Assembly: GCF_001889305.1 (NCBI RefSeq)
Contig: NZ_CP013074.1
Location: forward strand, 1,178,001 to 1,242,000
Source of the DNA: Dehalococcoides mccartyi
Lineage (GTDB): Bacteria > Chloroflexota > Dehalococcoidia > Dehalococcoidales > Dehalococcoidaceae
Length of the DNA: 64,000 nucleotides
Direction: 5' to 3'
The notes under the pieces are model-generated. The model was not told where the DNA came from. It did not search any database and saw nothing but the letters and a program-made list of their open reading frames with translations. The position numbers were made by a program, and so were the translations under genes. This document shows, piece by piece, positions 1 through 64,000 of this stretch; the stretch's first letter is position 1; the number at the start of each line of letters is the position of its first letter.

Positions 1-74
1 AACTGCCCTCTATCCACCTACCCAAGCTGGGTTTTTCCAGCCTGCATTAGTTTTTAAAAATATTTCAAGCTTGA

Positions 75-105
75 AGCCCTCCCCTTAAAAGGAGGGCTTT
101 TTATT
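75..105 (+). terminator. Rho-independent terminator upstream of recG
   Basis: An 8-bp stem (AGCCCTCC with GGAGGGCT) around an eight-base loop is followed by a T-rich run. It would end transcription of a plus-strand gene lying before the window. The 74 bases in front of it hold no gene I can support. Confidence 0.8.
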
Positions 106-174
106 GCAGGGATAGTGTGGACAAGTGAGGGCATATGGTCTATCATTTTTAAAAACCGAAGGCGGAGTATAAAT

Positions 175-2631
175 TTGGGAGCAGATACCGGCGCCTTTAA
201 AAAAATACTTCAGCTGGAAGTACAAAAAGGTTTTGCTGATAACGCCGTTATGGGCGGGCTGGACCACTTTCTGTCCCGCTGGGCAAAGGAAGCCGCAACG
301 GGTATAAATAACCCTGATGACCTGCTTGAATTTCACAAACTGAAACTCTCTGACCCGGGTTATGCCCGAATGTCAGAGGATAAACGCCATAAGTGGATAA
401 CCGAAGTGCTGGCATTTCTGCCCAAGCTGGAAAACCAGCCTGCAGGTGCGCCTGTAACCTGCAAAGTGTCCAAAGCCAAATCTGCTACCAAAACACCTGC
501 CAGACCGAAAACAGACGGCTGCCCACCAGCCCTTGACGGGGATATTTCTTTAGTAAAAGGCATAAGTGCCGCTACCGCCCCCAAATTTCATAAAATGGGC
601 ATCAATACAGTACGCGATCTGCTTTATTATTTTCCAAACCGCCATCTGGATTACAGCCGCCTGAAAAAAATATCCCAGCTGGAAGCAGGGTCTGAACAGA
701 CCATAATTGCCAATGTCTGGCAGTCCAAGGTGAATTACATGGGAGGACGCCGCTCAACCGAGGCGGTACTGGGGGACGATACCGGCAATATGCGGGCGGT
801 CTGGTTTAACAACCCCTATATGGTGCGTAATCTGAAACCAAATGCCAGAGTGGTGCTTTCGGGGCGGGTTTCCATATTTAATGGCAGACCCGTATTTGAA
901 TCCCCCGAATGGGAGGAACTGCCTGACGAAGCTGACCTTATCCATACCGGGCGTTTAGTGCCGGTTTACTCCCTGACCGCCGGTCTTCACCAGCGAAGCC
1001 TGCGCCGCCTGATGAAAAACTTTATAGATATTTCCACCCCCGGTATTTCAGATTTTCTGCCGGAAGATACCCTTAAAAGAACCCGCCTGCTGCCGCTTGC
1101 CGAAGCTATCCGGCAGGCACATTTTCCTGATACGGAAGAATTGAAAGACGCCGCTCGCAACAGGCTGGCATTTGATGAGCTGTTTATCCTCCAGCTTGGA
1201 GTGCTGGCTAAGAAAAAACGTTGGCAAGAACAAACAGGACAGGCTTTAAAGGTAAACCTGCCCGCTATAGACCATTTTATTTCCCGTCTGCCGTTTAAAC
1301 TGACTGATGCCCAGACCAAATGTCTGGCTGATATAAAGGCTGATATTTCCAAGAATGTGCCCATGTCCCGCCTGCTTCAGGGGGAAGTGGGTTCGGGAAA
1401 GACCATAGTCGCCGTTATTTCCCTGTTTACCGCCGCTGCCAACGGGCTTCAGGGAGCATTTATGGCACCTACCGAGATACTGGCTGAACAGCATTTTAAA
1501 AGTGTCACCCGCCTGTTTGCCTCTATCGCCAAAGTGAGCACCCTTCTGGACGGGGTGTATACCTTTGAAGGGTTGCTAGACCGCCCGCTCAGGGTCGCTT
1601 TGATGATAAGCGATATGAAATCCAGCCAGAAAGATATCCTGAAGGAAAAGATTAAAAAAGGCGAGATTGATATAGCCATTGGCACCCATGCCCTTATCCA
1701 GAAGGAAATCCGCTTCAAGTCCCTGGGGCTGGCTGTTATAGACGAGCAGCACCGCTTCGGGGTGGAACAACGCTCTGCCCTCAGGAGCAAGGGAATAAAC
1801 CCCCACATACTTATCATGACCGCCACCCCCATACCCCGCACCTTGGCTTTAACGCTGTACGGAGACCTTGACCTTTCAGTCATAGATGAGCTGCCGCCCG
1901 GACGCCAGAGCATAAAAACCCGCTGGCTGAAACCCGAACAGCGTAACAGTGCCTATAATTTTATACGCAAACAGATTGAGGCAGGACGGCAGGCATTTAT
2001 AATCTGCCCTTTGGTAGAAGAATCTGAGGCGATACAGGCCAAAGCCGCCACCGCCGAATATGAAACCCTATCTTCAGAGGTGTTTCCTGAATACAAAGTA
2101 GCTTTGCTGCACGGGCGGATGAATGCCACTGAAAAAGAAAGTATCATGAAGCACTTTAACGAAGGCAAAATGGACATACTGGTTTCCACCCCGGTTGTGG
2201 AGGTGGGTATAGATATTCCTAACGCAACCGTAATGCTGGTAGAAAGCGCCGACCGTTTTGGCCTTTCCCAGCTGCACCAGTTCCGCGGACGGGTGGGCAG
2301 AGGAACAGAGCAGAGCTACTGCATGTTTCTGGCCGAAAATCCGTCTCTGCTGGGGCAGGAACGCCTGTCTATCATAGAAAGCACCCAGGACGGCTTTAAG
2401 CTGGCTGAGGAAGACCTGCGGCTGCGGGGACCGGGTGAATTTTTCGGCACACGCCAGAGCGGCCTGCCTGACCTGCGCATGGCCAGTATATCTGACGTGG
2501 GGTTGCTGGAACAGGCACGCAAGGAAGCTAACCGTTTGTTTGAGTCTGACCCTGAACTAAACCTGCCTGAAAACAAGGCTTTGGAAGAGGAAATAAGGCG
2601 GGTATGGCCCAAAAAGAGCGAGTGGAGCTAG
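175..2631 (+). CDS. recG: ATP-dependent DNA helicase RecG
   Basis: RecG is a superfamily 2 DNA helicase that regresses stalled replication forks and branch-migrates Holliday junctions. Seen: an N-terminal extension of about 125 residues ahead of the wedge/OB domain, Walker A GEVGSGKT near residue 403, the DEQHRFG motif II near 523, a TATPIPRT motif III and the C-terminal helicase block with QFRGRVGRG. The open frame reaches back to an ATG at 115. The TTG at 175 is the better start because GGCGGAG precedes it by about 7 nt and the ATG has no ribosome site. That gives 818 residues, in the family range. The HNH gene follows after only 7 bases. Confidence 0.95.
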   Translation: MGADTGAFKKILQLEVQKGFADNAVMGGLDHFLSRWAKEAATGINNPDDLLEFHKLKLSDPGYARMSEDKRHKWITEVLAFLPKLENQPAGAPVTCKVSKAKSATKTPARPKTDGCPPALDGDISLVKGISAATAPKFHKMGINTVRDLLYYFPNRHLDYSRLKKISQLEAGSEQTIIANVWQSKVNYMGGRRSTEAVLGDDTGNMRAVWFNNPYMVRNLKPNARVVLSGRVSIFNGRPVFESPEWEELPDEADLIHTGRLVPVYSLTAGLHQRSLRRLMKNFIDISTPGISDFLPEDTLKRTRLLPLAEAIRQAHFPDTEELKDAARNRLAFDELFILQLGVLAKKKRWQEQTGQALKVNLPAIDHFISRLPFKLTDAQTKCLADIKADISKNVPMSRLLQGEVGSGKTIVAVISLFTAAANGLQGAFMAPTEILAEQHFKSVTRLFASIAKVSTLLDGVYTFEGLLDRPLRVALMISDMKSSQKDILKEKIKKGEIDIAIGTHALIQKEIRFKSLGLAVIDEQHRFGVEQRSALRSKGINPHILIMTATPIPRTLALTLYGDLDLSVIDELPPGRQSIKTRWLKPEQRNSAYNFIRKQIEAGRQAFIICPLVEESEAIQAKAATAEYETLSSEVFPEYKVALLHGRMNATEKESIMKHFNEGKMDILVSTPVVEVGIDIPNATVMLVESADRFGLSQLHQFRGRVGRGTEQSYCMFLAENPSLLGQERLSIIESTQDGFKLAEEDLRLRGPGEFFGTRQSGLPDLRMASISDVGLLEQARKEANRLFESDPELNLPENKALEEEIRRVWPKKSEWS

Positions 2632-2638
2632 CTGCAAA

Positions 2639-3337
2639 ATGACAGATGAGATTAAACCGGGACAGGTAATATCCTATCTTGATATGTGCCAAGCAGAGTC
2701 AGTCAATCTACAAAAAGGGATGAATTTCAAACTACGCAATGGTCACAATATTATACTTATGAGTGTGCGTAATGGAGCACCTTACGCTGACAGATTTGAG
2801 AGCGATGGAACTATACTTATATACGAAGGACATGATGTAAACAAAACACCAGAACTCGTTAACCCTAAAAACATTGACCAGCCGATGTACACCCCAGGAC
2901 ATAAACTTACTGCTAACGGCCTTTTCTATGAAGCCGCTCAAAAAGCCAAGCAACACAAAATATTTCCTAAAGTTCGTGTTTATGAAAAGATAAAACCCGG
3001 AATATGGGTTTATAATGGTGTTTTCAACCTAATTGATGCTTGGCAAGAGCCCTCTGATAATCGTAAACTCTTTAAGTTCAAACTAGAGCTAACTTCAGAG
3101 ATTACTAATGAAATAGCAACGCCTATTTTAGATGCTGATATAAGGGCTATACCTTCAGATATAAAACGAATTGTTTGGGCTAGAGACCAAGGTAAATGCG
3201 TAAAGTGCGGCAACAATTCAAACCTTCATTTTGACCATGTTATCCCCTATTCCAAAGGTGGGTCATCGTTAATAGCTGAAAATATTCAACTACTATGTGC
3301 CAGTTGTAACCTCAGCAAACATACTAGCATCGAGTAA
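2639..3337 (+). CDS. HNH endonuclease with SRA/YDG-like N-terminal domain
   Basis: A 232-residue protein. The C-terminal third is a clear HNH nuclease: a CVKC zinc pair near 187-190, the DHV core with Asp199-His200, an Asn near 215, a CASC pair near 220-223 and a final His. The N-terminal 150 residues carry YEGHD near 62-66 and a later VFKF-like FKFKLEL strand, resembling the SRA/YDG modified-base reader found in some modification-dependent HNH enzymes. Function as a type IV-like restriction enzyme is inference. The DNA is visibly more AT-rich than recG and argS, with different codon use, and no methylase partner is adjacent. This suggests horizontal acquisition. It lacks a good ribosome site and may be co-transcribed with recG. 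Confidence 0.8.
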   Translation: MTDEIKPGQVISYLDMCQAESVNLQKGMNFKLRNGHNIILMSVRNGAPYADRFESDGTILIYEGHDVNKTPELVNPKNIDQPMYTPGHKLTANGLFYEAAQKAKQHKIFPKVRVYEKIKPGIWVYNGVFNLIDAWQEPSDNRKLFKFKLELTSEITNEIATPILDADIRAIPSDIKRIVWARDQGKCVKCGNNSNLHFDHVIPYSKGGSSLIAENIQLLCASCNLSKHTSIE

Positions 3338-3380
3338 TTTACCAACTATTTGCTTAAATCATAAAAAACCCCTCCAGACA

Positions 3381-3408
3381 TTATCATCTTCCCATTATGT
3401 GATATAAT
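3381..3408 (+). promoter_or_regulatory. argS promoter
   Basis: TTATCA and a perfect TATAAT are separated by 16 bp, followed by a leader of about 40 nt that carries the argS ribosome site (CGGAG). Confidence 0.5.
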
Positions 3409-3454
3409 CTACTTTCCAGTTTAAACCGCAATAATAAATACTCGGAGTTTAGTC

Positions 3455-5125
3455 TTGAACAGTATCTTAGCTATCAAAAATATTATTATAGAGTCTCTCA
3501 GCCAGGCTCTGGAAAAAGCCCGTCAGGAAGGGCAGATTCCAGCGCTCAGCGTAGACATAAGTATAGAGCACCCCCAAAAAACCAATTATGGTGACTATGC
3601 CACCAGCCTGCCTTTGCGGCTGGCCAAGGCTACCGGCAAACGCCCCATGGAGCTGGCTGAAATACTGGCCGGCTATATTGAACCAGGTGAAGGCATTTCC
3701 AAAGTAAGCGTAGCCCCTCCCGGCTTTATAAATTTCACTTTTTCCAAAGAGTGGCTGTGCAATCTGGTAAAAACCATCCTCAGCGAAGCTGAAAGCTACG
3801 GTAATATAAATATGGGCGGCGGCAGCCGCGTTCAAATAGAGTTTGTCAGCGCCAACCCCACCGGGCCTATTCATATAGGGCATGGGCGGGGGGCAGTGCT
3901 GGGCAGCACCCTTTCAAATGTGCTTAAAGCGGCCGGTTATTATGTTGAAGAGGAATTTTATATCAATGATGCCGGCAGCCAGATAGACGCTTTCAAACGC
4001 ACCCTGTTTGCCCGCTACCAGCAGGCTCTGGGTAAAGATGCGGCTGTGCCTCAGGACGGTTATCACGGACAGTACATGGTAGAGCTGGCGGCCGAAATGG
4101 TAGCCAAATACGGGGACAAATACCTGCAAATGCCGCTTGAAATAGCCCAAAATGACCTGGGGGAGATAGGCATGGCACGTATGCTCTGCCTTATAAGCGA
4201 TGACCTGAAGTCCCTCAAAGTGGATTTTGACGTCTGGTTTTCAGAGAGGTCTCTATATAGCGGCGGGCAGTATAAAACCGCCATGGATATACTTTCGGCC
4301 AACAACTATATTGCCGAAAGGGACAATGCCACCTGGTTCAGCTCCACCCTGCTGGGAGACAGCAAGGACAACGTAATAGTCCGCAGTGACGGCACACCTA
4401 CTTATTTTGCGTCTGATATTGCTTACCACTACAACAAGTTCATTGAACGCAAATTTGACCGGGTTATAAATATCTGGGGGGCAGACCATCAGGGGCATGT
4501 ATCCCGCATGAAAGCCATGCTAAGCGCTCTGGGTATCAACCCCGAACGTCTTACTACCCTGCTTTTCCAGATGATTACCCTGAAACGGGGCGGTGAGCTG
4601 GTACGCCTTTCCAAACGCACCGGTGAAATGATAAGCCTGAGTGAGGTTATTGAGGAAGTGGGGGCAGACGCCTGCCGTTTCTTCTTCCTGTCCCGCTCCA
4701 CCGAAAGCCAGATGGATTTTGATTTGGAGCTGGCCAAAAAGGAATCAGCCGAAAACCCGGTTTATTATGTCCAGTATGCCCATGCCCGTATCTGCAGTAT
4801 TTTGTCTCTGGCAAAAGAAAAAGGGATTTCTTACAGCGGCGGGGATACCGCTTTGCTTGGGGAAGAAGCCGAGCTTGAACTTATCCGCAAGATGGCCGAA
4901 CTGCCCGAGATTGTGGAGACTGTGGCCCGCACCCTTGAACCCCACCACCTGACCTATTACGCCCAGGAACTGGCTAATGCTTTCCACCAGTTTTACAAAG
5001 ACTGCCGGGTGATTTCAGATAATACTGAACTAAGCTCAGCCCGCCTGAAACTGGTAGATGCCAGCCGTATTGTGCTGGCCAGAACCTTGCACCTTATGGG
5101 TATGACCTCACCCCAAAGCATGTAA
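3455..5125 (+). CDS. argS: Arginyl-tRNA synthetase
   Basis: Class I aminoacyl-tRNA synthetase that charges tRNA-Arg. Seen: the N-terminal Add1 domain (about residues 1-110), the [15 protein letters not shown] segment containing the HIGH signature near 130-145, a long Rossmann insertion with the INDAGSQ motif, and a C-terminal anticodon-binding DALR domain ending in RTLHLMGM. There is no classical [13 protein letters not shown] holds that place, as in many ArgRS. At 556 residues the length is normal. The start is TTG, chosen because CGGAG lies 7 nt upstream and because it is the N-terminal boundary of the Add1 domain. Confidence 0.96.
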
Positions 5126-5151
5126 CGAGCTAATCATTTTAAGTTGCAATC

Positions 5152-5181
5152 AGGGCAGACCCCAAACAGTCTGCCCTTTTT
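5152..5181 (+). terminator. argS terminator
   Basis: A 9-bp stem AGGGCAGAC/GTCTGCCCT with an eight-base loop is followed by TTTT. It lies between convergent argS and the RAM-domain gene. Confidence 0.85.
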
Positions 5182-5204
5182 AGCGCCTACCCCGCCGAAA
5201 TATA

Positions 5205-5435
5205 TCAGAGGACCAGACAGGTAACGGTGCGGGTAATACCCTCTGCCGCCTGTATCTTTGAGGTGATAAAATCACCTATTCCGGTAAGGGTGTCCCGCTC
5301 TACCACGGCAATAATATCATACGGACCGGTAACCGCATCTATACTGCATATACCGCTAATCTCCCTGAGGTTGTCAGCTATTTTCCCCGCCTGGGCAGGA
5401 GCGGCCTCAATAAGGACAAAGGCTTTGGCAGACAT
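5205..5435 (-). CDS. Stand-alone RAM (Lrp/AsnC effector) domain protein
   Basis: A 76-residue protein consisting only of the ligand-binding alpha/beta RAM domain of Lrp/AsnC regulators, with the characteristic pattern 'G-x-Y-D-I-I-A-V-V' in the second half. It has no DNA-binding helix-turn-helix. Such stand-alone RAM proteins are known to form oligomers and can bind amino acids or partner with full-length Lrp proteins; the role here is unknown. A strong AGGGAGG ribosome site sits 6 nt before the ATG. It is divergent from fabI. A full-length Lrp protein is encoded at 58509-58991. Confidence 0.85.
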   Translation of the reverse strand: MSAKAFVLIEAAPAQAGKIADNLREISGICSIDAVTGPYDIIAVVERDTLTGIGDFITSKIQAAEGITRTVTCLVL

Positions 5436-5595
5436 ATTTATCCTCCCTGCATCTATTCCCCGGACTTTTTTAGGCTATAATAAAGGCATGATTGATATTT
5501 GAATACGGCAGGCGGTATGGACTATAATATAACACACTTTTTATGCATTTTTTATTTTTGTGACAAATTTATAAAATATTTTGACGGGAGATATT

Positions 5596-6435
5596 ATGAC
5601 TCAAACGTCTTACGGATTGCTCAAGGGTAAAAAAGGAATTATATTCGGCCCCTTAAACGAGCAAAGTCTGGGCTGGAAAATAGCCCTGGCCTGCCACCGC
5701 GAAGGAGCTAAACTGGCTATTTCCAACGTAGCTACCGCCCTTAAAATGGGAAACACCGCCGAACTGGCCCGCATTTGCGGCCAAGCCCCGCTGTTGGTTG
5801 CAGATGCCACCAGCGATGATGAGCTGAAAGCCCTGTTTGCCGAACTGAAAACAACCCTTGGGGAGATAGATTTCATAGTCCATTCGGTAGGTATGAGCGC
5901 CAATATCCGCAAGAAAATACCGTATGAATCTACCAACTATATTTTTTATAACAAAGGGCTGGAGATTTCGGCCATATCCCTGCACAAAATAATCCGTTAT
6001 GCCCTTGAAGCCGGGGTATTAAAAGACAACGGCAGTATAGTGGCACTGTCTTATATAGGGGCACAAAGGGTATTTTCCCAGTATAACGACATGAACGATG
6101 CCAAAGCCCTGCTGGAAGCTATTGCCCGAAATTTCGGTTCCCGCCTGGCAGACCGGGGAATAAGGGTAAATACCGTTTCCCAGTCACCTACCCGCACCTC
6201 CGCCGGTTCGGGAATAAGCAATTTTGATGCCATGTACGAATACGCAAATCTGCTTGCCCCCTTGGGCAATGCCAGCGGGGAAGAATGCGCTGATTATGTG
6301 GTAACCCTGCTTTCAGACCTCAGCCGCAAGGTTACCATGCAAAACCTTTATCATGACGGGGGGTTTTCCAGTGCAGGTATTTCCGAAAAACTGCTTAGTT
6401 TGCTGGAACGCAATCAGCCAGAAGCGGGTGTATAA
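5596..6435 (+). CDS. fabI: Enoyl-[acyl-carrier-protein] reductase (NADH)
   Basis: Catalyses the last reduction of each fatty-acid elongation round. It is a short-chain dehydrogenase of the FabI branch: the glycine-rich FGPLNEQSLGW cofactor loop near residues 17-27, and the Tyr-x6-Lys catalytic pair at about Tyr163 and Lys170 (YNDMNDAK), which is the spacing diagnostic of FabI rather than FabG. An in-frame TTG lies 15 nt upstream, but the ATG at 5596 has GGGAG 5 nt before it. The protein is 279 residues, slightly longer than E. coli FabI. It stands near the other fab genes but is probably transcribed separately. Confidence 0.93.
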   Translation: MTQTSYGLLKGKKGIIFGPLNEQSLGWKIALACHREGAKLAISNVATALKMGNTAELARICGQAPLLVADATSDDELKALFAELKTTLGEIDFIVHSVGMSANIRKKIPYESTNYIFYNKGLEISAISLHKIIRYALEAGVLKDNGSIVALSYIGAQRVFSQYNDMNDAKALLEAIARNFGSRLADRGIRVNTVSQSPTRTSAGSGISNFDAMYEYANLLAPLGNASGEECADYVVTLLSDLSRKVTMQNLYHDGGFSSAGISEKLLSLLERNQPEAGV

Positions 6436-6464
6436 TAGCTTAATCTGTTGAAAGAGAGGGCGTG

Positions 6465-6668
6465 ATGGCCAAAAACTTCAGCCGCCTTATGCTTATATCT
6501 GTTTTAGTGTTTCTGGTCAGTTTCTTTATCCATCTTATGCTGGTTAGCCTGTTTGAAATTGATGATACTTTTTGGGTGATTTTGGGTATGGTGGCAGCAC
6601 CGGCAGGTTTTGCTGTTGGCATTATAGGGCATATGGTGCTTCGATTGAAAAACCGGAGTGCCAAATAA
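6465..6668 (+). CDS. Small membrane protein, two transmembrane segments
   Basis: A protein of about 67 residues with two hydrophobic helices (roughly 8-25 and 35-57) and a basic C-terminal tail. No family recognised. GAGAGG lies 5 nt before the ATG at 6465; an overlapping GTG at 6462 is also possible. It follows fabI by 29 nt and is probably co-transcribed with it. Confidence 0.6.
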   Translation: MAKNFSRLMLISVLVFLVSFFIHLMLVSLFEIDDTFWVILGMVAAPAGFAVGIIGHMVLRLKNRSAK

Positions 6669-6688
6669 ACTGCTTTTTGGTTTTCAAC

Positions 6689-6717
6689 TTGCATGTAATA
6701 TAGCCTTAATCTATAAT
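6689..6717 (+). promoter_or_regulatory. Promoter of the yceD-rpmF-fab operon
   Basis: TTGCAT and TATAAT separated by exactly 17 bp, about 26 nt before the yceD start. This is the likely main promoter for the following six genes, which are separated by at most 28 nt. Confidence 0.7.
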
Positions 6718-6743
6718 AAACTCTGTTTTGTACGAGGAAGATA

Positions 6744-7163
6744 GTGCTGCAATATAATGTAGCCCAGTTGCTGAAATCACCCGTCGGTGCCACCCGCACC
6801 TACCAGCTGGACGATGAAATAAATCTGGAAGGCAGTCCTATCAGGGTATCCGGAGAGGTTACCTTTATCCGTATTGACCGCGGTTTGCTGGTGACAGGGG
6901 GCCTTAATACCCATATGAATCTTAGCTGTGTCCGCTGTCTTAAAGAATTCAGCTGTCCGACCAGCATCCGCCTTGAAGAACGGTTTTTGCCCACCGTAGA
7001 TGTGGTACACGGCTTCGAAGTGGACAATTCTGAAGAGCTTGACGCCTTTTTTATTGACGAGCACCATATTCTGGATTTGAGCGAGATTATCCGTGAAGGT
7101 GCTATAATGGCAACACCCATGAAACCTCTGTGCTCCGGTGAGTGCCGCGGTTTTGAATATTAA
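6744..7163 (+). CDS. yceD: YceD/DUF177 family protein (23S rRNA accumulation)
   Basis: 139 residues of the DUF177 family, whose E. coli and plant members are needed for 23S rRNA accumulation. Seen: the central CVRCLKEF segment and, near the C-terminus, the IREGAIMATPMKPLCSGECRG type motif with conserved Pro-x-Lys-Pro-x-Cys and the second Cys pair, which probably bind metal. The start is GTG with GAGGAAG about 6 nt upstream. Its position immediately before rpmF is the classical arrangement in bacteria and supports the call. Confidence 0.9.
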   Translation: MLQYNVAQLLKSPVGATRTYQLDDEINLEGSPIRVSGEVTFIRIDRGLLVTGGLNTHMNLSCVRCLKEFSCPTSIRLEERFLPTVDVVHGFEVDNSEELDAFFIDEHHILDLSEIIREGAIMATPMKPLCSGECRGFEY

Positions 7164-7191
7164 ACGAATACTAATTTAACGGAGTAAAATA

Positions 7192-7410
7192 ATGGCTCTA
7201 CCTAAAAGAAGACTTTCCCATTCCCGCCAGGGTAATCACCGGGCTCATGTAGCCCTGAGTGCCCCGGCTGTAATGGAATGCCCCCAGTGCAACAGCCCCA
7301 AGCTTTCTCATCAAGCCTGTTCCGTTTGCGGCACTTACAAAGGACGGACTGTGATTGATATGGAAGCGATAGCCAAGAAAAAGGCTGACAAATCCAAGGG
7401 TCAGCAGTAA
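7192..7410 (+). CDS. rpmF: 50S ribosomal protein L32
   Basis: 72 residues. The N-terminal MALPKRRLSHSRQGNHRAH basic region and the four-cysteine zinc ribbon (CPQC near residue 32, CSVC near 45) identify L32 of the zinc-containing form. GGAG lies 7 nt before the ATG. The gene lies between yceD and fabD, as in many bacteria. plsX and fabH, which often follow rpmF, are absent here. Confidence 0.97.
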   Translation: MALPKRRLSHSRQGNHRAHVALSAPAVMECPQCNSPKLSHQACSVCGTYKGRTVIDMEAIAKKKADKSKGQQ

Positions 7411-7435
7411 TTTTCGGTTGGTCAGTTTTTAAGGC

Positions 7436-8368
7436 ATGACTGAGATTAAAACAGCTTATGTCTTCCCCGGTCAGGGTGCCCAGTTCGTGGGCATGGGACG
7501 GGATCTGTATTCCAAGTTTCATTCCGCCAGAGAGCTTTTTGATCTGGCGGATAAAGCTTTGGGATTTTCATTGTCAAAACTGTGTTTTGAAGGGCCTGAA
7601 GAGAACCTTAAAGACACCCGCAACTCCCAGAGTGCCATTGTCTGCCACAGCCTATGTGCCCTTGCAGCTTTTATGGAAAGCGGCAAGTCAAAGCTCCTGC
7701 CCGAACCTTCTTTTGTAGCCGGGCATTCACTGGGTGAATATTCGGCTCTGGGTGCAAGCGGCATACTCCCCTACCCGCAGGCTATTTTACTTTCCCGCAA
7801 AAGAGGGGAGCTTATGGCGGAAGCGGCTGCCAAAACACCGGGTGCTATGGCAGCTGTTATAGGACTTTCGGAAGAAATACTGTCTGATATCTGCCTTAAA
7901 ACAGGCTGTTACATAGCGAATTTCAATTCTCCCGGACAGATGGTTATCAGCGGCCTGAAAGAGGCGGTAGAGCAGGCATCCGTCCAAGCCAGCGCCAGCG
8001 GAGCGATGAAAGTAGTACCCCTGCAGGTAAGCGGCGGGTTTCATACCCCGCTTATGTCGCCAGCTTCCGCCGGTTTAAAAGAAGTACTTAACTCTATCAG
8101 TTTTGATACCGCCAAAATACCTTTGGTAGCCAATACTAGTGCCAGTCCGCTTACCAATCCGCAAGATATAAAAAGCGAACTGGCCTGCCAGCTGACCGGC
8201 GGTGTCCAGTGGCAAAAAAGCATAGAAAACATGATAGCCGCCGGGGTAAATACCTTTGTTGAGATTGGGCCGGGCAAAGTGCTGGCCGGCCTGATTAAAA
8301 GAATTAACCGCAGTGTCAGTATCTACAATATAAACGATACCGCTTCTATCCAAAATTTTAGCGTATAA
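7436..8368 (+). CDS. fabD: Malonyl-CoA:ACP transacylase
   Basis: Transfers malonyl groups from CoA to acyl carrier protein to feed type II fatty-acid synthesis. Seen: FPGQGAQ near residue 10, the nucleophile motif GHSLGEYSA with Ser98, and the downstream GGFHTPLM motif with the catalytic His near 200. At 310 residues it is full length. The stop overlaps the fabG start by one base (TAATG), implying translational coupling. Confidence 0.96.
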   Translation: MTEIKTAYVFPGQGAQFVGMGRDLYSKFHSARELFDLADKALGFSLSKLCFEGPEENLKDTRNSQSAIVCHSLCALAAFMESGKSKLLPEPSFVAGHSLGEYSALGASGILPYPQAILLSRKRGELMAEAAAKTPGAMAAVIGLSEEILSDICLKTGCYIANFNSPGQMVISGLKEAVEQASVQASASGAMKVVPLQVSGGFHTPLMSPASAGLKEVLNSISFDTAKIPLVANTSASPLTNPQDIKSELACQLTGGVQWQKSIENMIAAGVNTFVEIGPGKVLAGLIKRINRSVSIYNINDTASIQNFSV

Positions 8369-9120
8369 TGGGTAAGATGCTGAGTTTAGACGGCAAAACA
8401 GCCCTGATTACCGGCTCCGGCAGGGGCATAGGCAAAGCTATAGCTTTACGGTTTGCCGAAGCGGGGGCAAAAGTGGTGATAAATAGTCTTTCGCCCGCCG
8501 GTGAAGAAACGGCTACCCAAATACGTTCTAAAGGCGGTCAGGCTGTATTTGTTCAGGCAGATGTAAGCCAGAGCAGCGGAGTAGATGCCCTCTTCAAAGC
8601 CGCCCAGGAAGCCTACGGCGGGGTGGATATACTGGTAAACAATGCCGGCATAACCCGTGACCAGCTGACCATGCGTTTATCCGAAGAAGACTGGGACAGT
8701 GTAATCCAAACCGACTTAAAGAGTGTCTTTTTATGCTCCAAAGCCGCCCTACGCCAGATGCTGAAAAACCGCTGGGGACGGATAATAAACCTCAGTTCCA
8801 TAGTGGGTTTAAAGGGCAACCCCGGTCAGGCTAACTATGCCGCAGCCAAAGCCGGCATTCTGGGATTCAGCTGCTCTCTGGCTAAAGAAGTGGCCAGCCG
8901 CAATATAACCGTAAATTCCATAGCCCCCGGTTTTATAGAGACCGATATGACCGCCGCTTTGTCCGAAGAGCAAAGACAGGCCATAACAGAGCGTATACCC
9001 ATGCAAAAACTGGGCACAGTGGAAGATGTAGCCGCTTGTGCATTATACTTGGCGGAAGAAGATGCCAAATACATTACCGGACAGGTAATAAGCCTGGACG
9101 GCGGTATGTCTATAATATAA
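8368..9120 (+). CDS. fabG: 3-oxoacyl-[acyl-carrier-protein] reductase
   Basis: NADPH-dependent reductase of the elongation cycle. Short-chain dehydrogenase with the TGSGRGIG cofactor loop near residues 14-21, NNAG near 90, and catalytic Ser, Tyr157 and Lys161 (YAAAK). The C-terminus ISLDGGMSI is typical. 250 residues. The ATG overlaps the fabD stop; an internal ATG three codons later is an alternative start. Confidence 0.95.
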   Translation: MGKMLSLDGKTALITGSGRGIGKAIALRFAEAGAKVVINSLSPAGEETATQIRSKGGQAVFVQADVSQSSGVDALFKAAQEAYGGVDILVNNAGITRDQLTMRLSEEDWDSVIQTDLKSVFLCSKAALRQMLKNRWGRIINLSSIVGLKGNPGQANYAAAKAGILGFSCSLAKEVASRNITVNSIAPGFIETDMTAALSEEQRQAITERIPMQKLGTVEDVAACALYLAEEDAKYITGQVISLDGGMSII

Positions 9121-9131
9121 GAGAGTAAAGA

Positions 9132-9563
9132 GTGACGACCAGCAGACGCAAAGCACGTGAAATAGTCCTTCAAGCCCTGTACGAACAAGACTTAGCAGGG
9201 CATAATGCCGAAGATGTTTTAAGACGCCTTTTAACCGAAACCCCTCAGACTGAAGAAAACACAGAGTTTATTTTCAGGCTGACCAATGCCGTAGTCAAGC
9301 ACAAGGAACTGCTGGATGAAAATATCCGCCAGTTTGCTTCCGCCTGGCCGGTGGAGCAGCTTTCCTATATTGACCGAAATGTCCTCCGGCTGGCCATTTT
9401 TGAAATTATCCATGAAAATGACGTACCTGTAAAAGTAGCTATTAACGAAGCAGTTGAACTTGCCAAATCATTTGGGGGCAACTCTTCTGCCAGATTTATA
9501 AATGGGGTTCTCAGTTCTGTCAGCAAAGCTCTGGCAGATACAGCAAAGCAACGGGAGGAGTGA
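9132..9563 (+). CDS. nusB: Transcription antitermination protein NusB
   Basis: Binds boxA RNA with S10 in rRNA antitermination complexes. The 143-residue all-helical protein shows the family start ([16 protein letters not shown]) and the C-terminal signature region around [16 protein letters not shown] and FINGVLS. The start is GTG. It lies 11 nt after fabG and 4 nt before acpP, so a transcription factor sits within the fatty-acid operon. Confidence 0.95.
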
Positions 9564-9567
9564 AGGA

Positions 9568-9828
9568 GTGGCAACGGTTTTTGAAAGAGTAAAAAAAGTT
9601 AGTGTTGAGCAGCTGGGCGCTGAAGAAAAAGATGTGGTGCTTACTGCCAGTTTTGCAGATGATTTGGGTGCAGATTCTCTGGACCAGGTAGAGCTTATTA
9701 TGGCGCTGGAGACCGAGTTTGGTACTCCTGAAAGCAAATTTGAAATACCTGATACTGATGCCGAAAAATTAAAAACGGTACAGGCTGTGGTGGACTATCT
9801 AAAGTCCAAAGGCATAAAAGACAACTAA
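9568..9828 (+). CDS. acpP: Acyl carrier protein
   Basis: 86-residue acidic four-helix carrier of the growing acyl chain. The phosphopantetheine attachment motif GADSLDQVE places the modified serine at residue 37, the usual position. The open frame extends to 9502 inside nusB, but the GTG at 9568 is the start: GGAG lies immediately upstream in the nusB stop region and the sequence then begins exactly where ACPs begin. Last gene of the operon. No clear terminator follows in the 254-base gap before the convergent radical SAM gene. Confidence 0.95.
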
Positions 9829-10082
9829 TAAAGCCTTTAAAGCCACAGAATTCAACCAGGTTTTAAACAAGCAGCTGAAATCCAGCCCGGGCATTTTATT
9901 GTCCTTTGAATCTGTTCGAATAAAATTTCAGATAGCAAGGCCGTTTGCCTAAAAAACAGCTAAACGGCATGGGTGATTTTTGTCCGAAAAAGAGAAAATC
10001 AAAAGGGGTAACCCTCTTAGCCATTCGGCCGGGTCTTCCCTTAATGCACTATTTACTGGCCAGATTTGGATTAAGACAACCC

Positions 10083-11594
10083 TCAGGCGGTATCCTGTCC
10101 GAATTTACACCCTGTATACCGCTCTACTACCTTTCGAAAGTGATAGCCGTAAATTGACAGGGTGATTGCCAGCGGAAAAGCCTTGGGGTTTTTTATCAGG
10201 GTAGAGCCCAACAACCGCCAGTAATACTTCCGACTGTTGTCTAAAATACCCAGATGCCATACAGACCGCATAAATGCCCTTAACCTCTGGGCTGATATCG
10301 GTTTTACCCTACCTTTTGGCTTGGGGTGATATCTGGATATAAGCACCGATACCCGCTGGTAATATTCGCGGGGAGCATATATGGCTGAAAGCACCCGGTT
10401 ATATCCGTTTATCAGCACTTCAGTCTTCATGCGGGGAACAAAGTTCAAGCTGCAATCCGTGTTATCTCCCCGGAAATCTTCCAGCAGCCGTTTCTCTTTT
10501 TTTAATCTGTTCCACAAACGGGTACCTCTGGGGGCATTTAAAAGACCTACCATGGCGGTCACAATACCGCTTTGCTGAATAAAATTTATCTGGGCACGGA
10601 ATATGGACACAGGGTCACTGTCAAAGCCCAGTATGAAACCGCCCTGAACCTGCATACCGGCTTTTTGGATTTTCTCAATTGAAACCAGCATATCCCTATT
10701 GGCATTCTGGTGTTTGGAACATTCCGCCAGACTTTCCGGATTGGGCGTTTCCACTCCCACAAATACAGTATCAAAGCCAGCTTCGCCCATCAGGTGAAGC
10801 AGTTCGTCATCATCTGCCAGATTAATAGAAACCTCAGTATTAAATGAAAATGGATAACCCTTTCTCTTCTGCCAGGCTACAACTGCCGGCAGTATATCAG
10901 CCTTTAGTTTATTCTTGTTGCCTATAAAGTTGTCGTCTACAAAGAAAACTCCGGAACGCCAACCGGATTTGTACAGGGCATTAAGTTCAGCCAAAACTTG
11001 AGTACGCCCTTTGGAACGGGGAATCCTGCCATTTAAAACTACAATATCACAAAACTCACAGTTGAACGGGCAGCCCCGCGAGTATTGAAGACTCATGGAA
11101 GAATACTCTTTTGCCTTGACCAGATTCCAGAGAGGGATAGGTGTACGGGTAAGGTCTGATTTCTCTTTTTCGGGGTAGACCGCCGCCGCTTTTCCTGCTT
11201 CCAAATCAGCCACAAAATCTGCCAGAGAGTTTTCCACCTCACCCAGCAGCAAGTGATCTATACCCTTGAGTGTTTCGGCCTCAGCCGTAAAGTAAGGCCC
11301 TCCGGCCACCACTTTTCTGCCAAGGGCATGGCAGCGGTTTATACATTCGTGGGCAGACTTTTGCTGAACAGCCATGGCACTTATAAAAACATAATCTGCC
11401 GCCAGAATATCTTTATCTGTCAGGTTTTCAATATTAAGGTCTATAAGCTTCTTCTGCCAGCTCTCCGGCAGCATAGCGGCCAGAGTCAAAAGACCCAAAG
11501 GCGGAAAAGAAGCCTTTTTAGAGACAAACTTTAAGGCGTGCTTGAAACTCCAGAATGTGTCAGGGTAACGGGGGTAGAGGAGCAGTATTTTCAT
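10083..11594 (-). CDS. B12-binding domain radical SAM protein
   Basis: 503-residue protein of the BchE/hopanoid-methylase-like superfamily. The N-terminal third resembles a cobalamin-binding Rossmann domain. It is followed by the radical SAM core with CxxxCxxC at Cys175, Cys179 and Cys182 (SRGCPFNCEFC) and a C-terminal region like DUF4070. The substrate is not predictable from sequence; related enzymes methylate unreactive carbons or rearrange rings. AGGAGA precedes the ATG. It lies downstream of mfd on the same strand (71 nt) but has its own leader. Dependence on corrinoid is interesting because Dehalococcoides must salvage cobamides. Confidence 0.85.
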   Translation of the reverse strand: MKILLLYPRYPDTFWSFKHALKFVSKKASFPPLGLLTLAAMLPESWQKKLIDLNIENLTDKDILAADYVFISAMAVQQKSAHECINRCHALGRKVVAGGPYFTAEAETLKGIDHLLLGEVENSLADFVADLEAGKAAAVYPEKEKSDLTRTPIPLWNLVKAKEYSSMSLQYSRGCPFNCEFCDIVVLNGRIPRSKGRTQVLAELNALYKSGWRSGVFFVDDNFIGNKNKLKADILPAVVAWQKRKGYPFSFNTEVSINLADDDELLHLMGEAGFDTVFVGVETPNPESLAECSKHQNANRDMLVSIEKIQKAGMQVQGGFILGFDSDPVSIFRAQINFIQQSGIVTAMVGLLNAPRGTRLWNRLKKEKRLLEDFRGDNTDCSLNFVPRMKTEVLINGYNRVLSAIYAPREYYQRVSVLISRYHPKPKGRVKPISAQRLRAFMRSVWHLGILDNSRKYYWRLLGSTLIKNPKAFPLAITLSIYGYHFRKVVERYTGCKFGQDTA

Positions 11595-11665
11595 CTGAAT
11601 CTCCTAGAGGAGGATATTTGAATATTTTGAATGATATCATAAATTTCATTCATTTAAAACCATAA

Positions 11666-14600
11666 CTACCCCAGCCGCCAGATAATCTCTTCTAACACTT
11701 CTTTCCAACTATCGCCAGTCTTTCTGAACTGGATAGCCACCTGATTACGCCCTGCCACCACTCCCGCTCTAAGCGGTTCAAGCAAAGCTTTATTTATTAT
11801 CAGCCCGCCCAGCATCCGCACTACTATCTGACTGCCTTCGGTTACGATAGTTTCCACGTGGGCTTTTTTAGCCAGCAAACGTAAACGGAATGAATATAGC
11901 AGATTTTCAAGTTCCTTTGGCATTACCCCGAACCGGTCTGTCAGTTCTTTTTCCTTTTCCAGAACGCCTGCCAGACTGGCCAGAGTTGATAATTGCTGGT
12001 AAATAGACAAACGTAAATCCAGATCCTGGATATAGTATTCGGGTATAAATGCGTCCAAGGGTAAATCCAGCTTGGGGGCAGGCATATTCTGGATGCGTAT
12101 TTCTTCTTTGGAAAGCCCGCTTCCGGCAGCTTTCAGTCCGGCTACTGCTTCTGACAGCATCTGAGTGTATAGGTTGAAACCGACCGAATTTATATAACCT
12201 GATTGTTTTACGCCAAGCAGTGTTCCCGCACCCCTTATTTCCAAATCTTTCATGGCAATACCATATCCTGCCCCAAGTTCAGCTGCTTCATAAATAGTTT
12301 TCAGGCGTTTTTCAGCATCACCGCTTAAGTGTTTTTCTTTGTCATACAGGAAATAGGCATATGCCAGCTGGGAGCTCCGCCCCACCCGCCCCCGCAGCTG
12401 GTAAAGCTGGGTAAGCCCAAAGCGGTCTGCCCTGTTTATAATCAGAGTATTGGCATTCGGCACATCCACTCCGGATTCTATAATAGTAGTACATACCAGC
12501 ACGTCCAGTTCATGCCGCACAAAATCAGCCATTACGGCGGCTAGCTTATCTTCAGCCATCTGCCCGTGCCCGATACCTATACGGGCTTCGGGGACAAGCT
12601 TCTGAATACGCTCTGCAAGTAAATTTATGCCCATTACCCGGTTACTCACGAAAAATACCTGCCCGTTCCTTTCCATCTCCCGCAATATAGCTTCACGTAT
12701 CAGCCGTTCATCAAAAGCAGCTACTACGGTTTTAATAGGCAGGCGTTCACCGGGCGGAGTTTCTATAACACTCATATCCCTTACCCCAACCATAGACATA
12801 TGCAAAGTACGGGGAATGGGTGTTGCACTAAGGGTAAGCACATCTACTTGGGCACGCAGTTTCTTGAAAAATTCCTTGTGCGCTACCCCGAAGCGTTGCT
12901 CTTCGTCTATAATTACCAGTCCCAAATCTTTAAACTTTATATCTGCCTGAAGCAGGCGGTGAGTACCTATGCAGATATCCACTTCGCCTTTTTCCATATT
13001 TTCAACCACTTCTTTCTGTTCGGACTGGCTGCGAAAACGGCTAAGCACCTCTACTTTGACCGGAAAAGTAGCCAGCCGCTCACGGAAAGTAGTGTAATGC
13101 TGCTGGGCAAGCACTGTAGTAGGTACCAACACTGCCACCTGCTTGCCGTCCATGACCGCCTTGAAAGCTGCCCGTATAGCTACTTCTGTTTTACCGTAGC
13201 CAACGTCCCCCAGTATAAGCCTGTCCATAGGGCGGGTTTTTTCCATATCTTCTTTGATATCGCACAGAGCTTTCAGCTGGTCAGGAGTTTCCACATACGG
13301 AAATGATGCCTCCATTTCTTGCTGCCAGACAGTATCTGACGAAAATGCATAGCCATTTGCCAACTCGCGTTTGGCATAGATATCAAGGAGTTCGCGGGCG
13401 GTTTCCTCCGCGGATTCACTGGCCTTTTCTTTTGCCCTTTGCCATTCCTGAGTACCCAAGCGGTGCAAAGACGGCGGTTCATCTCCGCTGCCTATAAAAC
13501 GGTTTACTCTGTCCATTTGATCTGTCGGCACATAAAGTTTGTCACCGCCGGCATACTGGAGTATCAGGTACTCTTTATCCATACCATCACGGTTCATATG
13601 GCTGACCCCGCTGAACAAAGCCACACCATGGTCTATATGCACCACAAATTCACCCGGTTTTATATCCAGCACCACACCCTTACGGGCAGACGGACGCTTG
13701 GAAGGCAGACGCCGCTGTTTTACAAAGCCGAAAAGTTCGGCATCCGTGAGAATATGCAAGTTACCGCTTAAACTCCAGCCGGAACCCAATATCCCTTGAA
13801 CCAAACTGAGACTGGCAGGCGGAGGGGGGGTTAATACATCTGTCTGGACAACCGCCAAAATACTGCGCTCTTTTAAAAGCTCAGCTAGACGGGCGGCCTG
13901 ATGACTGACAATAACCACTCTGCCAGTGTGCCCTTTTAGTTCCGGCAATTTTTCATACAAAGCGGATAAACGCCCTACATAATTATCCGGGGAAGTAAAA
14001 TCCAGCTTTAAAGACTCACTCTCCCGCCCGAAGGAGGCCATAATAAGCCGTTTTCTGGTTTTCAGCATGGCGGATATCTCTGCCCAGTTAAAATACGGAC
14101 GGGGATAGACGGAAGGAAGTTCACCATGTGACAGACGATCAGAGCGCAGTTCTTCGGCTTCTTTATCCAGATGAAAAGCTGCCTGCTCTATGGAGGCAGG
14201 TTCATCCAGCACTACCAGAGCATCTGACGGAAGGTAATCAAGTATGCTTGAGGTATTAAAAAGAGGAGCGAAAAATTCGGGGTATTCGGGTTTCAGGCCC
14301 TCGTTAAGATGGTTTATATCTGCTGACAGAGTACGGCTGAATTCGGGATTTAGATTATCTGTGAGCAAAATATCCAGCCGGTTATTAATGTCCTTACGGG
14401 TCAGCTGCCCCAGATGAAAAAGCTCACTTGCGGGGCTTATAGTAAGCTCATTTACCGCTTTTCCCGAACGCTGGCTCTTGGGATCAAAATTACGCAGACT
14501 TTCCAGAGTATTACCGAAAAATTCCAATCTTACCGGATTATCTTCGGTATGAGGAAAAATATCCAACATGCCGCCCCGATGGGAATATGTACCCGGTATC

Positions 14601-15130
14601 TCCACTATGCTTTCCTGGCGGTATCCCAACTGCTGAAAACGGCTGATTAGGTCCTGGGGTTCTATTTCCAACCCGGCCCAGACTTGTATAAAAGATTGTT
14701 TAAATATTTCCGGAGAAACGTACCGCTGCAGCAAAGCCGGCACAGCCGTAACTATTATCCGTGAATCTCCGCTGCGGATATACCCGCCCAGAATGCCTGC
14801 CAGCCGCATCTTTTCCAGTGAAGAATTACGGTCAGAAACAGCCCGCTGATAAGGCAGCAGACTGGGGTCAGGCAGAAAACCCGGCTCCTCTCCTGTATAA
14901 GCAGCTATCTGCTCCAAAAGTTCCCTTGCCCGCTCCGGCTGCGAGGTAATAACCAGCATGGGGCATTTTAGCCTGCGGTATACGGATGCCAGACTAAACC
15001 CCCGCCCCGCATCTAAAACCGAAATGTCAGCTTCACCCCTATCCAGAGCTTGAAATAGGCTGTCAAATGACGGGCTTTGGTCTATAAGAGGCAACAAACC
15101 GCTAAGATTCAATATCTTCTCCAAACACAT
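11666..15130 (-). CDS. mfd: Transcription-repair coupling factor
   Basis: Recognises RNA polymerase stalled at lesions, removes it and recruits UvrA. At 1154 residues it is full length. Seen in order: the UvrB-homology N-terminal module, the RNA polymerase-interacting domain with GEFVVHIDHGVA, the RecG-like helicase with Walker A GDVGYGKT near residue 640 and DEEQRFG near 741, the LRGRVGRS motif, and the C-terminal D7 domain. Weak ribosome site. It is divergent from proB. Confidence 0.96.
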   Translation of the reverse strand: MCLEKILNLSGLLPLIDQSPSFDSLFQALDRGEADISVLDAGRGFSLASVYRRLKCPMLVITSQPERARELLEQIAAYTGEEPGFLPDPSLLPYQRAVSDRNSSLEKMRLAGILGGYIRSGDSRIIVTAVPALLQRYVSPEIFKQSFIQVWAGLEIEPQDLISRFQQLGYRQESIVEIPGTYSHRGGMLDIFPHTEDNPVRLEFFGNTLESLRNFDPKSQRSGKAVNELTISPASELFHLGQLTRKDINNRLDILLTDNLNPEFSRTLSADINHLNEGLKPEYPEFFAPLFNTSSILDYLPSDALVVLDEPASIEQAAFHLDKEAEELRSDRLSHGELPSVYPRPYFNWAEISAMLKTRKRLIMASFGRESESLKLDFTSPDNYVGRLSALYEKLPELKGHTGRVVIVSHQAARLAELLKERSILAVVQTDVLTPPPPASLSLVQGILGSGWSLSGNLHILTDAELFGFVKQRRLPSKRPSARKGVVLDIKPGEFVVHIDHGVALFSGVSHMNRDGMDKEYLILQYAGGDKLYVPTDQMDRVNRFIGSGDEPPSLHRLGTQEWQRAKEKASESAEETARELLDIYAKRELANGYAFSSDTVWQQEMEASFPYVETPDQLKALCDIKEDMEKTRPMDRLILGDVGYGKTEVAIRAAFKAVMDGKQVAVLVPTTVLAQQHYTTFRERLATFPVKVEVLSRFRSQSEQKEVVENMEKGEVDICIGTHRLLQADIKFKDLGLVIIDEEQRFGVAHKEFFKKLRAQVDVLTLSATPIPRTLHMSMVGVRDMSVIETPPGERLPIKTVVAAFDERLIREAILREMERNGQVFFVSNRVMGINLLAERIQKLVPEARIGIGHGQMAEDKLAAVMADFVRHELDVLVCTTIIESGVDVPNANTLIINRADRFGLTQLYQLRGRVGRSSQLAYAYFLYDKEKHLSGDAEKRLKTIYEAAELGAGYGIAMKDLEIRGAGTLLGVKQSGYINSVGFNLYTQMLSEAVAGLKAAGSGLSKEEIRIQNMPAPKLDLPLDAFIPEYYIQDLDLRLSIYQQLSTLASLAGVLEKEKELTDRFGVMPKELENLLYSFRLRLLAKKAHVETIVTEGSQIVVRMLGGLIINKALLEPLRAGVVAGRNQVAIQFRKTGDSWKEVLEEIIWRLG

Positions 15131-15222
15131 TTAGGGGCTTACCGTTAGAGGTAGCCCCGCTTGAAAATTGTATCACCGAAAGACCCCGCCCTCAAGTCAA
15201 ACACAATATATACGGCCAATCC

Positions 15223-15251
15223 TTGTTCTGGCATAACTTGCTTGCTATAAT
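15223..15251 (+). promoter_or_regulatory. proB promoter; predicted near-leaderless transcript
   Basis: TTGTTC and TATAAT lie 17 bp apart. The -10 box ends 9 nt before the proB ATG, so a start point about 7 nt downstream would leave 2-3 nt of leader. No ribosome site is present, which agrees. Confidence 0.65.
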
Positions 15252-15260
15252 GACTTATTT

Positions 15261-16382
15261 ATGAACGGAAATTGTTATAAACGGGTTGTAATAAAACTAG
15301 GCACCAGTCTGCTCACCGGCGGTACAGGCAAACTTGACCATGAGCGCATGGCAGATTTATGCCGTCAGATAGCCGAACTGACCCGCCTTGGTACTGAGAT
15401 AATCATAGTTTCTTCAGGGGCAATTGCCGCCGGACGCTCTAAAATGGGGCTTAGGCATATCCCGAAAGATGTTCCTTTTAAACAGGTGCTGGCAGCTATA
15501 GGGCAGAGCCAGCTTATGAATTATTATGACCAGCTTTTCAGTCCTTACGGTCTGACAATTGCCCAGGGTCTGCTGACCAAGAATGACCTGTCTGACCGTT
15601 CCGGTTACCTGAATGCCAGAAATACCCTGCTGGCCCTGATGGAGCTGGGAGTGATAACTATTGTCAATGAAAATGACGTGGTGGCGGTAGATGAAATCCA
15701 GCAGGCCAAATTCGGGGATAATGATAATCTGTCTGCCATGGTAGCCAACCTGATAGAGGCAGATTTGCTCCTCATACTGACTAATATCCGCGGACTTTAT
15801 ACCGCCGACCCCACCCTTCACCCGGATGCCACCCTGATAACCGAGGTCAAAGAGATAACCGAAGATCTGGAACACCTTGCCGCCGGAAGTTCCAACAAGC
15901 TGGGTACGGGCGGAATGGTGACCAAACTGGAAGCGGCCAGACTGGCCACATCTTCTGGGGTAAACGTCATCATAGCGGACGGACATATACCGGATATTAT
16001 CCTTAAACTGGCAAACGGAGAAACTGAAGGCACCCGTTTTATACCCACGTTGCACAAACCGGGCAGCCGTCAGCGCTGGATGATGAGCGGACTTTGCACC
16101 CGCGGCAGTATCTGCATAGATGACGGAGCAGCCAAAGCTTTACGGGAAAACCAGAAAAGTCTGCTTGCTGCCGGGGTACAACAGGCTGAGGGTAAATTCG
16201 GGCGGGGGGATATTGTAAAACTGAATGACAGCCGCGGCAAACGGCTGGGTTATGGCATAACCAACTATTCTTCAGATGATATTGCCAAAATCAAAGGCTT
16301 ACACACGAACGAGATAAATGCTGTTCTGGAGGGTAACCAAGGCCCTGAAATAATTCATCGCAATAACCTGGTGGTAATTTAA
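15261..16382 (+). CDS. proB: Glutamate 5-kinase with PUA domain
   Basis: First step of proline synthesis: phosphorylates glutamate to gamma-glutamyl phosphate, which ProA (20200-21474) reduces. Seen: the amino-acid kinase N-terminal [11 protein letters not shown], the NENDVVAV motif, the FGDNDNLSA segment and a C-terminal PUA RNA-binding-like domain from about 280. 373 residues, normal. proB and proA are about 3.8 kb apart here, separated by genes on the opposite strand, rather than forming a proBA operon. Confidence 0.95.
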
Positions 16383-16393
16383 CGGAGGTAGTC

Positions 16394-16660
16394 ATGGCAC
16401 TGGGCAATATATACCTGGGAGACCAACTGATAGGGCAAGTGGAATATACCCTTCAGGATAATTCCGATTCCCGCTGGTGGGGCGAACTGGTCTTCACCGA
16501 ATACCACAAGGTAGCTGATGGCGGCGGTTATTCTATCCTCACCGAAGATGGAAAACAAGGGCGCTGCACCCTTAAAAAGAAATTGAACAAGGCCGTTTAC
16601 GGTATGCCTTCACGCCATTTTTATCTCTTCCAGGGCATGAGCCCGCTTAAAACCCCGTGA
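16394..16660 (+). CDS. Small protein of unknown function, WWGE-type (first of pair)
   Basis: 88 residues, mostly predicted beta strand, with 'IYLGDQLIG', a central RWWGEL motif and 'LTEDGKQGRC'. No known family recognised. It resembles its downstream neighbour across the whole length (IYL, WWGE, EDGR/K-x-G), so the two are tandem paralogs. ACGGAGG precedes the ATG by 5 nt. It follows proB by 11 nt, so it is probably in the same operon. Confidence 0.75.
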   Translation: MALGNIYLGDQLIGQVEYTLQDNSDSRWWGELVFTEYHKVADGGGYSILTEDGKQGRCTLKKKLNKAVYGMPSRHFYLFQGMSPLKTP

Positions 16661-16983
16661 GCATTAAATACTCCAGCGGACTAGGCCATATCTACCTCAA
16701 AGATGTAGATAAACCGCTGGCTGACGTCCAGTATAACCTCATGGAAACCAATTCCAGCCAGTATACATCCGCCAAGTGGTGGGGAGAGATAACATCTGCC
16801 AAAGAGCTAAAACCGTCTGAATATATTTTTGAAACTGAAGACGGACGGAAAGGCAGCGTGGTAATCAGCCTGACTAACCCGCCTGGGCGAAAACTCCCCA
16901 AGTACCGTTATCTGGTTAACGGAAGGGGTTCACTAGGAAATTTGCGTAGCAAACACGGCATAAAAAAGCCCGGCACGCCTTAG
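16657..16983 (+). CDS. Small protein of unknown function, WWGE-type (second of pair)
   Basis: 108 residues and a paralog of the preceding protein: 'HIYLKDV', KWWGEI and 'ETEDGRKGSV' align with the same motifs. The GTG start overlaps the upstream TGA (GTGA), a typical translational-coupling arrangement, so the two proteins may be made in fixed ratio and could interact. The C-terminal tail is basic. The stem of the operon terminator begins inside the last codons. Confidence 0.75.
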   Translation: MSIKYSSGLGHIYLKDVDKPLADVQYNLMETNSSQYTSAKWWGEITSAKELKPSEYIFETEDGRKGSVVISLTNPPGRKLPKYRYLVNGRGSLGNLRSKHGIKKPGTP

Positions 16984-17005
16984 AAGCAACACCGGGCTTT
17001 TTATT
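16967..17005 (+). terminator. Terminator of the proB operon
   Basis: AGCCCGG pairs with CCGGGCT, followed by TTTTTATT. The left arm lies within the coding end of the preceding gene, upstream of its TAG stop. Confidence 0.75.
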
Positions 17006-17022
17006 AACCTGTTATTTATAAA

Positions 17023-18207
17023 CTAAATGTAATAAAAGTTTGACGGACGTTCATCCAGTGTTATTGTGATAGTCCGCTCAACGCCATTCCGCTCAGTTAC
17101 AAGAACCACTGTATCTCCGGCATTCATCCTCCAGAGAAAACGAAGCAGGTCTGAGAAAGATGTTACAGCCTGCCCGTTAAACTGGTAAATAACATCTCCG
17201 TCCCTCAAACCGGCAAGGGCAGCTACACTGCCGGACTCAACATCCAGTACCTCAACCCCGGTTGAGGCTTCAGCACCGGGGAAACCGGGGATATCATCAT
17301 AATAGTCGTCAATATCTATACCCAGATAGGGGTGATGATAACTGCCGTCTGCTAACAGGCTTTCATAAATATGCTTGGCTGTAGCCATATTTATTGCAAA
17401 ACCCATATTCTGAGCATCCAGAATACCGGCACTGTTTATACCGATAATTTGCCCCTGAAGGTTTATCATAGGGCCACCGGAGTTACCCGGATTTATAGCC
17501 GCATCTGTCTGGATTACATCAAAATAAGGCGTCCCGTCTATGAAAAACCAATTTTCCAGATTACTTACGATACCGGCGGTTACCGTCATGCCGCCATCAG
17601 TTGGGGATATGCCCAAGGGATAACCCAAAGCCACCACAGTATCACCCACTTTAAGGGTGGCAGGGTCACCGAAAGATGCCGCCTGTAGACCGTCTGCATC
17701 TATTTTAACTACGGCTACATCCATAAAATCATCAGTCCAGAAATCTTCGGCATTATAAACCTGTTTATTGGGTAAAATCACCGTCACGTGGGTGGCATTT
17801 TCCACTACGTGGCGATTGGTAAGTATATAGCCGCGGCTGTCCATGATAGTCCCCGAACCGGAAACAGTACCTCTTTCACCGGTAGACGGGTCATAATAAT
17901 CTACCTCTATATACACCACCGAAGCCATTACCGAAGCAATAGCATCCACCTGAGCTGTAGAAAGTTTCAAAAGTTCGGCAACTTGCCCATCCAGAGTAGC
18001 CAGATGTCCGTTTACTGTTGTCAGCTGGCTTTTAAGCGAATTTATATCAGCCCCGGCTTGGCTAAGCTGGCTTTGCATAGATGAGATTTGCCCCTGGGCT
18101 GTTTCAAGTTGGTCTTTCTGGTCAAGCAGAAGCACCGTGTTAAACGCACTTACCCCTACCAGTACCAGGCTAAGTAATACTCCTATCCATTTCTGGGCGG
18201 TAGTCAT
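17023..18207 (-). CDS. Membrane-anchored HtrA/DegP-like serine protease with PDZ domain
   Basis: 394 residues. An N-terminal transmembrane anchor (about 8-28) is followed by a coiled-coil-like stretch rich in Gln and Leu (30-85). The trypsin-like domain carries the catalytic triad His133 (TNRHVVENA), Asp163 (MDVAVVKID) and Ser243 (NPGNSGGPM). One C-terminal PDZ domain spans about 300-385. This architecture is typical of extracytoplasmic quality-control proteases. It lies 81 nt downstream of a second, PDZ-less paralog on the same strand; it has AGGAGG before the ATG. Confidence 0.92.
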   Translation of the reverse strand: MTTAQKWIGVLLSLVLVGVSAFNTVLLLDQKDQLETAQGQISSMQSQLSQAGADINSLKSQLTTVNGHLATLDGQVAELLKLSTAQVDAIASVMASVVYIEVDYYDPSTGERGTVSGSGTIMDSRGYILTNRHVVENATHVTVILPNKQVYNAEDFWTDDFMDVAVVKIDADGLQAASFGDPATLKVGDTVVALGYPLGISPTDGGMTVTAGIVSNLENWFFIDGTPYFDVIQTDAAINPGNSGGPMINLQGQIIGINSAGILDAQNMGFAINMATAKHIYESLLADGSYHHPYLGIDIDDYYDDIPGFPGAEASTGVEVLDVESGSVAALAGLRDGDVIYQFNGQAVTSFSDLLRFLWRMNAGDTVVLVTERNGVERTITITLDERPSNFYYI

Positions 18208-18288
18208 ACCTAATCCTCCTTTAGATTATCAACATCTAATAATACCCTCTTTGGGCATATTGGGAAAGGGAAGCACAGCTATATTTTT

Positions 18289-19137
18289 TCAACCCGGCAG
18301 ATACAGGGCAAGAAAACTGAGAATATCATCTACCGGTATAACCAGATTTATATCTTCTATATCCTCACCATAAGGTACTATCCCGGCAGAGGGTATACCT
18401 ATCATAAGCCCAGCCATATTCACCATGCAACCTCCGGAATTGCCGGGGTTTATGGCGGCATCTGTTTGCACATACAGATAACCTTCATAGGTACGCATAG
18501 CCGAAACTATACCCTTGGTAAATGTGGCCGGACCAGTAAGGTCAGTCCCCAGAGGAAACCCGGCTGCCACCACATCCATGCCCACTTTTATATCTGCCAT
18601 GGTTGCCAGAGTAACGGCAGGGAATTCCTGCCCGCCGGTAGCACTCATCCGCAGCAAAGCTATATCCCGGCCCACGTCACTGCCTACCACACTGGCTGAG
18701 TATATAGCCCCTTCCATCAGGGTTACCCTGATAGTAGTTGCCCCTTCAATAACATGGTAATTGGTCAGTATAAAGCCCCGTTTATCAATAATAGTGCCGG
18801 AACCGGAAGCACTGAAATTGCGCCCGCTCACGTCTACCCGCACTATTGACGGTTCAATCAGGCTGACCAAATCCGCAACCGCACACTCATGGCAGGTAAG
18901 GTCTGTATTTACCTGCTGAAGCTGGCTTTGCAGGTCAGAGAAATCCTGCTGCAGGCTGGAAATATCTCCGCCCAGGCTGTTTAGTGAAGCCAGGCTCTGG
19001 GTCAAAGAATTTATTTGGGTTTCAGCCTGGCTAAGCTGGTCTGATTTTTGAAAAAGCATCAGGGTATTAAACCCGGTAACCACCACCAGAAGGGCAATAA
19101 CTGAAATACTTACCCAACGAAATCTGGCACTTTCCAC
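18289..19137 (-). CDS. Membrane-anchored trypsin-like serine protease without PDZ domain
   Basis: 282 residues. An N-terminal anchor (about 10-30), a coiled-coil-like linker (35-80) and a trypsin-like domain with His128 (TNYHVIEGA), Asp158 (RDIALLRM) and Ser234 (NPGNSGGCM). It ends directly after the protease fold, with no PDZ domain. A pair of cysteines (TCHEC, about 81-85) follows the linker. It is paralogous to the downstream protease, and the pair may form a small extracytoplasmic protease cluster. GGAGG precedes the ATG. Confidence 0.88.
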   Translation of the reverse strand: MESARFRWVSISVIALLVVVTGFNTLMLFQKSDQLSQAETQINSLTQSLASLNSLGGDISSLQQDFSDLQSQLQQVNTDLTCHECAVADLVSLIEPSIVRVDVSGRNFSASGSGTIIDKRGFILTNYHVIEGATTIRVTLMEGAIYSASVVGSDVGRDIALLRMSATGGQEFPAVTLATMADIKVGMDVVAAGFPLGTDLTGPATFTKGIVSAMRTYEGYLYVQTDAAINPGNSGGCMVNMAGLMIGIPSAGIVPYGEDIEDINLVIPVDDILSFLALYLPG

Positions 19138-19262
19138 AGCTGCCTCCGTTAATATAAATTCAAACCGGATACTCTATAATAACTCTTTCAAAACCAGAAA
19201 TGGGAACCAACCGTAAAATATTTCCACCAAGCAGTCCAGCCCCGTTAAAATACACTCCTTTA

Positions 19263-19300
19263 AAAATCACAGGGGATAAAGACTAATCTTCATCCCCTGG
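19263..19300 (-). terminator. Terminator of the MerR gene
   Basis: Read on the minus strand, CAGGGGAT and ATCCCCTG form a stem, extended by a short inner AAGA/TCTT helix, followed by a T-rich run. Confidence 0.65.
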
Positions 19301-19323
19301 TTTTCCATCATATCCCTATGGTA

Positions 19324-20076
19324 TCAAGCGGTTTTCTTGAAATACACCTCAACCGCATCCGCAATAAAAGCGGCCAATCCGGGATGTATCCTGTCAAAAA
19401 ATGCCTTGAACTCAGGGTCATCCCGATAGCCTCTGGAAAGGCCCAGCAAACCTTCATCAGTATACTGAGCAAAGTTTTCCAGCCATTCCCGCCACTTGGC
19501 TATCAGTGCCTGCGAAAGAGAGTGGGCAGGTCCGTTGGGTATATTCTCAGCCAGTCCTTCAAATATAGACTGCCCCTGTGCCTGAAGCTCTGCCATTTTG
19601 GTTTTACCCATTTTTACTACCATCTCTTCGGAACGCCGCACTGTTTCCTCACCATACCGGCGGCGGGCTTCACGACGATAATAATCAATTTTTTCCTGGG
19701 GAAGTCCCTGGTAATATTCGTTTATTTCCATTTCTATTTTCCCTTCCAGACTGGATATAGTTTTCTGAATAGTCTTCTGCAAATCTGCAAGCTTCTTTCC
19801 CCTATCCTTGAGCAAACTGCTCTGACGGCGCAGATTTTCAAGGATGCTCGCATTTTTATCGTCAACCAGTAGTTTTATCCCTTCCAATGGAAACCCCAGC
19901 TCACGGTAAAAGAGTATCTGCTGAAGGCGCAAAGCCTCATCCCGGCCATACTGCCTATATCCGGCAGCAGTATAACTGCGGGGTTTCAGCAGTCCGTGCA
20001 CATCGTAAAAGCGCAGAGTGCGTATACTCACTCCGGCCATTTTAGCAAGTTCGCCCACTGTCAGCAGTTTTTCCAT
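19324..20076 (-). CDS. MerR-family regulator with TipAS-like effector domain
   Basis: About 250 residues. The N-terminal winged helix (LLTVGELAKMAGVSIRTLR) is MerR type, followed by the dimerisation helix and a C-terminal TipAS domain of about 120 residues, with several aromatic and acidic residues. In Streptomyces TipAL this domain traps thiopeptide antibiotics; the ligand here is unknown. An upstream ATG at 20094 is in frame, but it lies inside the promoter spacer, so the ATG at 20076 is chosen. That start coincides with the predicted transcription start (leaderless). Confidence 0.85.
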   Translation of the reverse strand: MEKLLTVGELAKMAGVSIRTLRFYDVHGLLKPRSYTAAGYRQYGRDEALRLQQILFYRELGFPLEGIKLLVDDKNASILENLRRQSSLLKDRGKKLADLQKTIQKTISSLEGKIEMEINEYYQGLPQEKIDYYRREARRRYGEETVRRSEEMVVKMGKTKMAELQAQGQSIFEGLAENIPNGPAHSLSQALIAKWREWLENFAQYTDEGLLGLSRGYRDDPEFKAFFDRIHPGLAAFIADAVEVYFKKTA

Positions 20077-20082
20077 AACCTT

Positions 20083-20113
20083 ATCATAAAGCATTACCTA
20101 AGGTAATGGTCAA
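20083..20113 (-). promoter_or_regulatory. MerR-type promoter with 19-bp spacer and operator palindrome
   Basis: On the minus strand TTGACC and TATGAT are separated by 19 bp, the over-long spacing typical of MerR-activated promoters. The palindrome CATTACCTAAGGTAATG (8-bp arms, one central base, 20092-20108) lies in the spacer and overlaps the -35 box by one base. Autoregulation by the MerR protein encoded directly downstream is the natural inference. Confidence 0.75.
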
Positions 20114-20199
20114 GAGCCAAGGCTAGTCTAACTTTAACCTTGCCATTTTCCGGCCCAGAGTTTAATATTTGTGTATTACCACAGCTTAAAGGAGAAATG

Positions 20200-21474
20200 A
20201 TGGAAAAAGCACTGCTGGAAATAGAAGAAAAAGCCCGCTTAGCCAGAGCCGCTTCCCGCCCTTTAAGTTATACTTCATCGGCCCAAAAAGATGCCGCCCT
20301 TAAAAATATTGCCGCCTGCCTGCTGGATAACGCTCCGGCCATACTGGAAGCTAATTTGAAAGACCAGACTGAAGCCAAAGCGTCAGGTATGCCCTCTGCT
20401 ATGCTGGACCGCCTGATAATCAACCAGAGCCGTCTGGAGGGTATCGCCAAAGATACTCTGGCTATTGCAGCCCTGCCTGACCCGGTGGGTGAAATATTTG
20501 ATATGGGCACAATGCCAAACGGCCTGGTTATAGGTAAAAAACGGGTACCGCTGGGTGTTATTGCGGCTATTTATGAAAGCCGCCCCAATGTCACAGTGGA
20601 TATTGCCGCTTTGTGCCTGAAAGCTGGAAATGCGGTTATTCTGCGCGGCGGCAAGGAAACTATCCATTCAAATACCATCTTGGCAGAGCTTATACGGCAG
20701 GCTGTTGCAGATGCAGGTCTGCCCAAAGAAGCTATCCAGTTTATAGAAAATACTGACCGCAGTCTGGTAAACCACCTGCTCAAGCTCTCAGAACAAATAG
20801 ATTTAGTCATACCCAGAGGCGGTGCCGGACTAATTAGTTATGTTAAACAAAACTCATTTATACCGGTGGTTGCCGGAGGCATAGGGGTAGTACATGTATA
20901 CGTAGATGCTGATGCCAAAATAGCTGATGCGGTAAACATAGCTTATAATTCCAAAGTACAACGCCCCACCGTCTGCAACGCCATGGACACCCTGCTGGTA
21001 CACAAAGATATAGCCGCCACTTTTCTGCCGGCTGTTGCCGCCGAATGGAACAAAGCCGGAGTGGAAATAAGGGCAGATGAAAGAGCCCTGAAAATACTGG
21101 AGAACACTTTCGGCTGCAAGCTGATACCCGCCACTGCAGATGACTGGGGCAAAGAATTTCTGGCACTGGTTGCAGCCGTAAAAGTAGTAGATAGTCTGGA
21201 CGAAGCACTTTCGCATATTGCCAAATACGGCTCCGGACATACGGAAAGCATCGTCACCCAGAACTATAACTCTTCCCAACGCTTTCTGAACGAAGTGGAT
21301 GCGGCTGCTGTTATGGTAAATGCCTCCACCCGTTTTACAGACGGCTCGCAGTTCGGGCTGGGAGCGGAACTGGGCATAAGCACCCAGAAGATGCACGCCC
21401 GCGGCCCCATGGGGCTTAAGGAGATAACCAGCTACAAATGGATAGTCTACGGGAACGGCCAGATACGGGGATAG
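20200..21474 (+). CDS. proA: Glutamate-5-semialdehyde dehydrogenase (gamma-glutamyl phosphate reductase)
   Basis: Second step of proline synthesis. Seen: the aldehyde-dehydrogenase-like fold with IPRGGAGL, the catalytic cysteine in QRPTVCNAMDTLL (about residue 265) and the C-terminal signature region FGLGAELGISTQKMHARGPMGL. The frame is open to 20140, but GGAG at 20191 supports the ATG at 20200 (or 20197). About 424 residues, normal length. It is divergent from the MerR regulator, with which it shares an intergenic region of about 120 bases. Confidence 0.95.
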   Translation: MEKALLEIEEKARLARAASRPLSYTSSAQKDAALKNIAACLLDNAPAILEANLKDQTEAKASGMPSAMLDRLIINQSRLEGIAKDTLAIAALPDPVGEIFDMGTMPNGLVIGKKRVPLGVIAAIYESRPNVTVDIAALCLKAGNAVILRGGKETIHSNTILAELIRQAVADAGLPKEAIQFIENTDRSLVNHLLKLSEQIDLVIPRGGAGLISYVKQNSFIPVVAGGIGVVHVYVDADAKIADAVNIAYNSKVQRPTVCNAMDTLLVHKDIAATFLPAVAAEWNKAGVEIRADERALKILENTFGCKLIPATADDWGKEFLALVAAVKVVDSLDEALSHIAKYGSGHTESIVTQNYNSSQRFLNEVDAAAVMVNASTRFTDGSQFGLGAELGISTQKMHARGPMGLKEITSYKWIVYGNGQIRG

Positions 21475-21508
21475 CTTATTACTCTACTTCCGTAACTGAA
21501 TATAATCT

Positions 21509-21533
21509 AAGGGGGGCTTAAGCCCCCCTTTTA
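21509..21533. terminator. Bidirectional terminator between proA and rph
   Basis: The perfect palindrome AAGGGGGGCTTAAGCCCCCC is followed by TTTT on the plus strand. It lies between convergent genes. Confidence 0.75.
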
Positions 21534-21559
21534 AATATCTGCCACACGGCTGACTAAAG

Positions 21560-22279
21560 CTACGGCCGGGTAATACTATTCTGAATATCAAAAAGCTGTT
21601 TGATACCGACTTCACCCAGTTTAAGTACATGGTCAAGGGTATCACGGGAAAAGGTTTTGCCCTCAGCCGTACCCTGTATTTCCACAAACTCAGCCCGGTC
21701 ATTCATAACCAGGTTAAAATCCACTTCGGCCTGAAAATCCTCATCGTAACAGGGGTCAAGCACAATATTGCCTTTAAAAATACTGACGCTGACCGCCGCC
21801 ACCTGAGAAGTAAAAGGCATTTTGGAGAGAATACCCATATCTACCATCTTCTTAAATGCCAGATACAAGGCTATATATGAACCGGTTATGGAAGCGGTGC
21901 GGGTACCGGCATCTGCCTGAATAACATCACAGTCTATAATAAAAGACCGCTCGCCCAGAGCCGCTAAATCCACGCAGGAACGCAGGGAGCGGCCTATAAG
22001 ACGCTGAATTTCCTGGCTTCGGCCGGATATCTTGCCAGCAGATGAATCCCTCTGGGTGCGGGTAACAGTAGAACGGGGCAGCATGGAATACTCAGCCGTA
22101 ACCCAGCCGTTACCGCTGTTTCGCAGAAACTGGGGGACTTTATCTTCCATACTGACCGAGCAGATTACCCGGGTCTTACCCTGCTCTATCAAAACCGAAC
22201 CCTCGGCAAAGCTCTGGAAACCGGGAGTAATTGTTATCGGCCTTAGCTGGTTGAAGTTGCGGCCATCACCTCTTTGCAT
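21560..22279 (-). CDS. rph: Ribonuclease PH
   Basis: Phosphorolytic 3' exoribonuclease that trims tRNA 3' ends. Seen: RGDGRNFNQLRPI at the N-terminus, GWVTAEYSMLPRST, the RSQEIQRLIGRSLR motif, the DCDVIQADAGTRTASITG signature and a C-terminal EIQGTAEG. ATG at 22279 is preferred over 22294: GGAG lies 9 nt before it and the family starts at M-x-R-x-D-G-R. 239 residues, normal length. Confidence 0.96.
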   Translation of the reverse strand: MQRGDGRNFNQLRPITITPGFQSFAEGSVLIEQGKTRVICSVSMEDKVPQFLRNSGNGWVTAEYSMLPRSTVTRTQRDSSAGKISGRSQEIQRLIGRSLRSCVDLAALGERSFIIDCDVIQADAGTRTASITGSYIALYLAFKKMVDMGILSKMPFTSQVAAVSVSIFKGNIVLDPCYDEDFQAEVDFNLVMNDRAEFVEIQGTAEGKTFSRDTLDHVLKLGEVGIKQLFDIQNSITRP

Positions 22280-22356
22280 GAATACAGACTCCATTTCTAA
22301 ACTAGTTTATACCCGCAAGTATAACACCCTGAAGTAAACGGGGACAACGCAGCCGT

Positions 22357-22770
22357 TTATCCGCTCAGGCTTTCAAATGCCTCTTTAAGCAGGGGAACAG
22401 TAACAATGGAAGCTATTTCAGCAGGCAAAACCCAGCAAAAATCAGTATGCTCCCAGTCTATCTTAGGCGGCCTGTCAATTTTCAGGTGAAAAAGGAAGGG
22501 GTGTATCTGCCAGAGAATACCCAGCGCAGTATCATGGTACTCAAATACCTGTCCTTCTTTGAGCAGCACCAGTTCTTCGGGATTGTAACCGGTTTCCTCA
22601 GCTATTTCAGTGTAAACCTGTTCAAGGGGTGTGGTATCCATATGGCCGGATATAGCTGCCCAAAACCCCCTGTAGCTTCCCACCCGTTGGCTGCGTTTAA
22701 ATAAAAGCACTTTGCCATTTTTTATAAGAAAAGCGGTCACCACCGGCTGTAAACGGGGCAATTTATCCAC
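22357..22770 (-). CDS. Nudix hydrolase
   Basis: 137 residues with a Nudix fold. The catalytic box is recognisable but altered: the spacing from the first Gly is two residues shorter than the canonical pattern, and TEIAEETGY replaces the usual REUxEExGU, so the Arg is a Thr while the metal-binding Glu pair is kept. It may be an (oxidised) NTP pyrophosphohydrolase; the substrate is unknown. The start overlaps the end of the CinA-like gene by 8 bp, indicating one transcript. Confidence 0.82.
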   Translation of the reverse strand: MDKLPRLQPVVTAFLIKNGKVLLFKRSQRVGSYRGFWAAISGHMDTTPLEQVYTEIAEETGYNPEELVLLKEGQVFEYHDTALGILWQIHPFLFHLKIDRPPKIDWEHTDFCWVLPAEIASIVTVPLLKEAFESLSG

Positions 22771-23272
22771 CCGAAATACCTTTCAGGTATTCCTTCAATA
22801 TCTCCAGAACAGCAATAGCCGCCTGATATTTTATTTCTTCACGGCTGCCCGTAAAACGGCGTTCAAATGCTTTGACACCCTTCGGGGCGGCTAAACCCAG
22901 ATAAAATAACCCAACCGGCTTAGACGGAGTCTCACCATCCGGGCCGGCGATGCCGGTATCAGACAGGCAAATATCGGCACCCAGAAGTTGCCTGCCCCCC
23001 GAAGCCATCTGGCAGGCGGTTTCCATACTGACTGCACCTTGGGTGTCCAGTATTCGGGCAGATACACCCAGAAGTTTTTGTTTAATATGGTTAGAATAGC
23101 TGGTAACCGAACCCAGATAATAAGCCGAGCAGCCGGGGATATTGGTAATGGCGTGTGAAACCAGCCCGCCGGTTGCAGATTCTGTCACTCCCAGACTAAG
23201 CTTATGCTTATTAAGCAGCTGCCCTATTTCCCCTGCCAGAGCAGTTAGTTTATAATCTAGGTTATCAATCAT
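22763..23272 (-). CDS. pncC: CinA C-terminal domain protein (NMN amidohydrolase PncC)
   Basis: 169 residues corresponding to the stand-alone CinA-C domain, a nicotinamide-mononucleotide deamidase in the pyridine nucleotide cycle. Seen: GVTESATGGLVSHAIT, the GSVTSYSNHIK region and the GIAGPDG motif. The N-terminal MoCF domain of full CinA is absent. A TATAAT (minus strand, 23279-23284) ends 6 nt before the ATG and there is no ribosome site, so the mRNA may be leaderless. It is divergent from the DUF167 gene. Confidence 0.9.
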   Translation of the reverse strand: MIDNLDYKLTALAGEIGQLLNKHKLSLGVTESATGGLVSHAITNIPGCSAYYLGSVTSYSNHIKQKLLGVSARILDTQGAVSMETACQMASGGRQLLGADICLSDTGIAGPDGETPSKPVGLFYLGLAAPKGVKAFERRFTGSREEIKYQAAIAVLEILKEYLKGISGG

Positions 23273-23304
23273 AATAGTATTATATTACCTTTAGAAGGGT
23301 TAAT

Positions 23305-23598
23305 ATGCCAGCCAAAGAAAGCCCGTTTAGAGTAAATCTAAAAATATTCCCTTCCTCGCAGCGAAATGAACTGTCAGGATACGAGAATGGTTTGCTCAAA
23401 CTCAGGATAGCCGCTCAACCAGAGAAAGGCAAAGCCAATAAGGAACTGATAGACTACCTGAGTGAGTTGCTTGATACACCTAAAGCCGAAATTGAAATAT
23501 GCCACGGACATACAGGGCGGAATAAAGTACTGGCGTTTTACTGCCTTAGTCAGGCGGATTTTGAGGCAAAGATTTCGGCGATTTTGCACGGGTCTTAG
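23305..23598 (+). CDS. DUF167/YggU family protein
   Basis: 97 residues of the small alpha/beta DUF167 family of unknown function. Characteristic features: 'KIFPSSQRNEL', 'KLRIAAQPEKGKANKELIDYL' type region (residues about 32-52), and the HTGRNKVL segment. AGAAGGG precedes the ATG. The last 53 bases overlap the 3' end of the convergent histidine kinase gene, which is long for a tail-to-tail overlap. Confidence 0.88.
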   Translation: MPAKESPFRVNLKIFPSSQRNELSGYENGLLKLRIAAQPEKGKANKELIDYLSELLDTPKAEIEICHGHTGRNKVLAFYCLSQADFEAKISAILHGS

Positions 23599-24733
23599 CG
23601 TTCACTTTTACTACAACCACCTTGGTAGACTTCTTTCTGGGCAACCTGCTGTTTTTTATCGGCAGGTCTATGATAAACCTGGTTCCCTGCCCCAGCTTGC
23701 TTTCCAGTTGTACTTTGCCGTCATGCTCCATAATAATACCGTAGCATACACTCAACCCCAACCCCGTGCCCCGGCTATCTTCCTTGGTGGTGAAAAAGGG
23801 GTCAAATACCCTTTCAGCAATCTCAGGTGCAATACCCGGGCCATTATCTTCTATTATCATGCGGATATAGTTGCCCATATCCTGGGTTTTTATAAGAAGC
23901 CTGCCCCGTCCGTGAGCCTGATACATGGCTTGTTCGGCATTAAGAATCATGTTAATCAGCACTTGCTGTATCTTGTAAAAATCCATCAGGGTAGACGGCA
24001 GATTTTCTGCCAATTCCAATTCCACAACTATATTCTGAACAACCAGCTCGTATTCACGCAGTTCCACAGACTTTCGTATAACATCATTAAGCCCGCACAG
24101 TTTCTTTTCCTGCTCATAGCTGCGGGCAAAGGTACGCAGATTATCTACCACCTTGGCCGCCCGCAAGGCTTCTGTATGAATACGCTCGATATCACGGTGC
24201 TGTTCTTCACTGGTACATTTTCGGGCTAATCTCTCTGAAAAACCCAGTATGCTGGTCAGGGGGCTGTTTATTTCATGAGCCACTCCAGCCGTAAGTGCAC
24301 CTACCGAAGCCAGCCGGCTGGAAAGATTAAGGTCTTTTTCCAATCTCCGCTGGTTTTCTTCAGCTTTTTTACGTTCTGAAATATCCCTGATTGTTAAAAA
24401 TATCAGATTCCTGCCATCCAGCTGGAAGAAATGATAATGTATCTCTATGGGTACGGATACATTATCATTGGTCTTATATACATATTCATTCAAAAGATAG
24501 CGGACTTCCAGCAGTTCCTGCCACAAGGCTGGAGTAATATTAAAACATTCAAAACGAATATCAGCAGGCTGCATTCTCAAAAATTCTTCATGGGTATAAC
24601 CAATATAGCGGCACATTTGCTCATTGGCCTCCATGAATTTCAGCGGTTTTCCTTCCTGTGACACTTCGTAGACCGCCACTGCATCCAGCATATTATCTAA
24701 AAATAAATGAAAAAGTTCTTCTTGTTTCATCAT
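23546..24733 (-). CDS. PAS-domain sensor histidine kinase, soluble
   Basis: 395 residues without a transmembrane segment. A PAS domain (about 8-120) with the PAC-like end FLTIRDISERKKAE leads to the phosphoacceptor His153 in VAHEINSPL. An HATPase domain follows with the N-box Asn265, DNGPG near 296-300 and GTGLGL near 322-327. The C-terminal tail is Lys/Arg-rich. It should sense a cytoplasmic signal. The excisionase-HTH/receiver protein at 25282-25824 is the nearest candidate partner. The ATG overlaps the stop of a short upstream frame (ATGA). Confidence 0.9.
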   Translation of the reverse strand: MMKQEELFHLFLDNMLDAVAVYEVSQEGKPLKFMEANEQMCRYIGYTHEEFLRMQPADIRFECFNITPALWQELLEVRYLLNEYVYKTNDNVSVPIEIHYHFFQLDGRNLIFLTIRDISERKKAEENQRRLEKDLNLSSRLASVGALTAGVAHEINSPLTSILGFSERLARKCTSEEQHRDIERIHTEALRAAKVVDNLRTFARSYEQEKKLCGLNDVIRKSVELREYELVVQNIVVELELAENLPSTLMDFYKIQQVLINMILNAEQAMYQAHGRGRLLIKTQDMGNYIRMIIEDNGPGIAPEIAERVFDPFFTTKEDSRGTGLGLSVCYGIIMEHDGKVQLESKLGQGTRFIIDLPIKNSRLPRKKSTKVVVVKVNAKTRAKSPKSLPQNPPD

Positions 24734-25131
24734 CTATTCCCGTATATCTTGTACCCGAACATAGCCCGCAGCGTGTTTTGACAGGTATCCTTATTGCACA
24801 TAGGTTTTACCCTGTATTCAATTCGGGAAAATACTCCGCTATCCATGCCATTTACTGCAGGGAATCGGCAAAGCTTATCCACCGGTATGTATCTGACGGC
24901 ATCCGGTATAGATGGCATAATAAAACAACTGTGTGCATTCCCGGCTCCGTAACGGAAATGCACAGACGGTTTGTTAGTTCTAGAATTTACCCGCCCGGCA
25001 TATCCCCGGGGATAACTGAAATCAATAGTAACAAAGGTATTCTCAAATATTGCCGAATACCCAATACCTGTTTTCTGGGATTCCGGACTGATATTATTTA
25101 TCATATCAACACCCGAATTTTCTGCTTCCAC
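24730..25131 (-). CDS. Possible small protein upstream of the histidine kinase
   Basis: A 133-residue open frame from GTG, not recognised as a member of any family. Support: it fills the space between a TATAAT (minus strand, 25184-25189) and the kinase, and its stop overlaps the kinase ATG by 4 bases (ATGA). Against: weak ribosome site, unusual composition, and an overlapping open frame of similar size on the other strand. It may instead be leader sequence. Confidence 0.35.
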   Translation of the reverse strand: MEAENSGVDMINNISPESQKTGIGYSAIFENTFVTIDFSYPRGYAGRVNSRTNKPSVHFRYGAGNAHSCFIMPSIPDAVRYIPVDKLCRFPAVNGMDSGVFSRIEYRVKPMCNKDTCQNTLRAMFGYKIYGNR

Positions 25132-25230
25132 CTGATTTTCTTCGGATATCTTCTTCCCCGCTATTCAAATTATTACATCCTTTATTATACATGTTTAAAA
25201 ATGCCTAATAAAGTACAGGATTGAAAATAA

Positions 25231-25259
25231 AAAGACCAACCTGAGGTTGGTCTTCTTTT
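25231..25259 (-). terminator. Terminator of the HTH-receiver gene
   Basis: AGACCAACC/GGTTGGTCT stem with a 3-base loop. Read on the minus strand it is followed by TTTTTATTTT, immediately downstream of the receiver gene stop. Confidence 0.85.
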
Positions 25260-25281
25260 AGAAAGCTAAAATTAAACTGTT

Positions 25282-25824
25282 TTAGGCTTCAGGGGAAATA
25301 CGCAGGAAATTCTTGGTAGCGTTGATGATATCTATCTCACCGAAGGGTTTATTCATAACGCCGAAAGGGCCTTGGGCAAGCACTTTGGTCATGGTATCGC
25401 TATCCGGATAGCCGGTTATGATGGTAACGGGGAGTTTGGGTTTAATTGCCCGAATTTTCTGGTAAAGCTCCGCTCCGTTCAAACCGGGCATTTTGAGGTC
25501 AAGAAATACCAGGTCAAAATCTTTGCTTTGAAGCTGTTCCAAGGCTTCTTCACCATTCTTAGCCATGCAGACTACATGACCTTGCTCTTCCAGCGTTTCT
25601 TTAAACAGACTGCGAACGGTGATTTCATCATCAATTACCAGTACGTTTGCTCTTACACCGACTGCACTCTTGCGCAGCCACTCGTCAATAGATGACTTGT
25701 CAAAACGCCAGCTGTGGCTTACCTTCAACGCAGGTATGGCATTACGCTGGAGAAGACGGTAAATTGTTTTCTGGGTTACTCTGAGATATTCGGCTACTTC
25801 GCGAACAGTCATTAAATCAGCCAT
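25282..25824 (-). CDS. Response regulator with N-terminal excisionase-type HTH and C-terminal receiver
   Basis: 180 residues. Residues 4-51 form a MerR-like/excisionase helix-turn-helix (TVREVAEYLRVTQKTIYRLL), and 60-178 form a CheY-like receiver with Asp65-Asp66, phosphoacceptor Asp109 (FLDLKMPG), Thr137 and Lys159. The order, DNA-binding domain first and receiver last, is the reverse of ordinary response regulators. AGGAGA precedes the ATG. The PAS kinase at 23546-24733 on the same strand is a plausible partner, although a terminator separates them. Targets are unknown. Confidence 0.9.
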   Translation of the reverse strand: MADLMTVREVAEYLRVTQKTIYRLLQRNAIPALKVSHSWRFDKSSIDEWLRKSAVGVRANVLVIDDEITVRSLFKETLEEQGHVVCMAKNGEEALEQLQSKDFDLVFLDLKMPGLNGAELYQKIRAIKPKLPVTIITGYPDSDTMTKVLAQGPFGVMNKPFGEIDIINATKNFLRISPEA

Positions 25825-25881
25825 GATATTCTCCTAATCCTCTATAACAATATATTTAAACTCTTACAAGATACCTTTTAT

Positions 25882-25910
25882 ATTATAGCAATTCACTATA
25901 CAAAGGACAA
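25882..25910 (-). promoter_or_regulatory. Promoter of the HTH-receiver gene
   Basis: TTGTCC and TATAAT with 17-bp spacing on the minus strand, giving a leader of about 50 nt that contains the ribosome site. A second, weaker match (TTGTAA-17-TATAGA, 25841-25869) would start inside the ribosome site and is less likely. Confidence 0.6.
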
Positions 25911-26199
25911 ATAGGGACAAAATCTTGAACATTTTATATATACACTATAATAACCTAATTACTGTATCTTTCAGGCCTATACACATCCCCCAATCGTATA
26001 AAACTCCAACTGTTTGGTTATATTTTTAGTTTGAAATCAGCCGCCAGTATGCCAAAACCACATAGCCCCATACTCAAACCAAAGCTGGCGTTACGTTTTT
26101 TAACGGCATGTGTTATTATTGTAACATAGCAAGGTATTGTAAAATAATACCCATATTAGATACAAGTTAAGTACACTGATATATCGAGGTTGTAATATA
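25911..26199. other. Intergenic region between divergent receiver and hydrolase genes
   Basis: Together with the promoter above, about 375 bases without a gene. AT-rich; a weak hairpin CGCCAG...CTGGCG spans about 26042-26093. No convincing promoter for the hydrolase could be fixed and no coding frame is supported. Confidence 0.5.
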
Positions 26200-27309
26200 T
26201 TGATTCGCAATATTACGATAAGCCAGACGTCAAAAACTATTTTCCGCTGGGGGATGGTGCTGGCCGGGATTGCTTTGCTGGGATTGCCTATGATTATCAG
26301 TGCTGCCATAGTACCTTATGTAGATTCGAGTCTGGTAGCTGAGTATCAGGTGGGCAATACCCAGGGGCAGATAACCTGCTATCAGGCAGGTAAAGACCCT
26401 GAAGTGCTGGAGATATCAATTTGGTATCCGACAAGCGGCGAAGGCAATTTTTCTTATGAGGGATTCAGCGGTACGCTGGCAGATTTCAGCGGCGGGCCGT
26501 ATCCGCTTGTTATTTTCAACCACGGGTTAAATGCCAATGATATTGACCCTCTTTACCTTAAAGAAAGCCTGGTTGGACAGGGATATGTGGTAGCTTCTGT
26601 CCAGTTTAATGATATGTCTTCAATCAGTTTTTCAGATTATCTTTCCACTACTCCCAGAACAGACTGGGATAACCGCACAGATAACCTCTTTTCTGCAGTA
26701 GACAATTTTTTCCGTGATAATTATCTGAACTATCTGGAAAATTTCCGCATAAACCAGTCACGCAGCAGTCTGGATTACGTACTCAACATGAATAAAAACC
26801 CGTCTTCGCCTTTTTACGGGCTGATAGATACGGAAAAAATCGGTATGGCAGGGCATTCACTCGGGGGACTTACCACGCTGGCACTTAGCGGTGCCCACCC
26901 TAACCCGGCTGTAGCTGACTCCAGAATAAAAGCCATAATCCTTTTAGCTACTCCGGCTTACCCCTTTGAAAACAATCTGGCAAATGTAACCATACCCGTA
27001 ATGGTCATGCGGGGAGATTATGACCTGATGATGACCAGTGCCGAAGATAATCTTTGGGTAACTGCCCAAGGGCTTAAGCCGCCTAAATTTTTCCTGGTAG
27101 TCAGCCAATCCCATCACTTCACCTTCAGCCAGTCACCTTACGACATTTCCGACTCTTTACCGCATGTAAACCACGATGCACGGCTGGAAGTTATTATGAT
27201 CTACAGTCTGGCTTTTATGGATTATTACCTGAAGGGTGATGCGAATGCCCTTAATGTACTAGAAAGCCAAGACCCCATGTTGGCTCAATATTATTACGAA
27301 CTAGGCTAA
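26200..27309 (+). CDS. Exported alpha/beta hydrolase, dienelactone/PAF-acetylhydrolase-like
   Basis: 369 residues. An N-terminal hydrophobic segment (about 17-38) looks like a signal anchor. The hydrolase fold shows 'VIFNHGLNAND' (oxyanion region), the nucleophile elbow GHSLGG (about residues 223-228), the acidic GDYD and a late SQSHHF histidine. The long insertion between strands resembles predicted dienelactone hydrolases and platelet-activating-factor acetylhydrolases. The substrate is unknown. TTG start with GAGG 10 nt upstream; an ATG at 26254 is possible but would delete half the signal segment. Confidence 0.82.
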   Translation: MIRNITISQTSKTIFRWGMVLAGIALLGLPMIISAAIVPYVDSSLVAEYQVGNTQGQITCYQAGKDPEVLEISIWYPTSGEGNFSYEGFSGTLADFSGGPYPLVIFNHGLNANDIDPLYLKESLVGQGYVVASVQFNDMSSISFSDYLSTTPRTDWDNRTDNLFSAVDNFFRDNYLNYLENFRINQSRSSLDYVLNMNKNPSSPFYGLIDTEKIGMAGHSLGGLTTLALSGAHPNPAVADSRIKAIILLATPAYPFENNLANVTIPVMVMRGDYDLMMTSAEDNLWVTAQGLKPPKFFLVVSQSHHFTFSQSPYDISDSLPHVNHDARLEVIMIYSLAFMDYYLKGDANALNVLESQDPMLAQYYYELG

Positions 27310-27355
27310 ACCCAACCGAGCCGCTTCTGCCGAAGAAATTTTCAAAGACAAAATA

Positions 27356-27386
27356 AAAAGCCCTGCTCTCACAAGCAGGGCTTTAA
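27356..27386. terminator. Bidirectional terminator between hydrolase and zinc-ribbon genes
   Basis: AAAAGCCCTGCT pairs with AGCAGGGCTTT around a 6-base loop, with A and T runs on either side. Serves both convergent genes. Confidence 0.85.
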
Positions 27387-27406
27387 TTAGTTTCTTAAAC
27401 TAGTGA

Positions 27407-27724
27407 CTATCTGCCGCCCTTTACGCGATTGTAGCAATTGCTGCAATACACGGGACGACCCTGACGGGGTTCAAAGGGAACCTCGGTGTCCTGACCGCAC
27501 TGTGCACAGACAGCCTGGAACATCTGGCGAGCGGGACCTCTGCTCATACCCCCGAAACCACCGGTCGAACCGCCTCTTTCAGCCTTGCGGGCCTGGCGGC
27601 AGCTAACGCAGCGCTTGGGATCATTGGTGTAGCCGCGAGAAGCATAAAGCTCCTGCTCGGAAGCTGTAAAGGTGAATGAAGCGCCGCAATCAGCACACTG
27701 GATTTCTTTATCCTGGTAAGCCAA
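27407..27724 (-). CDS. Zinc-ribbon protein with zf-trcl and CxxC-type modules
   Basis: 105 residues with two zinc ribbons. The first (residues about 8-45) has CADC and CVSC and matches the 'probable zinc-ribbon' zf-trcl type (DKEIQCADCGASF, 'SRGYTNDPKRCVSC'). The second (about 68-100) has CAQC and CSNC. A Gly/Ser/Arg-rich linker joins them. Function is unknown; nucleic-acid binding is plausible. The frame is open further upstream, but the TTG at 27724 is chosen because AGGAGG lies 9 nt before it and the zinc ribbon begins there. Confidence 0.85.
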   Translation of the reverse strand: MAYQDKEIQCADCGASFTFTASEQELYASRGYTNDPKRCVSCRQARKAERGGSTGGFGGMSRGPARQMFQAVCAQCGQDTEVPFEPRQGRPVYCSNCYNRVKGGR

Positions 27725-27825
27725 TTTGGATGACCTCCTCTCTGAAAATAGTTGGCTAGATTTGCGGTCATCCAAAGTGAAGGGTTAACCGATGAGACAA
27801 CCTGTGTTCTAAACCACCAGAGGTA

Positions 27826-27854
27826 ATTATACAATTGTGTATTACTATTTACAA
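27826..27854 (-). promoter_or_regulatory. Promoter of the zinc-ribbon gene
   Basis: TTGTAA and TATAAT with 17-bp spacing on the minus strand, giving a leader of about 95 nt. The rest of the 361-base gap up to typA shows no gene; 'AGGAG' at 28074 is the typA ribosome site. Confidence 0.65.
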
Positions 27855-28085
27855 ATACCAATTCGTCTTTTTTGCCATATTTTCCTAAAAAGAGTAAAAT
27901 ATTTTTTCAGATAGTGAATAAAGAAGCAGTAAAAACAAACTTGAATAACATTTTCACCCATATCCCCTACGGCTTACGCCAGCGTTACCGACTGGTCTTT
28001 TCCGTTTAACTCCCGCTTTTTCATTTTTTGAGATTTGCAGGGCGAAGTGTGCCCTTGTATCCAGGCTATTTTCAGGAGAAAGATT

Positions 28086-29915
28086 TTGGAAAACTACCAG
28101 AGAACAGATATCCGTAATATTGCCATTATTGCTCACGTAGACCACGGCAAAACCAGCCTGGTGGACGTGATGCTTAAACAAAGCCGTATTTTCCGTGAAA
28201 ACCAGCATGTTGGCGAACTTATCATGGACCGCAATACTCTGGAACGGGAAAAAGGAATTACTATCCTGGCGAAAAATACAGCCATAACCTACCGCGGAGT
28301 AAAAATAAACATTATCGATACCCCCGGACATGCTGATTTTTCGGGTGAAGTTGAGCGGGTGCTGAACATGGCTGACGGCTGTCTTTTGGTAATTGACAGC
28401 ATTGACGGCCCTATGCCCCAAACCCGTTTTGTGCTTAGGGAAGCCATGCAGAAAAAGCTGAAGCCTATCGTAGTTATAAACAAGATAGACCGCGAAAATG
28501 CCCGCCCTGAAATAGTGCTGGGGCTGGTACAGGACTTGTTTCTGGAACTGGCTACCACTGAGGAACAACTGGACTTCCCGGTAGTTTATACTTCTGCCCG
28601 CGAGGGTTATGCTGTAAATACCCCCGGTACTAAAAGCACTGACCTTATCCCCCTGTTTGAGTGCATACTTGCCAAAATACCCCCTCCCAGCATTGCCCAA
28701 GGGGAATTCCAGATGCTGATTTCTAACCTGGACTATGATACCCACAAAGGACGGATAGCTATCGGACGTATCCAACGGGGCAAAATATGTTCCCATGACC
28801 GGGTTGTTAATATAGATTCCCAAAATAAAGCCCATTCTTTTGAAGTAGGTCAGGTATTTACCTTTATGGGACTGGGCAAACAGGAAGTGGAATGTGCCGA
28901 AGCGGGTGAAATAGTAGCCATTACCGGTCTGGAGAATGCATCTATAGGTGATACTGTCGCCAGCCCTCTTCAGCCCGAAGCCCTGCCCCGCATTGAAATA
29001 GGCGAACCTACTGTCCGCATGACTTTCGGGGTAAACACATCACCCTTCGGCGGGCGGGATGGCAAATACTGCACCTCACGCCAGCTTCGGGAAAGGCTTT
29101 TCCGCGAGCTTGAGACCAATATAGGGTTGAGGGTTGAAGAAACCGATTCACCGGACTCATTTTTGATTTCCGGACGGGGCGAACTCCACCTGTCTATACT
29201 GGTGGAAACTATGCGCCGTGAAGGATATGAGTTTGAAATATCCAAACCGGAAGCTATTACCAAGAATATTAACGGCAAAGTCTATGAACCGGTAGAAGCT
29301 TTGACGATAGATGTCCGCGAGGATTTTGTAGGAGAGGTCACCGAGCTTCTGGGTAAACGGCAGGCACGTATGACCGATATGCACAATGACGGGGAAGGAA
29401 ACGTAAGGCTGGAATACAATATACCTACCCGCGGCCTTATCGGCTTCCGCAACTCTTTCCTGACAGCCACCAGAGGCACGGGCGTACTGAACAGCCAGTT
29501 TCTGGATTTTCAACCCTGGTGCGGTGAAATAGAACAAAGCCGGACCGGCGCTTTAGTAGCAGCCGAAGCAGGTTTATCCTGCACTTACGGGCTTAACAAC
29601 TCACAGGAACGTGGCATACTGATGATAGACCCCAACATACCCGTTTACGAGGGTATGATAGTCGGTCTTCATGCCAGAGGGCTTGACCTGGCGGTAAATG
29701 TCTGCAAACAAAAGAAGATGACCAATATCCGTTCGTCTACCTCGGACATTGCCATAAAGCTGGTACCGCCTATGAAACTAAGTCTTGAACAGTCTATGGA
29801 TTTTATCGCCGATGACGAACTGGTTGAGGTAACCCCCAAGGGTATCCGCCTGCGGAAAAAGATACTGGATACCGAGATGCGGCTTCGGGCACGCAAACGC
29901 ACTGAAAACAACTAA
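28086..29915 (+). CDS. typA: Translational GTPase TypA/BipA
   Basis: Ribosome-binding GTPase that acts in 50S assembly and stress adaptation. Seen: P-loop AHVDHGKTSL, switch region EREKGITI, DTPGHADF, NKIDRENARP, EF-G-like domains and the TypA-specific C-terminal domain (SRTGALVAAE, 'NVCKQKKMTNIR'). The start is TTG at 28086, with AGGAG 7 nt upstream, giving 609 residues as expected; a longer frame from 28035 would add 17 residues with no family counterpart. Confidence 0.96.
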   Translation: MENYQRTDIRNIAIIAHVDHGKTSLVDVMLKQSRIFRENQHVGELIMDRNTLEREKGITILAKNTAITYRGVKINIIDTPGHADFSGEVERVLNMADGCLLVIDSIDGPMPQTRFVLREAMQKKLKPIVVINKIDRENARPEIVLGLVQDLFLELATTEEQLDFPVVYTSAREGYAVNTPGTKSTDLIPLFECILAKIPPPSIAQGEFQMLISNLDYDTHKGRIAIGRIQRGKICSHDRVVNIDSQNKAHSFEVGQVFTFMGLGKQEVECAEAGEIVAITGLENASIGDTVASPLQPEALPRIEIGEPTVRMTFGVNTSPFGGRDGKYCTSRQLRERLFRELETNIGLRVEETDSPDSFLISGRGELHLSILVETMRREGYEFEISKPEAITKNINGKVYEPVEALTIDVREDFVGEVTELLGKRQARMTDMHNDGEGNVRLEYNIPTRGLIGFRNSFLTATRGTGVLNSQFLDFQPWCGEIEQSRTGALVAAEAGLSCTYGLNNSQERGILMIDPNIPVYEGMIVGLHARGLDLAVNVCKQKKMTNIRSSTSDIAIKLVPPMKLSLEQSMDFIADDELVEVTPKGIRLRKKILDTEMRLRARKRTENN

Positions 29916-29942
29916 TCAAAGTCCAGCTAATAGTTCTTACCC

Positions 29943-29971
29943 AAGGGGGCGATATTAAAGTTGCCCCTTTT
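29943..29971 (+). terminator. typA terminator
   Basis: AAGGGG pairs with CCCCTTTT across a 15-base loop, 28 bases after the typA stop. Confidence 0.6.
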
Positions 29972-30044
29972 GTATGGGCTGAGATAGATTTAAGCGAACT
30001 AGACAAATGTTACAGTTCCCTAAGCTCTTTTGCCCATAAAACCG

Positions 30045-30070
30045 GCCGCCCCTCGTTGTGGAGGGGCGGC
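30045..30070. terminator. GC-rich hairpin between typA and the MFS gene
   Basis: A 10-bp GC-rich stem GCCGCCCCTC/GAGGGGCGGC with a 6-base loop. T-runs on either side are poor, so it may be a weak bidirectional terminator or an RNA-stability hairpin. Confidence 0.5.
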
Positions 30071-30131
30071 TGTCATTTACCCGGCTTGTACTGTCAAATC
30101 TTAGAGAGTACTGGCAACTGCATGGAAAGTG

Positions 30132-31538
30132 TTATCTATCCAGTGCCCTTTTATCAGCCTCGTGTTTAACTGAGATTGAAGTGGAGGCATCAGATATATC
30201 CACCCTGTTGGTTTCCTTAATAAACATGAAACCCACTACCAAACATATACCGGCAATAGCCATAGGCCACCACAACCCGGCAAAGTCATTGCCTGTAGCA
30301 TTGATAAGTATCATACCTATCATAGGAACCAAACCACCGAAGACACCATTACCCAGATGGTAAGGCAGAGACATGGAAGTATAACGTATCTTGGTGGGGA
30401 ATAACTCTACCAGGAAGGCGGCAATAGGCCCGTAAACCATAGTTACATAAATCACCTGAATAAATACCAGGAGACCCAGCATCACAGGGTTGTAGCCTAT
30501 ATAATCAAACAGGAAATGCTGACCAGGGTCAGTAGGCGCAAACGCTGCCATCAAACCATATATAGGATAGTACGTCAGCACAGCCAGCAGCATACCTGTC
30601 AGCATTACCTTCTTCCTGCCTATCCGGTCAGAGAGAGACCCGAAGAAGACAAAGAACGGCATGGCCAATAACAAAGCCGCACCGACTATAAGGTTGGAAT
30701 CAATGAGCGGGGTTTCAAAGATTTTTTGCAGATAGAATAGAGCATAGAACTGTCCTGTGTACCAGACCACGCCCTGACCCATGGTAGCCCCGAACAGGGC
30801 TATCAAAACCCAGCGCAGGTTGTAAGGATTGGCAAAGCTTTCCTTGAGCGGATTTTTCGAAACAGCCTTGGTATCCTTAAGCTGCTGGAACAAAGGAGAT
30901 TCTTTTAGAGCTCTGCGTATCCAGAGTGACAGTACTACCAGCAATATGGATGCCATGAAAGGCAGACGCCAGCCCCATTCGTTGAAGTCTGCTTCTCCCA
31001 GACCTATGCGGGTAAGCAAAATAACACCCAGAGAAATAAGCAAGCCCAGTGTTGCCGTAGTCTGAATCCAACTGGTATAGAAACCGCGCTTTCCCTGCGG
31101 GGCGTGTTCAGCCACAAAGGTAGCCGCACCGCCGTACTGGCCACCCAAAGCCAGACCCTGGAGAATACGCATGGAAATAAGGATTATACCAGCCCAGGGG
31201 CCCAGAACATCCTGGGTGGGTAACAAACCGATAAGAAAGGTGCATGAGCCCATGATGGTAATAGTAATAAGGTAAGTAAATTTGCGGCCAACCAGATCAC
31301 CTATCCGGCCAAAAACTATGGCACCGAACGGGCGAACCAGAAAACCGACAGCAAACGTGCCCAGCCAAGCGATAATATCGCCGATGGGTGTACCGGTATT
31401 ATAGAATTTGCTGGCAATGGTAGTTGCCAAAGCACCGAAGATATAAAAATCATACCATTCTATAACCGTACCGGCGGAAGAAGCGAATATTACCTTCCAT
31501 ATACCTTTGGGAGTGGGGGGGCTAGATGTTTGCATCAT
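30132..31538 (-). CDS. MFS transporter, metabolite:H+ symporter (ProP/MHS-like)
   Basis: 468 residues with about twelve hydrophobic helices. The N-terminal 'EWYDFYIFG', the loop motif GRIGDLVGRK and 'GGQYGGAATFVAEHAP' are typical of the metabolite-H+ symporter family, which includes proline/betaine (ProP), alpha-ketoglutarate and shikimate carriers. The substrate cannot be assigned. AGGAGG lies 5 nt before the ATG. A UspA gene lies 68 nt upstream on the same strand and is probably co-transcribed, suggesting a stress or osmotic link. Confidence 0.9.
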   Translation of the reverse strand: MMQTSSPPTPKGIWKVIFASSAGTVIEWYDFYIFGALATTIASKFYNTGTPIGDIIAWLGTFAVGFLVRPFGAIVFGRIGDLVGRKFTYLITITIMGSCTFLIGLLPTQDVLGPWAGIILISMRILQGLALGGQYGGAATFVAEHAPQGKRGFYTSWIQTTATLGLLISLGVILLTRIGLGEADFNEWGWRLPFMASILLVVLSLWIRRALKESPLFQQLKDTKAVSKNPLKESFANPYNLRWVLIALFGATMGQGVVWYTGQFYALFYLQKIFETPLIDSNLIVGAALLLAMPFFVFFGSLSDRIGRKKVMLTGMLLAVLTYYPIYGLMAAFAPTDPGQHFLFDYIGYNPVMLGLLVFIQVIYVTMVYGPIAAFLVELFPTKIRYTSMSLPYHLGNGVFGGLVPMIGMILINATGNDFAGLWWPMAIAGICLVVGFMFIKETNRVDISDASTSISVKHEADKRALDR

Positions 31539-31606
31539 ATGTCCCTCCTATAGCTCTCTTTTAATTTATTTGTTAACTCTTTGCTTTGCCGCTGGAATTG
31601 TTAAGG

Positions 31607-32044
31607 TTATTCTTCCGAGCGGATAAGCATTATGGGAATATGGGAGTGACGAACAACCCGTTCGGCTACGCTTCCCAGTAACCAGCGGGCGGCACCACTC
31701 CGTCCATGTGTAGACATGGCAATCACGTCCACCTTCTCTTTCTCTGCTACATTCAGTATAACTTCAGCGGCTCCGCCTTCCCTTAACAGAACCCTGACAT
31801 CATACCCCTCGCCTTTGAGTTTGTTTTCAACACCGGCCATATATTCCTTACCGGTGTCTACCTGTTCATTTACTGAAACAGCGGCAATGGCAGGGTCTGA
31901 AAATGCGAACTCCACAGCAGGATTAGACACCACATTTAAAAGCAGAATCTGGCTACCCTCTGAAAAGGCCAAAGCCTTGGCATGAGGTAATACTCCTTCA
32001 GCAACCTTTGAACCGTCCAACGGAACCAGGATCTTCTTGTACAT
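31607..32044 (-). CDS. Universal stress protein, UspA family
   Basis: 145 residues. 'KILVPLDGSKVAE' at the start, and the ATP-binding motif G-2x-G-9x-G-S near the C-terminus (GRSGAARWLLGSVAERV), so it is the nucleotide-binding type. Probably a cytoplasmic dimer. AGGAGG precedes the ATG. It leads the two-gene unit with the MHS transporter. Confidence 0.92.
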   Translation of the reverse strand: MYKKILVPLDGSKVAEGVLPHAKALAFSEGSQILLLNVVSNPAVEFAFSDPAIAAVSVNEQVDTGKEYMAGVENKLKGEGYDVRVLLREGGAAEVILNVAEKEKVDVIAMSTHGRSGAARWLLGSVAERVVRHSHIPIMLIRSEE

Positions 32045-32553
32045 TCATTACCTCCTGATAATTACTGGTCTTAACATGTACCTGACGGAAAAGACCTGCT
32101 TTTAGCGGTTTCCAAGTCCGATTGTATTTTATATATCACTTGCCGTTTATTTCCGTTTAAACCATAAAATGAGAGAAAACTACTCCCCTTCTATTTGTCG
32201 GATTTTTCGGCAAACCAGAAATAAAATACAATCAGTCAAGCGCTGTGATTACAGCAGACAGAGGTACCCTGCGTATACTAAAAAGCTATCAGTATCCGCA
32301 GAATAGAATAAAAGAAAAGTTGCTCATGCTTTCCGACCTCCTTAAGATTTACTCAGACAGTTAAAGGATAACTATGCCGGGGTAAATTCGGGAACCTCTC
32401 CTATTGGAGAACTAGGGAAGCAGAGAAATAAGAAGTGACAACAGAATAACCTAATTCAATAAATAATGTCAAATTCAGCCTTGTAAAAGGCTTTAAAAAG
32501 CCATTTCACAGCTAAATTGTCAACAAAGTTGTCACTACAAGGAAGCTTACTGT
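32045..32553. other. 509-base intergenic region, no gene seen
   Basis: AT-rich, without a supported frame. It holds two short hairpins: TTTGTCGGA...TTCGGCAAA (about 32195-32216) and GGCTTT/AAAGCC-like (about 32489-32503). A repeated TTGTC/GTTGTC element (about 32518-32535) lies just after the end of the DUF502 gene. No clear promoter assignment for the UspA unit was possible. Confidence 0.5.
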
Positions 32554-33201
32554 CTATGAAGAAGGGGTTTCTTCAGGGGCTTTTTTAGCAACAAAACTCT
32601 CCGGTGCAACAATACCGCTTGAGATAAGCATTTTTATAGCTACCTCTACCGGTATATCCGTACGCATCAGCTTTTCATCAGGAATCAGCTCCAGATAACC
32701 GCTGGTGGGATTGGGGACATTGGGGATAAAAACCAGATTGTATTCCTGTCCGTCTTCTTTGTTTACAACCCTGTTGGTTATAAACCCCATAGCCTTCAAA
32801 CCGGGCTTGGGAAACTCCAGTATAACTACCTCGCGGAAAGATGCTTTCTTCAGGCCGGATATGCTCTCCAGTACCTGTTTAACCCCTTTTTGAATTTGCC
32901 CGAAAAGGGGCAGGCGATAAGCCAGATTTTCAAAGGTTTTTACCACCTTGTGCCCTAAATAATTGCTGAGAAGTATGCCGATTATGAGCACCAGCAGTAT
33001 TGTAAGTACTACCCCCAGCCCCACTATCTCCTGGCCGAATATCCCGGACACGACAGGCTGGAGGATATGATCAATAGACTGAAAAAGCCAAATTAGAACA
33101 AGTATTGAAGCACCGACCGGCACAACTATAAGAATACCGGCTAAAAACCGGCTGCGCAGGTATTTCAGTATACGAGTCCAAATATTATTATATTCAAACA
33201 T
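32554..33201 (-). CDS. DUF502 family membrane protein
   Basis: 215 residues. Two transmembrane helices (about 18-40 and 57-80) followed by a soluble domain with the family features 'LPLFGQIQKGVKQVLE' and 'VIPNVPNPTSGYL'-like FIPNVPNPTSGYLE. The family is of unknown function and is often found in bacteria and plants (LCV/COV-like). The C-terminus is Glu/Pro-rich. Confidence 0.88.
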   Translation of the reverse strand: MFEYNNIWTRILKYLRSRFLAGILIVVPVGASILVLIWLFQSIDHILQPVVSGIFGQEIVGLGVVLTILLVLIIGILLSNYLGHKVVKTFENLAYRLPLFGQIQKGVKQVLESISGLKKASFREVVILEFPKPGLKAMGFITNRVVNKEDGQEYNLVFIPNVPNPTSGYLELIPDEKLMRTDIPVEVAIKMLISSGIVAPESFVAKKAPEETPSS

Positions 33202-33273
33202 TTATTTCTCTCCGCAATAGCTGACTTCCAAACCAAATTATACCATTCCACCCTTTAAATACCGCATAAACAA

Positions 33274-33309
33274 GGACGGCAGTCACCCCCTCCGGATTAA
33301 CTGCCGTCC
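33274..33309 (-). terminator. Hairpin after the fasciclin gene
   Basis: GGACGGCAGT/ACTGCCGTCC, a 10-bp stem with a 16-base loop, followed on the minus strand by TTGTTTAT. A second small hairpin ACCGGGT/ACCCGGT lies at 33322-33344. The pair probably ends fasciclin transcription before the DUF502 gene. Confidence 0.55.
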
Positions 33310-33362
33310 GTTCTACCTCAAACCGGGTTACATATGCACCCGGTAAGGTCCGAACAACTATA

Positions 33363-33767
33363 TTATTTGAGCGGGAATAACACTTTGTCAATAACGTGTA
33401 TCAAACCATTGGCAGTTTCTATATCTTTGGTGACAATATGAGAGGTATTTATAGCCAGAATTTTACCGGAAATCTGAATCTCCACCGGTTTATCCAAAGC
33501 TGTATTAATGGAATACAATTTAGATAGCTCCCCAGCAGTATAACGGCCTGGTATGATGTGATAAAGCATTACAGATTTTAATTCAGATTCATTTTCCATC
33601 AGGTAGTCCAGCATACCTTCCGGCATTTTTGCAAAAGCATCATTATCCGGTGCCAATATAGTGAATGGCCCGCCCCTAAGGGTGACGATAAGGCCCACCT
33701 GGGTAACTGCTTTGCACAAGATAGAAAGATTTAAGTTTGCCGATGCAGTATCAATCAGATCCAACAT
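33363..33767 (-). CDS. Fasciclin (beta-Ig-H3) domain protein
   Basis: 134 residues, a single FAS1 domain: 'TILAPDNDAFAKMP', the 'YHIIPGRYTAGEL' H1-H2 region and the terminal 'GLIHVIDKVLFP' motif. FAS1 domains mediate adhesion. No signal peptide or anchor is visible, so it would stay in the cytoplasm unless exported by another route. The ribosome site GAGAGGGAT precedes the ATG. Confidence 0.92.
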   Translation of the reverse strand: MLDLIDTASANLNLSILCKAVTQVGLIVTLRGGPFTILAPDNDAFAKMPEGMLDYLMENESELKSVMLYHIIPGRYTAGELSKLYSINTALDKPVEIQISGKILAINTSHIVTKDIETANGLIHVIDKVLFPLK

Positions 33768-33964
33768 AAATCCCTCTCCTCAGGCTATTAAATTTATTAA
33801 CATCAGTTTAAACACCGGATTACCGAAATGTAAATACCTTTTTTGCTTTAGATATTTTTTTATTATGTAATTAACCGTACCCTTAAATATATTCTATTTA
33901 AAGGTACTTTATATCAATTCTGAGTATCACCAGCCTTTATTATTTGGGGCTAAAGTGAGAAAAT

Positions 33965-34558
33965 ATGGCGTTTAGAAAAAACTGGAGTAAAAATTTGGAT
34001 AATAAGACGAAACTGAAACTCTGTCTGCTGGCTAATGCATCTGACGAGTTAAATTTGAAATGGGCAAATTCTTTCGCCAGACGCGGCCACGAGGTACACA
34101 TATTCAGCTTTGACCAAATAAAAGACGGGGTTGAAATAGCAAAAGAAATCAAATTCCACCATTTAGTGTTTCCGGTTAAATACCCATTTACCTATCTGAC
34201 TTTTTTTCAAGCTCAGCTTTCCTTGATGTCTCTAAAGCCGGATATTATCCATGCCATAAATATGTCTGACTACGGCATACTAGCCGGACTGGTCTGCCGT
34301 ATAGGCTGCTTAAAGCCTATTACCCTGACAGCAGTCGGCCCTGATATACTGCATGATGCCCATACCGCCCACGGCTGGGCTATCAAACACGTACTGCCGC
34401 TTTCAAAAGTGGTTACCTGCGATACGGATGAAATCGCTCTGGATATGGTAAAACTGGGCATGAAAGAAGACCACATATTCCTTATGTCACGCAGCGGCGA
34501 ACTGGATCTATCCCGCTTGGAGGCTACCTATCTTGCCATGAGGAAAACCCGCAGCTAA
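33965..34558 (+). CDS. Glycosyltransferase family 4-like, N-terminal domain only
   Basis: 197 residues matching only the N-terminal Rossmann half of GT-B enzymes: 'LCLLANASDELNLKWANSFARRGHEVHIFS' type start (residues about 20-48), 'DIIHAINMSDYGIL' and 'VGPDIL'. The C-terminal donor-binding half with its E-x7-E motif is missing, and a strong terminator follows 15 bases after the stop. No remnant of it could be found. It may be an acceptor-binding protein, a regulatory subunit or a decaying gene. Confidence 0.75.
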   Translation: MAFRKNWSKNLDNKTKLKLCLLANASDELNLKWANSFARRGHEVHIFSFDQIKDGVEIAKEIKFHHLVFPVKYPFTYLTFFQAQLSLMSLKPDIIHAINMSDYGILAGLVCRIGCLKPITLTAVGPDILHDAHTAHGWAIKHVLPLSKVVTCDTDEIALDMVKLGMKEDHIFLMSRSGELDLSRLEATYLAMRKTRS

Positions 34559-34572
34559 TCCCTCCGAACTGC

Positions 34573-34609
34573 AAAAAGGGGTGGCAGTAATACTGCCACC
34601 CCTTTTTAA
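34573..34609. terminator. Strong bidirectional terminator
   Basis: A 17-bp perfect stem (AAAAAGGGGTGGCAGTA with TACTGCCACCCCTTTTT) with a single-base loop in its longest form. Serves the glycosyltransferase-like gene and the convergent unknown gene. Confidence 0.9.
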
Positions 34610-34625
34610 AATACCCTCAATAGAG

Positions 34626-34973
34626 TTATTTGACTGAATCCTTGAACTCAAGCCCCAGATGGAAACCCTTGTTCTTTTCTTCATAACCCTTGATGTCCAG
34701 CAGTTTCTCAAGCCAGAGCTTAGTTTCTACATAAGTTTCCTGAGCGATTTCGTGGCGGGGCTGGCTGAAAGTGCCGGCTTCTTTCTTTGAAGCATGCATT
34801 TCTTTCAGTTTGGTTTCAATCTGAGCCAGCCATTTGGCCTTGTCAGGCGCAGTTTCCGGATTAAATTTTTCTCCGTCTTTCAAACGAAAAGCATCAACGT
34901 ACATACCAGCCGCTACTTTTGAATAATTCTCATTCAAAACGTAGCGGGTAGCTTCTCCCAATGTAAGTTCCAT
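34626..34973 (-). CDS. Unknown helical protein, 115 residues
   Basis: Charged, mostly helical protein with no family I recognise: 'LTLGEATRYVLNENYSKVAAG', 'AKWLAQIETKLKEMHASKK' and 'TKLWLEKLLDIKGYEEKNKG' suggest three helices. The frame extends to 35090, but AGGAGG lies 7 nt before the ATG at 34973, which is taken as the start. It is divergent from the ferritin-like gene. Confidence 0.75.
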   Translation of the reverse strand: MELTLGEATRYVLNENYSKVAAGMYVDAFRLKDGEKFNPETAPDKAKWLAQIETKLKEMHASKKEAGTFSQPRHEIAQETYVETKLWLEKLLDIKGYEEKNKGFHLGLEFKDSVK

Positions 34974-35093
34974 GTGTCCTCCTAGAAATCTTTGTATTAA
35001 ATAACAGCCGCCAAACGGCAACTCTATGATACCGCAGAGAAAACATATATAATCTAATAAATGGGCAACCGTCTGGCAGGCAGTTGCCACCTT

Positions 35094-35122
35094 TTGAACG
35101 TTATATTATATGCCATATAACG
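35094..35122 (+). promoter_or_regulatory. Possible promoter/operator of the ferritin-like gene
   Basis: An inverted repeat CGTTATAT...ATATAACG (35099-35122, 8-bp arms, 8-base spacer) lies across a TTGAAC-16-TATAAC promoter-like sequence. A regulator could act here. The promoter match is only moderate. Confidence 0.4.
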
Positions 35123-35167
35123 CAATCTCTCAAGACATAAATTAAATACGCCTTAAGGAATACTGCT

Positions 35168-35623
35168 ATGACTGAAATAATACAACTTATGGCAGATAAC
35201 GAGACTCTGATAGGGCAGCTTTACCGTCTTTATGCCCAGCGTTTTCCGGCAGAAAAAGCATTTTTTCTTAGCATTGCATCCGAAGAGGACAATCACCATG
35301 ACTGGATTATAAATATATCCAGGCAAGCTGCCGAACAAAATTCCCCGCTAAAATTAAAAACTTTTACCACTCTAGCCATCAAAGCGTATCAAAACTATAT
35401 GCTGCAGGAAATGCAGCCGGAGAAAATTAAGAATTTAAACCTCCATCAGGCGCTCAGTATCAGTCTATATATTGAAAAATCCCTGTTGGAAAAACATTTT
35501 CTGGATGTATTTAAGAATGGCGATCCTAAACTTGAAAATATTACCAACTCTCTGGTAGCAGCCACCACTGAACATGCCAAACGGGTACAGGATAAACTGA
35601 GCGGTATAACCCAGAGAGATTAA
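35168..35623 (+). CDS. Ferritin/rubrerythrin-like helical protein
   Basis: 151 residues, all helical. A first helix with Glu12 leads to 'ASEEDNHHDW' (an E-x-x-H pair), and the second half has 'YIEKSLLEKHF' and 'TTEHAKRV', the pattern of a four-helix diiron protein, although the last E-x-x-H lacks its first Glu. There is no rubredoxin domain. A role in iron or peroxide handling is plausible in an anaerobe but unproven. AAGGAA lies 8 nt before the ATG. Confidence 0.7.
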   Translation: MTEIIQLMADNETLIGQLYRLYAQRFPAEKAFFLSIASEEDNHHDWIINISRQAAEQNSPLKLKTFTTLAIKAYQNYMLQEMQPEKIKNLNLHQALSISLYIEKSLLEKHFLDVFKNGDPKLENITNSLVAATTEHAKRVQDKLSGITQRD

Positions 35624-35781
35624 ACTGTAAACCCTACAACAGTATTTGCACAAAATATATTTGCTGCTTTTAAGCAGTTACTTAGCCTTAATCAGCCCCA
35701 AAATAAGTATTTGCCCTTATTGTATATTCAAATATATGTTTACCTATAATGGGTTAAATAAATAACTCTGAGGAGGCATTT

Positions 35782-35967
35782 ATGGCGTCCAAATTTGAAC
35801 TTTTCAAAGACAAAAAAGGCGAATTCCGGTGGAGATTGATAGCCAGCAACGGGCAGACGATTGCTGACTCCGGCGAAGGCTATACCACCCATGCCAATGC
35901 AATTAACGGCATTGAATCTGTCAAAAAAAATGCACCTGTTGCCCCAGTGGTAGACCTTAGTCAATAA
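35782..35967 (+). CDS. YegP/DUF1508 (UPF0339) family protein
   Basis: 61 residues containing one DUF1508 repeat: 'FELFKDKKGEFRWRLIASNGQ', 'SGEGYTTHANAINGIESVKKN'. E. coli YegP has two repeats, so this is the single-repeat form. Function is unknown. A strong GAGGAGG ribosome site precedes the ATG. Confidence 0.9.
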   Translation: MASKFELFKDKKGEFRWRLIASNGQTIADSGEGYTTHANAINGIESVKKNAPVAPVVDLSQ

Positions 35968-36000
35968 TAACCTGTCAGCTTAACTCTTTAACAAAATCAA

Positions 36001-36029
36001 GTGGCGGGCTGCAGCCCGCCACTTCTTTT
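36001..36029. terminator. Terminator after the YegP-like gene
   Basis: The perfect palindrome GTGGCGGGCTGCAGCCCGCC (plus AC, 36001-36022) is followed by TTCTTTT. Confidence 0.85.
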
Positions 36030-36064
36030 CAATTCTAATACAGAATGGGATTTCAACTATAGAG

Positions 36065-36895
36065 CTAAAGGCCGTTTTGCTGTAAAAAACCGCGAAGCAG
36101 GCCGTTAAACGCCGACGGTTTTTCCAAAGCAGGCAAATGCCCGGCCTGTTTTATTTCCTGAAAAGAGGCCCGCGGGATTGCCTGGCTGAAACGTTCCCCG
36201 ATAACATGCATATCAGGAACATCATGTTCGCCTACCAGTACCAGTGTAGGTATTTTAAGGCTCAGGTAATCTTCGGCCTGAGGGCGTTTTAACCTTTGTT
36301 CCCGTTTACCGCCAATTACTGCCTGATAGTTTTCTTCCAGCATTTTCTTACACAACCGGTAGACACCCTTGTCTATATCTGCGTTTGTCCGGCCGTTACC
36401 AACCAGCCAAATTTGTAAATAAAGCTCTATGGCTTTGGTCTTCTGTCCAAGCGAAATCAGTTCGTCCAGCTGGCGGTCAAGGTCTAAAAATTTTTCATCT
36501 GTATTGCGGTAACCGCGCATGCATGGGTCTACCAGCACCAGAGCAGAAACCATATCTGGGTGGAAAAGAGCCAAATCCAGAGCGTACGTACCACCCACCG
36601 AATTGCCCACCAGCACCGCTTTGTCTACACGCAAAAGATGCAGCAGTTCCAGCACATCACGGTAGTAGTTAAAAATATCATCGGTAATAACGCTCTGCCC
36701 GTAACCGCGCATATCCGGTGCGATTACATGGTAGTCTTTGGCAAATTCGCTGAGCTGGTTATGCCAGGAACGGCTGTCCGTAATGCCGGCATGCATAAAT
36801 ACCAATGCCTTGCCGGTACCCGCCTCCCTATATGATAAATCTACCCCCGGCAAACGGGCTATCTGAGGTGCAAATTCATTTTCAGCTGCCATCAT
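36065..36895 (-). CDS. Alpha/beta hydrolase
   Basis: 276 residues. 'FMHAGITDSRSWHNQ' (oxyanion HG-like region), nucleophile elbow GNSVGGT, catalytic acid in GEHDVPDM and late His in QAGHLPALEKP. No signal peptide. Similar to haloalkane-dehalogenase/haloperoxidase-type hydrolases, but the substrate is unknown. The frame extends to 36943; the ATG at 36895 with AGGAGA upstream is the better start and overlaps the rarA end by 14 bp. Confidence 0.88.
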   Translation of the reverse strand: MMAAENEFAPQIARLPGVDLSYREAGTGKALVFMHAGITDSRSWHNQLSEFAKDYHVIAPDMRGYGQSVITDDIFNYYRDVLELLHLLRVDKAVLVGNSVGGTYALDLALFHPDMVSALVLVDPCMRGYRNTDEKFLDLDRQLDELISLGQKTKAIELYLQIWLVGNGRTNADIDKGVYRLCKKMLEENYQAVIGGKREQRLKRPQAEDYLSLKIPTLVLVGEHDVPDMHVIGERFSQAIPRASFQEIKQAGHLPALEKPSAFNGLLRGFLQQNGL

Positions 36896-38240
36896 GTTTT
36901 TCTCCTGTAGTTGTATCAGCTTTAGCATTTCCCCACCAGGCACGCAGCCTGTTTACGATATTAAGTTCATAACCCAGTTTACCCGGAAAATAAAACCGGC
37001 TGTTCTTGATAGCTTCAGGCAGATTTTGCTGCTTTACAAAGTGGTTCTGATAGTTATGGGCATATTTATAATCTTTGCCATAACCCAAATCTTTCATAAG
37101 GCCGGTTGGGGCATTGCGAAGGTGCAGCGGCACATCTGTCTGAGGGTTTCGGGCTATTTCCTTCTGGACACTGGAATAAGCTGCATATACGGAATTACTC
37201 TTGGGTGAAGTGGCCAGATAAATAACCGCTTCGGCCAGTGCCAGTTTGCCTTCGGGCATACCCAAGAAGTGGACTGCCTGCTGGGCGGCCATAGCTACCA
37301 CCAGCCCCTGCGGGTCAGCCAGACCCACGTCTTCGGTGGCAAAACGGATTACCCGGCGGGCAATATATAAAGGGTCTTCTCCCGCTTCCAGCATCCTGCC
37401 CAGCCAGTAAATAGCCGCATCCGGGTCAGAGCCTCTCATAGTTTTGTGCAGGGCTGAAATCAAATCGTAGTGCTGTTCGCCGCTTTTATCATACCGCAGG
37501 CTTTTCTTCTGGGCGGCATCTTCAACCTGGGGCAAGCCTACCACCCTCCAGCCGTCTTTGTCCGGCGGGGTGGTCATAACCGCCAGTTCCAGTATATTTA
37601 AAGCGATACGGGCATCACCCTGAGCAAAGCTGCTGATATGCTTTTCGGCATCCTCAAGCAATCTGGCATGGTAATTCCCTAAACCATTTTGGTCTTCCAA
37701 AGAACGCTTGAGAATAAGCGATATTTCTTTTTCGGAAAGGGGATTTAAGACATATACCTGAGCGCGGGAAAGAAGGGCTGAATTTACCTCAAACGAGGGG
37801 TTTTCAGTAGTAGCACCGATAAGCACCACTGTGCCATCCTCTACATAGGGCAAAATGGCATCCTGCTGGGATTTATTGAAACGGTGGATTTCATCTATAA
37901 AAAGGATAGTCCGCCTGCGTTCAAATTTCAGGCGTTCACGGGCTTCCTCTACCACCCGCCGCAAGTCCGCCACCCCGGCTGAAACGGCACTCAGTGCCGA
38001 AAAATGGGCATCCAGACGACGGGCAATTATATTCGCCAGAGTAGTTTTGCCTGAACCCGGCGGCCCCCAAAAAATGAGCGAGGGTATTTTGTCACCCTCT
38101 ATGGCCAGTCTGAGGGCGCGGCCTTCACCTATGAGGTGATCCTGCCCCACAAATTCAGACAGCCCCTCCGGACGCATTCTTGCAGCCAGCGGAGACTGGC
38201 TTTTTTTCAGTTTTTCAGCGCCTGCATCAAAAAGATCCAT
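36882..38240 (-). CDS. rarA: Replication-associated recombination protein A (MgsA)
   Basis: AAA+ ATPase that acts at stalled forks. Seen: 'RMRPEGLSEFVGQDHLIG', Walker A GPPGSGKTT, Walker B LFIDEIHRF, the sensor 'GATTENPSF', 'ARDA'-like FAQGDARIAL, and the C-terminal tetramerisation region 'MRGSDPDAAIYWLGRMLEAGEDP'. ATG at 38240 (GGAAAG 4 nt upstream) is preferred to 38255. About 452 residues, normal. It overlaps the upstream membrane gene by 14 bp, so the cluster is one transcript. Confidence 0.95.
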   Translation of the reverse strand: MDLFDAGAEKLKKSQSPLAARMRPEGLSEFVGQDHLIGEGRALRLAIEGDKIPSLIFWGPPGSGKTTLANIIARRLDAHFSALSAVSAGVADLRRVVEEARERLKFERRRTILFIDEIHRFNKSQQDAILPYVEDGTVVLIGATTENPSFEVNSALLSRAQVYVLNPLSEKEISLILKRSLEDQNGLGNYHARLLEDAEKHISSFAQGDARIALNILELAVMTTPPDKDGWRVVGLPQVEDAAQKKSLRYDKSGEQHYDLISALHKTMRGSDPDAAIYWLGRMLEAGEDPLYIARRVIRFATEDVGLADPQGLVVAMAAQQAVHFLGMPEGKLALAEAVIYLATSPKSNSVYAAYSSVQKEIARNPQTDVPLHLRNAPTGLMKDLGYGKDYKYAHNYQNHFVKQQNLPEAIKNSRFYFPGKLGYELNIVNRLRAWWGNAKADTTTGEKHDGS

Positions 38241-38775
38241 AATTCTTTCCGGCATGTTTACTGGCTATCAAAAGCACCTCATCCGGATGGTTGGTAGAAA
38301 TAACCAGCTTGCGGTATTTGCTGTTTACCAGGTTTATAGAAACTGTAGGCGTTTTGGGAGTGATACAAACCAGTATCCGCCCCTTTTTATCCCAGGTCAT
38401 ACGCACGCCATAGCCGCCGTAAAAATCACGGTTGCGACCGTTTATTTCAGCCGATTCCACATCCAGCCAGGGGAAGAAACGATTGAAATAACCGAAGCGT
38501 ATATAAATGCCTTCGGTAGAAAGGCTGATAAACATTTTGCGCATATTGTAGACCAGCAGTGTCACGCCCAGCATTACCAGAGCCATAAATATTACCAGCC
38601 AGTAAGGCACCTCATCCGCAGGCGTAGGCGGGTTGATGGCTAAATACCCCAGTAAGGATATTATAACCACACCTACAGCCGACTCAATAATAGCCATAAT
38701 CTCCATAACCCTGAAACGCAGTTCTTCCGAATATATCTCACTGGCGTAAAAAAGCCGGTTATCTATCTTTGACAT
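38227..38775 (-). CDS. Membrane protein with bacterial PH-like domain
   Basis: 182 residues. Two transmembrane helices (about 28-48 and 58-78) are followed by a beta-rich domain with 'GIYIRFGYFNRFFPWLDVE', which resembles bacterial PH (bPH) membrane proteins. Function unknown. It begins a short minus-strand unit with rarA and the hydrolase; the coupling by overlap suggests co-expression only. Confidence 0.7.
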   Translation of the reverse strand: MSKIDNRLFYASEIYSEELRFRVMEIMAIIESAVGVVIISLLGYLAINPPTPADEVPYWLVIFMALVMLGVTLLVYNMRKMFISLSTEGIYIRFGYFNRFFPWLDVESAEINGRNRDFYGGYGVRMTWDKKGRILVCITPKTPTVSINLVNSKYRKLVISTNHPDEVLLIASKHAGKNYGSF

Positions 38776-38788
38776 AAGTCTCCTATTA

Positions 38789-39064
38789 TCAGGGTATCCA
38801 GATACTTTGGGCGGTGATTATATCTGCCATGCCGGGCAGCACCAGCGGAGAAGAAGATTTTGTGTAAAAAGCCAGCCCCTTGAAACTGGTAAGGTACTGG
38901 TGTCCGGATGCCGGCCAGCCGGATTTGGCGGTAACTATGAGCGGGTCTTTTACCCTGTTAAGCAAAGACAAAAATTCCTGCGGCTCCAGGCGGACTATAA
39001 CCCCTGAGGCCTTGGTTGCCTGGGCGATGGCTGCATAAGCCCCGGCACCGCTTCCGTATGCCAT
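38789..39064 (-). CDS. Unknown protein, 91 residues
   Basis: A small protein with a Gly/Ala-rich helix at the start ('GSGAGAYAAIAQATKASG') and a beta-rich remainder ('DPLIVTAKSG', 'GLAFYTKSSSPL'). I recognise no family. It lies 13 nt before the PH-like membrane gene on the same strand, with GGAGG upstream of its ATG, so it heads the rarA transcript. Confidence 0.7.
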   Translation of the reverse strand: MAYGSGAGAYAAIAQATKASGVIVRLEPQEFLSLLNRVKDPLIVTAKSGWPASGHQYLTSFKGLAFYTKSSSPLVLPGMADIITAQSIWIP

Positions 39065-39180
39065 GTTAGTCTGCCTCCAGCTTATAAGCTAAACCAAGAA
39101 TAAACCAAAGGGAATTGTACCACAAGGCAGGCAAATTTACTTGTACCCGCCCGGCAAATATCCCCCGCCGTACTAAAATG

Positions 39181-40497
39181 CTAATGATATCTTTGCACTT
39201 CAAAACGATAAAGTTTTACCGGTGCATCTTCAGATATGCCAGCCTTCTGGCGGCAAATGGCTATCTGTTCTGACGGGGTATCCACCCCCTCCAAATCAGG
39301 CAGCAGCAGCCCCCTTAGGTGACCGCTTTCCACTATGACCCCGTACTTTTTGGCATCCAGACTGCCCTTATCTTCTATCGACTGGGGTGAAGCCAGCACA
39401 TCAACACTGTAACTTAAAAACGGCAACTCCCACTCTGACACAGGTTCAAAGCGGGGGTCTTTGCTTGAGGAACTTACGGCATTAGAGACAATCTCGTCTG
39501 CAATATTATCAAAGCGGGGTTCAAAAGTGCCTATGCAACCCCGGAGTTCTCCCAGTTTTTTAATGGATACAAATACCCCTGCCTCACCTGAAAGTTCAGC
39601 GGATATTTCGGCTGAAGGGGTAATAACTTTTTTCTCTCTGACAAAAGTCTCCACCGCCGCTCTGGCAAGTGTTACCTGGGGGGATTCTTCAGTTTGCTCA
39701 ACAACCAGACCTGCATACCCTACCACCTGATCCATGTGGTGAGTAATGTCGCCGCTAGTCTGGTAGGCCACCACTCTGGCTCTTTTAGCACCCATCTCTT
39801 TTACGGCAGTAAGCATGGCCGCAACCGGGGCATAACCGCACATGGTTATATGGTTTGCCTGTATCCTTTCCAGCATATCTGCGGCATCCAGCTTGACAAT
39901 GGCATCCAGTGCCATGCTGTCTTTCAAGTGAGCTTCTGCCTGAGGCTCGTAATGGGTCATATCTGACGAGGCAATAATTATCGCTTCCCGCCCTGTTTCC
40001 CTGAGAGCACTGGCAATGCCATGCCCGATATCTTCCAGTGTTTCAGTCTTACCGAAAGAGAGCGTTATGGGAACGATTTTTATATCCGGCTTAAAGTACT
40101 GGAGTATAGGTATCTGCACTTCTATAGAGTGTTCATACTGGTGGGCAGACGGGTCTGCCTTTATATGGCGGCAGTATTTCATGATAGAGTGGGCCAGCGG
40201 AGAGTCTATTTCCACCTCTCCCATAGGTGTCTGCCAGATACCCGAAGCCATTATGGCATATTCCGCCCCGATACCGGTATGGCTGGGTCCAAGTATGATA
40301 ACTGTCTCAGGCAAGTCCAAACGGGAGGCTACCGCCATGGCTACTCCTCCCGAATACGGGTAACCGGCATGAGGCATAACCGCACCTAAATACCGCTCCT
40401 TAGTCACCCCTTTTATTTCCAATGGGGTAATAACTGAACGAATTTTTTCTTTGCTGGCCGGATAATAACGTCCCGCCGCAGACGCTGGTCTTAACAT
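39181..40497 (-). CDS. AmmeMemoRadiSam system protein: Memo domain fused to AMMECR1 domain
   Basis: 438 residues. Residues about 1-265 are a Memo-type domain related to class III extradiol dioxygenases ('MPHAGYPYSGGVA', 'GPSHTGIG', 'EHSIEVQIP', 'SSDMTHYEP'). Residues about 275-435 are an AMMECR1 domain ('GVFVSIKKLGELRGCIGTFE'). With the radical SAM protein encoded just upstream it forms the three-component AmmeMemoRadiSam system, whose reaction is unknown. Its ATG overlaps the radical SAM stop by one base (TAATG). No signal peptide. Confidence 0.93.
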   Translation of the reverse strand: MLRPASAAGRYYPASKEKIRSVITPLEIKGVTKERYLGAVMPHAGYPYSGGVAMAVASRLDLPETVIILGPSHTGIGAEYAIMASGIWQTPMGEVEIDSPLAHSIMKYCRHIKADPSAHQYEHSIEVQIPILQYFKPDIKIVPITLSFGKTETLEDIGHGIASALRETGREAIIIASSDMTHYEPQAEAHLKDSMALDAIVKLDAADMLERIQANHITMCGYAPVAAMLTAVKEMGAKRARVVAYQTSGDITHHMDQVVGYAGLVVEQTEESPQVTLARAAVETFVREKKVITPSAEISAELSGEAGVFVSIKKLGELRGCIGTFEPRFDNIADEIVSNAVSSSSKDPRFEPVSEWELPFLSYSVDVLASPQSIEDKGSLDAKKYGVIVESGHLRGLLLPDLEGVDTPSEQIAICRQKAGISEDAPVKLYRFEVQRYH

Positions 40498-41534
40498 TAT
40501 TCACCTTCCGCCGGGGAAGAGAGCCGGATATAAAGCTTTGACTTACAACGCCGGCAGCAGTCATTTTCCAGCCCGCATATTTCACTGTCATAACCTTTGC
40601 GGCGGATAAGTACCTGCCCGCATTCAGAACAGATGGTAGTCTCGCTTTTATTTCCGGGCACATTCCCCATATATATATATTTCAGCCCTTCACCCTTACC
40701 TATCTCAACCGCTGTTTCCAGCGTCTCAATAGGTGTCGGGTGGATATCCTTCATATCCCGGCAGGGATAAAAACGGGTGACATGCCAGGGAGTAAGCTCC
40801 CCCAGACGGGTTTTTATCCAGCGGGCTATACCGGTAAGTTGTTCAGGGTCATCATTATACGTGGGAATAATATTTGTTACCACTTCCACATGCATGCCCC
40901 ACTGAGTTTTTGCTCTTTCAGTAATAGCCAGTATCTTTTCCCAATGCTGTATTTTAGATAACTTTTTATAAGTATCCGCTGTAAAACCCTTTATATCCAC
41001 CCGAAAAGCATCAAGATACGGGCCGATAGTATCCAATGCATCTGCGGTCATATAGCCATTGGTCACATATACGGTATATAAACCGCTGTTTTTGGCCAGA
41101 CGGGCACAATCCAGCGTATATTCAAACCAGACCGTAGGTTCGTTATAGGTAAAGGCCATACCTTGGCAATGGTATTCTTTTGCCATGTTAACAGCCTGTT
41201 CGGGCAAAAGGGTGCGGGAGCTGAAAAGCCTTTCATAGGTATCAGGACAGGCAATCTCCCAGTTCTGGCAGCCGGTACAGTGAAAGTTGCACCCCCAGCT
41301 GCCCAGCGAAAACACCTGACTGCCGGGATAAAAATGATAGAACGGCTTCTTTTCTATGGGGTCTACCGCTACCGAAGAAGTACGCCCGTAATTAAGGCTG
41401 AACAGAGAGCCGCTTATGTTTTGGTAGACCTGACAAACGCCCAAATGGTTGGGATTTATACGGCAATTCCACTGGCAGGTATGACAGCGGGTTACTCCGT
41501 TTGGCATCTTTTGGTAGAGCAGGGCTTCGTGCAT
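40497..41534 (-). CDS. AmmeMemoRadiSam system radical SAM enzyme
   Basis: 345 residues. Radical SAM CxxxCxxC at Cys82, Cys86 and Cys89 (GCNFHCTGCQ), an N-terminal cysteine cluster (Cys17, 20, 24 and 34) and a C-terminal zinc-ribbon-like set ('CSECG...CCRRC'). Related to pyruvate formate-lyase activating enzymes. The frame extends to 41582, but AAGGAA lies 5 nt before the ATG at 41534. Translationally coupled to the Memo-AMMECR1 gene. Confidence 0.93.
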   Translation of the reverse strand: MHEALLYQKMPNGVTRCHTCQWNCRINPNHLGVCQVYQNISGSLFSLNYGRTSSVAVDPIEKKPFYHFYPGSQVFSLGSWGCNFHCTGCQNWEIACPDTYERLFSSRTLLPEQAVNMAKEYHCQGMAFTYNEPTVWFEYTLDCARLAKNSGLYTVYVTNGYMTADALDTIGPYLDAFRVDIKGFTADTYKKLSKIQHWEKILAITERAKTQWGMHVEVVTNIIPTYNDDPEQLTGIARWIKTRLGELTPWHVTRFYPCRDMKDIHPTPIETLETAVEIGKGEGLKYIYMGNVPGNKSETTICSECGQVLIRRKGYDSEICGLENDCCRRCKSKLYIRLSSPAEGE

Positions 41535-41606
41535 AATCGTTCCTTCGAGTAAATTATAACACCACACCCTGATAAAAAACACGGCTTCAAGCCGGTCTGC
41601 AAAGCG

Positions 41607-42515
41607 TCAACTGAAAAGGTTCATCACAGCAATACCGCTTACAGTTAAAACCACCCCGCATATCTGGAATATCCGCAGTCTTCTGCCCGCAGGCCATTCC
41701 AAAAGGAAACCCGGTATCAGCCGCATTAACAGGAAAGCGTATACCAGCACAAACAGGGGACGGGCACTGGAGATTGCCGAAACCAGCGAAATAGGGCCAT
41801 GCTGTATAGACCAGAGAAGGAGCAGCATACCCCCGAACAGAAAAAGTTCATCTAAAACTATCAGGGAGTAACAAAGCACCGGCTTTGTAAGACCCTTCAG
41901 TTCAGAAAAAACACCCCTGCGGAGAGCTACCGCCAGCAGAAACAGGGCAAGGCATATACTGCTAACCCAGTAACTGTTCCAGAAGGTAATCACATCAAGC
42001 ACGTGTTTATTGATAATGTCAGACCCGGATATAAGCAGCCCCGCTAGTATCAGCAAAACCGTGGTCTTACTGAGGCGGAACGGCCCGCTATTGCCGTTTT
42101 TCCGGGCAGATACCAGTATAACTCCCCCCACTACCGCCAATATAGCCAACCACCTGAGCAAACCTATGCTTTCGCCCAGTAACGGCACTGCCATAAGGCT
42201 TACAAAAATGGGGTAAGAGTAATATATGGGTATAACCCGCGAAACTTCTTCAGTCTTCAAAGCAAACAGCATTATGTAAACAGAACAGGCACGCAGGATA
42301 CCGGCTGTAACCGCCAGCAAAATGATATCCGGGGGAGTACCCTCTGCAAAAGGAAATGCAAAAGCCAGCGGAATGTTGTAGATTACCATAAGGAGCCCTA
42401 CCGGCAGGATAAAGGCTTTTAGACTGGGAAATCTTTTTTGGAGAAGATGCCCGTCCAGAATATTCACCATGCTCAAAAGAGCAGTGGCCAGTAGAGCCGT
42501 AAAAAACCAAGACAT
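41607..42515 (-). CDS. EamA/DMT-family permease
   Basis: 302 residues with about ten hydrophobic helices in two repeats of five, the drug/metabolite transporter layout ('IPIYYSYPIFVSLMAVPLLGES', 'SAISSARPLFVLVYAFLLMR'). The substrate is unknown. No ribosome site is evident. It is upstream of the AmmeMemoRadiSam pair on the same strand (72 nt). Confidence 0.88.
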   Translation of the reverse strand: MSWFFTALLATALLSMVNILDGHLLQKRFPSLKAFILPVGLLMVIYNIPLAFAFPFAEGTPPDIILLAVTAGILRACSVYIMLFALKTEEVSRVIPIYYSYPIFVSLMAVPLLGESIGLLRWLAILAVVGGVILVSARKNGNSGPFRLSKTTVLLILAGLLISGSDIINKHVLDVITFWNSYWVSSICLALFLLAVALRRGVFSELKGLTKPVLCYSLIVLDELFLFGGMLLLLWSIQHGPISLVSAISSARPLFVLVYAFLLMRLIPGFLLEWPAGRRLRIFQICGVVLTVSGIAVMNLFS

Positions 42516-42694
42516 ATCTAAACGACTTAGTCTACACTATAATGGCATATTTTTAAATGCCTAAGTACCTGTCTCTTTCATAGTGTCAATATCACCTGTT
42601 TGCAGCTAAATACCACCCTGATTTTACCCGCCGTAATATATCCGATAAGTGGCCGTCAGGCATTTATCCAAGATGCCGTATCCTTTTACTGCGT

Positions 42695-42723
42695 TTGACT
42701 TTGGCAAGTATTGTCACTATACT
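42695..42723 (+). promoter_or_regulatory. Promoter of the initiator tRNA
   Basis: TTGACT and TATACT with 17-bp spacing, 16 bases before the mature tRNA. Confidence 0.75.
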
Positions 42724-42738
42724 ATCAGAGCATATTGA

Positions 42739-42813
42739 CGCGGGGTGGAGCAGTGGTAGCTCGTCGGGCTCATAACCCGAAGGCCATAGGTTCGAATCCT
42801 ATCCCCGCTACCA
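42739..42813 (+). tRNA. Initiator tRNA-Met (anticodon CAT)
   Basis: A 75-base cloverleaf: acceptor CGCGGGG/CCCCGCT, D stem GAGC/GCTC, anticodon loop CTCATAA, T arm ATAGG-TTCGAAT-CCTAT, A73 and an encoded CCA. Initiator marks are all visible: position 1-72 is an unpaired C-U, the anticodon stem ends in three G-C pairs (GGG/CCC), and the D stem has A11-U24. Confidence 0.95.
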
Positions 42814-42825
42814 ATTCTAAAGCTA

Positions 42826-42860
42826 AAAAGCCTTCCGGAAGAATACCGGGGGGCTTTTTC
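42826..42860 (+). terminator. Terminator after tRNA-fMet
   Basis: AAAAGCC...GGCTTTTT with an inner CCGG/CCGG helix and a small internal loop, ending in TTTTT. It overlaps the leader of the next small gene, whose ribosome site (AGGAGGG) follows directly. Confidence 0.7.
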
Positions 42861-42875
42861 TATAGGAGGGAAAAA

Positions 42876-43100
42876 ATGCTTAAAATCAGCGGCACCAAAA
42901 AAGAAGTGGCATACCTTACCATTAACTACAAGGACGGCACCAGAGAAACTCTGGATGACTATGCCCTGGTGGGATTAAGCGGTGAAACATGGTTCAGCCT
43001 GCTCCATGCCGAATTATCTGCGGATGATATGGTGGAGCTGAATAACCATATAGCTGACCTTACCTATAAAATACGGGATTTTCTGGATAAGAAAAAGTAA
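42876..43100 (+). CDS. Unknown protein, 74 residues
   Basis: Small protein with two or three strands and a C-terminal helix ('TKKEVAYLTINYKDGTRETL', 'YKIRDFLDKKK'). No family recognised. The frame is open through the tRNA, but the ATG at 42876 with AGGAGGG 5 nt upstream is the start. It probably receives read-through from the tRNA promoter; no other promoter is evident. Confidence 0.7.
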   Translation: MLKISGTKKEVAYLTINYKDGTRETLDDYALVGLSGETWFSLLHAELSADDMVELNNHIADLTYKIRDFLDKKK

Positions 43101-43142
43101 GCTTCCAGCTTAAATATCTTCTGGAATACTTCTTATAACAAT

Positions 43143-43171
43143 AAAGCCCGCCTTAAAAGCGGGCTTTTCTT
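43143..43171. terminator. Bidirectional terminator before yajQ end
   Basis: AAAGCCCGC/GCGGGCTTT stem with a 7-base loop and flanking A and T runs, between convergent genes. Confidence 0.85.
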
Positions 43172-43189
43172 GGTTCCTGGTATAAAAGC

Positions 43190-43681
43190 CTAGCGTTTCA
43201 TATTTACATATTGCAAGGGTACGTCAAAATCCTGCTGGCTGAGAAGACGCATTATCTCCTGCAGGTCATCTATCTGCTTGCCTGTTATGCGTATCTGCTC
43301 GCCTTGAATGGCAGAATCCAGCTTGAGCTTGGTAGATTTGATAAACTTGGTTATTCTGGAAGCGGTCTCTTTGGTTAGGCCGTCTTTTATTTTTATCTCG
43401 GTTTTGGCAGCACCCAGCGAAACGGTATGGGCATCCGCAATATCAAGACACTTGCTGTCCAGCTTGAAGCGGACGCACTGCTGAATCAGCGTTTCAATAA
43501 TAGCCTTCAGCTTGAACTCATCTTCAGCAACAATCTCTATTTTCTTGTCTTTGCGGTTCAGTTCCAGTTCATATTTGGCATTTTTAAAATCATAACGGTT
43601 GCCAAGGTCACGCTTGGCATTATTCACGGCATTGTCCATGGCTTGCATGTCTACCGTGCTTACCACATCTAGAGACGGCAT
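43190..43681 (-). CDS. yajQ: YajQ/DUF520 family nucleotide-binding protein
   Basis: 163 residues with two ferredoxin-like domains; 'MPSLDVVSTVDMQAMDNAV', 'RYDFKNAKYELELN', 'GLTKETASRITKFIK' and the terminal 'LLSQQDFDVPLQYVNMK' are typical. Homologs in Xanthomonas bind cyclic di-GMP, and others bind GTP or tRNA. Whether this one binds a nucleotide is unproven. AGGGGAGG precedes the ATG. Confidence 0.95.
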   Translation of the reverse strand: MPSLDVVSTVDMQAMDNAVNNAKRDLGNRYDFKNAKYELELNRKDKKIEIVAEDEFKLKAIIETLIQQCVRFKLDSKCLDIADAHTVSLGAAKTEIKIKDGLTKETASRITKFIKSTKLKLDSAIQGEQIRITGKQIDDLQEIMRLLSQQDFDVPLQYVNMKR

Positions 43682-43840
43682 ATATCCTCCCCTTCCAGCT
43701 TGTCCAATATTACTTCATTTTAGCACGTACAGGATTAAAATTCCGCAAATAAAAGCTGCAATAGATATTGTTATTTCGGCATACAAGGGCAATAATATAC
43801 CAATATATACCCGTCCAAATAGCTAAGGAGTATAAAAACC

Positions 43841-44296
43841 TTGATTCAGATTGAATACACTATGAACAAAAAACACCTCCGCATGTATATGATTGAAAGG
43901 CTTAAAGGTTGGGGCATATATATTTTGTGTGTGGGACTGCTGGGTATAGGGGTGGGTATCTGGGCAGAAGATCCGGATAATATAGCACTTATACTGGGTA
44001 TGCTGGTTTTCTTAGTTGTTATTGCATATTGCGGGTATGCTTTTCTAGTTAGAATAATAGCAAAAAATTCAAGCCCCACTGATAAGTGGGCTTTTAACGA
44101 AGACGGGATCCATCATGCTACCGCGACTGGTACAGGAATAATATACTGGACAGCTTTTAAGAAATGGCAAAAGAAAAAACATTTCTATTATCTGAAACGG
44201 AATATGCTAATCAGCCTGAATTTCCCTGTAGAAAGCATACCTGCCGAAAAACGCTTTGAATTTGAAGACTTGCTCAAGCGGAAAATAGGTAAATAA
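43841..44296 (+). CDS. Membrane protein, YcxB-like
   Basis: 151 residues. Two hydrophobic helices (about 23-43 and 46-70) are followed by a beta-rich tail with 'WAFNEDGIHHATATG', 'YWTAFKKWQKKKHFYYL' and 'IPAEKRFEFEDLLKRK', which matches YcxB-like C-terminal domains. Function unknown. TTG start with AAGGAG 10 nt upstream; an ATG at 43862 is an alternative. Confidence 0.75.
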   Translation: MIQIEYTMNKKHLRMYMIERLKGWGIYILCVGLLGIGVGIWAEDPDNIALILGMLVFLVVIAYCGYAFLVRIIAKNSSPTDKWAFNEDGIHHATATGTGIIYWTAFKKWQKKKHFYYLKRNMLISLNFPVESIPAEKRFEFEDLLKRKIGK

Positions 44297-44387
44297 AAGC
44301 GGCTTTAAATATTCTTGTTGCTATACTGGTTTTGGGATGGTTACGTAAAACCCAAAGGCGAAGAATAACAGCTGCAAAAGACCTCTT

Positions 44388-44600
44388 AAAACAAAAAAGA
44401 GGCCTTCAAACCTCTTAAAAAATAAGCTGGTCCTGCCGCTAGCCCGATTACGCTCAGGGCTCCGCCCACGGGAGGGGACCTGGATGATAATTAAGCCGCT
44501 CGGCGCCTCAACCGACAGCACCCTGATTTCCCCCGGCAGGACCAACAATGTCTATCAACTTTTTAATCTTCAGGAAGTTTAGCCTAACCTGAACTGGTGA
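44388..44600 (-). ncRNA. Candidate structured non-coding RNA (class unidentified)
   Basis: On the minus strand an RNA of about 210 nt is bounded by a promoter (44607-44635) and a terminator (AAGAGG/CCTCTT then T6GT4, 44388-44416). An 11-bp GC-rich helix (44534-44544 with 44428-44438) closes a multibranch core. Inside are GGGGA/TCCCC enclosing a GCTGTCGG/CCGAGCGGC hairpin, CTCC/GGAG, and AGCCC/GGGCT. No open reading frame fits within it. It lacks the SRP-RNA, RNase P and tmRNA core motifs; the closed rod with a bubble is vaguely 6S-like. The class is unknown to me. Confidence 0.6.
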
Positions 44601-44606
44601 TGCTAA

Positions 44607-44635
44607 ATTATGACAGAATTATTCTGTTTTGGCAA
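44607..44635 (-). promoter_or_regulatory. Promoter of the ncRNA with palindromic spacer
   Basis: TTGCCA and CATAAT are separated by 17 bp on the minus strand. The spacer contains the perfect inverted repeat ACAGAATTATTCTGT (7-bp arms), a possible operator. Confidence 0.6.
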
Positions 44636-44704
44636 TACCATTTAACCGTCAAATATGCCTGATTCTTAAATTTAATAAACCCAAGCACCAGACGCCACTA
44701 TATG

Positions 44705-45421
44705 CTACTTCTCAATAAATGACTCCGGCTCATTCAAAAAATCACGGTAGACCCGGTAATACTGGGTATCGTAATAGCCTATACTGGAGACAGGTGCAGT
44801 ATCAAACGTGTATATAGAAGCACCGGGACATGCCAGCAATATAGGCGAATGGCTGACAATAATAAATTGATTATGGTCTGAGGCGGATGCCTGACTCAGA
44901 AGGTTCAGCAGCATGATTTGGCTTTTGGGTGACAGAGCTGTCTCAGGTTCATCCATAAAATACAATCCCTTTACCTTATAGCGTGATTCAAAGTATTTCA
45001 TCAGCGATTGCCCGTGGGAACGGTTGGTAAGGGAGTCCCCGCCGAAGTATTTTAAAATATCCGGGGAAGCCGCCGCCCATTCATCCAGAAAACGGGTAAA
45101 GTCCTGAAAGGTGCGTGAATCAAAAAATGAGCCTTTTACCCCGCCCTTAGGCAAACCAAGCTCCAGATAGTCTGACAAACTATCCGCATAGGGGTTATTA
45201 TCCAGCGTCAGGCGGCTGGTATCCTCCCAGATATGCACACCTGCCTTACGGCAAATAGCCCGAAGCAGGGTGGACTTGCCGCTGCCGTTTTCGCCAATGA
45301 AAAAGGTAACCGGTCTGTCTAATACTATCTGAGGTGTCTTATGCAGTACATCCAGATTAAAGGGATAAACGCTATTATCCGGAAATCTGTCCGACCTGAT
45401 TTTCACATTATCCAGAAACAT
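44705..45421 (-). CDS. AAA/ABC-type ATPase, SMC-like single domain
   Basis: About 238 residues. Walker A GENGSGKST, an ABC-type signature reduced to 'RSHGQSL', Walker B LYFMDEPE and the H-loop 'IIVSHSPIL'. There is no membrane partner, and the domain resembles stand-alone RecF/SMC-like ATPases rather than transporter subunits. ATG at 45421 (GAGG 8 nt upstream) is preferred to 45442. Function unknown. Confidence 0.82.
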   Translation of the reverse strand: MFLDNVKIRSDRFPDNSVYPFNLDVLHKTPQIVLDRPVTFFIGENGSGKSTLLRAICRKAGVHIWEDTSRLTLDNNPYADSLSDYLELGLPKGGVKGSFFDSRTFQDFTRFLDEWAAASPDILKYFGGDSLTNRSHGQSLMKYFESRYKVKGLYFMDEPETALSPKSQIMLLNLLSQASASDHNQFIIVSHSPILLACPGASIYTFDTAPVSSIGYYDTQYYRVYRDFLNEPESFIEK

Positions 45422-45567
45422 GGGGCATGCCTCATTTCCCAAAACTATATCTTGCCATTGTATGACTGCGGAATAAAGCTGTCAACGCATAAAGTGCAAT
45501 AATACTGGACAGGCAGTCATCCGGCATGGTATTAAATAGCATATTTAAACCCCTAATGTGAGACGGT

Positions 45568-46116
45568 ATGAATACAAAACTGAAAATAGTTTTAATAAGC
45601 GGATCACCCCGAAAAGGCAATACAGAGTACATACTGGGAAATCTGGACAAGCTGCTTAAAAAAGAGGGGGCGGATACCAGCTGTATATTGCTCAGGAAAT
45701 ACAACATCTGCGCCTGTACGGGCTGTCTGGCCTGCGAAACAGGTCTGCAAAACCAAAGGGGCAACTGCAAACAGAAAGATGACATGCCCGAACTGCTGGA
45801 ACAACTGAAACAGGCGGATATATTAGTTCTGGGTACGCCCGTCTATTTTGAGATGCTGAGCGGGTTGATGAAAAACTTTATAGACCGCACCTGTCCCGTC
45901 TGGCCAAGCCTGCAGGGTAAAAAAATGGGTGGAGTAGCAGTGGCCGAAGAGGGTATAGGCCAAGCTCTGCTGAATTTGAAACAATACGCAGATGTCTGCC
46001 GTATGAAATACCTGGGCAGTCTGGAACTGCTGGCCAAAACACCTAAAGAAGCCAGCCATGACAGCTCTCTGCCTGAAAAAATAAAGGGCTTCGCTGATTT
46101 GCTGCTTCAGGGCTGA
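45568..46116 (+). CDS. NADPH-dependent FMN reductase-like iron-sulfur flavoprotein
   Basis: 182 residues with a flavodoxin-like fold: 'ISGSPRKGNTE' (FMN phosphate loop), the cysteine cluster CxCxxCxxC (ICACTGCLAC) with a further Cys about ten residues later, and GTPVYFEMLSG. The compact cysteine motif recalls archaeal Isf proteins that bind a [4Fe-4S] cluster. Probably an electron-transfer flavoprotein of anaerobic metabolism. It overlaps the convergent GNAT gene by 10 bp. Confidence 0.88.
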   Translation: MNTKLKIVLISGSPRKGNTEYILGNLDKLLKKEGADTSCILLRKYNICACTGCLACETGLQNQRGNCKQKDDMPELLEQLKQADILVLGTPVYFEMLSGLMKNFIDRTCPVWPSLQGKKMGGVAVAEEGIGQALLNLKQYADVCRMKYLGSLELLAKTPKEASHDSSLPEKIKGFADLLLQG

Positions 46117-46910
46117 AGCAGCAGTGTTCGGCTGTAGGCCATTTCAAAACCCGCCCTGCGGGCATTACGTTCGGATGAATTGCCCGGTGCGGATACAAAT
46201 ACCATCTGGCGGACACCCATTTTACGAGCTATTTTCATGCGGTGCCGGATAAGAGCAGTCTGAACCCCATGACGTCTAAAATCCGGTAAAGTAGCATCCC
46301 CTCCCAGTTCAGCCATATTTCCCCTGACATATAAAACCCCGCCCCCGGCCGGTTTGCCATCAAGATAGGCCAGATAGGCTAAAGAGTTACGGCAGTGATA
46401 ATTTGGCTCGCAGATGGTCTGCATAGCCGCAAGGTCTGAATCAGTACAGGAAAAACCCTGGCTGACCACATCCAGCCAGGTAAGGTAATTATTCTTATTA
46501 ACCGGCCAAATAACAATGCCCTGAGGCTCTTTCATTTCAAGGTGAGAGCTGCTGACTTCGTGTACCAGTACACTGTCAAACTGATAAACTGTATAACCCC
46601 GTTTTCCCAGCATATAGACCATATTTTCTTCTACCAGCGGGCATACGTCCAGCATGGCTTTAAGACCATGGCTGTTATAAAATTCCTCTATGCCAGGCAA
46701 ATCTTCTTCAAGCAGGGTTTCTTTTAGACCAAGACACATCACCCTGTTTATAGGTGATTCAGCTCCGTCATAGATGAGGAATGCCCCTTTGAACTCACGG
46801 ACACAACTGTCTGCATCAGGGTGCAAACGCACTCTGGCTGCAACATAATCAACCCTGCGGTGAGCCTGAAGCTCCTCCAGCGAAGCGGCTAAAGGCAAAG
46901 TCAGATTCAT
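46107..46910 (-). CDS. GNAT-family N-acetyltransferase
   Basis: 267 residues. The GNAT core is in the C-terminal half: 'GNMAELGGDATLPDFRRHGVQTALIRHRM' covers motif A (R-x-x-G-x-Q-x-x-L). The N-terminal 150 residues may be a second, degenerate GNAT lobe. The substrate is unknown. Ribosome site weak (AGGTAT). Confidence 0.8.
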   Translation of the reverse strand: MNLTLPLAASLEELQAHRRVDYVAARVRLHPDADSCVREFKGAFLIYDGAESPINRVMCLGLKETLLEEDLPGIEEFYNSHGLKAMLDVCPLVEENMVYMLGKRGYTVYQFDSVLVHEVSSSHLEMKEPQGIVIWPVNKNNYLTWLDVVSQGFSCTDSDLAAMQTICEPNYHCRNSLAYLAYLDGKPAGGGVLYVRGNMAELGGDATLPDFRRHGVQTALIRHRMKIARKMGVRQMVFVSAPGNSSERNARRAGFEMAYSRTLLLQP

Positions 46911-47319
46911 ATACCTAATACTTTACCCGCTCTGTCCTGTTTCCACAATAACCATACCAAAATATTGCCGTTACTTTTGTTATCAGTTATACAGACATAC
47001 AGGTGAAGGCACAGACCGGAATACCGCCCTATAATATGCTGGCCCATTGACCAGTGTTTTCACGGAGGAGATAGTCCTAAAGCGCCCATAGGCGTATTTA
47101 TGCCTGCCAATCCAGTTACAATAACAGCTTTTCCCCCTGAATTTACACAAACTTCATTGCGTCAGACAGGAAATCAAATCTGTCTTCAACACACTGCACC
47201 CCCTGCCTGAAAAGGATTCATCCCCATTCAAGCAGGTCATGGTTCGGGCTGAATCAAGCCGAAAACAGCCAGCTATACCTGCAGTTTACAGAAAGCAGTA
47301 CCGGCAGATTTATATCCTG
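46911..47319. other. 409-base region without a supported gene
   Basis: It contains a good GGAGGAG sequence (47064-47070) with no start codon at the right distance. A 36-codon frame (ATG 47100) begins about 30 nt later. It may be a gene remnant or a leader. No strong hairpin is evident. Confidence 0.4.
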
Positions 47320-47541
47320 TCAGGAGGCCTTGTTGGCCAGGGGCAACTCGGGCTTATCTTCGATAACGGCAGCCTCCAATTTACGAAGGATGCCGAATAA
47401 AATCTTTTCCCTGGCATGCAAGGCTTTTTTATAAGTATCTGTTTCGGTATGGATTATCTCCACACGGAGCTCGCCAATGTAATTTTTGAGTATCCCCGCC
47501 AGCAGCTCCCTTTCAGGCATGGTTAAACTTTTAGTCTTCAT
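47320..47541 (-). CDS. Unknown helical protein, 73 residues
   Basis: Small charged protein predicted to be two long helices ('PERELLAGILKNYIGELRVEI', 'YKKALHAREKILFGILRKLEA'), with heptad-like spacing that would suit a coiled coil. No family recognised. A strong GGGAGGTGAT ribosome site precedes the ATG, which supports its being real. Confidence 0.7.
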   Translation of the reverse strand: MKTKSLTMPERELLAGILKNYIGELRVEIIHTETDTYKKALHAREKILFGILRKLEAAVIEDKPELPLANKAS

Positions 47542-47795
47542 AAATCACCTCCCGGCGGCAATTTCGCCATCTGTTTAGGAAGTGCCAACCTATATTTCCA
47601 CTATCCCACAAGGGCATCAACCCCACAATTAGTAGGCATACGTATTTAAATATAAAGAGCGTCTTAGTTTTGTCAGGCATATACTTAGACAAGAATACAC
47701 CCGCTTTGAAAATGGAAACTGAGATTTCTGGTATACAGAAACATCTTTGCGCAAATTTACTTGACCTGATTTTTTTAAAAGACTAGACTAATTCA

Positions 47796-48392
47796 ATGAA
47801 AATTGTAGGCATTACCGGTGGTATCGGCAGTGGCAAGACTACCGTATGCCGTTATTTAAAGGAACTCGGAGTCAATATCATTGATGCCGACGAGATTGGC
47901 CACCGTGTACTCCAGAATAAAGGTATCCGCACCAGGATAACAGATGTATTCGGCAGCGAAGTGATGAACCCTGACGGGAGTATCAACCGCAAGATACTGG
48001 GGGAACTGGTTTTCGGTTATCCCGAAAGACTGGAACGCTTGAATAAAATCACCCACCCCCTGATAGAACAGGCCATTTCCTCCCTGCTTGAAGAATACCG
48101 TGAAAAGGGCATAAAATCAGTAGCCATTGAAGCCCCTCTGCTGGTAGAAGCAGGTTGGCTGAAGCTGGTAAATGAAGTCTGGCTTATCACCGCTCCCAAA
48201 GAGAGCATCTTCAAACGGCTGCACAACCGCATGGGGCTAAGCCGTGAACAGGCTCTGGCCCGTATCCAGTCCCAAGCAACCGATAATGAACGCCTCAAAT
48301 ACGCAAACCTGGTGATAAACAACAACTGCCGTTTTGAAGACTTGAAAACCTGCGTTCAGCTACTGGCTAAGGAACGGCTGGAGCTGTCTTAA
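47796..48392 (+). CDS. coaE: Dephospho-CoA kinase
   Basis: Last step of CoA synthesis. P-loop GGIGSGKTT at residues 8-16, then '[18 protein letters not shown]', '[13 protein letters not shown]', 'ITHPLI' and '[11 protein letters not shown]'. 198 residues, normal. ATG without a strong ribosome site. The last 26 bases overlap the convergent NDUFA9-like gene. Confidence 0.95.
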
Positions 48393-49275
48393 GGTAATCA
48401 AGCCCTTCCGAAAGAGGCCTGGGGTCAAAACCAAACTCTCTCTTTATAGCATTTTCTGCAGTTATGTTGTCTACTGACAAAGCTTTAAGCTCTGGCAGAG
48501 TAATAGGCGGATTGGAACTGGTGCGTTCCATCAGCCAAACCAGCGGATGCATCAAACTCACAGGTACATGCATCCGGGGCTTTTTTACCCCCATAGCCTG
48601 CATCACCGCCGAAAGAACCTCATCATAAGTAAATATCTGGGGTCCGCCAATCTGTACGCTCTGATGTATCTTTTCACCGTCCAGCATTTTCAGCAGGCAG
48701 CTGACCACGTCCTCCACCCAGACAGGCTGAAGGCGGGTTTTCCCGTTTCCGGCAACTGGGGCAAGTAAGGGATAGGGCTTAAATGAACGGATAAGGGCAT
48801 TTATAAACCCGGCTCCCTGTCCGAACATGACCGAAGGCTTTAAAATACTGTAATCCAGACCTGATTTGCTGACCGCTTCTTCAGCCAGATACTTGGAATG
48901 GAGGTAGGTAAAACGGGGGTCCGCGCTGGCACCCAATATCCCCATATGGATAAACCTTTTTACCCCGTTTTCGGCAGCGGCCGCCAGCATATTCTTTGTG
49001 CCTTCTATATTTACCTTCTCAAAGGTAGCATTTTTATTTTCACGCAGTATGGCCACCAGATGTATGACGGCAAAAATACCCTTCATACTCTCCATAAGCA
49101 CCGGCAGGTCATTAACCGTACCGTACACAAACTCCACTCCGGGGGTTTTTACCCGCTTGGCTTCAGCCTCATTCATAACCAGCAGACGGATTTTAAAGCC
49201 GTTTTCAGCCAATCTGGGCAGCAAATGCCCGCCCACAAACCCGCTGCCGCCAGTGACAAATACTCTGTTAGTCAT
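48367..49275 (-). CDS. NAD(P)-binding SDR, NDUFA9/complex-I-associated type
   Basis: 302 residues of the extended/atypical SDR class. '[13 protein letters not shown]' cofactor loop, '[10 protein letters not shown]', '[10 protein letters not shown]' and '[10 protein letters not shown]', the pattern of the NDUFA9-like, plant-type group. The catalytic Tyr-x3-Lys is kept only as Y-L-H-S-K. Role unknown; a link to complex I is an inference from the family. AAGGAGGGG precedes the ATG. Confidence 0.85.
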
Positions 49276-49464
49276 TTTGCCCCTCCTTCACCTGATACTT
49301 TGAGTATAACTCCACATGCCCGCCGAGATGTATATCCCCCAAAAGAATATTTTGCTAATTTGGCGGTTTTAGGCTAAATTATAGGGACAAGTTTTGCAGA
49401 GGTTCTTGACAAGCGTCTCTGAACATATTATTTTTAGAAGGTTTTGTTTAAAAGCCAGGTGGCT

Positions 49465-49493
49465 TTGCGTTTTAATATATTCTACTGTATAAT
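49465..49493 (+). promoter_or_regulatory. Promoter of rplU-rpmA-rpmE
   Basis: TTGCGT and TATAAT with 17-bp spacing. The predicted start at about 49500 leaves a leader of about 20 nt, just enough to hold the ribosome site GGGAGG before the ATT start. Confidence 0.7.
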
Positions 49494-49520
49494 ATTGCTT
49501 TGCTTTTGGGAGGTGTCAAC

Positions 49521-49904
49521 ATTTACGCCATAATTGAATCCGGTGGAAAACAATACAAGGTAACACCCGGCCAGCTGGTCGAAGTAGACTTACTTGACCT
49601 AGCTGAGGGTGACAGCATTGAACTGGACAAGGTTCTGATGCTTAATGACGGTGAAACCGTTACTATAGGCTCCCCCACTGTTCCGGGTGCCAAGGTAACT
49701 GCCACTGTTGCCGGCCATATCAAGGGTGACAAGGTCTTTGCTTACCGCTTCAAGGCTAAAACCCGCAATCACAAGAAAACGGGACATCGCCAGCTGTACA
49801 CTGTACTGACTATAGGTGAGATTCTGACCGGCGGGGCTGCCGAAAAGCCTGCCCGCAAGCCCAGAGCCAAGAAAACTAACGAGGTAACTACAGATGGCGC
49901 ATAA
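49521..49904 (+). CDS. rplU: 50S ribosomal protein L21, apparent ATT start
   Basis: 127 residues. '[17 protein letters not shown]' is the typical L21 N-terminus, and '[21 protein letters not shown]' the conserved C-terminal core, followed by a Lys/Ala tail. The family begins with Met-Tyr-Ala, where the codon here is ATT (49521). GGGAGG lies 7 nt before it. In-frame TTG codons at 49500 and 49506 sit at the predicted transcript start and in the ribosome site, so they are unlikely. The last 11 bases overlap rpmA. Confidence 0.85.
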
Positions 49905-50148
49905 AAAAGGTGCGGGTTCTACAAAGAACGGACGTGATAGCAAGCCCAAAATGTTGGGCGTGAAACGTTTTGCCGGTGAAAAGGTGAACTCAGGGACAAT
50001 TATTGTCCGCCAGAGAGGCACCCGCATTCACCCCGGTGAAAATGTCGGATTGGGCCGCGATTACACCATCTTCGCCACCTGCGAAGGTGTGGTAAAGTTT
50101 GAGCCCACCACTAATGACAGGAGGAAAGTCAGCGTAATTGCTGACTAA
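49894..50148 (+). CDS. rpmA: 50S ribosomal protein L27
   Basis: 84 residues: '[19 protein letters not shown]', 'LGVKRFAGE' and '[14 protein letters not shown]' are diagnostic. There is no cleavable Firmicutes-type N-terminal extension. The start overlaps the rplU end by 11 bases. Confidence 0.97.
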
Positions 50149-50154
50149 GGTCGT

Positions 50155-50361
50155 ATGAAGGAAAAAATACACCCTAAATATAATACCGCCACCAACGTAA
50201 GCTGTGCCTGCGGCAACACTTTTACCGTGGGTTCTACTAAGGACAGCATCAAGGTAGAGCTTTGTGCCCAGTGCCACCCCTTCTACACCGGTGAGAAAAG
50301 AATGGTTGACACCGCCGGACGGGTGGAGAAATTCCGCCAGCGTTACGGCAACAAAACCTAA
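50155..50361 (+). CDS. rpmE: 50S ribosomal protein L31, zinc-binding form
   Basis: 68 residues: '[10 protein letters not shown]', CAC near residue 17-19 and CAQC near 37-40 for zinc binding, and '[20 protein letters not shown]'. The zinc type (C+). It follows rpmA by 6 nt, in the same operon, with GGTCGTATG as weak context. Confidence 0.96.
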
Positions 50362-50389
50362 GCATTTACCATTTAAAAATGCGATAATA

Positions 50390-50420
50390 AAAGGAGCGGT
50401 ACTAAAAGCCGCTCCTTTTT
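50390..50420 (+). terminator. Terminator of the rplU operon
   Basis: AAAGGAGCGG/CCGCTCCTTT stem with a 9-base loop and a T-run. Confidence 0.85.
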
Positions 50421-50440
50421 GTTTATGACGGAGTAGTATA

Positions 50441-51364
50441 TTGGCAGAAAAATTTTATTACGGCGGACAGGCGGTACTTGAAGGGGTAATGATGCGCGGC
50501 CAGAAAAACCTGGCCACTGCGGTACGCAACCCCGGCGGTGAAATCACCACCGAAGTAAGACCCCTGCATTCGCTTTATACCAGCAAATGGCGCAAAATGC
50601 CCATTATACGGGGGGCTATTGTACTTATTGAGAGCATGATTCTGGGTATTCAGAGCCTTATATATTCGGCCAATATAGCCCTGAAGGAAGAAGAAGAAGA
50701 ACTTTCAGGCGGGCTTTTGTGGCTGATGCTTTTGGTGTCACTGGGTTCCAGCGTAGTCCTTTTCTTTCTGGCGCCCTTGTTCATCACTAACCTTATGAGT
50801 TCATTTCTGGAATCAGCCGTTTTGTTTAACCTGATTGAGGGTATAGTAAGGCTGGTGATATTTGTCATTTATATAAAACTGGTTACCCTGACACCAGATA
50901 TCAAACGAGTATTTGGTTATCACGGGGCAGAACACGCCACCATAAATGCCTTTGAGGCCGGTGTGCCGCTTGAACTGGAAAGGGCTGCCGAAATAAAAAC
51001 TTACTCTACCGCCCACCTCCGCTGCGGCACCAGCTTTCTGCTGGCGGTAATGGTAATAGCCATACTGGTATTCAGCCTGATAGGCAAGCCTGCCTTTGCG
51101 GTTATGTTTGCTTCCCGGATAATACTAGTGCCGGTAATCGCGGCCTTAAGCTATGAATTTACCCGTTTCAGCGCCGGACACTGCCACAACCCGGTAGTCC
51201 GTTTTTTGATTAAACCGGGCCTGGCTTTGCAGTCACTGACTACCCGCCAGCCGGATATAAAGCAAATCGAGGTTGCCATCACCGCCCTTAAGAAGACAGT
51301 TGAGATGGACAACCCCGATTATATTCCCCAAAAAGCCTGCCCCGAGTGCGAAGCGGCTATTTAA
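50441..51364 (+). CDS. DUF1385 family membrane protein
   Basis: 307 residues. '[18 protein letters not shown]' N-terminus, '[15 protein letters not shown]', the EHATINAFE and '[11 protein letters not shown]' motifs, and about four transmembrane helices. Members of the family are frequently found near rpmE and prfA in Firmicutes and Chloroflexi, as here. Function unknown. TTG start with GACGGAG 7 nt upstream. It ends in a small CPEC zinc-like tail. Confidence 0.9.
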
Positions 51365-51671
51365 GCTCTACAGGTTTGAAAAAACAGCTGCGGTTGCCGG
51401 TATGGCAGGTAGGACCCATAGGTTCAGCCTTTACCAGCACGGCGTCATTGTCACAGTCAAGATACATCTCTTTGACAATGAGCTTGTTGCCGGAGGTGGC
51501 GCCTTTATTCCAAAGCTCCTGGCGGCTGCGGCTATAAAACCAAACACTGCCGGTTTCCTGAGTAAGCTTGAAGGATTCGGTGTTCATATAGCCCAGCATC
51601 AACACTGTGCCATCCTTCACATCCTGCACTATGGCGGCTATAAGCCCTTTATCATCCAGTTTGAGTTCCAT
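51357..51671 (-). CDS. hisI: Phosphoribosyl-AMP cyclohydrolase
   Basis: Third step of histidine synthesis. '[19 protein letters not shown]', '[16 protein letters not shown]' and the zinc ligands Cys in 'DCDNDAVLV' and '[11 protein letters not shown]'. 104 residues, single-domain form without HisE. It overlaps the end of the convergent DUF1385 gene by 8 bases. hisA is about 600 bases further on, separated by a GNAT gene. Confidence 0.95.
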
Positions 51672-51801
51672 TTGAATACATTATCTCCCGTTTTTATTTT
51701 TGCGTAGAAAATGTTATTTTATCAGGAATTGATTTAAAGTGCATCTTGTAAGTGATATTAAACATTGAAATAAGCAGCCAGCTAAACACAGGAGGTACAT
51801 T

Positions 51802-52260
51802 TTGGAGAAGTCACTTTGCATCCGACGGGCAGACAGCCGTGATACAAATACGATTGCCGGTTTTAATGCATCTATGGCCCTGGAAACCGAAAACAAGGCA
51901 CTGGATAGAGATACTACCCTGAAAGGGGCCGCTTATCTTTTTGAAAACCCCGAATACGGCTTTTACCTGATAGCCGACTGTAACGGGGAAACCGCCGGTT
52001 CGCTTATGGTTACCTACGAATGGAGTGACTGGCGGAATAAATTTTACTGGTGGGTGCAAAGCGTATATATAAAGCCCGAATTCCGCCGCCAGGGTATCTT
52101 CCGGGCTATGTATGAAAGTCTGACTAAGCAGGCTAAAGAAGCAGGCAATGTCTGCGGCCTGCGTTTATATGTAGAGAAAGAAAACAAACGCGCCCAAGCC
52201 ACCTATGCCGAACTTGGCATGACCCCCAGCCATTACCTGATGTATGAAGCAAATTTCTAA
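51802..52260 (+). CDS. GNAT-family N-acetyltransferase
   Basis: 152 residues: 'VQSVYIKPEFRRQGIFRAMYESL' is motif A (R-x-x-G-x-x-x-x-M), and 'GLRLYVEKENKRAQATYAELGM' motif B. TTG start with GGAGGT 5 nt upstream. Substrate unknown. It lies between hisI and hisA on the opposite strand. Confidence 0.9.
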   Translation: MEKSLCIRRADSRDTNTIAGFNASMALETENKALDRDTTLKGAAYLFENPEYGFYLIADCNGETAGSLMVTYEWSDWRNKFYWWVQSVYIKPEFRRQGIFRAMYESLTKQAKEAGNVCGLRLYVEKENKRAQATYAELGMTPSHYLMYEANF

Positions 52261-52266
52261 GCTAAT

Positions 52267-52980
52267 CTAGGACAACTCTTCAAAGGCCCGTTTAAGGTTC
52301 AGGTCACCGGTATAAATGGCCTTGCCCACAATAGCCCCCTCCGCACCGATATCTTTCAAAAGGCGCAAATGGCTCAGGCTGGAAACACCCCCTGAAGCTA
52401 TAACCGGCATATTTATAGCCGAAATAAGGTCTCGTATAGCCGCAAAGTTAGGTTCACTCAGAGTGCCGTCACGGCTGATATCAGTGTAAATAAAACGCTT
52501 CACACCCAGTTTTTTCATACTGCGGGCCAGCTCCAAAGCATCCACTTCGGTACTGTTTACCCAGCCGCGGGTGGCCACCTTGCCGTTCCTGGCGTCTATA
52601 CTGACGGCTACCGAGTCAGCGTATCTGGCACATATTTCCCTGACCAGCTCCGGGTTTTCCACCGCTGCCGTACCCAGTATTACCCGGTCAACCCCGGCCG
52701 TAAGCAGTTTCCTTACTGTATCCATACTGCGGATACCGCCGCCCACTTCCACCGGTATAAGGGCCGAATTGGCTATTTCCCGTATAAGCTCAAAGTTAAC
52801 ACTTTCCCCGTCAGCAGCACCGTCCAAATCCACCACATGCAAACGGGGAGCGCCCAGAGACTGCCATCGCATAGCCGTACCCACCGGGTCTGGCGAATAT
52901 ACTGTTTCCTGGGCATAATCACCCTGAAGAAGGCGGACACACCTGCCGCCTAAAATATCTATTGCCGGTATTATTTCTAT
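52267..52980 (-). CDS. hisA: Phosphoribosylformimino-AICAR phosphate isomerase HisA, apparent ATA start
   Basis: Fourth step of histidine synthesis; (beta/alpha)8 barrel with 'IPAIDILGGRCVRLLQGDY', 'VVDLDGA', 'EVGGGIRSMDTV', 'DARNGKVATRGW', 'YTDISRDGT' and 'ASGGVSSL'. Family members begin with M-x-I-I-P-A-I-D; the matching first codon here is ATA (52980), with GAGAGG 7 nt upstream. The nearest in-frame ATG is tens of codons upstream inside the DUF2769 gene. 237 residues is the usual size. Confidence 0.88.
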   Translation of the reverse strand: MEIIPAIDILGGRCVRLLQGDYAQETVYSPDPVGTAMRWQSLGAPRLHVVDLDGAADGESVNFELIREIANSALIPVEVGGGIRSMDTVRKLLTAGVDRVILGTAAVENPELVREICARYADSVAVSIDARNGKVATRGWVNSTEVDALELARSMKKLGVKRFIYTDISRDGTLSEPNFAAIRDLISAINMPVIASGGVSSLSHLRLLKDIGAEGAIVGKAIYTGDLNLKRAFEELS

Positions 52981-53006
52981 TTTGACACCTCTCTTGAAAC
53001 TACCGC

Positions 53007-53249
53007 TTAAATACGGGATAACGGAGCCGCACCGCTGCTGCAGTAATATGTCTCCGCAAAATGGTTCAGCTTCCATACCCGGCACTGGGGGCAAAGACAG
53101 CTTGTTTTGCTGATTACATACGGGCTTTTTGCCCTCTCACAGTAGACCACTTTATCCTTATGACCGGGGTAACTGGGGCATTTTTTACACAGACAGAGCT
53201 TATTGTTAAACCCCAGTATCAGCCTTTTAACCGGATTATTGTTATTCAC
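53007..53249 (-). CDS. DUF2769-type cysteine-rich small protein
   Basis: 80 residues with 'CLCKKCPSYPGH', 'VYCERAKS' and 'CLCPQCRVWKLNHFAETYYC'. This cysteine pattern fits DUF2769, a family common in anaerobes and archaea, possibly a metal or Fe-S protein. It ends 26 bases before hisA on the same strand, so the two are likely co-transcribed. Confidence 0.75.
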   Translation of the reverse strand: MNNNNPVKRLILGFNNKLCLCKKCPSYPGHKDKVVYCERAKSPYVISKTSCLCPQCRVWKLNHFAETYYCSSGAAPLSRI

Positions 53250-53329
53250 GCTTAAGCCCCCTTTTACCGAGACCTGCCTGAGATTGCCGCCATTATAACA
53301 TCTTGGCGGTTTTTAGCGAAAGAACGGCT

Positions 53330-53710
53330 CTATTTGGGTTTTACTCTAAGACGCATTTTATCCCGTCCTATTACCACCACTTCCTGCCCGCTGGATATGC
53401 CTGCTTCGGAAGTAACTGCCTCCCAAAGCTCTCCATCCAGCCGTACCATACCCCGAGGATTTAAGTTTTCTACCACTACCGCACTGCTGCCGATAATAGT
53501 TTCCGCACCGGTACGGGGTTTTTGGTCTAAGGTAACCGTACCCACATGGTAAAAATACACCGCTAATACCAGCAAAACCCCCTCAGCAAGCAGTACCACC
53601 CAAAGCGGCAAATGAAAACCCGCCTTCGGCAGCAGCCACAAACCCAGCAGGGCAATGCCTGCCCCTTCTAAAAGCGTAGTAAATACAGTCCAGACCAGGC
53701 GGATATTCAT
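53330..53710 (-). CDS. NfeD-like membrane protein with OB-fold
   Basis: 126 residues. Two hydrophobic helices (about 8-27 and 33-53) followed by a C-terminal OB-fold domain ('IIGSSAVVVENLNPRGMVRLDGELWEA' region, 'GQEVVVIGRDKMRLRV'), the short NfeD form without the ClpP-like domain. A TATAAT ends 6 nt before the ATG and there is no ribosome site, so a leaderless mRNA is likely. A longer frame to 53986 is antisense to gatC and not believed. Confidence 0.8.
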   Translation of the reverse strand: MNIRLVWTVFTTLLEGAGIALLGLWLLPKAGFHLPLWVVLLAEGVLLVLAVYFYHVGTVTLDQKPRTGAETIIGSSAVVVENLNPRGMVRLDGELWEAVTSEAGISSGQEVVVIGRDKMRLRVKPK

Positions 53711-53764
53711 ACCGCTATTATAGCAATAACACCTTTCCCTTAATACAGCTAAAAGCGGGCTTTG

Positions 53765-53793
53765 TTGCCCGTATTTAGCGGCAGTGTTATAAT
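53765..53793 (+). promoter_or_regulatory. gatC-gatA promoter
   Basis: TTGCCC and TATAAT with 17-bp spacing, 26 nt before the gatC start, followed by the ribosome site GGGGGA. Confidence 0.75.
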
Positions 53794-53819
53794 CTGGGGA
53801 CTTGTAAACGGGGGATATT

Positions 53820-54107
53820 ATGAAGCTAAACCGCGAAGATGTACTCCATATTGCCCGCCTGGCTAAACTGGGGCTGGAGGAAGATGAAATAAACCGCTTG
53901 AGTAAAGAGCTTTCAGCCTTGCTGGAGCATTTTGAGGTACTGCAGCAGGTGGATACCACCGGCGTAGAGCCGACCGCCCAGTCCACCCCGGTTAAAAGCG
54001 TACTTAAAGAGGATATTATAAAGCCCTCTTATGACCGTGAGGAGATACTTTCAAATGCCCCCAAACGCGAGGGTGATTACGTGCGGATACGGGCGGTGAT
54101 GGAATAA
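53820..54107 (+). CDS. gatC: Glutamyl-tRNA(Gln)/aspartyl-tRNA(Asn) amidotransferase subunit C
   Basis: 95 residues: 'DVLHIARLAKLGLEEDEI', 'ELSALLEHFEVLQQVDTTGVEP' and 'SNAPKREGDYVRI' are characteristic. The small belt subunit that holds GatA and GatB. The stop overlaps the gatA start by one base (TAATG). No gatB is within the window. Confidence 0.96.
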   Translation: MKLNREDVLHIARLAKLGLEEDEINRLSKELSALLEHFEVLQQVDTTGVEPTAQSTPVKSVLKEDIIKPSYDREEILSNAPKREGDYVRIRAVME

Positions 54108-55567
54108 TGACAGATTTAATCAAGCTGACCATTGCCCAGTCCCATAAACTGCTGAAAGAACGAAAGCTATCTTCCGCCGAGCTTACCCAAGCCCATCTGG
54201 ACAGGATAGAAAAACTTGAGCCTGAGATAAAGGCTTTTATGACTGTCTGCCCTGAGAGTGCTTTAGCCCAGGCTAAAGCGGCTGACGAAACTATAAAACA
54301 GGGGCATATCCGCCCGCTGACCGGTATCCCCATGGCCCTTAAAGATGTATTATGCACCAAAGGTATCCGCACCACCTGTTCCTCCAAGATGCTGGAAAAC
54401 TTTGTGCCCCCGTATAATGCCCACGTGGTGGATAAACTGGCCGAAGAAGGGGCGGTGCTGCTGGGTAAAACCAACATGGACGAGTTTGCCATGGGTTCTT
54501 CCACCGAAAACTCGGCCTTCTTTACCACCCGAAACCCTTGGAATACCGCCAAAGTTCCCGGCGGCTCTTCCGGAGGTTCGGCTGCCTGCGTGGCTGCTTC
54601 GGAAGCGGTCTTTTCACTGGGTTCGGATACCGGCGGGTCTATCCGCCAGCCGGCCAGCTTCTGCAGTGTTACCGGACTGAAACCAAGCTACGGCATGGTA
54701 AGCCGCTACGGGCTGGTAGCCTTTGCCAGTTCGCTTGACCAGATAGGCCCTTTTACCAAAGATGTTTTGGACTGTGCTCTGGTAATGAATGCTATTGCCG
54801 GCTTTGATGACCGTGACTCCACCTCCGTCCCCCAGGCAGTGCCAGATTTCAGCAGCTGCCTTGACGGGGATATAAAGGGGTTTAAACTGGGTGTACCCAA
54901 AGAATATTTCAGCCAGAATATGAGGGCGGATATAGCCGAGAAGATAAATGACGCGCTGAGCGTACTTTCGGGTCTGGGTGCAAGCGTAGACCACGAGGTA
55001 TCTCTGCCCCATACTCCATACGCACTGGCGGTTTATTACATACTGGCACCCTCCGAGGCTTCGGCCAATTTGTCACGATATGACGGGGTAAAATACGGTT
55101 ATTCTTACAACCAGACCGAAAACATGTGGGAAGCTATGGAAAAGACCCGCGCCAAAGGATTCGGACCTGAAGTAAAACGCCGTATTATGATAGGCACTTA
55201 TGCCCTTTCTGCCGGCTATTATGACGCCTGGTATGTCAAAGCCCAGAAGGTACGCACACTTATAAGTCAGGAATTTAACAATGCCTTTGAAAAATATGAC
55301 GCCCTGATAACCCCTACTACCCCCAACCTGCCTTTCAGTGTCGGTGAAAAGCTGAATGACCCCTTTGAGATGTACATGTGTGATACCTGTACTATCCCCA
55401 TAAATATTGCCGGATTGCCCGCCATAAGCATACCGGCTGGTTTCGTAGATGGTTTACCGGTGGGTTTACAAATTATAGGCAAGCCCTTTGCTGACCAGAC
55501 TATCATGCGCATAGCCCATGCCTTCCAGTGCGCCACTGCCTGGCACAAGGAAACGCCCAGGTTATAG
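54107..55567 (+). CDS. gatA: Glutamyl-tRNA(Gln)/aspartyl-tRNA(Asn) amidotransferase subunit A
   Basis: Amidase-signature enzyme that releases ammonia from glutamine for the indirect Gln-tRNA (or Asn-tRNA) route. The catalytic triad is complete and at the canonical positions: Lys79 (PMALKD), cis-Ser154 (PGGSSGGSAA) and Ser178 (LGSDTGGSIR). 486 residues, normal. Translationally coupled to gatC. Confidence 0.97.
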   Translation: MTDLIKLTIAQSHKLLKERKLSSAELTQAHLDRIEKLEPEIKAFMTVCPESALAQAKAADETIKQGHIRPLTGIPMALKDVLCTKGIRTTCSSKMLENFVPPYNAHVVDKLAEEGAVLLGKTNMDEFAMGSSTENSAFFTTRNPWNTAKVPGGSSGGSAACVAASEAVFSLGSDTGGSIRQPASFCSVTGLKPSYGMVSRYGLVAFASSLDQIGPFTKDVLDCALVMNAIAGFDDRDSTSVPQAVPDFSSCLDGDIKGFKLGVPKEYFSQNMRADIAEKINDALSVLSGLGASVDHEVSLPHTPYALAVYYILAPSEASANLSRYDGVKYGYSYNQTENMWEAMEKTRAKGFGPEVKRRIMIGTYALSAGYYDAWYVKAQKVRTLISQEFNNAFEKYDALITPTTPNLPFSVGEKLNDPFEMYMCDTCTIPINIAGLPAISIPAGFVDGLPVGLQIIGKPFADQTIMRIAHAFQCATAWHKETPRL

Positions 55568-55583
55568 AGAGGTTGGGAAATCC

Positions 55584-56048
55584 ATGATTAAGCAACCAAG
55601 CGAATGGTACCAAACCAGCAGTGAGACTGTTTCCGAACTGGAAGCAAATTTAAGCCAAAAGGAAGCGAAAAAATACCGACTTAAATGGCTTAAAACAGTC
55701 CTTTACCAGATGGACAATTTCGGACAAAACTGTGAAGATTGCAGCATGTTCCGCCATGCACTGACTGCCTGCCTGAAAACTCTGAAGAATAAACCTGTTG
55801 CCAAAGGTGATGAGGAATCCTACTTCAACACCTTAAACGGGATTGTTATTCACCTGCAGAGTAAGCACAAGCTGACACCCCCCGGTGAAAACATGGGCAT
55901 CTGGCTGGCGCTAGGGCTGGCCATAGGTGCAGAGCTGGGATATGTGCTGAACAATATGGCTACCGGGGTTACTATAGGACTGGTTACCGGGTTGGTTATA
56001 GGCGGGATTCTGGATATCGCCGCCCGCAAACAGGGGCGCGGTATTTAA
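55584..56048 (+). CDS. Unknown protein with C-terminal glycine-rich membrane segments
   Basis: 154 residues. A charged, helical N-terminal part (residues about 1-105, including 'EDCSMFRHALTACL' with a cysteine pair) is followed by two hydrophobic glycine-rich helices ('LALGLAIGAELGYVLNN', 'GLVTGLVIGGILDIAA'), a glycine-zipper type hairpin. No family recognised. The frame extends to 55518, but the ATG at 55584 with GGGA upstream is preferred. It is 16 nt after gatA, so it probably shares its transcript. Confidence 0.7.
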   Translation: MIKQPSEWYQTSSETVSELEANLSQKEAKKYRLKWLKTVLYQMDNFGQNCEDCSMFRHALTACLKTLKNKPVAKGDEESYFNTLNGIVIHLQSKHKLTPPGENMGIWLALGLAIGAELGYVLNNMATGVTIGLVTGLVIGGILDIAARKQGRGI

Positions 56049-56131
56049 AAACGGTTGGTTAGTATAAATAATCAGGCGGCTGGAAACAGCCGCTTTCTGT
56101 TTATTTCTTAAATTTAGAATGTACAGCATCA

Positions 56132-56160
56132 TTGACATTTTGTATATATCGTTTTACAAT
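56132..56160 (+). promoter_or_regulatory. Promoter of the DUF2178/XRE/ABC operon with operator-like repeat
   Basis: TTGACA and TACAAT with 17-bp spacing, a near-consensus promoter. TTTGTAT (56139-56145) and ATACAAA (56159-56165) form an inverted repeat across the spacer and -10 box, a plausible operator for the XRE protein. The -10 ends 8 nt before the first ATG, so the mRNA is nearly leaderless. Confidence 0.75.
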
Positions 56161-56168
56161 ACAAACCT

Positions 56169-56543
56169 ATGAGTATTAAAGCTTACCGGTATATAGTCAT
56201 TTCACTATCAGTAGCCATAGGTAGCATTGTAGGATGGGCTGCGATTAACGAATGGTATCTGGTAGGGCTGCTGGCAGTGCCTCTGCTTATAGGCATGAGT
56301 ATATTTCTGAGAAGCCAAGTACGGGGTGTATTGGCAGACGAACGCCAGTACCGTATTCAGGAAAAGGCGGCCAGCTTTACTATCCGTATTTTCGGCCCGG
56401 TAGTCGGCATAGCACCCCTGATTTACCTGATGATAAATGAAAACGCCGCTTCTTCTCCCGAATATTGGCTGCTTGTCGGAATGGCAATATTTTTCATTCT
56501 GCTGTATGACTTGGCAAATCTTTACTACCGCAGCAAAATGTAG
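56169..56543 (+). CDS. DUF2178-like membrane protein
   Basis: 124 residues with four hydrophobic helices (about 8-25, 30-47, 72-92 and 100-116) and the loop 'DERQYRIQEKAASFTIRI', which fits the DUF2178 family often found beside small XRE regulators. Function unknown; it might sense membrane state and gate the regulator. It has no ribosome site and a start at the transcript end (leaderless). Confidence 0.75.
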   Translation: MSIKAYRYIVISLSVAIGSIVGWAAINEWYLVGLLAVPLLIGMSIFLRSQVRGVLADERQYRIQEKAASFTIRIFGPVVGIAPLIYLMINENAASSPEYWLLVGMAIFFILLYDLANLYYRSKM

Positions 56544-56548
56544 ATACC

Positions 56549-56758
56549 ATGCAAAACAAACTCAAGGTTTTAAGAGCCATAAATAACCTTACTCAGGAAG
56601 AACTGGCGGACAAACTGGGTATAACCCGCCAGACTGTTATATCTATAGAGCGGGGGAAATACTCCCCTTCTCTGGAACTGGCTTTTAAGATAGCTGCCCT
56701 TTTTAAAACAACTATAGAAGAAGTATTTACATATAATACTGAACAGGAAGGACAATGA
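56549..56758 (+). CDS. XRE-family helix-turn-helix regulator, YozG-like
   Basis: 69 residues, a single HTH domain: 'LKVLRAINNLTQEELADKLG' and 'ITRQTVISIERGKYSPSLELAFKIA' cover the five helices. The compact form lacking any sensor domain is typical of regulators that control neighbouring membrane or ABC genes. The stop overlaps the next ATG by 4 bases (ATGA). Confidence 0.9.
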   Translation: MQNKLKVLRAINNLTQEELADKLGITRQTVISIERGKYSPSLELAFKIAALFKTTIEEVFTYNTEQEGQ

Positions 56759-57675
56759 TAGAAGTAAGCAACCTCAGCAAAATCTTCAAGGGCAAAACGG
56801 TGCTGGATAATATCACATTTAATGTCGCCCCGGGGGAAATATTCGGTTTTCTGGGGCCAAACGGCGCCGGAAAAACCACCACCATGAGAATTATTTTAGG
56901 ACTTTTAAACCCCAGCAGCGGCCAGGCAACCTTGAATGGCAAAAATCTGGCTAGAGATGATGCCGCCAGAAGCAAAGTGGGAGTGCTGCTGGAGGTGGAC
57001 GGCATTTATGACCGCCTGAGCGCCTATGAAAACCTGCGGTATTTTGCAGATATCTACCAGATACCCAACCGCGAAGCCCGGATAAATGAACTGCTGGAAT
57101 TTTTTGACCTGAACGGACGGCGGAATGACCCGGCAGGCAAATTTTCAAAGGGCATGAAACGTAAACTGGCTCTGGCAAAAGCTATTATGCACAAACCGGA
57201 GGTTCTCTTTCTGGACGAGCCGGCCTCAGGGCTTGACCCCGAAGCTCAGAAAAACTTCCGTGACCTTATCCTGTCCCTCTCACGCGAGGGGAATATGACT
57301 ATTTTCCTGAATTCGCATGACCTGGACGAAGTCCAGCGTATCTGCAATAAAGTGGCCATTATCAAAGGCGGCAAACTGCTGGCCTGGGATAGTCTGACCA
57401 ATTTGGATAGGAAAAACCGCCAGCCCGGCATGGAACTTTCCTTTGGCAACACAAATGATATTGAGCAAGCCGAAAAACTGCTCACCACCGCCAAACTGGC
57501 GGTTGATATCCACCGCACCCAGGAGGGCCTAACCCTGACCCCGGCTGAAGGGGTAGATACCCCGAAGATAATCAGCCATCTGGCTAGTCATAATATCAGG
57601 CTGGAAGAAGTACGCAAACTCAAACGGTCTCTGGAAGAGATATATCTGGAGACTATGAAACAGGAGACCAAATAA
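56755..57675 (+). CDS. ABC transporter ATP-binding protein
   Basis: 306 residues. Walker A GPNGAGKTT, signature 'FSKGMKRKLALA', Walker B VLFLDEPASGLDP and the H-loop 'FLNSHDLDE'. The C-terminal 90 residues form the extra domain of CcmA/DrrA-like exporters. It pairs with the permease encoded next and is coupled by overlap with the XRE gene. Confidence 0.93.
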   Translation: MIEVSNLSKIFKGKTVLDNITFNVAPGEIFGFLGPNGAGKTTTMRIILGLLNPSSGQATLNGKNLARDDAARSKVGVLLEVDGIYDRLSAYENLRYFADIYQIPNREARINELLEFFDLNGRRNDPAGKFSKGMKRKLALAKAIMHKPEVLFLDEPASGLDPEAQKNFRDLILSLSREGNMTIFLNSHDLDEVQRICNKVAIIKGGKLLAWDSLTNLDRKNRQPGMELSFGNTNDIEQAEKLLTTAKLAVDIHRTQEGLTLTPAEGVDTPKIISHLASHNIRLEEVRKLKRSLEEIYLETMKQETK

Positions 57676-58370
57676 TGCAAAATATACTAACCGTAGCTAA
57701 AAAAGAAATGCGGGATAATTTCAGCAACAGGGGTATGCTTATTCAGGCACTTATCATGCCCTTGTTGTTTGGTTTCCTTTATTCCAACAACCTGTCAAAT
57801 CAGCCGGGCTTGGGTTTATCCATTAACGGAGTGGTTTTTTACCTGTCTATCATGATAAGTGCCTTTATGTCTTATATGTTTCTCAGCCAGGCATTCGTAA
57901 TGGAAAAATACACCCGCACTATTGAAAGCCTGATGTGCACCCCGCTCAGCCTGCGGGATATTCTGCTGGGCAAAGTGCTGGGGGTAAGCGCCTCCACCTA
58001 CCCTTTTGTCCTGCTGGCAGTTTTGATACCCATTATCCGTACCGGACTTGAAAACGGGGAGTTTATACTGCCCTCGCTGGCTATATTTGTGCAGGTGCTG
58101 TTTGTGACACCGCTGGTTATTCTGGGTTTTGTAAACCTGATGGGCTTTTTAAACCTGTATGTGGGGCTGAAAGAGTACCGCATTTTAAACCTTATAGTTT
58201 TTGTGCCCATGTTCGGGCTGATGGGTGCGGGTATAGGTCTGGCCAGCAATATTGATGCCCAATGGACTTTGGTGGGCATAGTAGCCGGAGCGGCAATATT
58301 GATTCTGGGTATTTCTACTTACCTGACCCGTTTCCTCAGCCGGGAAAGGATAGTAACCACCCTGCCTTAA
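57675..58370 (+). CDS. ABC-2 type permease
   Basis: 231 residues with six hydrophobic helices: 'LIMPLLFGFLY', 'FMSYMFLSQAF', 'VLGVSASTYPFVLLAVLIP', 'LVILGFVNLMGFLN' and the last near the end. 'EKYTRTIESLMCTPLSLRDILLGK' is the conserved cytoplasmic loop of ABC-2 permeases. The one-base overlap with the ATPase stop couples them. The substrate is unknown (drug or lipid-like). Confidence 0.9.
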   Translation: MQNILTVAKKEMRDNFSNRGMLIQALIMPLLFGFLYSNNLSNQPGLGLSINGVVFYLSIMISAFMSYMFLSQAFVMEKYTRTIESLMCTPLSLRDILLGKVLGVSASTYPFVLLAVLIPIIRTGLENGEFILPSLAIFVQVLFVTPLVILGFVNLMGFLNLYVGLKEYRILNLIVFVPMFGLMGAGIGLASNIDAQWTLVGIVAGAAILILGISTYLTRFLSRERIVTTLP

Positions 58371-58390
58371 AATATTTTTATCAGCCTGTT

Positions 58391-58428
58391 TGCCCCCTGT
58401 GTATTATGTACACAGGGGGCATTTTTTT
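58391..58428 (+). terminator. Terminator of the ABC operon
   Basis: A 13-bp perfect stem TGCCCCCTGTGTA/TACACAGGGGGCA with a 5-base loop and seven T residues. Confidence 0.95.
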
Positions 58429-58508
58429 GACAGCGGTAAGTAAAGAGGAGTATTTTTTAGATTTAAATATATCTGTTATAATAGCTCTACCACAAACAGG
58501 AGAAAATA

Positions 58509-58991
58509 ATGCTTAGTGACATTTTAAAAATCCTGGAAAATGACTCCCGCATTACACCTGACAGACTGGCCTGCATGACCGGCCTTCCCGAAGGGGATAT
58601 CAGCCGCGAGATAAAACAGGCCGAAGCTGACAAGACCATCCTCAAATACAAAACCGTTGTCAATTGGGAAAAACTGGGCAACGAGCAGGTTTTCGCCTTG
58701 ATTGAGGTTAAGGTCAGCCCCCAGAGAGATGTGGGTTTTGATGCCATTGCCGAAAGGATTTACCGCTACCCGGAGGTGCGTTCCTGCTACCTGCTTTCAG
58801 GCACATATGACCTGCTGGTAATGGTAGGCGGCAAGACTATGCAGCTGGTTGCCAATTTCGTAGCCCAAAAACTGGCTCCTATTGAAGGCGTGCAGGGAGC
58901 GGTTACCCATTTCCTGCTGAAACGCTACAAAGAAGATGGTGAAATAATTGACGGCAACGATGATATCAAACGCGAGCCGGTAGTTCTTTAA
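58509..58991 (+). CDS. Lrp/AsnC-family transcriptional regulator
   Basis: 160 residues: an N-terminal winged helix ('RITPDRLACMTGLPEGDISREIKQAEADKTI' region) and a C-terminal RAM domain ('GSGTYDLLVMVGG'-like LLSGTYDLLVMVGGKT). A TATAAT at 58477-58482 and GGAGAA precede the ATG. It directly precedes an aminotransferase gene (22 nt), so it may control amino-acid metabolism together with it. Confidence 0.92.
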   Translation: MLSDILKILENDSRITPDRLACMTGLPEGDISREIKQAEADKTILKYKTVVNWEKLGNEQVFALIEVKVSPQRDVGFDAIAERIYRYPEVRSCYLLSGTYDLLVMVGGKTMQLVANFVAQKLAPIEGVQGAVTHFLLKRYKEDGEIIDGNDDIKREPVVL

Positions 58992-59013
58992 TAAACATTC
59001 AGAGGTTTGAGCT

Positions 59014-60210
59014 ATGACATCACTGGTGGGAACGGACAAAGGTTTTATCTCGGACAGAGCCAAAGAGCTCAAGCCTTCCGGCATACGCAAATTTTTTGAC
59101 CTGGCCGCCAAGATGGGCAGCGGAGCTATCTCTCTGGGTGTGGGTGAACCTGACTTTACAACCCCGTGGCATATCCGCGAATCTGCCATTTACGCTCTGG
59201 AAAAGGGCTATACCATGTACACCTCAAACGCCGGGCTTCTGGAACTCCGTCAGGAAATATCCAAATACCTGTACCAAACCTACAAACTGGAGTACAACCC
59301 CGAAACCGAAATCTTAATAACCGTGGGCTCAAGCGAGGCTCTGGACCTGGTTATGCGGGCCACCCTGAACCCCGGTGACGAAGTACTTATGACTGACCCA
59401 GCCTATGTGGCTTATCCTTCCTGTGTCTTTATGTCATACGGCAACTCGGTACAGATACCCACTTTTGAAGCTAACAATTTTGAAATAAGTGCGGCAGATA
59501 TAGCCCCCAGAATTACCCCCAAGACCCGTTCAATTTTGCTGGGGTATCCTTCAAACCCCACCGGGGCGGTTATGCCCAAGGCCAAACTGGCCGAGATTGC
59601 CAAGCTAGCCTGCGAGAAGAACCTGCTGGTGGTATCTGACGAGATATATGACAAGATTATCTACTCCGGTTTTGAACATACCTGCTTTGCCACTTTGCCG
59701 GGTATGCGCGAACGGAGTGTGATTATAAACGGCTTTTCCAAAACTTATGCCATGACCGGCTGGCGGATTGGCTATGCAGCCGGTCCAGCTGATATTATCC
59801 AGGCTATGACTAAGATACACCAGCATACCATGCTGTGCGCTCCTATTGCCGCCCAGAAAGCCGCCCTGGAAGCCCTGAGGAACGGGCAGGATGACGTGCG
59901 GCTGATGGTAGAGGAATATGACCGCAGACGCCGCTTTATAGTAAAAAGCTTCAACGACATGGGGCTGTCCTGCTTTGAGCCCAAAGGCGCTTTTTACACC
60001 TTTCCTTCAGTCAAAAAAACCGGACTGAGTTCAGCCGAATTTGCCGAAAAGCTGCTCCTGGAAGAAAAGGTGGCCGCCGTACCCGGCACTGCTTTTGGTG
60101 ACAGCGGCGAGGGTTACCTGCGCTGCTGTTATGCTACCTCCATGAAAGATATAGAAGAGGCTATGAAGCGTTTCCGCCACTTTTTAAAGCACAACTGTCC
60201 CGGAATATAA
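59014..60210 (+). CDS. PLP-dependent class I aminotransferase
   Basis: 398 residues of the aspartate aminotransferase fold type I. 'SLGVGEPDFTTP', 'YTSNAGLLELRQEI', the PLP Lys243 in GFSKTYAMTGWR, and Arg of 'RCCY' near 375 that contacts the substrate carboxylate. Could be an aspartate/aromatic or alanine-type enzyme; specificity cannot be fixed. Co-transcribed with the Lrp regulator. Confidence 0.92.
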   Translation: MTSLVGTDKGFISDRAKELKPSGIRKFFDLAAKMGSGAISLGVGEPDFTTPWHIRESAIYALEKGYTMYTSNAGLLELRQEISKYLYQTYKLEYNPETEILITVGSSEALDLVMRATLNPGDEVLMTDPAYVAYPSCVFMSYGNSVQIPTFEANNFEISAADIAPRITPKTRSILLGYPSNPTGAVMPKAKLAEIAKLACEKNLLVVSDEIYDKIIYSGFEHTCFATLPGMRERSVIINGFSKTYAMTGWRIGYAAGPADIIQAMTKIHQHTMLCAPIAAQKAALEALRNGQDDVRLMVEEYDRRRRFIVKSFNDMGLSCFEPKGAFYTFPSVKKTGLSSAEFAEKLLLEEKVAAVPGTAFGDSGEGYLRCCYATSMKDIEEAMKRFRHFLKHNCPGI

Positions 60211-60235
60211 GCCGGTTGTTTATTCAGTAAAACTA

Positions 60236-60258
60236 AAGCCCCGCCAAAAGCGGGGCTT
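60236..60258. terminator. Bidirectional terminator between aminotransferase and trpS
   Basis: AAGCCCCGC/GCGGGGCTT stem with a 5-base loop, between convergent genes, T-rich on both sides. Confidence 0.8.
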
Positions 60259-60291
60259 ATTTTATAACCTTAAATTTGCTAGTAGTTGGAA

Positions 60292-61263
60292 TCAGCGGAG
60301 ATTCATTTTCCGGCGGACTTCGTCAATAGTCTCCCGGGCTATCGCCCCTGCCCGTTCCGCCCCGTCTGCCATAATACGGTAAATCTCATCAGGGTTTTCA
60401 GCCAGCTTGCTTCTTTTTGCCCGGATAGGGCGCAAGTAGACGTTGATAGCTTCGGCCAGAGCCCGTTTGCACTGAACACAGCCTATGCGGGCATTTTGGC
60501 AGTCATCTGCAATCCGGGTAACCTCCTGCGGGCTAAAATAGTTATGCAGCTTGTACACGTTGCAGATATCAGGGTGTCCGGGGTCAGTCTTGAACTGGCG
60601 GGCGGGGTCAGTAACCGCACTCATTACTTTTTTGGCAGTCTCTTCCTCTGACAGAGCCAGCTCAATATGATTGTTGAGCGACTTGCTCATTTTGTCCTTG
60701 CCGTCCAGACCGACCACTGTGGGGAAATTGGTCAGGCGTGCCTGCGCCTCAGGGAAGGTATCCCCGAATTTTTCATTGAACCGGCGGACTATTTCACGGG
60801 TAAGCTCCAGATGAGGCAGCTGGTCAACCCCCACCGGCACTAAGTCAGCCTTGTAAAGGGATATATCTGCCGCCTGAAGCACCGGATAGCCTACCAGGCC
60901 ATAGTTAACATTATCAGGGTGCATCCTGACCTTTTCCTTGAAGGTGGGTACCCGAAGCAGCCAGCTTAGAGGGGTAATCATGCCGAACAGGGTAAAGAGT
61001 TCGTTTATTTCCGGCACCTGAGACTGAACAAACAGGATACACTTTTTGGGGTCCAGACCCGATGCCAGCAAATCCAGCATCATTTCATATATATTTTCTT
61101 TTAAGGCATCCGTTTCTTCCAAAGTGGTCAGAGCGTGAATGTCTACTACGCAGTAAATACATTCGTAATCATCTTGCAAGGCCACATAGTTTTTAACCGC
61201 TCCAAGGTAGTTGCCCAGATGGAGACGGCCTGTGGGACGGACACCGGAAAAAACCCGTTTCAT
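60292..61263 (-). CDS. trpS: Tryptophanyl-tRNA synthetase
   Basis: Class I synthetase of 323 residues. 'SGVRPTGRLHLGNYLGA' includes the HIGH-type motif (HLGN), 'IYCVVDIHALT', the PVGVDQLPHLELTREI segment and KMSKS in 'DGKDKMSKSLNN'. GGAGGAG precedes the ATG. Minus strand, downstream of ispH with a gap of 54 nt. Confidence 0.96.
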   Translation of the reverse strand: MKRVFSGVRPTGRLHLGNYLGAVKNYVALQDDYECIYCVVDIHALTTLEETDALKENIYEMMLDLLASGLDPKKCILFVQSQVPEINELFTLFGMITPLSWLLRVPTFKEKVRMHPDNVNYGLVGYPVLQAADISLYKADLVPVGVDQLPHLELTREIVRRFNEKFGDTFPEAQARLTNFPTVVGLDGKDKMSKSLNNHIELALSEEETAKKVMSAVTDPARQFKTDPGHPDICNVYKLHNYFSPQEVTRIADDCQNARIGCVQCKRALAEAINVYLRPIRAKRSKLAENPDEIYRIMADGAERAGAIARETIDEVRRKMNLR

Positions 61264-61317
61264 TTGCTCCTCCTAAATAACAGGTGGATTGTAACATAAG
61301 CTAAAGCTAATTTAAAG

Positions 61318-62172
61318 CTAAGTTCCGGCTGAAAGGCTGCCCAGATACGAACAGACTTCGGATATGGTGGTTTCGTCAGTGGAAGCCCCGGAGGTAATGC
61401 CGATACGGTTTACCCCCCTAAGCCATCCGGTTTGCAGTTCCGAAGCAGTTTCTATCAGATAAGTGCTGGACACAGTCTTGCACAAATCCAGCAAATGGCG
61501 GGTATTGGCGCTGTTATGCCCGCCGATAACCAGCATCAGGTCTACCCTGCCTGCCAGTTCCAAAGCGGCCGCCTGCCGCTCCCGGATATCGTGGCAGAGA
61601 GTATCCGCTATACGGATTTCAGCATCTTTCACCAGAGCCTGGTCTATCACATTTTTTACAAACGAAGTGAAACCGGTGGGTATCTGGGTGGTCTGGGAAA
61701 GCACCCCTATATATCGGGATACATCAGGCACGTCAACCAGTCCCTGCGGATTAAGAGTAGCCAGCCCGTCCCCGCCTGCCCAACCCATAATGCCCTTAAC
61801 CTCCGGGTGGTTTACATCACCGTAGATTACGGTAAAAAAACCGGCATCATGAAAGCGTTTGGCAGCTACCTGAGCCCTTTTCACAAACGGACAGGTAGTA
61901 TCCACTACCTCCAGCCCCTTAGATTTCAGTTCATCTAAAACTAAAGGCCCCACCCCGTGGGAGGAAATGGCTACCGTCCGGCCGGAAATGTCATCTATAT
62001 TCTTTACTACCCGGACACCCATGCCCGAAAGGCGGTTTAAGACCTGCTGGTTATGCACCAAGGCACCCAGCGTCTCCACCCCACCCTTTTCAGCGGCTGT
62101 TTTTTCCAGTATGTTTATAGCACGCCGCACGCCAAAACAAAAACCAATATTAGATGCACATTCCACTTTCAT
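61318..62172 (-). CDS. ispH: 4-hydroxy-3-methylbut-2-enyl diphosphate reductase
   Basis: Last step of the MEP isoprenoid pathway. The three cysteines that bind the [4Fe-4S] cluster are all present: Cys12 (FCFGVRRA), Cys94 (DTTCPFV) and Cys193 (TLCHDI); His40 and the GVLSQTTQ and 'GHNSANT' motifs are also present. 284 residues. No ribosome site; its -10 ends 11 nt before the ATG (short leader of about 4 nt). Confidence 0.96.
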   Translation of the reverse strand: MKVECASNIGFCFGVRRAINILEKTAAEKGGVETLGALVHNQQVLNRLSGMGVRVVKNIDDISGRTVAISSHGVGPLVLDELKSKGLEVVDTTCPFVKRAQVAAKRFHDAGFFTVIYGDVNHPEVKGIMGWAGGDGLATLNPQGLVDVPDVSRYIGVLSQTTQIPTGFTSFVKNVIDQALVKDAEIRIADTLCHDIRERQAAALELAGRVDLMLVIGGHNSANTRHLLDLCKTVSSTYLIETASELQTGWLRGVNRIGITSGASTDETTISEVCSYLGSLSAGT

Positions 62173-62183
62173 AGCTAAAAGCC

Positions 62184-62212
62184 ATTATATCCCGTATATC
62201 CTGCCAAAACAA
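62184..62212 (-). promoter_or_regulatory. ispH promoter
   Basis: TTGTTT and TATAAT with 17-bp spacing on the minus strand. Its -35 lies 7 bases from the -35 of the divergent aldolase promoter. Confidence 0.65.
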
Positions 62213-62219
62213 ATAGTTC

Positions 62220-62248
62220 TTGATTTAGATGCTTTAATGCTACATAAT
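62220..62248 (+). promoter_or_regulatory. Promoter of the aldolase-kinase pair
   Basis: TTGATT and CATAAT with 17-bp spacing; the -10 ends 9 nt before the ATG at 62258, giving a near-leaderless mRNA. It is back-to-back with the ispH promoter. Confidence 0.6.
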
Positions 62249-62257
62249 GGCTCTAAG

Positions 62258-63268
62258 ATGACTATCAGCGCGGGTAAACTGCTTAACCTGACTGCTCTGG
62301 CCAGCCAGAAAGGCTTATTTGAGATTGCGGCTATGGATCACCGCGGCTCAATAAAAAAGCACCTCTGCCCGAAAACCACCGAAGAAGAATGCTACCACAG
62401 CCTGGCTGATTTCAAACTGAGCCTTTGCCGGGCTTTTTCAGGACAGGCCAGTGCTGTACTCCTTGACCCCATTTACGGGCTGCCTGAGTGCCTGGCCCAA
62501 AACGCCATTGCACCCGGCTGCGGCTTGCTTGTCAGCCTGGAATCAAGCGGTTACGGCGGAGAGGCCGAGTACCGGACTACCGAACTCCTTAAAAACTGGG
62601 GGGTAAACAAGATAAAACTGCTGGGGGCAAACGCCGTCAAGCTGCTGCTGTATTACCGCCCGGATATAAAAGATTTAGCCAAGACCCAGCAGCTTCTGGT
62701 AAAAACCGTGGCTGACGAATGCCGCAAACTGGATATCCCCTTTGTGCTTGAGCCTGTTACCTACCCCACCGGGCAGGAACTGAAAAATGCCGGGCTTTTT
62801 GCCAAGAACAAACCTGGTTTAGTCCTTTCCACCGTAGAAGATTTGGCAGGACTGGGTATAGACATACTCAAGGTGGAGTTTCCCGCCGACCTCCGCTTCA
62901 GCCTGACCGAAGATGAGGCCTTTATATCCGCCCGAAAACTGGACTCCATCTGTCCCGTACCCTGGGCTATACTCTCTGCCGGGGCGGATTTTAACCTGTA
63001 CGTGCGTGAACTGGAGATAGCCTGCCAGTGCGGGGCATCCGGTTTTCTGGCCGGAAGAGCCGTCTGGCAGGAAGCTTTGGAGATAACCAACCCGGTAAAC
63101 CGCCAGGATTTTATAAACCGCGTGGCCGCCGAAAGGTTTAAACGCCTGTGTCAGATAGCTGAAAATACGGGGCGCCCCTGGCATGAAAAACTGGGACTTA
63201 AAGCGGGTAATTTTATAAACCCCGGGCTTAACTGGTATGCCAACTACCAGCAGGGAGAAAACCCATGA
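62258..63268 (+). CDS. LacD-like class I aldolase (tagatose-1,6-bisphosphate aldolase type)
   Basis: 336 residues with the (beta/alpha)8 barrel of the LacD/DeoC-like class I aldolases: 'FEIAAMDHRGSIKKHL', 'AVLLDPIYGLP', 'NKIKLLGANAVKLLLYY' (containing the presumed Schiff-base lysine region) and 'FVLEPVTYPTG'. The frame extends to 61967 antisense to ispH and is not used; ATG at 62258 sits 10 nt after the -10. The stop overlaps the kinase ATG by 4 bases (ATGA). The pair would interconvert a hexose phosphate and triose phosphates, but the true sugar is uncertain. Confidence 0.85.
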   Translation: MTISAGKLLNLTALASQKGLFEIAAMDHRGSIKKHLCPKTTEEECYHSLADFKLSLCRAFSGQASAVLLDPIYGLPECLAQNAIAPGCGLLVSLESSGYGGEAEYRTTELLKNWGVNKIKLLGANAVKLLLYYRPDIKDLAKTQQLLVKTVADECRKLDIPFVLEPVTYPTGQELKNAGLFAKNKPGLVLSTVEDLAGLGIDILKVEFPADLRFSLTEDEAFISARKLDSICPVPWAILSAGADFNLYVRELEIACQCGASGFLAGRAVWQEALEITNPVNRQDFINRVAAERFKRLCQIAENTGRPWHEKLGLKAGNFINPGLNWYANYQQGENP

Positions 63269-64000
63269 TTACCACCGTTACCCTAAACCCCTGTCTGGAT
63301 AAACATATAGACGTGCATGGTCTGGTACTGTACGAAACTAACCGCTGGCATCTTATGTCCAAATATGCCGGCGGCAAAGGCATAGATGTATCACGGGCGG
63401 TACATGAAATGGGAAATGATACCATTGCCTGCGGTTTTCTAGGCGGCGAAGAGGGACGGGAGATAGAAACCCTGCTTGCAAAACAGGGGCTTAAATACCG
63501 CTTCACTCCCATAAGCCAGCCTACCCGAAGCTGTTTTATAATATACGACACTAAAACCCGCCGCCAGACTAACCTTAACGCCCCCGGCCCGCGGATAACG
63601 CCGTCTGAACTGAAACTTTTTCACGAAGACCTGCAAAGGGAAAGCGCTTCGTCAAACCTTATTGTTATGTCAGGCAGCGTACCGCCGGGTATACCTTCAA
63701 ACGTCTATTTCACCCTTATCAAGAGTGCCCATAAACTGGGCAAGCAAACCATACTGGATGCCACCGGCAAATACCTGCGGGCAGGGCTTAAGGCTAAACC
63801 CTGTCTGGTAAAACCCAATATCCGCGAAGCGGAAGAGCTGCTGGGCAGGAAACTGGAAACCGAGGCTGAAATAATACTAGGGGCTAAGGAAATAGTCCAA
63901 ATGGGAGCGGGCATAGCGGTAATCTCCATGGGCAAAAAGGGACTGATAGCCAGTGACGGCAAGCAGGTGATAAAAGCCAGCTCTCCCTATGTACGGGTAA
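63265..64000 (+). CDS. PfkB-family sugar phosphate kinase (1-phosphofructokinase/tagatose-6-P kinase type), partial
   Basis: The first 245 codons of a gene that continues past the window. Ribokinase/PfkB fold: 'VTLNPCLDKHIDV' N-terminal motif, 'YAGGKGIDVSRAVHEMG' (sugar-binding GGKG), 'CGFLGGEEG', 'MSGSVPPG' and 'VKPNIREAEELLG'. The C-terminal GAGD active-site motif lies beyond the end. Related to FruK/LacC. Its ATG overlaps the aldolase stop (ATGA); GGGAG lies 7 nt upstream. Confidence 0.92.
   Translation, partial: MITTVTLNPCLDKHIDVHGLVLYETNRWHLMSKYAGGKGIDVSRAVHEMGNDTIACGFLGGEEGREIETLLAKQGLKYRFTPISQPTRSCFIIYDTKTRRQTNLNAPGPRITPSELKLFHEDLQRESASSNLIVMSGSVPPGIPSNVYFTLIKSAHKLGKQTILDATGKYLRAGLKAKPCLVKPNIREAEELLGRKLETEAEIILGAKEIVQMGAGIAVISMGKKGLIASDGKQVIKASSPYVRV

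Follow-up and report, generated by a model that had tools for sequence, protein, structure and literature searches.

A candidate new class of structured regulatory RNA in Dehalococcoidales with a predicted free-standing copy in Dehalococcoides

The window, a stretch of 64,000 nucleotides from Dehalococcoides mccartyi, carries on its minus strand a unit that the initial annotation had described as a free-standing gene for a structured RNA of no assigned class. We asked what kind of RNA such a gene would produce, and whether related genomes carry the same RNA and in which position relative to their genes. The coordinates of all features are collected in Table 1.

The transcription unit in the window

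Comparison of the locus among three Dehalococcoides genomes (G000, which holds the window, G001 and G002) revealed that the promoter TTGCCA-17-CATAAT and the terminator following after about 210 nt, both named in the initial annotation, are present where it had placed them and are kept in all three genomes, with identical hexamers and spacing, a similar terminator with a compensatory-type change in the hairpin of G001, and no ORF. Transcription is predicted to start about 7 nt past the -10 element and to end in the U-run. The sequences further 3' of the unit are non-homologous among the three genomes.

The nucleotide sequences of the core were 100% identical in G000 and G002, with flanks at 67-68%, and 97% identical in G000 and G001, while the 100 nt on each side of the core showed 60-79% identity in the comparisons among the three genomes. 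Homologous stretches measured 122-139 nt, and since their length differences are not divisible by three, no protein frame is conserved across them, in agreement with the earlier view that no plausible ORF fits the region. Since the core remained unchanged while the flanks diverged, the window copy has been selected as an RNA that lacks a cis target. Judged from its predicted promoter and terminator, the absence of an ORF and its conservation, it is an intrinsically terminated free-standing ncRNA gene, and the initial description was right for this locus.

The palindrome ACAGAATTATTCTGT that fills the promoter spacer had been read as a hint of regulated expression. The repeat itself is present, but since it is degenerate in G002 and intact in just two of the three genomes, regulation through it is not established. 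A single exact copy occurs in the genome; with two mismatches allowed, 11 more sites were found compared to 1 for the reversed control pattern, and a family of regulator sites is therefore possible.

Table 1. Features of the RNA unit in the window, and RNA copies on viral contigs
Feature	Position	Strand	Basis
-35 element TTGCCA	44630-44635	minus	read from sequence; kept in 3/3 Dehalococcoides genomes
-10 element CATAAT, spacer 17 bp	44607-44612	minus	read from sequence; kept in 3/3 Dehalococcoides genomes
Palindrome ACAGAATTATTCTGT, 15 nt, candidate operator	44613-44627	none	in G000 and G001, degenerate in G002
Predicted transcript, ~210 nt	~44600-44390	minus	ends inferred from promoter and terminator positions
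Intrinsic terminator	hairpin 44397-44416, U-run ~44393-44398	minus	kept in 3/3 Dehalococcoides genomes
Conserved RNA domain	44420-44548	minus	covariance model R2 match, 116.4 bits; alignments A2, A4
Structured core, fold of ~120 nt	44544-44428	minus	
P1 5' strand, 11 bp	44534-44544	minus	two-sided changes in 11/11 pairs
P1 3' strand	44428-44438	minus	pair counts, 94 copies
Arm A 5' strand GGGG	44530-44533	minus	98.3% of cells paired
Arm A 3' strand CCCC	44474-44477	minus	pair counts, 94 copies
Kissing pseudoknot 5' strand UCAGGG	44521-44526	minus	99.2% of cells paired; two-sided changes in 5/6 pairs
Kissing pseudoknot 3' strand CCCUGA	44454-44459	minus	pair counts and unsupervised prediction
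P3 5' strand GCUG	44516-44519	minus	two-sided changes in 4/4 pairs
P3 3' strand CGGC	44495-44498	minus	pair counts, 94 copies
Highly conserved unpaired strand UUAAUU (UUAAAU in most copies)	44489-44494	minus	alignments A1-A4
Arm C 5' strand CCCG	44469-44472	minus	100% of cells paired
Arm C 3' strand CGGG	44443-44446	minus	pair counts, 94 copies
Arm C inner pairs, 5' side GC	44464-44465	minus	two-sided changes in 2/2 pairs
Arm C inner pairs, 3' side GC	44452-44453	minus	pair counts, 94 copies
Internal-loop sequence GUAAU, nearly invariant	44447-44451	minus	invariant in alignment A1
RNA copy on viral contig L182	1728-1856		
RNA copy on viral contig L183	5352-5481		
RNA copy on candidate viral contig L199	5795-5914		

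The conserved fold and its support

Thermodynamic folding of the window copy gave -80 kcal/mol (z = -2.24), and 1 of 200 shuffled sequences was as stable. Since folding of the single sequence was just modestly unusual, we turned to its homologues, and the comparison between genomes was decisive. In the fold so obtained, P1 closes a junction of arm A and arm C, and a 6-bp kissing pseudoknot locks the two arms together; arm A bears the optional hairpin P3 and arm C bears the GUAAU internal loop. The unpaired strings GGGGAAA, UUAAAU, CCUCCCGUG and GUAAU are common to the extracted copies while the helices vary, and the kissing sequence also varies among copies (CCAGGG/CCCUGG, CUGAGG/CCUCAG, CCAAGG/CCUUGG and others). 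Short versions of the RNA that lack the P3 hairpin were found at L113, L115 and L118 and are usable as a minimal core.

Analysis of 20 diverse copies showed 98.0% of cells paired and a covariation score of 0.400, compared to 0.189 for shuffled and at most 0.091 for slid partners. The set was extended to 94 copies, taking in the Dehalogenimonas copies that had been left out when the fold was defined, and 95.6% of the cells in the named pairs were standard pairs, with a covariation score of 0.428 (0.187 shuffled, at most 0.126 slid). Two-sided changes occurred in 27 of the 31 pairs; compensatory changes among homologues, which the initial annotation had suggested as a check, were thus found, and its 11-bp closing helix was confirmed at every pair. 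Alignment A4 was fitted with a model of the nested helices, from which the pseudoknot is absent, so that the support for the pseudoknot is independent of the fitting; by these pair counts it is among the best-supported helices. RNAalifold alone returned a mixed fold in which the pseudoknot was drawn as a normal helix, and the named structures were counted instead. Many pairs are G-U on the modelled strand and would be C-A on the opposite one, which agrees with the minus strand as the RNA. The covarying pairs describe a conserved, aptamer-like fold of the kind found in riboswitches. The earlier reading had therefore recognised a true structure and missed its pseudoknot, and the leader form of the RNA in relatives lay beyond its view.

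Distribution and gene context in relatives

Matches to the RNA were recovered by DNA search in 20 of 61 related genomes, with up to four copies in genomes other than G000. A first covariance model located it in 30 of 393 Dehalococcoidia genomes, and a second, broader model in 65 of 156 Dehalococcoidales genomes and 43 of 85 genera, at up to 16 copies per genome. In a sample of Chloroflexota the RNA was found in Dehalococcoidia alone, apart from one weak match (G621) in which the core proved absent on reading. When 84,980 species genomes were scanned with a pattern, 38 stretches were returned, and those confirmed by the model were from Dehalococcoidia except for three MAG contigs labelled Aenigmatarchaeota, Kiritimatiellae and Syntrophaceae, which are probably misbinned. 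The covariance model did not bear out the pattern matches in Ruminococcus, Selenomonadaceae and Chlamydiales, and across the phylum sample and the pattern scan there was no clear case of the RNA outside Dehalococcoidia.

A few temperate phages have the RNA as well: it is present on two viral contigs that encode an integrase or terminase, a RecT-like protein and a helicase loader, and probably on a third. On L182 it lies within an apparent replication operon, 14 nt past the RecT-like gene and 16 nt ahead of the next gene, of phrog_2045. The collections of phage and plasmid records contained no match.

Among ORFs of at least 150 aa, the nearest one downstream was co-directional with the RNA in 85 of 98 cases and the nearest one upstream in 60 of 91, counted over copies that are not all independent. 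In Dehalococcoidales as a whole the majority of copies are cis leaders, located 5' of an operon or between cistrons, and the free-standing Dehalococcoides copy is an unusual form; the 5'-leader location typical of riboswitches is thus found in the relatives but not at the window copy. The downstream genes code for transporters, Mo-hydroxylases, modABC and TRAP systems, and operons of B12-dependent ribonucleotide reductase and reductive dehalogenase. The 73 distinct first genes included 11 AdoCbl-dependent ribonucleotide reductases, 11 family-5 solute-binding proteins, 8 radical SAM proteins, 8 [2Fe-2S] subunits of Mo-hydroxylase type, 7 ABC permeases, 4 DctP, 3 B12-binding proteins and 2 reductive dehalogenases. 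In Dehalogenimonas the order is either RNA, class II RNR, DUF2795 and RdhA, or RNA, radical SAM and B12 radical SAM. Genes for B12-dependent RNR and DUF2795 were seen repeatedly inside reductive dehalogenase operons of Dehalogenimonas type (L064, L065, L067, L068 and L100), in several copies per genome.

Tandem copies, two or three in a row, precede peptide-type ABC transporter genes at L151 2193-2707 (three copies), L124 8247-8693 and L063 522-811, and recent operon duplications at L064 and L065 carry the RNA along. Multiple copies and their spread by duplication would be expected of an extragenic repeat or mobile element with an incidental or DNA-level structure, but the strong strand bias relative to genes and the G-U pairs confined to one strand argue otherwise, as do the 76% identity of the two copies in G000 and the fact that no common flanks or terminal repeats were noticed; we regard such an element as highly improbable.

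Each Dehalococcoides genome has two copies of the RNA. About 12 nt beyond the second one in G000 (C1:1055393-1055518 in the DNA search and C1:1055399-1055525 as L022 and L082 4900-5026) there is a small ORF, some 26-28 codons long and conserved in all three genomes, for a hydrophobic peptide resembling MS-S/G/A-LGLWLILIALILSIGN. Since the window copy is free-standing and the second copy precedes a small ORF, the genus has one copy of each style.

Some Dehalogenimonas copies are intercistronic, 16-30 nt from both adjoining cistrons. Such exact positions, together with the complex pseudoknotted fold and the occurrence in phages, could fit a self-cleaving ribozyme or an mRNA-processing element that separates cistrons. 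We consider this improbable, since no Rfam ribozyme was matched, the site before a co-directional gene is strongly preferred and a terminated free-standing copy is an odd location for a ribozyme.

Downstream of the RNA, terminator-like hairpins were not in excess (11 of 78, compared to 9.8 in shuffled sequences), and transcription attenuation was rejected as a general mode. The absence of an excess is also at odds with an RNA of the put or EAR kind, which would cause processive antitermination by modifying RNA polymerase in long operons. Long operons and phage early genes do carry the present RNA, but an antitermination RNA should read through the conserved terminator directly behind the window copy, and we hold this explanation to be very unlikely. 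In the 110 nt after P1 a Shine-Dalgarno sequence with a start codon was enriched (29, 21 and 19 compared to 8.7, 7.8 and 9.0 in shuffled sequences), an enrichment expected ahead of any gene, and it sometimes opens a very short ORF directly behind P1 (L123, L161 and L166). The start codon lay anywhere between about 10 and several hundred nt from P1, and no uniform expression platform was seen. The enrichment of starts and the lack of a terminator excess favour translational control, without proving it.

Relation to known RNA classes and possible functions

Searches of Rfam with cmscan at gathering and relaxed thresholds, covering the window and ten homologue loci, returned nothing credible, and models of SRP, RNase P and tmRNA, whose core motifs the initial annotation had already judged absent, were likewise unmatched. 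Its suggestion of a 6S-like RNA did not hold. The RNA resembles 6S RNA (RF00013) in being free-standing at a similar length, about 210 nt, with promoter and terminator, and the Rfam 6S model found no match in six genomes (G000, G001, G002, G003, G008 and G011) while control genomes were matched, which would leave room for a lineage-specific 6S. However, single genomes hold as many as 16 copies of the RNA, the majority of them as leaders of other genes, and its fold is a multi-branched junction with a kissing pseudoknot rather than one long rod with a central bubble, so that a 6S RNA is extremely unlikely.

Purine and cobalamin riboswitches combine a closing stem, a junction, kissing loops, invariant loop bases, a 5'-leader position and tandem copies, and the RNA described here shares all of these. 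It differs from these loop-loop pseudoknot riboswitches in having no Rfam match, heterogeneous targets and, in one genus, a free-standing terminated copy. The cobalamin riboswitch model (RF00174) did not match at the RNA copies and identified true ones elsewhere in the same genomes. A cobalamin ligand, prompted by the B12-dependent RNR, RdhA, B12 radical SAM and corrinoid protein targets, was rejected because it leaves molybdenum hydroxylases, modABC and TRAP unexplained and because normal cobalamin riboswitches are present in these genomes; a molybdenum cofactor ligand leaves the dehalogenase and transporter targets unexplained.

In RNAs of the ANTAR-target or EutX-Rli55 type, one module occurs both in leaders and in a free-standing RNA able to sequester a regulator. 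That dual occurrence is shared with the present RNA, and the folds are unrelated. A protein-binding leader element of ANTAR-target or CsrA type, in which a lineage-specific protein binds the fold in many mRNAs and the free-standing copy serves as a sponge, would suit the very diverse targets better than one metabolite does, and the conserved loop bases and the conserved free-standing copy also speak for it; a compact conserved core with tandem copies suits an aptamer too, and we regard the protein-binding element as rather unlikely.

The sole published lead in the open-licence literature was the rdhA motif WRC-34-1, a structured RNA candidate whose 18 representatives are mostly from Dehalococcoides and lie immediately upstream of rdhA (Narunsky et al. 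2024, PMC11109978). Copies of the present RNA also precede rdhA operons, in Dehalogenimonas. In contrast to that description, the present copies in Dehalococcoides do not precede rdhA, and the range of targets is much broader; overlap or identity with this motif, or overlap with other candidates of that survey, is possible. The strong covariation and the lack of an Rfam family support the reading of the RNA as a member of a new structured regulatory class in Dehalococcoidales, as the initial annotation had allowed.

On balance we lean towards a riboswitch-like RNA that controls translation in response to a global signal, with the window copy as its free-standing, trans-acting version. The leader copies would act as a receptor reporting a widely relevant signal of the cell, and the receptor would then change translation of the next cistron. 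This translational receptor is suggested by the starts close behind P1, the terminators that are not enriched, the copies lying 15-30 nt from the cistrons on both sides and the tandem copies. Against it, no single pathway unites the downstream genes, and targets so mixed are unusual for a metabolite riboswitch. The window copy may act in trans as a stand-alone RNA, for instance by drawing away, as a decoy, whatever binds to the leader copies, as suggested by its having no cis target and yet keeping its promoter, an unchanged core and its terminator. It may be a mere remnant, but its conservation argues against this. More tentatively, the RNA could be a new riboswitch class through which a global signal sets the translation of energy-substrate modules in Dehalococcoidales and some phages, namely organohalide respiration in Dehalogenimonas and transporters and molybdenum hydroxylases elsewhere, and of which Dehalococcoides evolved a free-standing trans version.

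Dehalococcoides and Dehalogenimonas detoxify chlorinated solvents, and the control of their catabolic operons is poorly understood. With covariation this strong, the RNA merits direct probing for a ligand or protein partner. If the favoured interpretation is true, the occurrence of one fold in phages and ahead of operons for rdhA-type proteins, transporters and molybdenum enzymes would represent a shared layer of control, and the retention of a conserved receptor-like RNA as a transcript of its own would mark an unusual way for a cis regulator to become a trans RNA.
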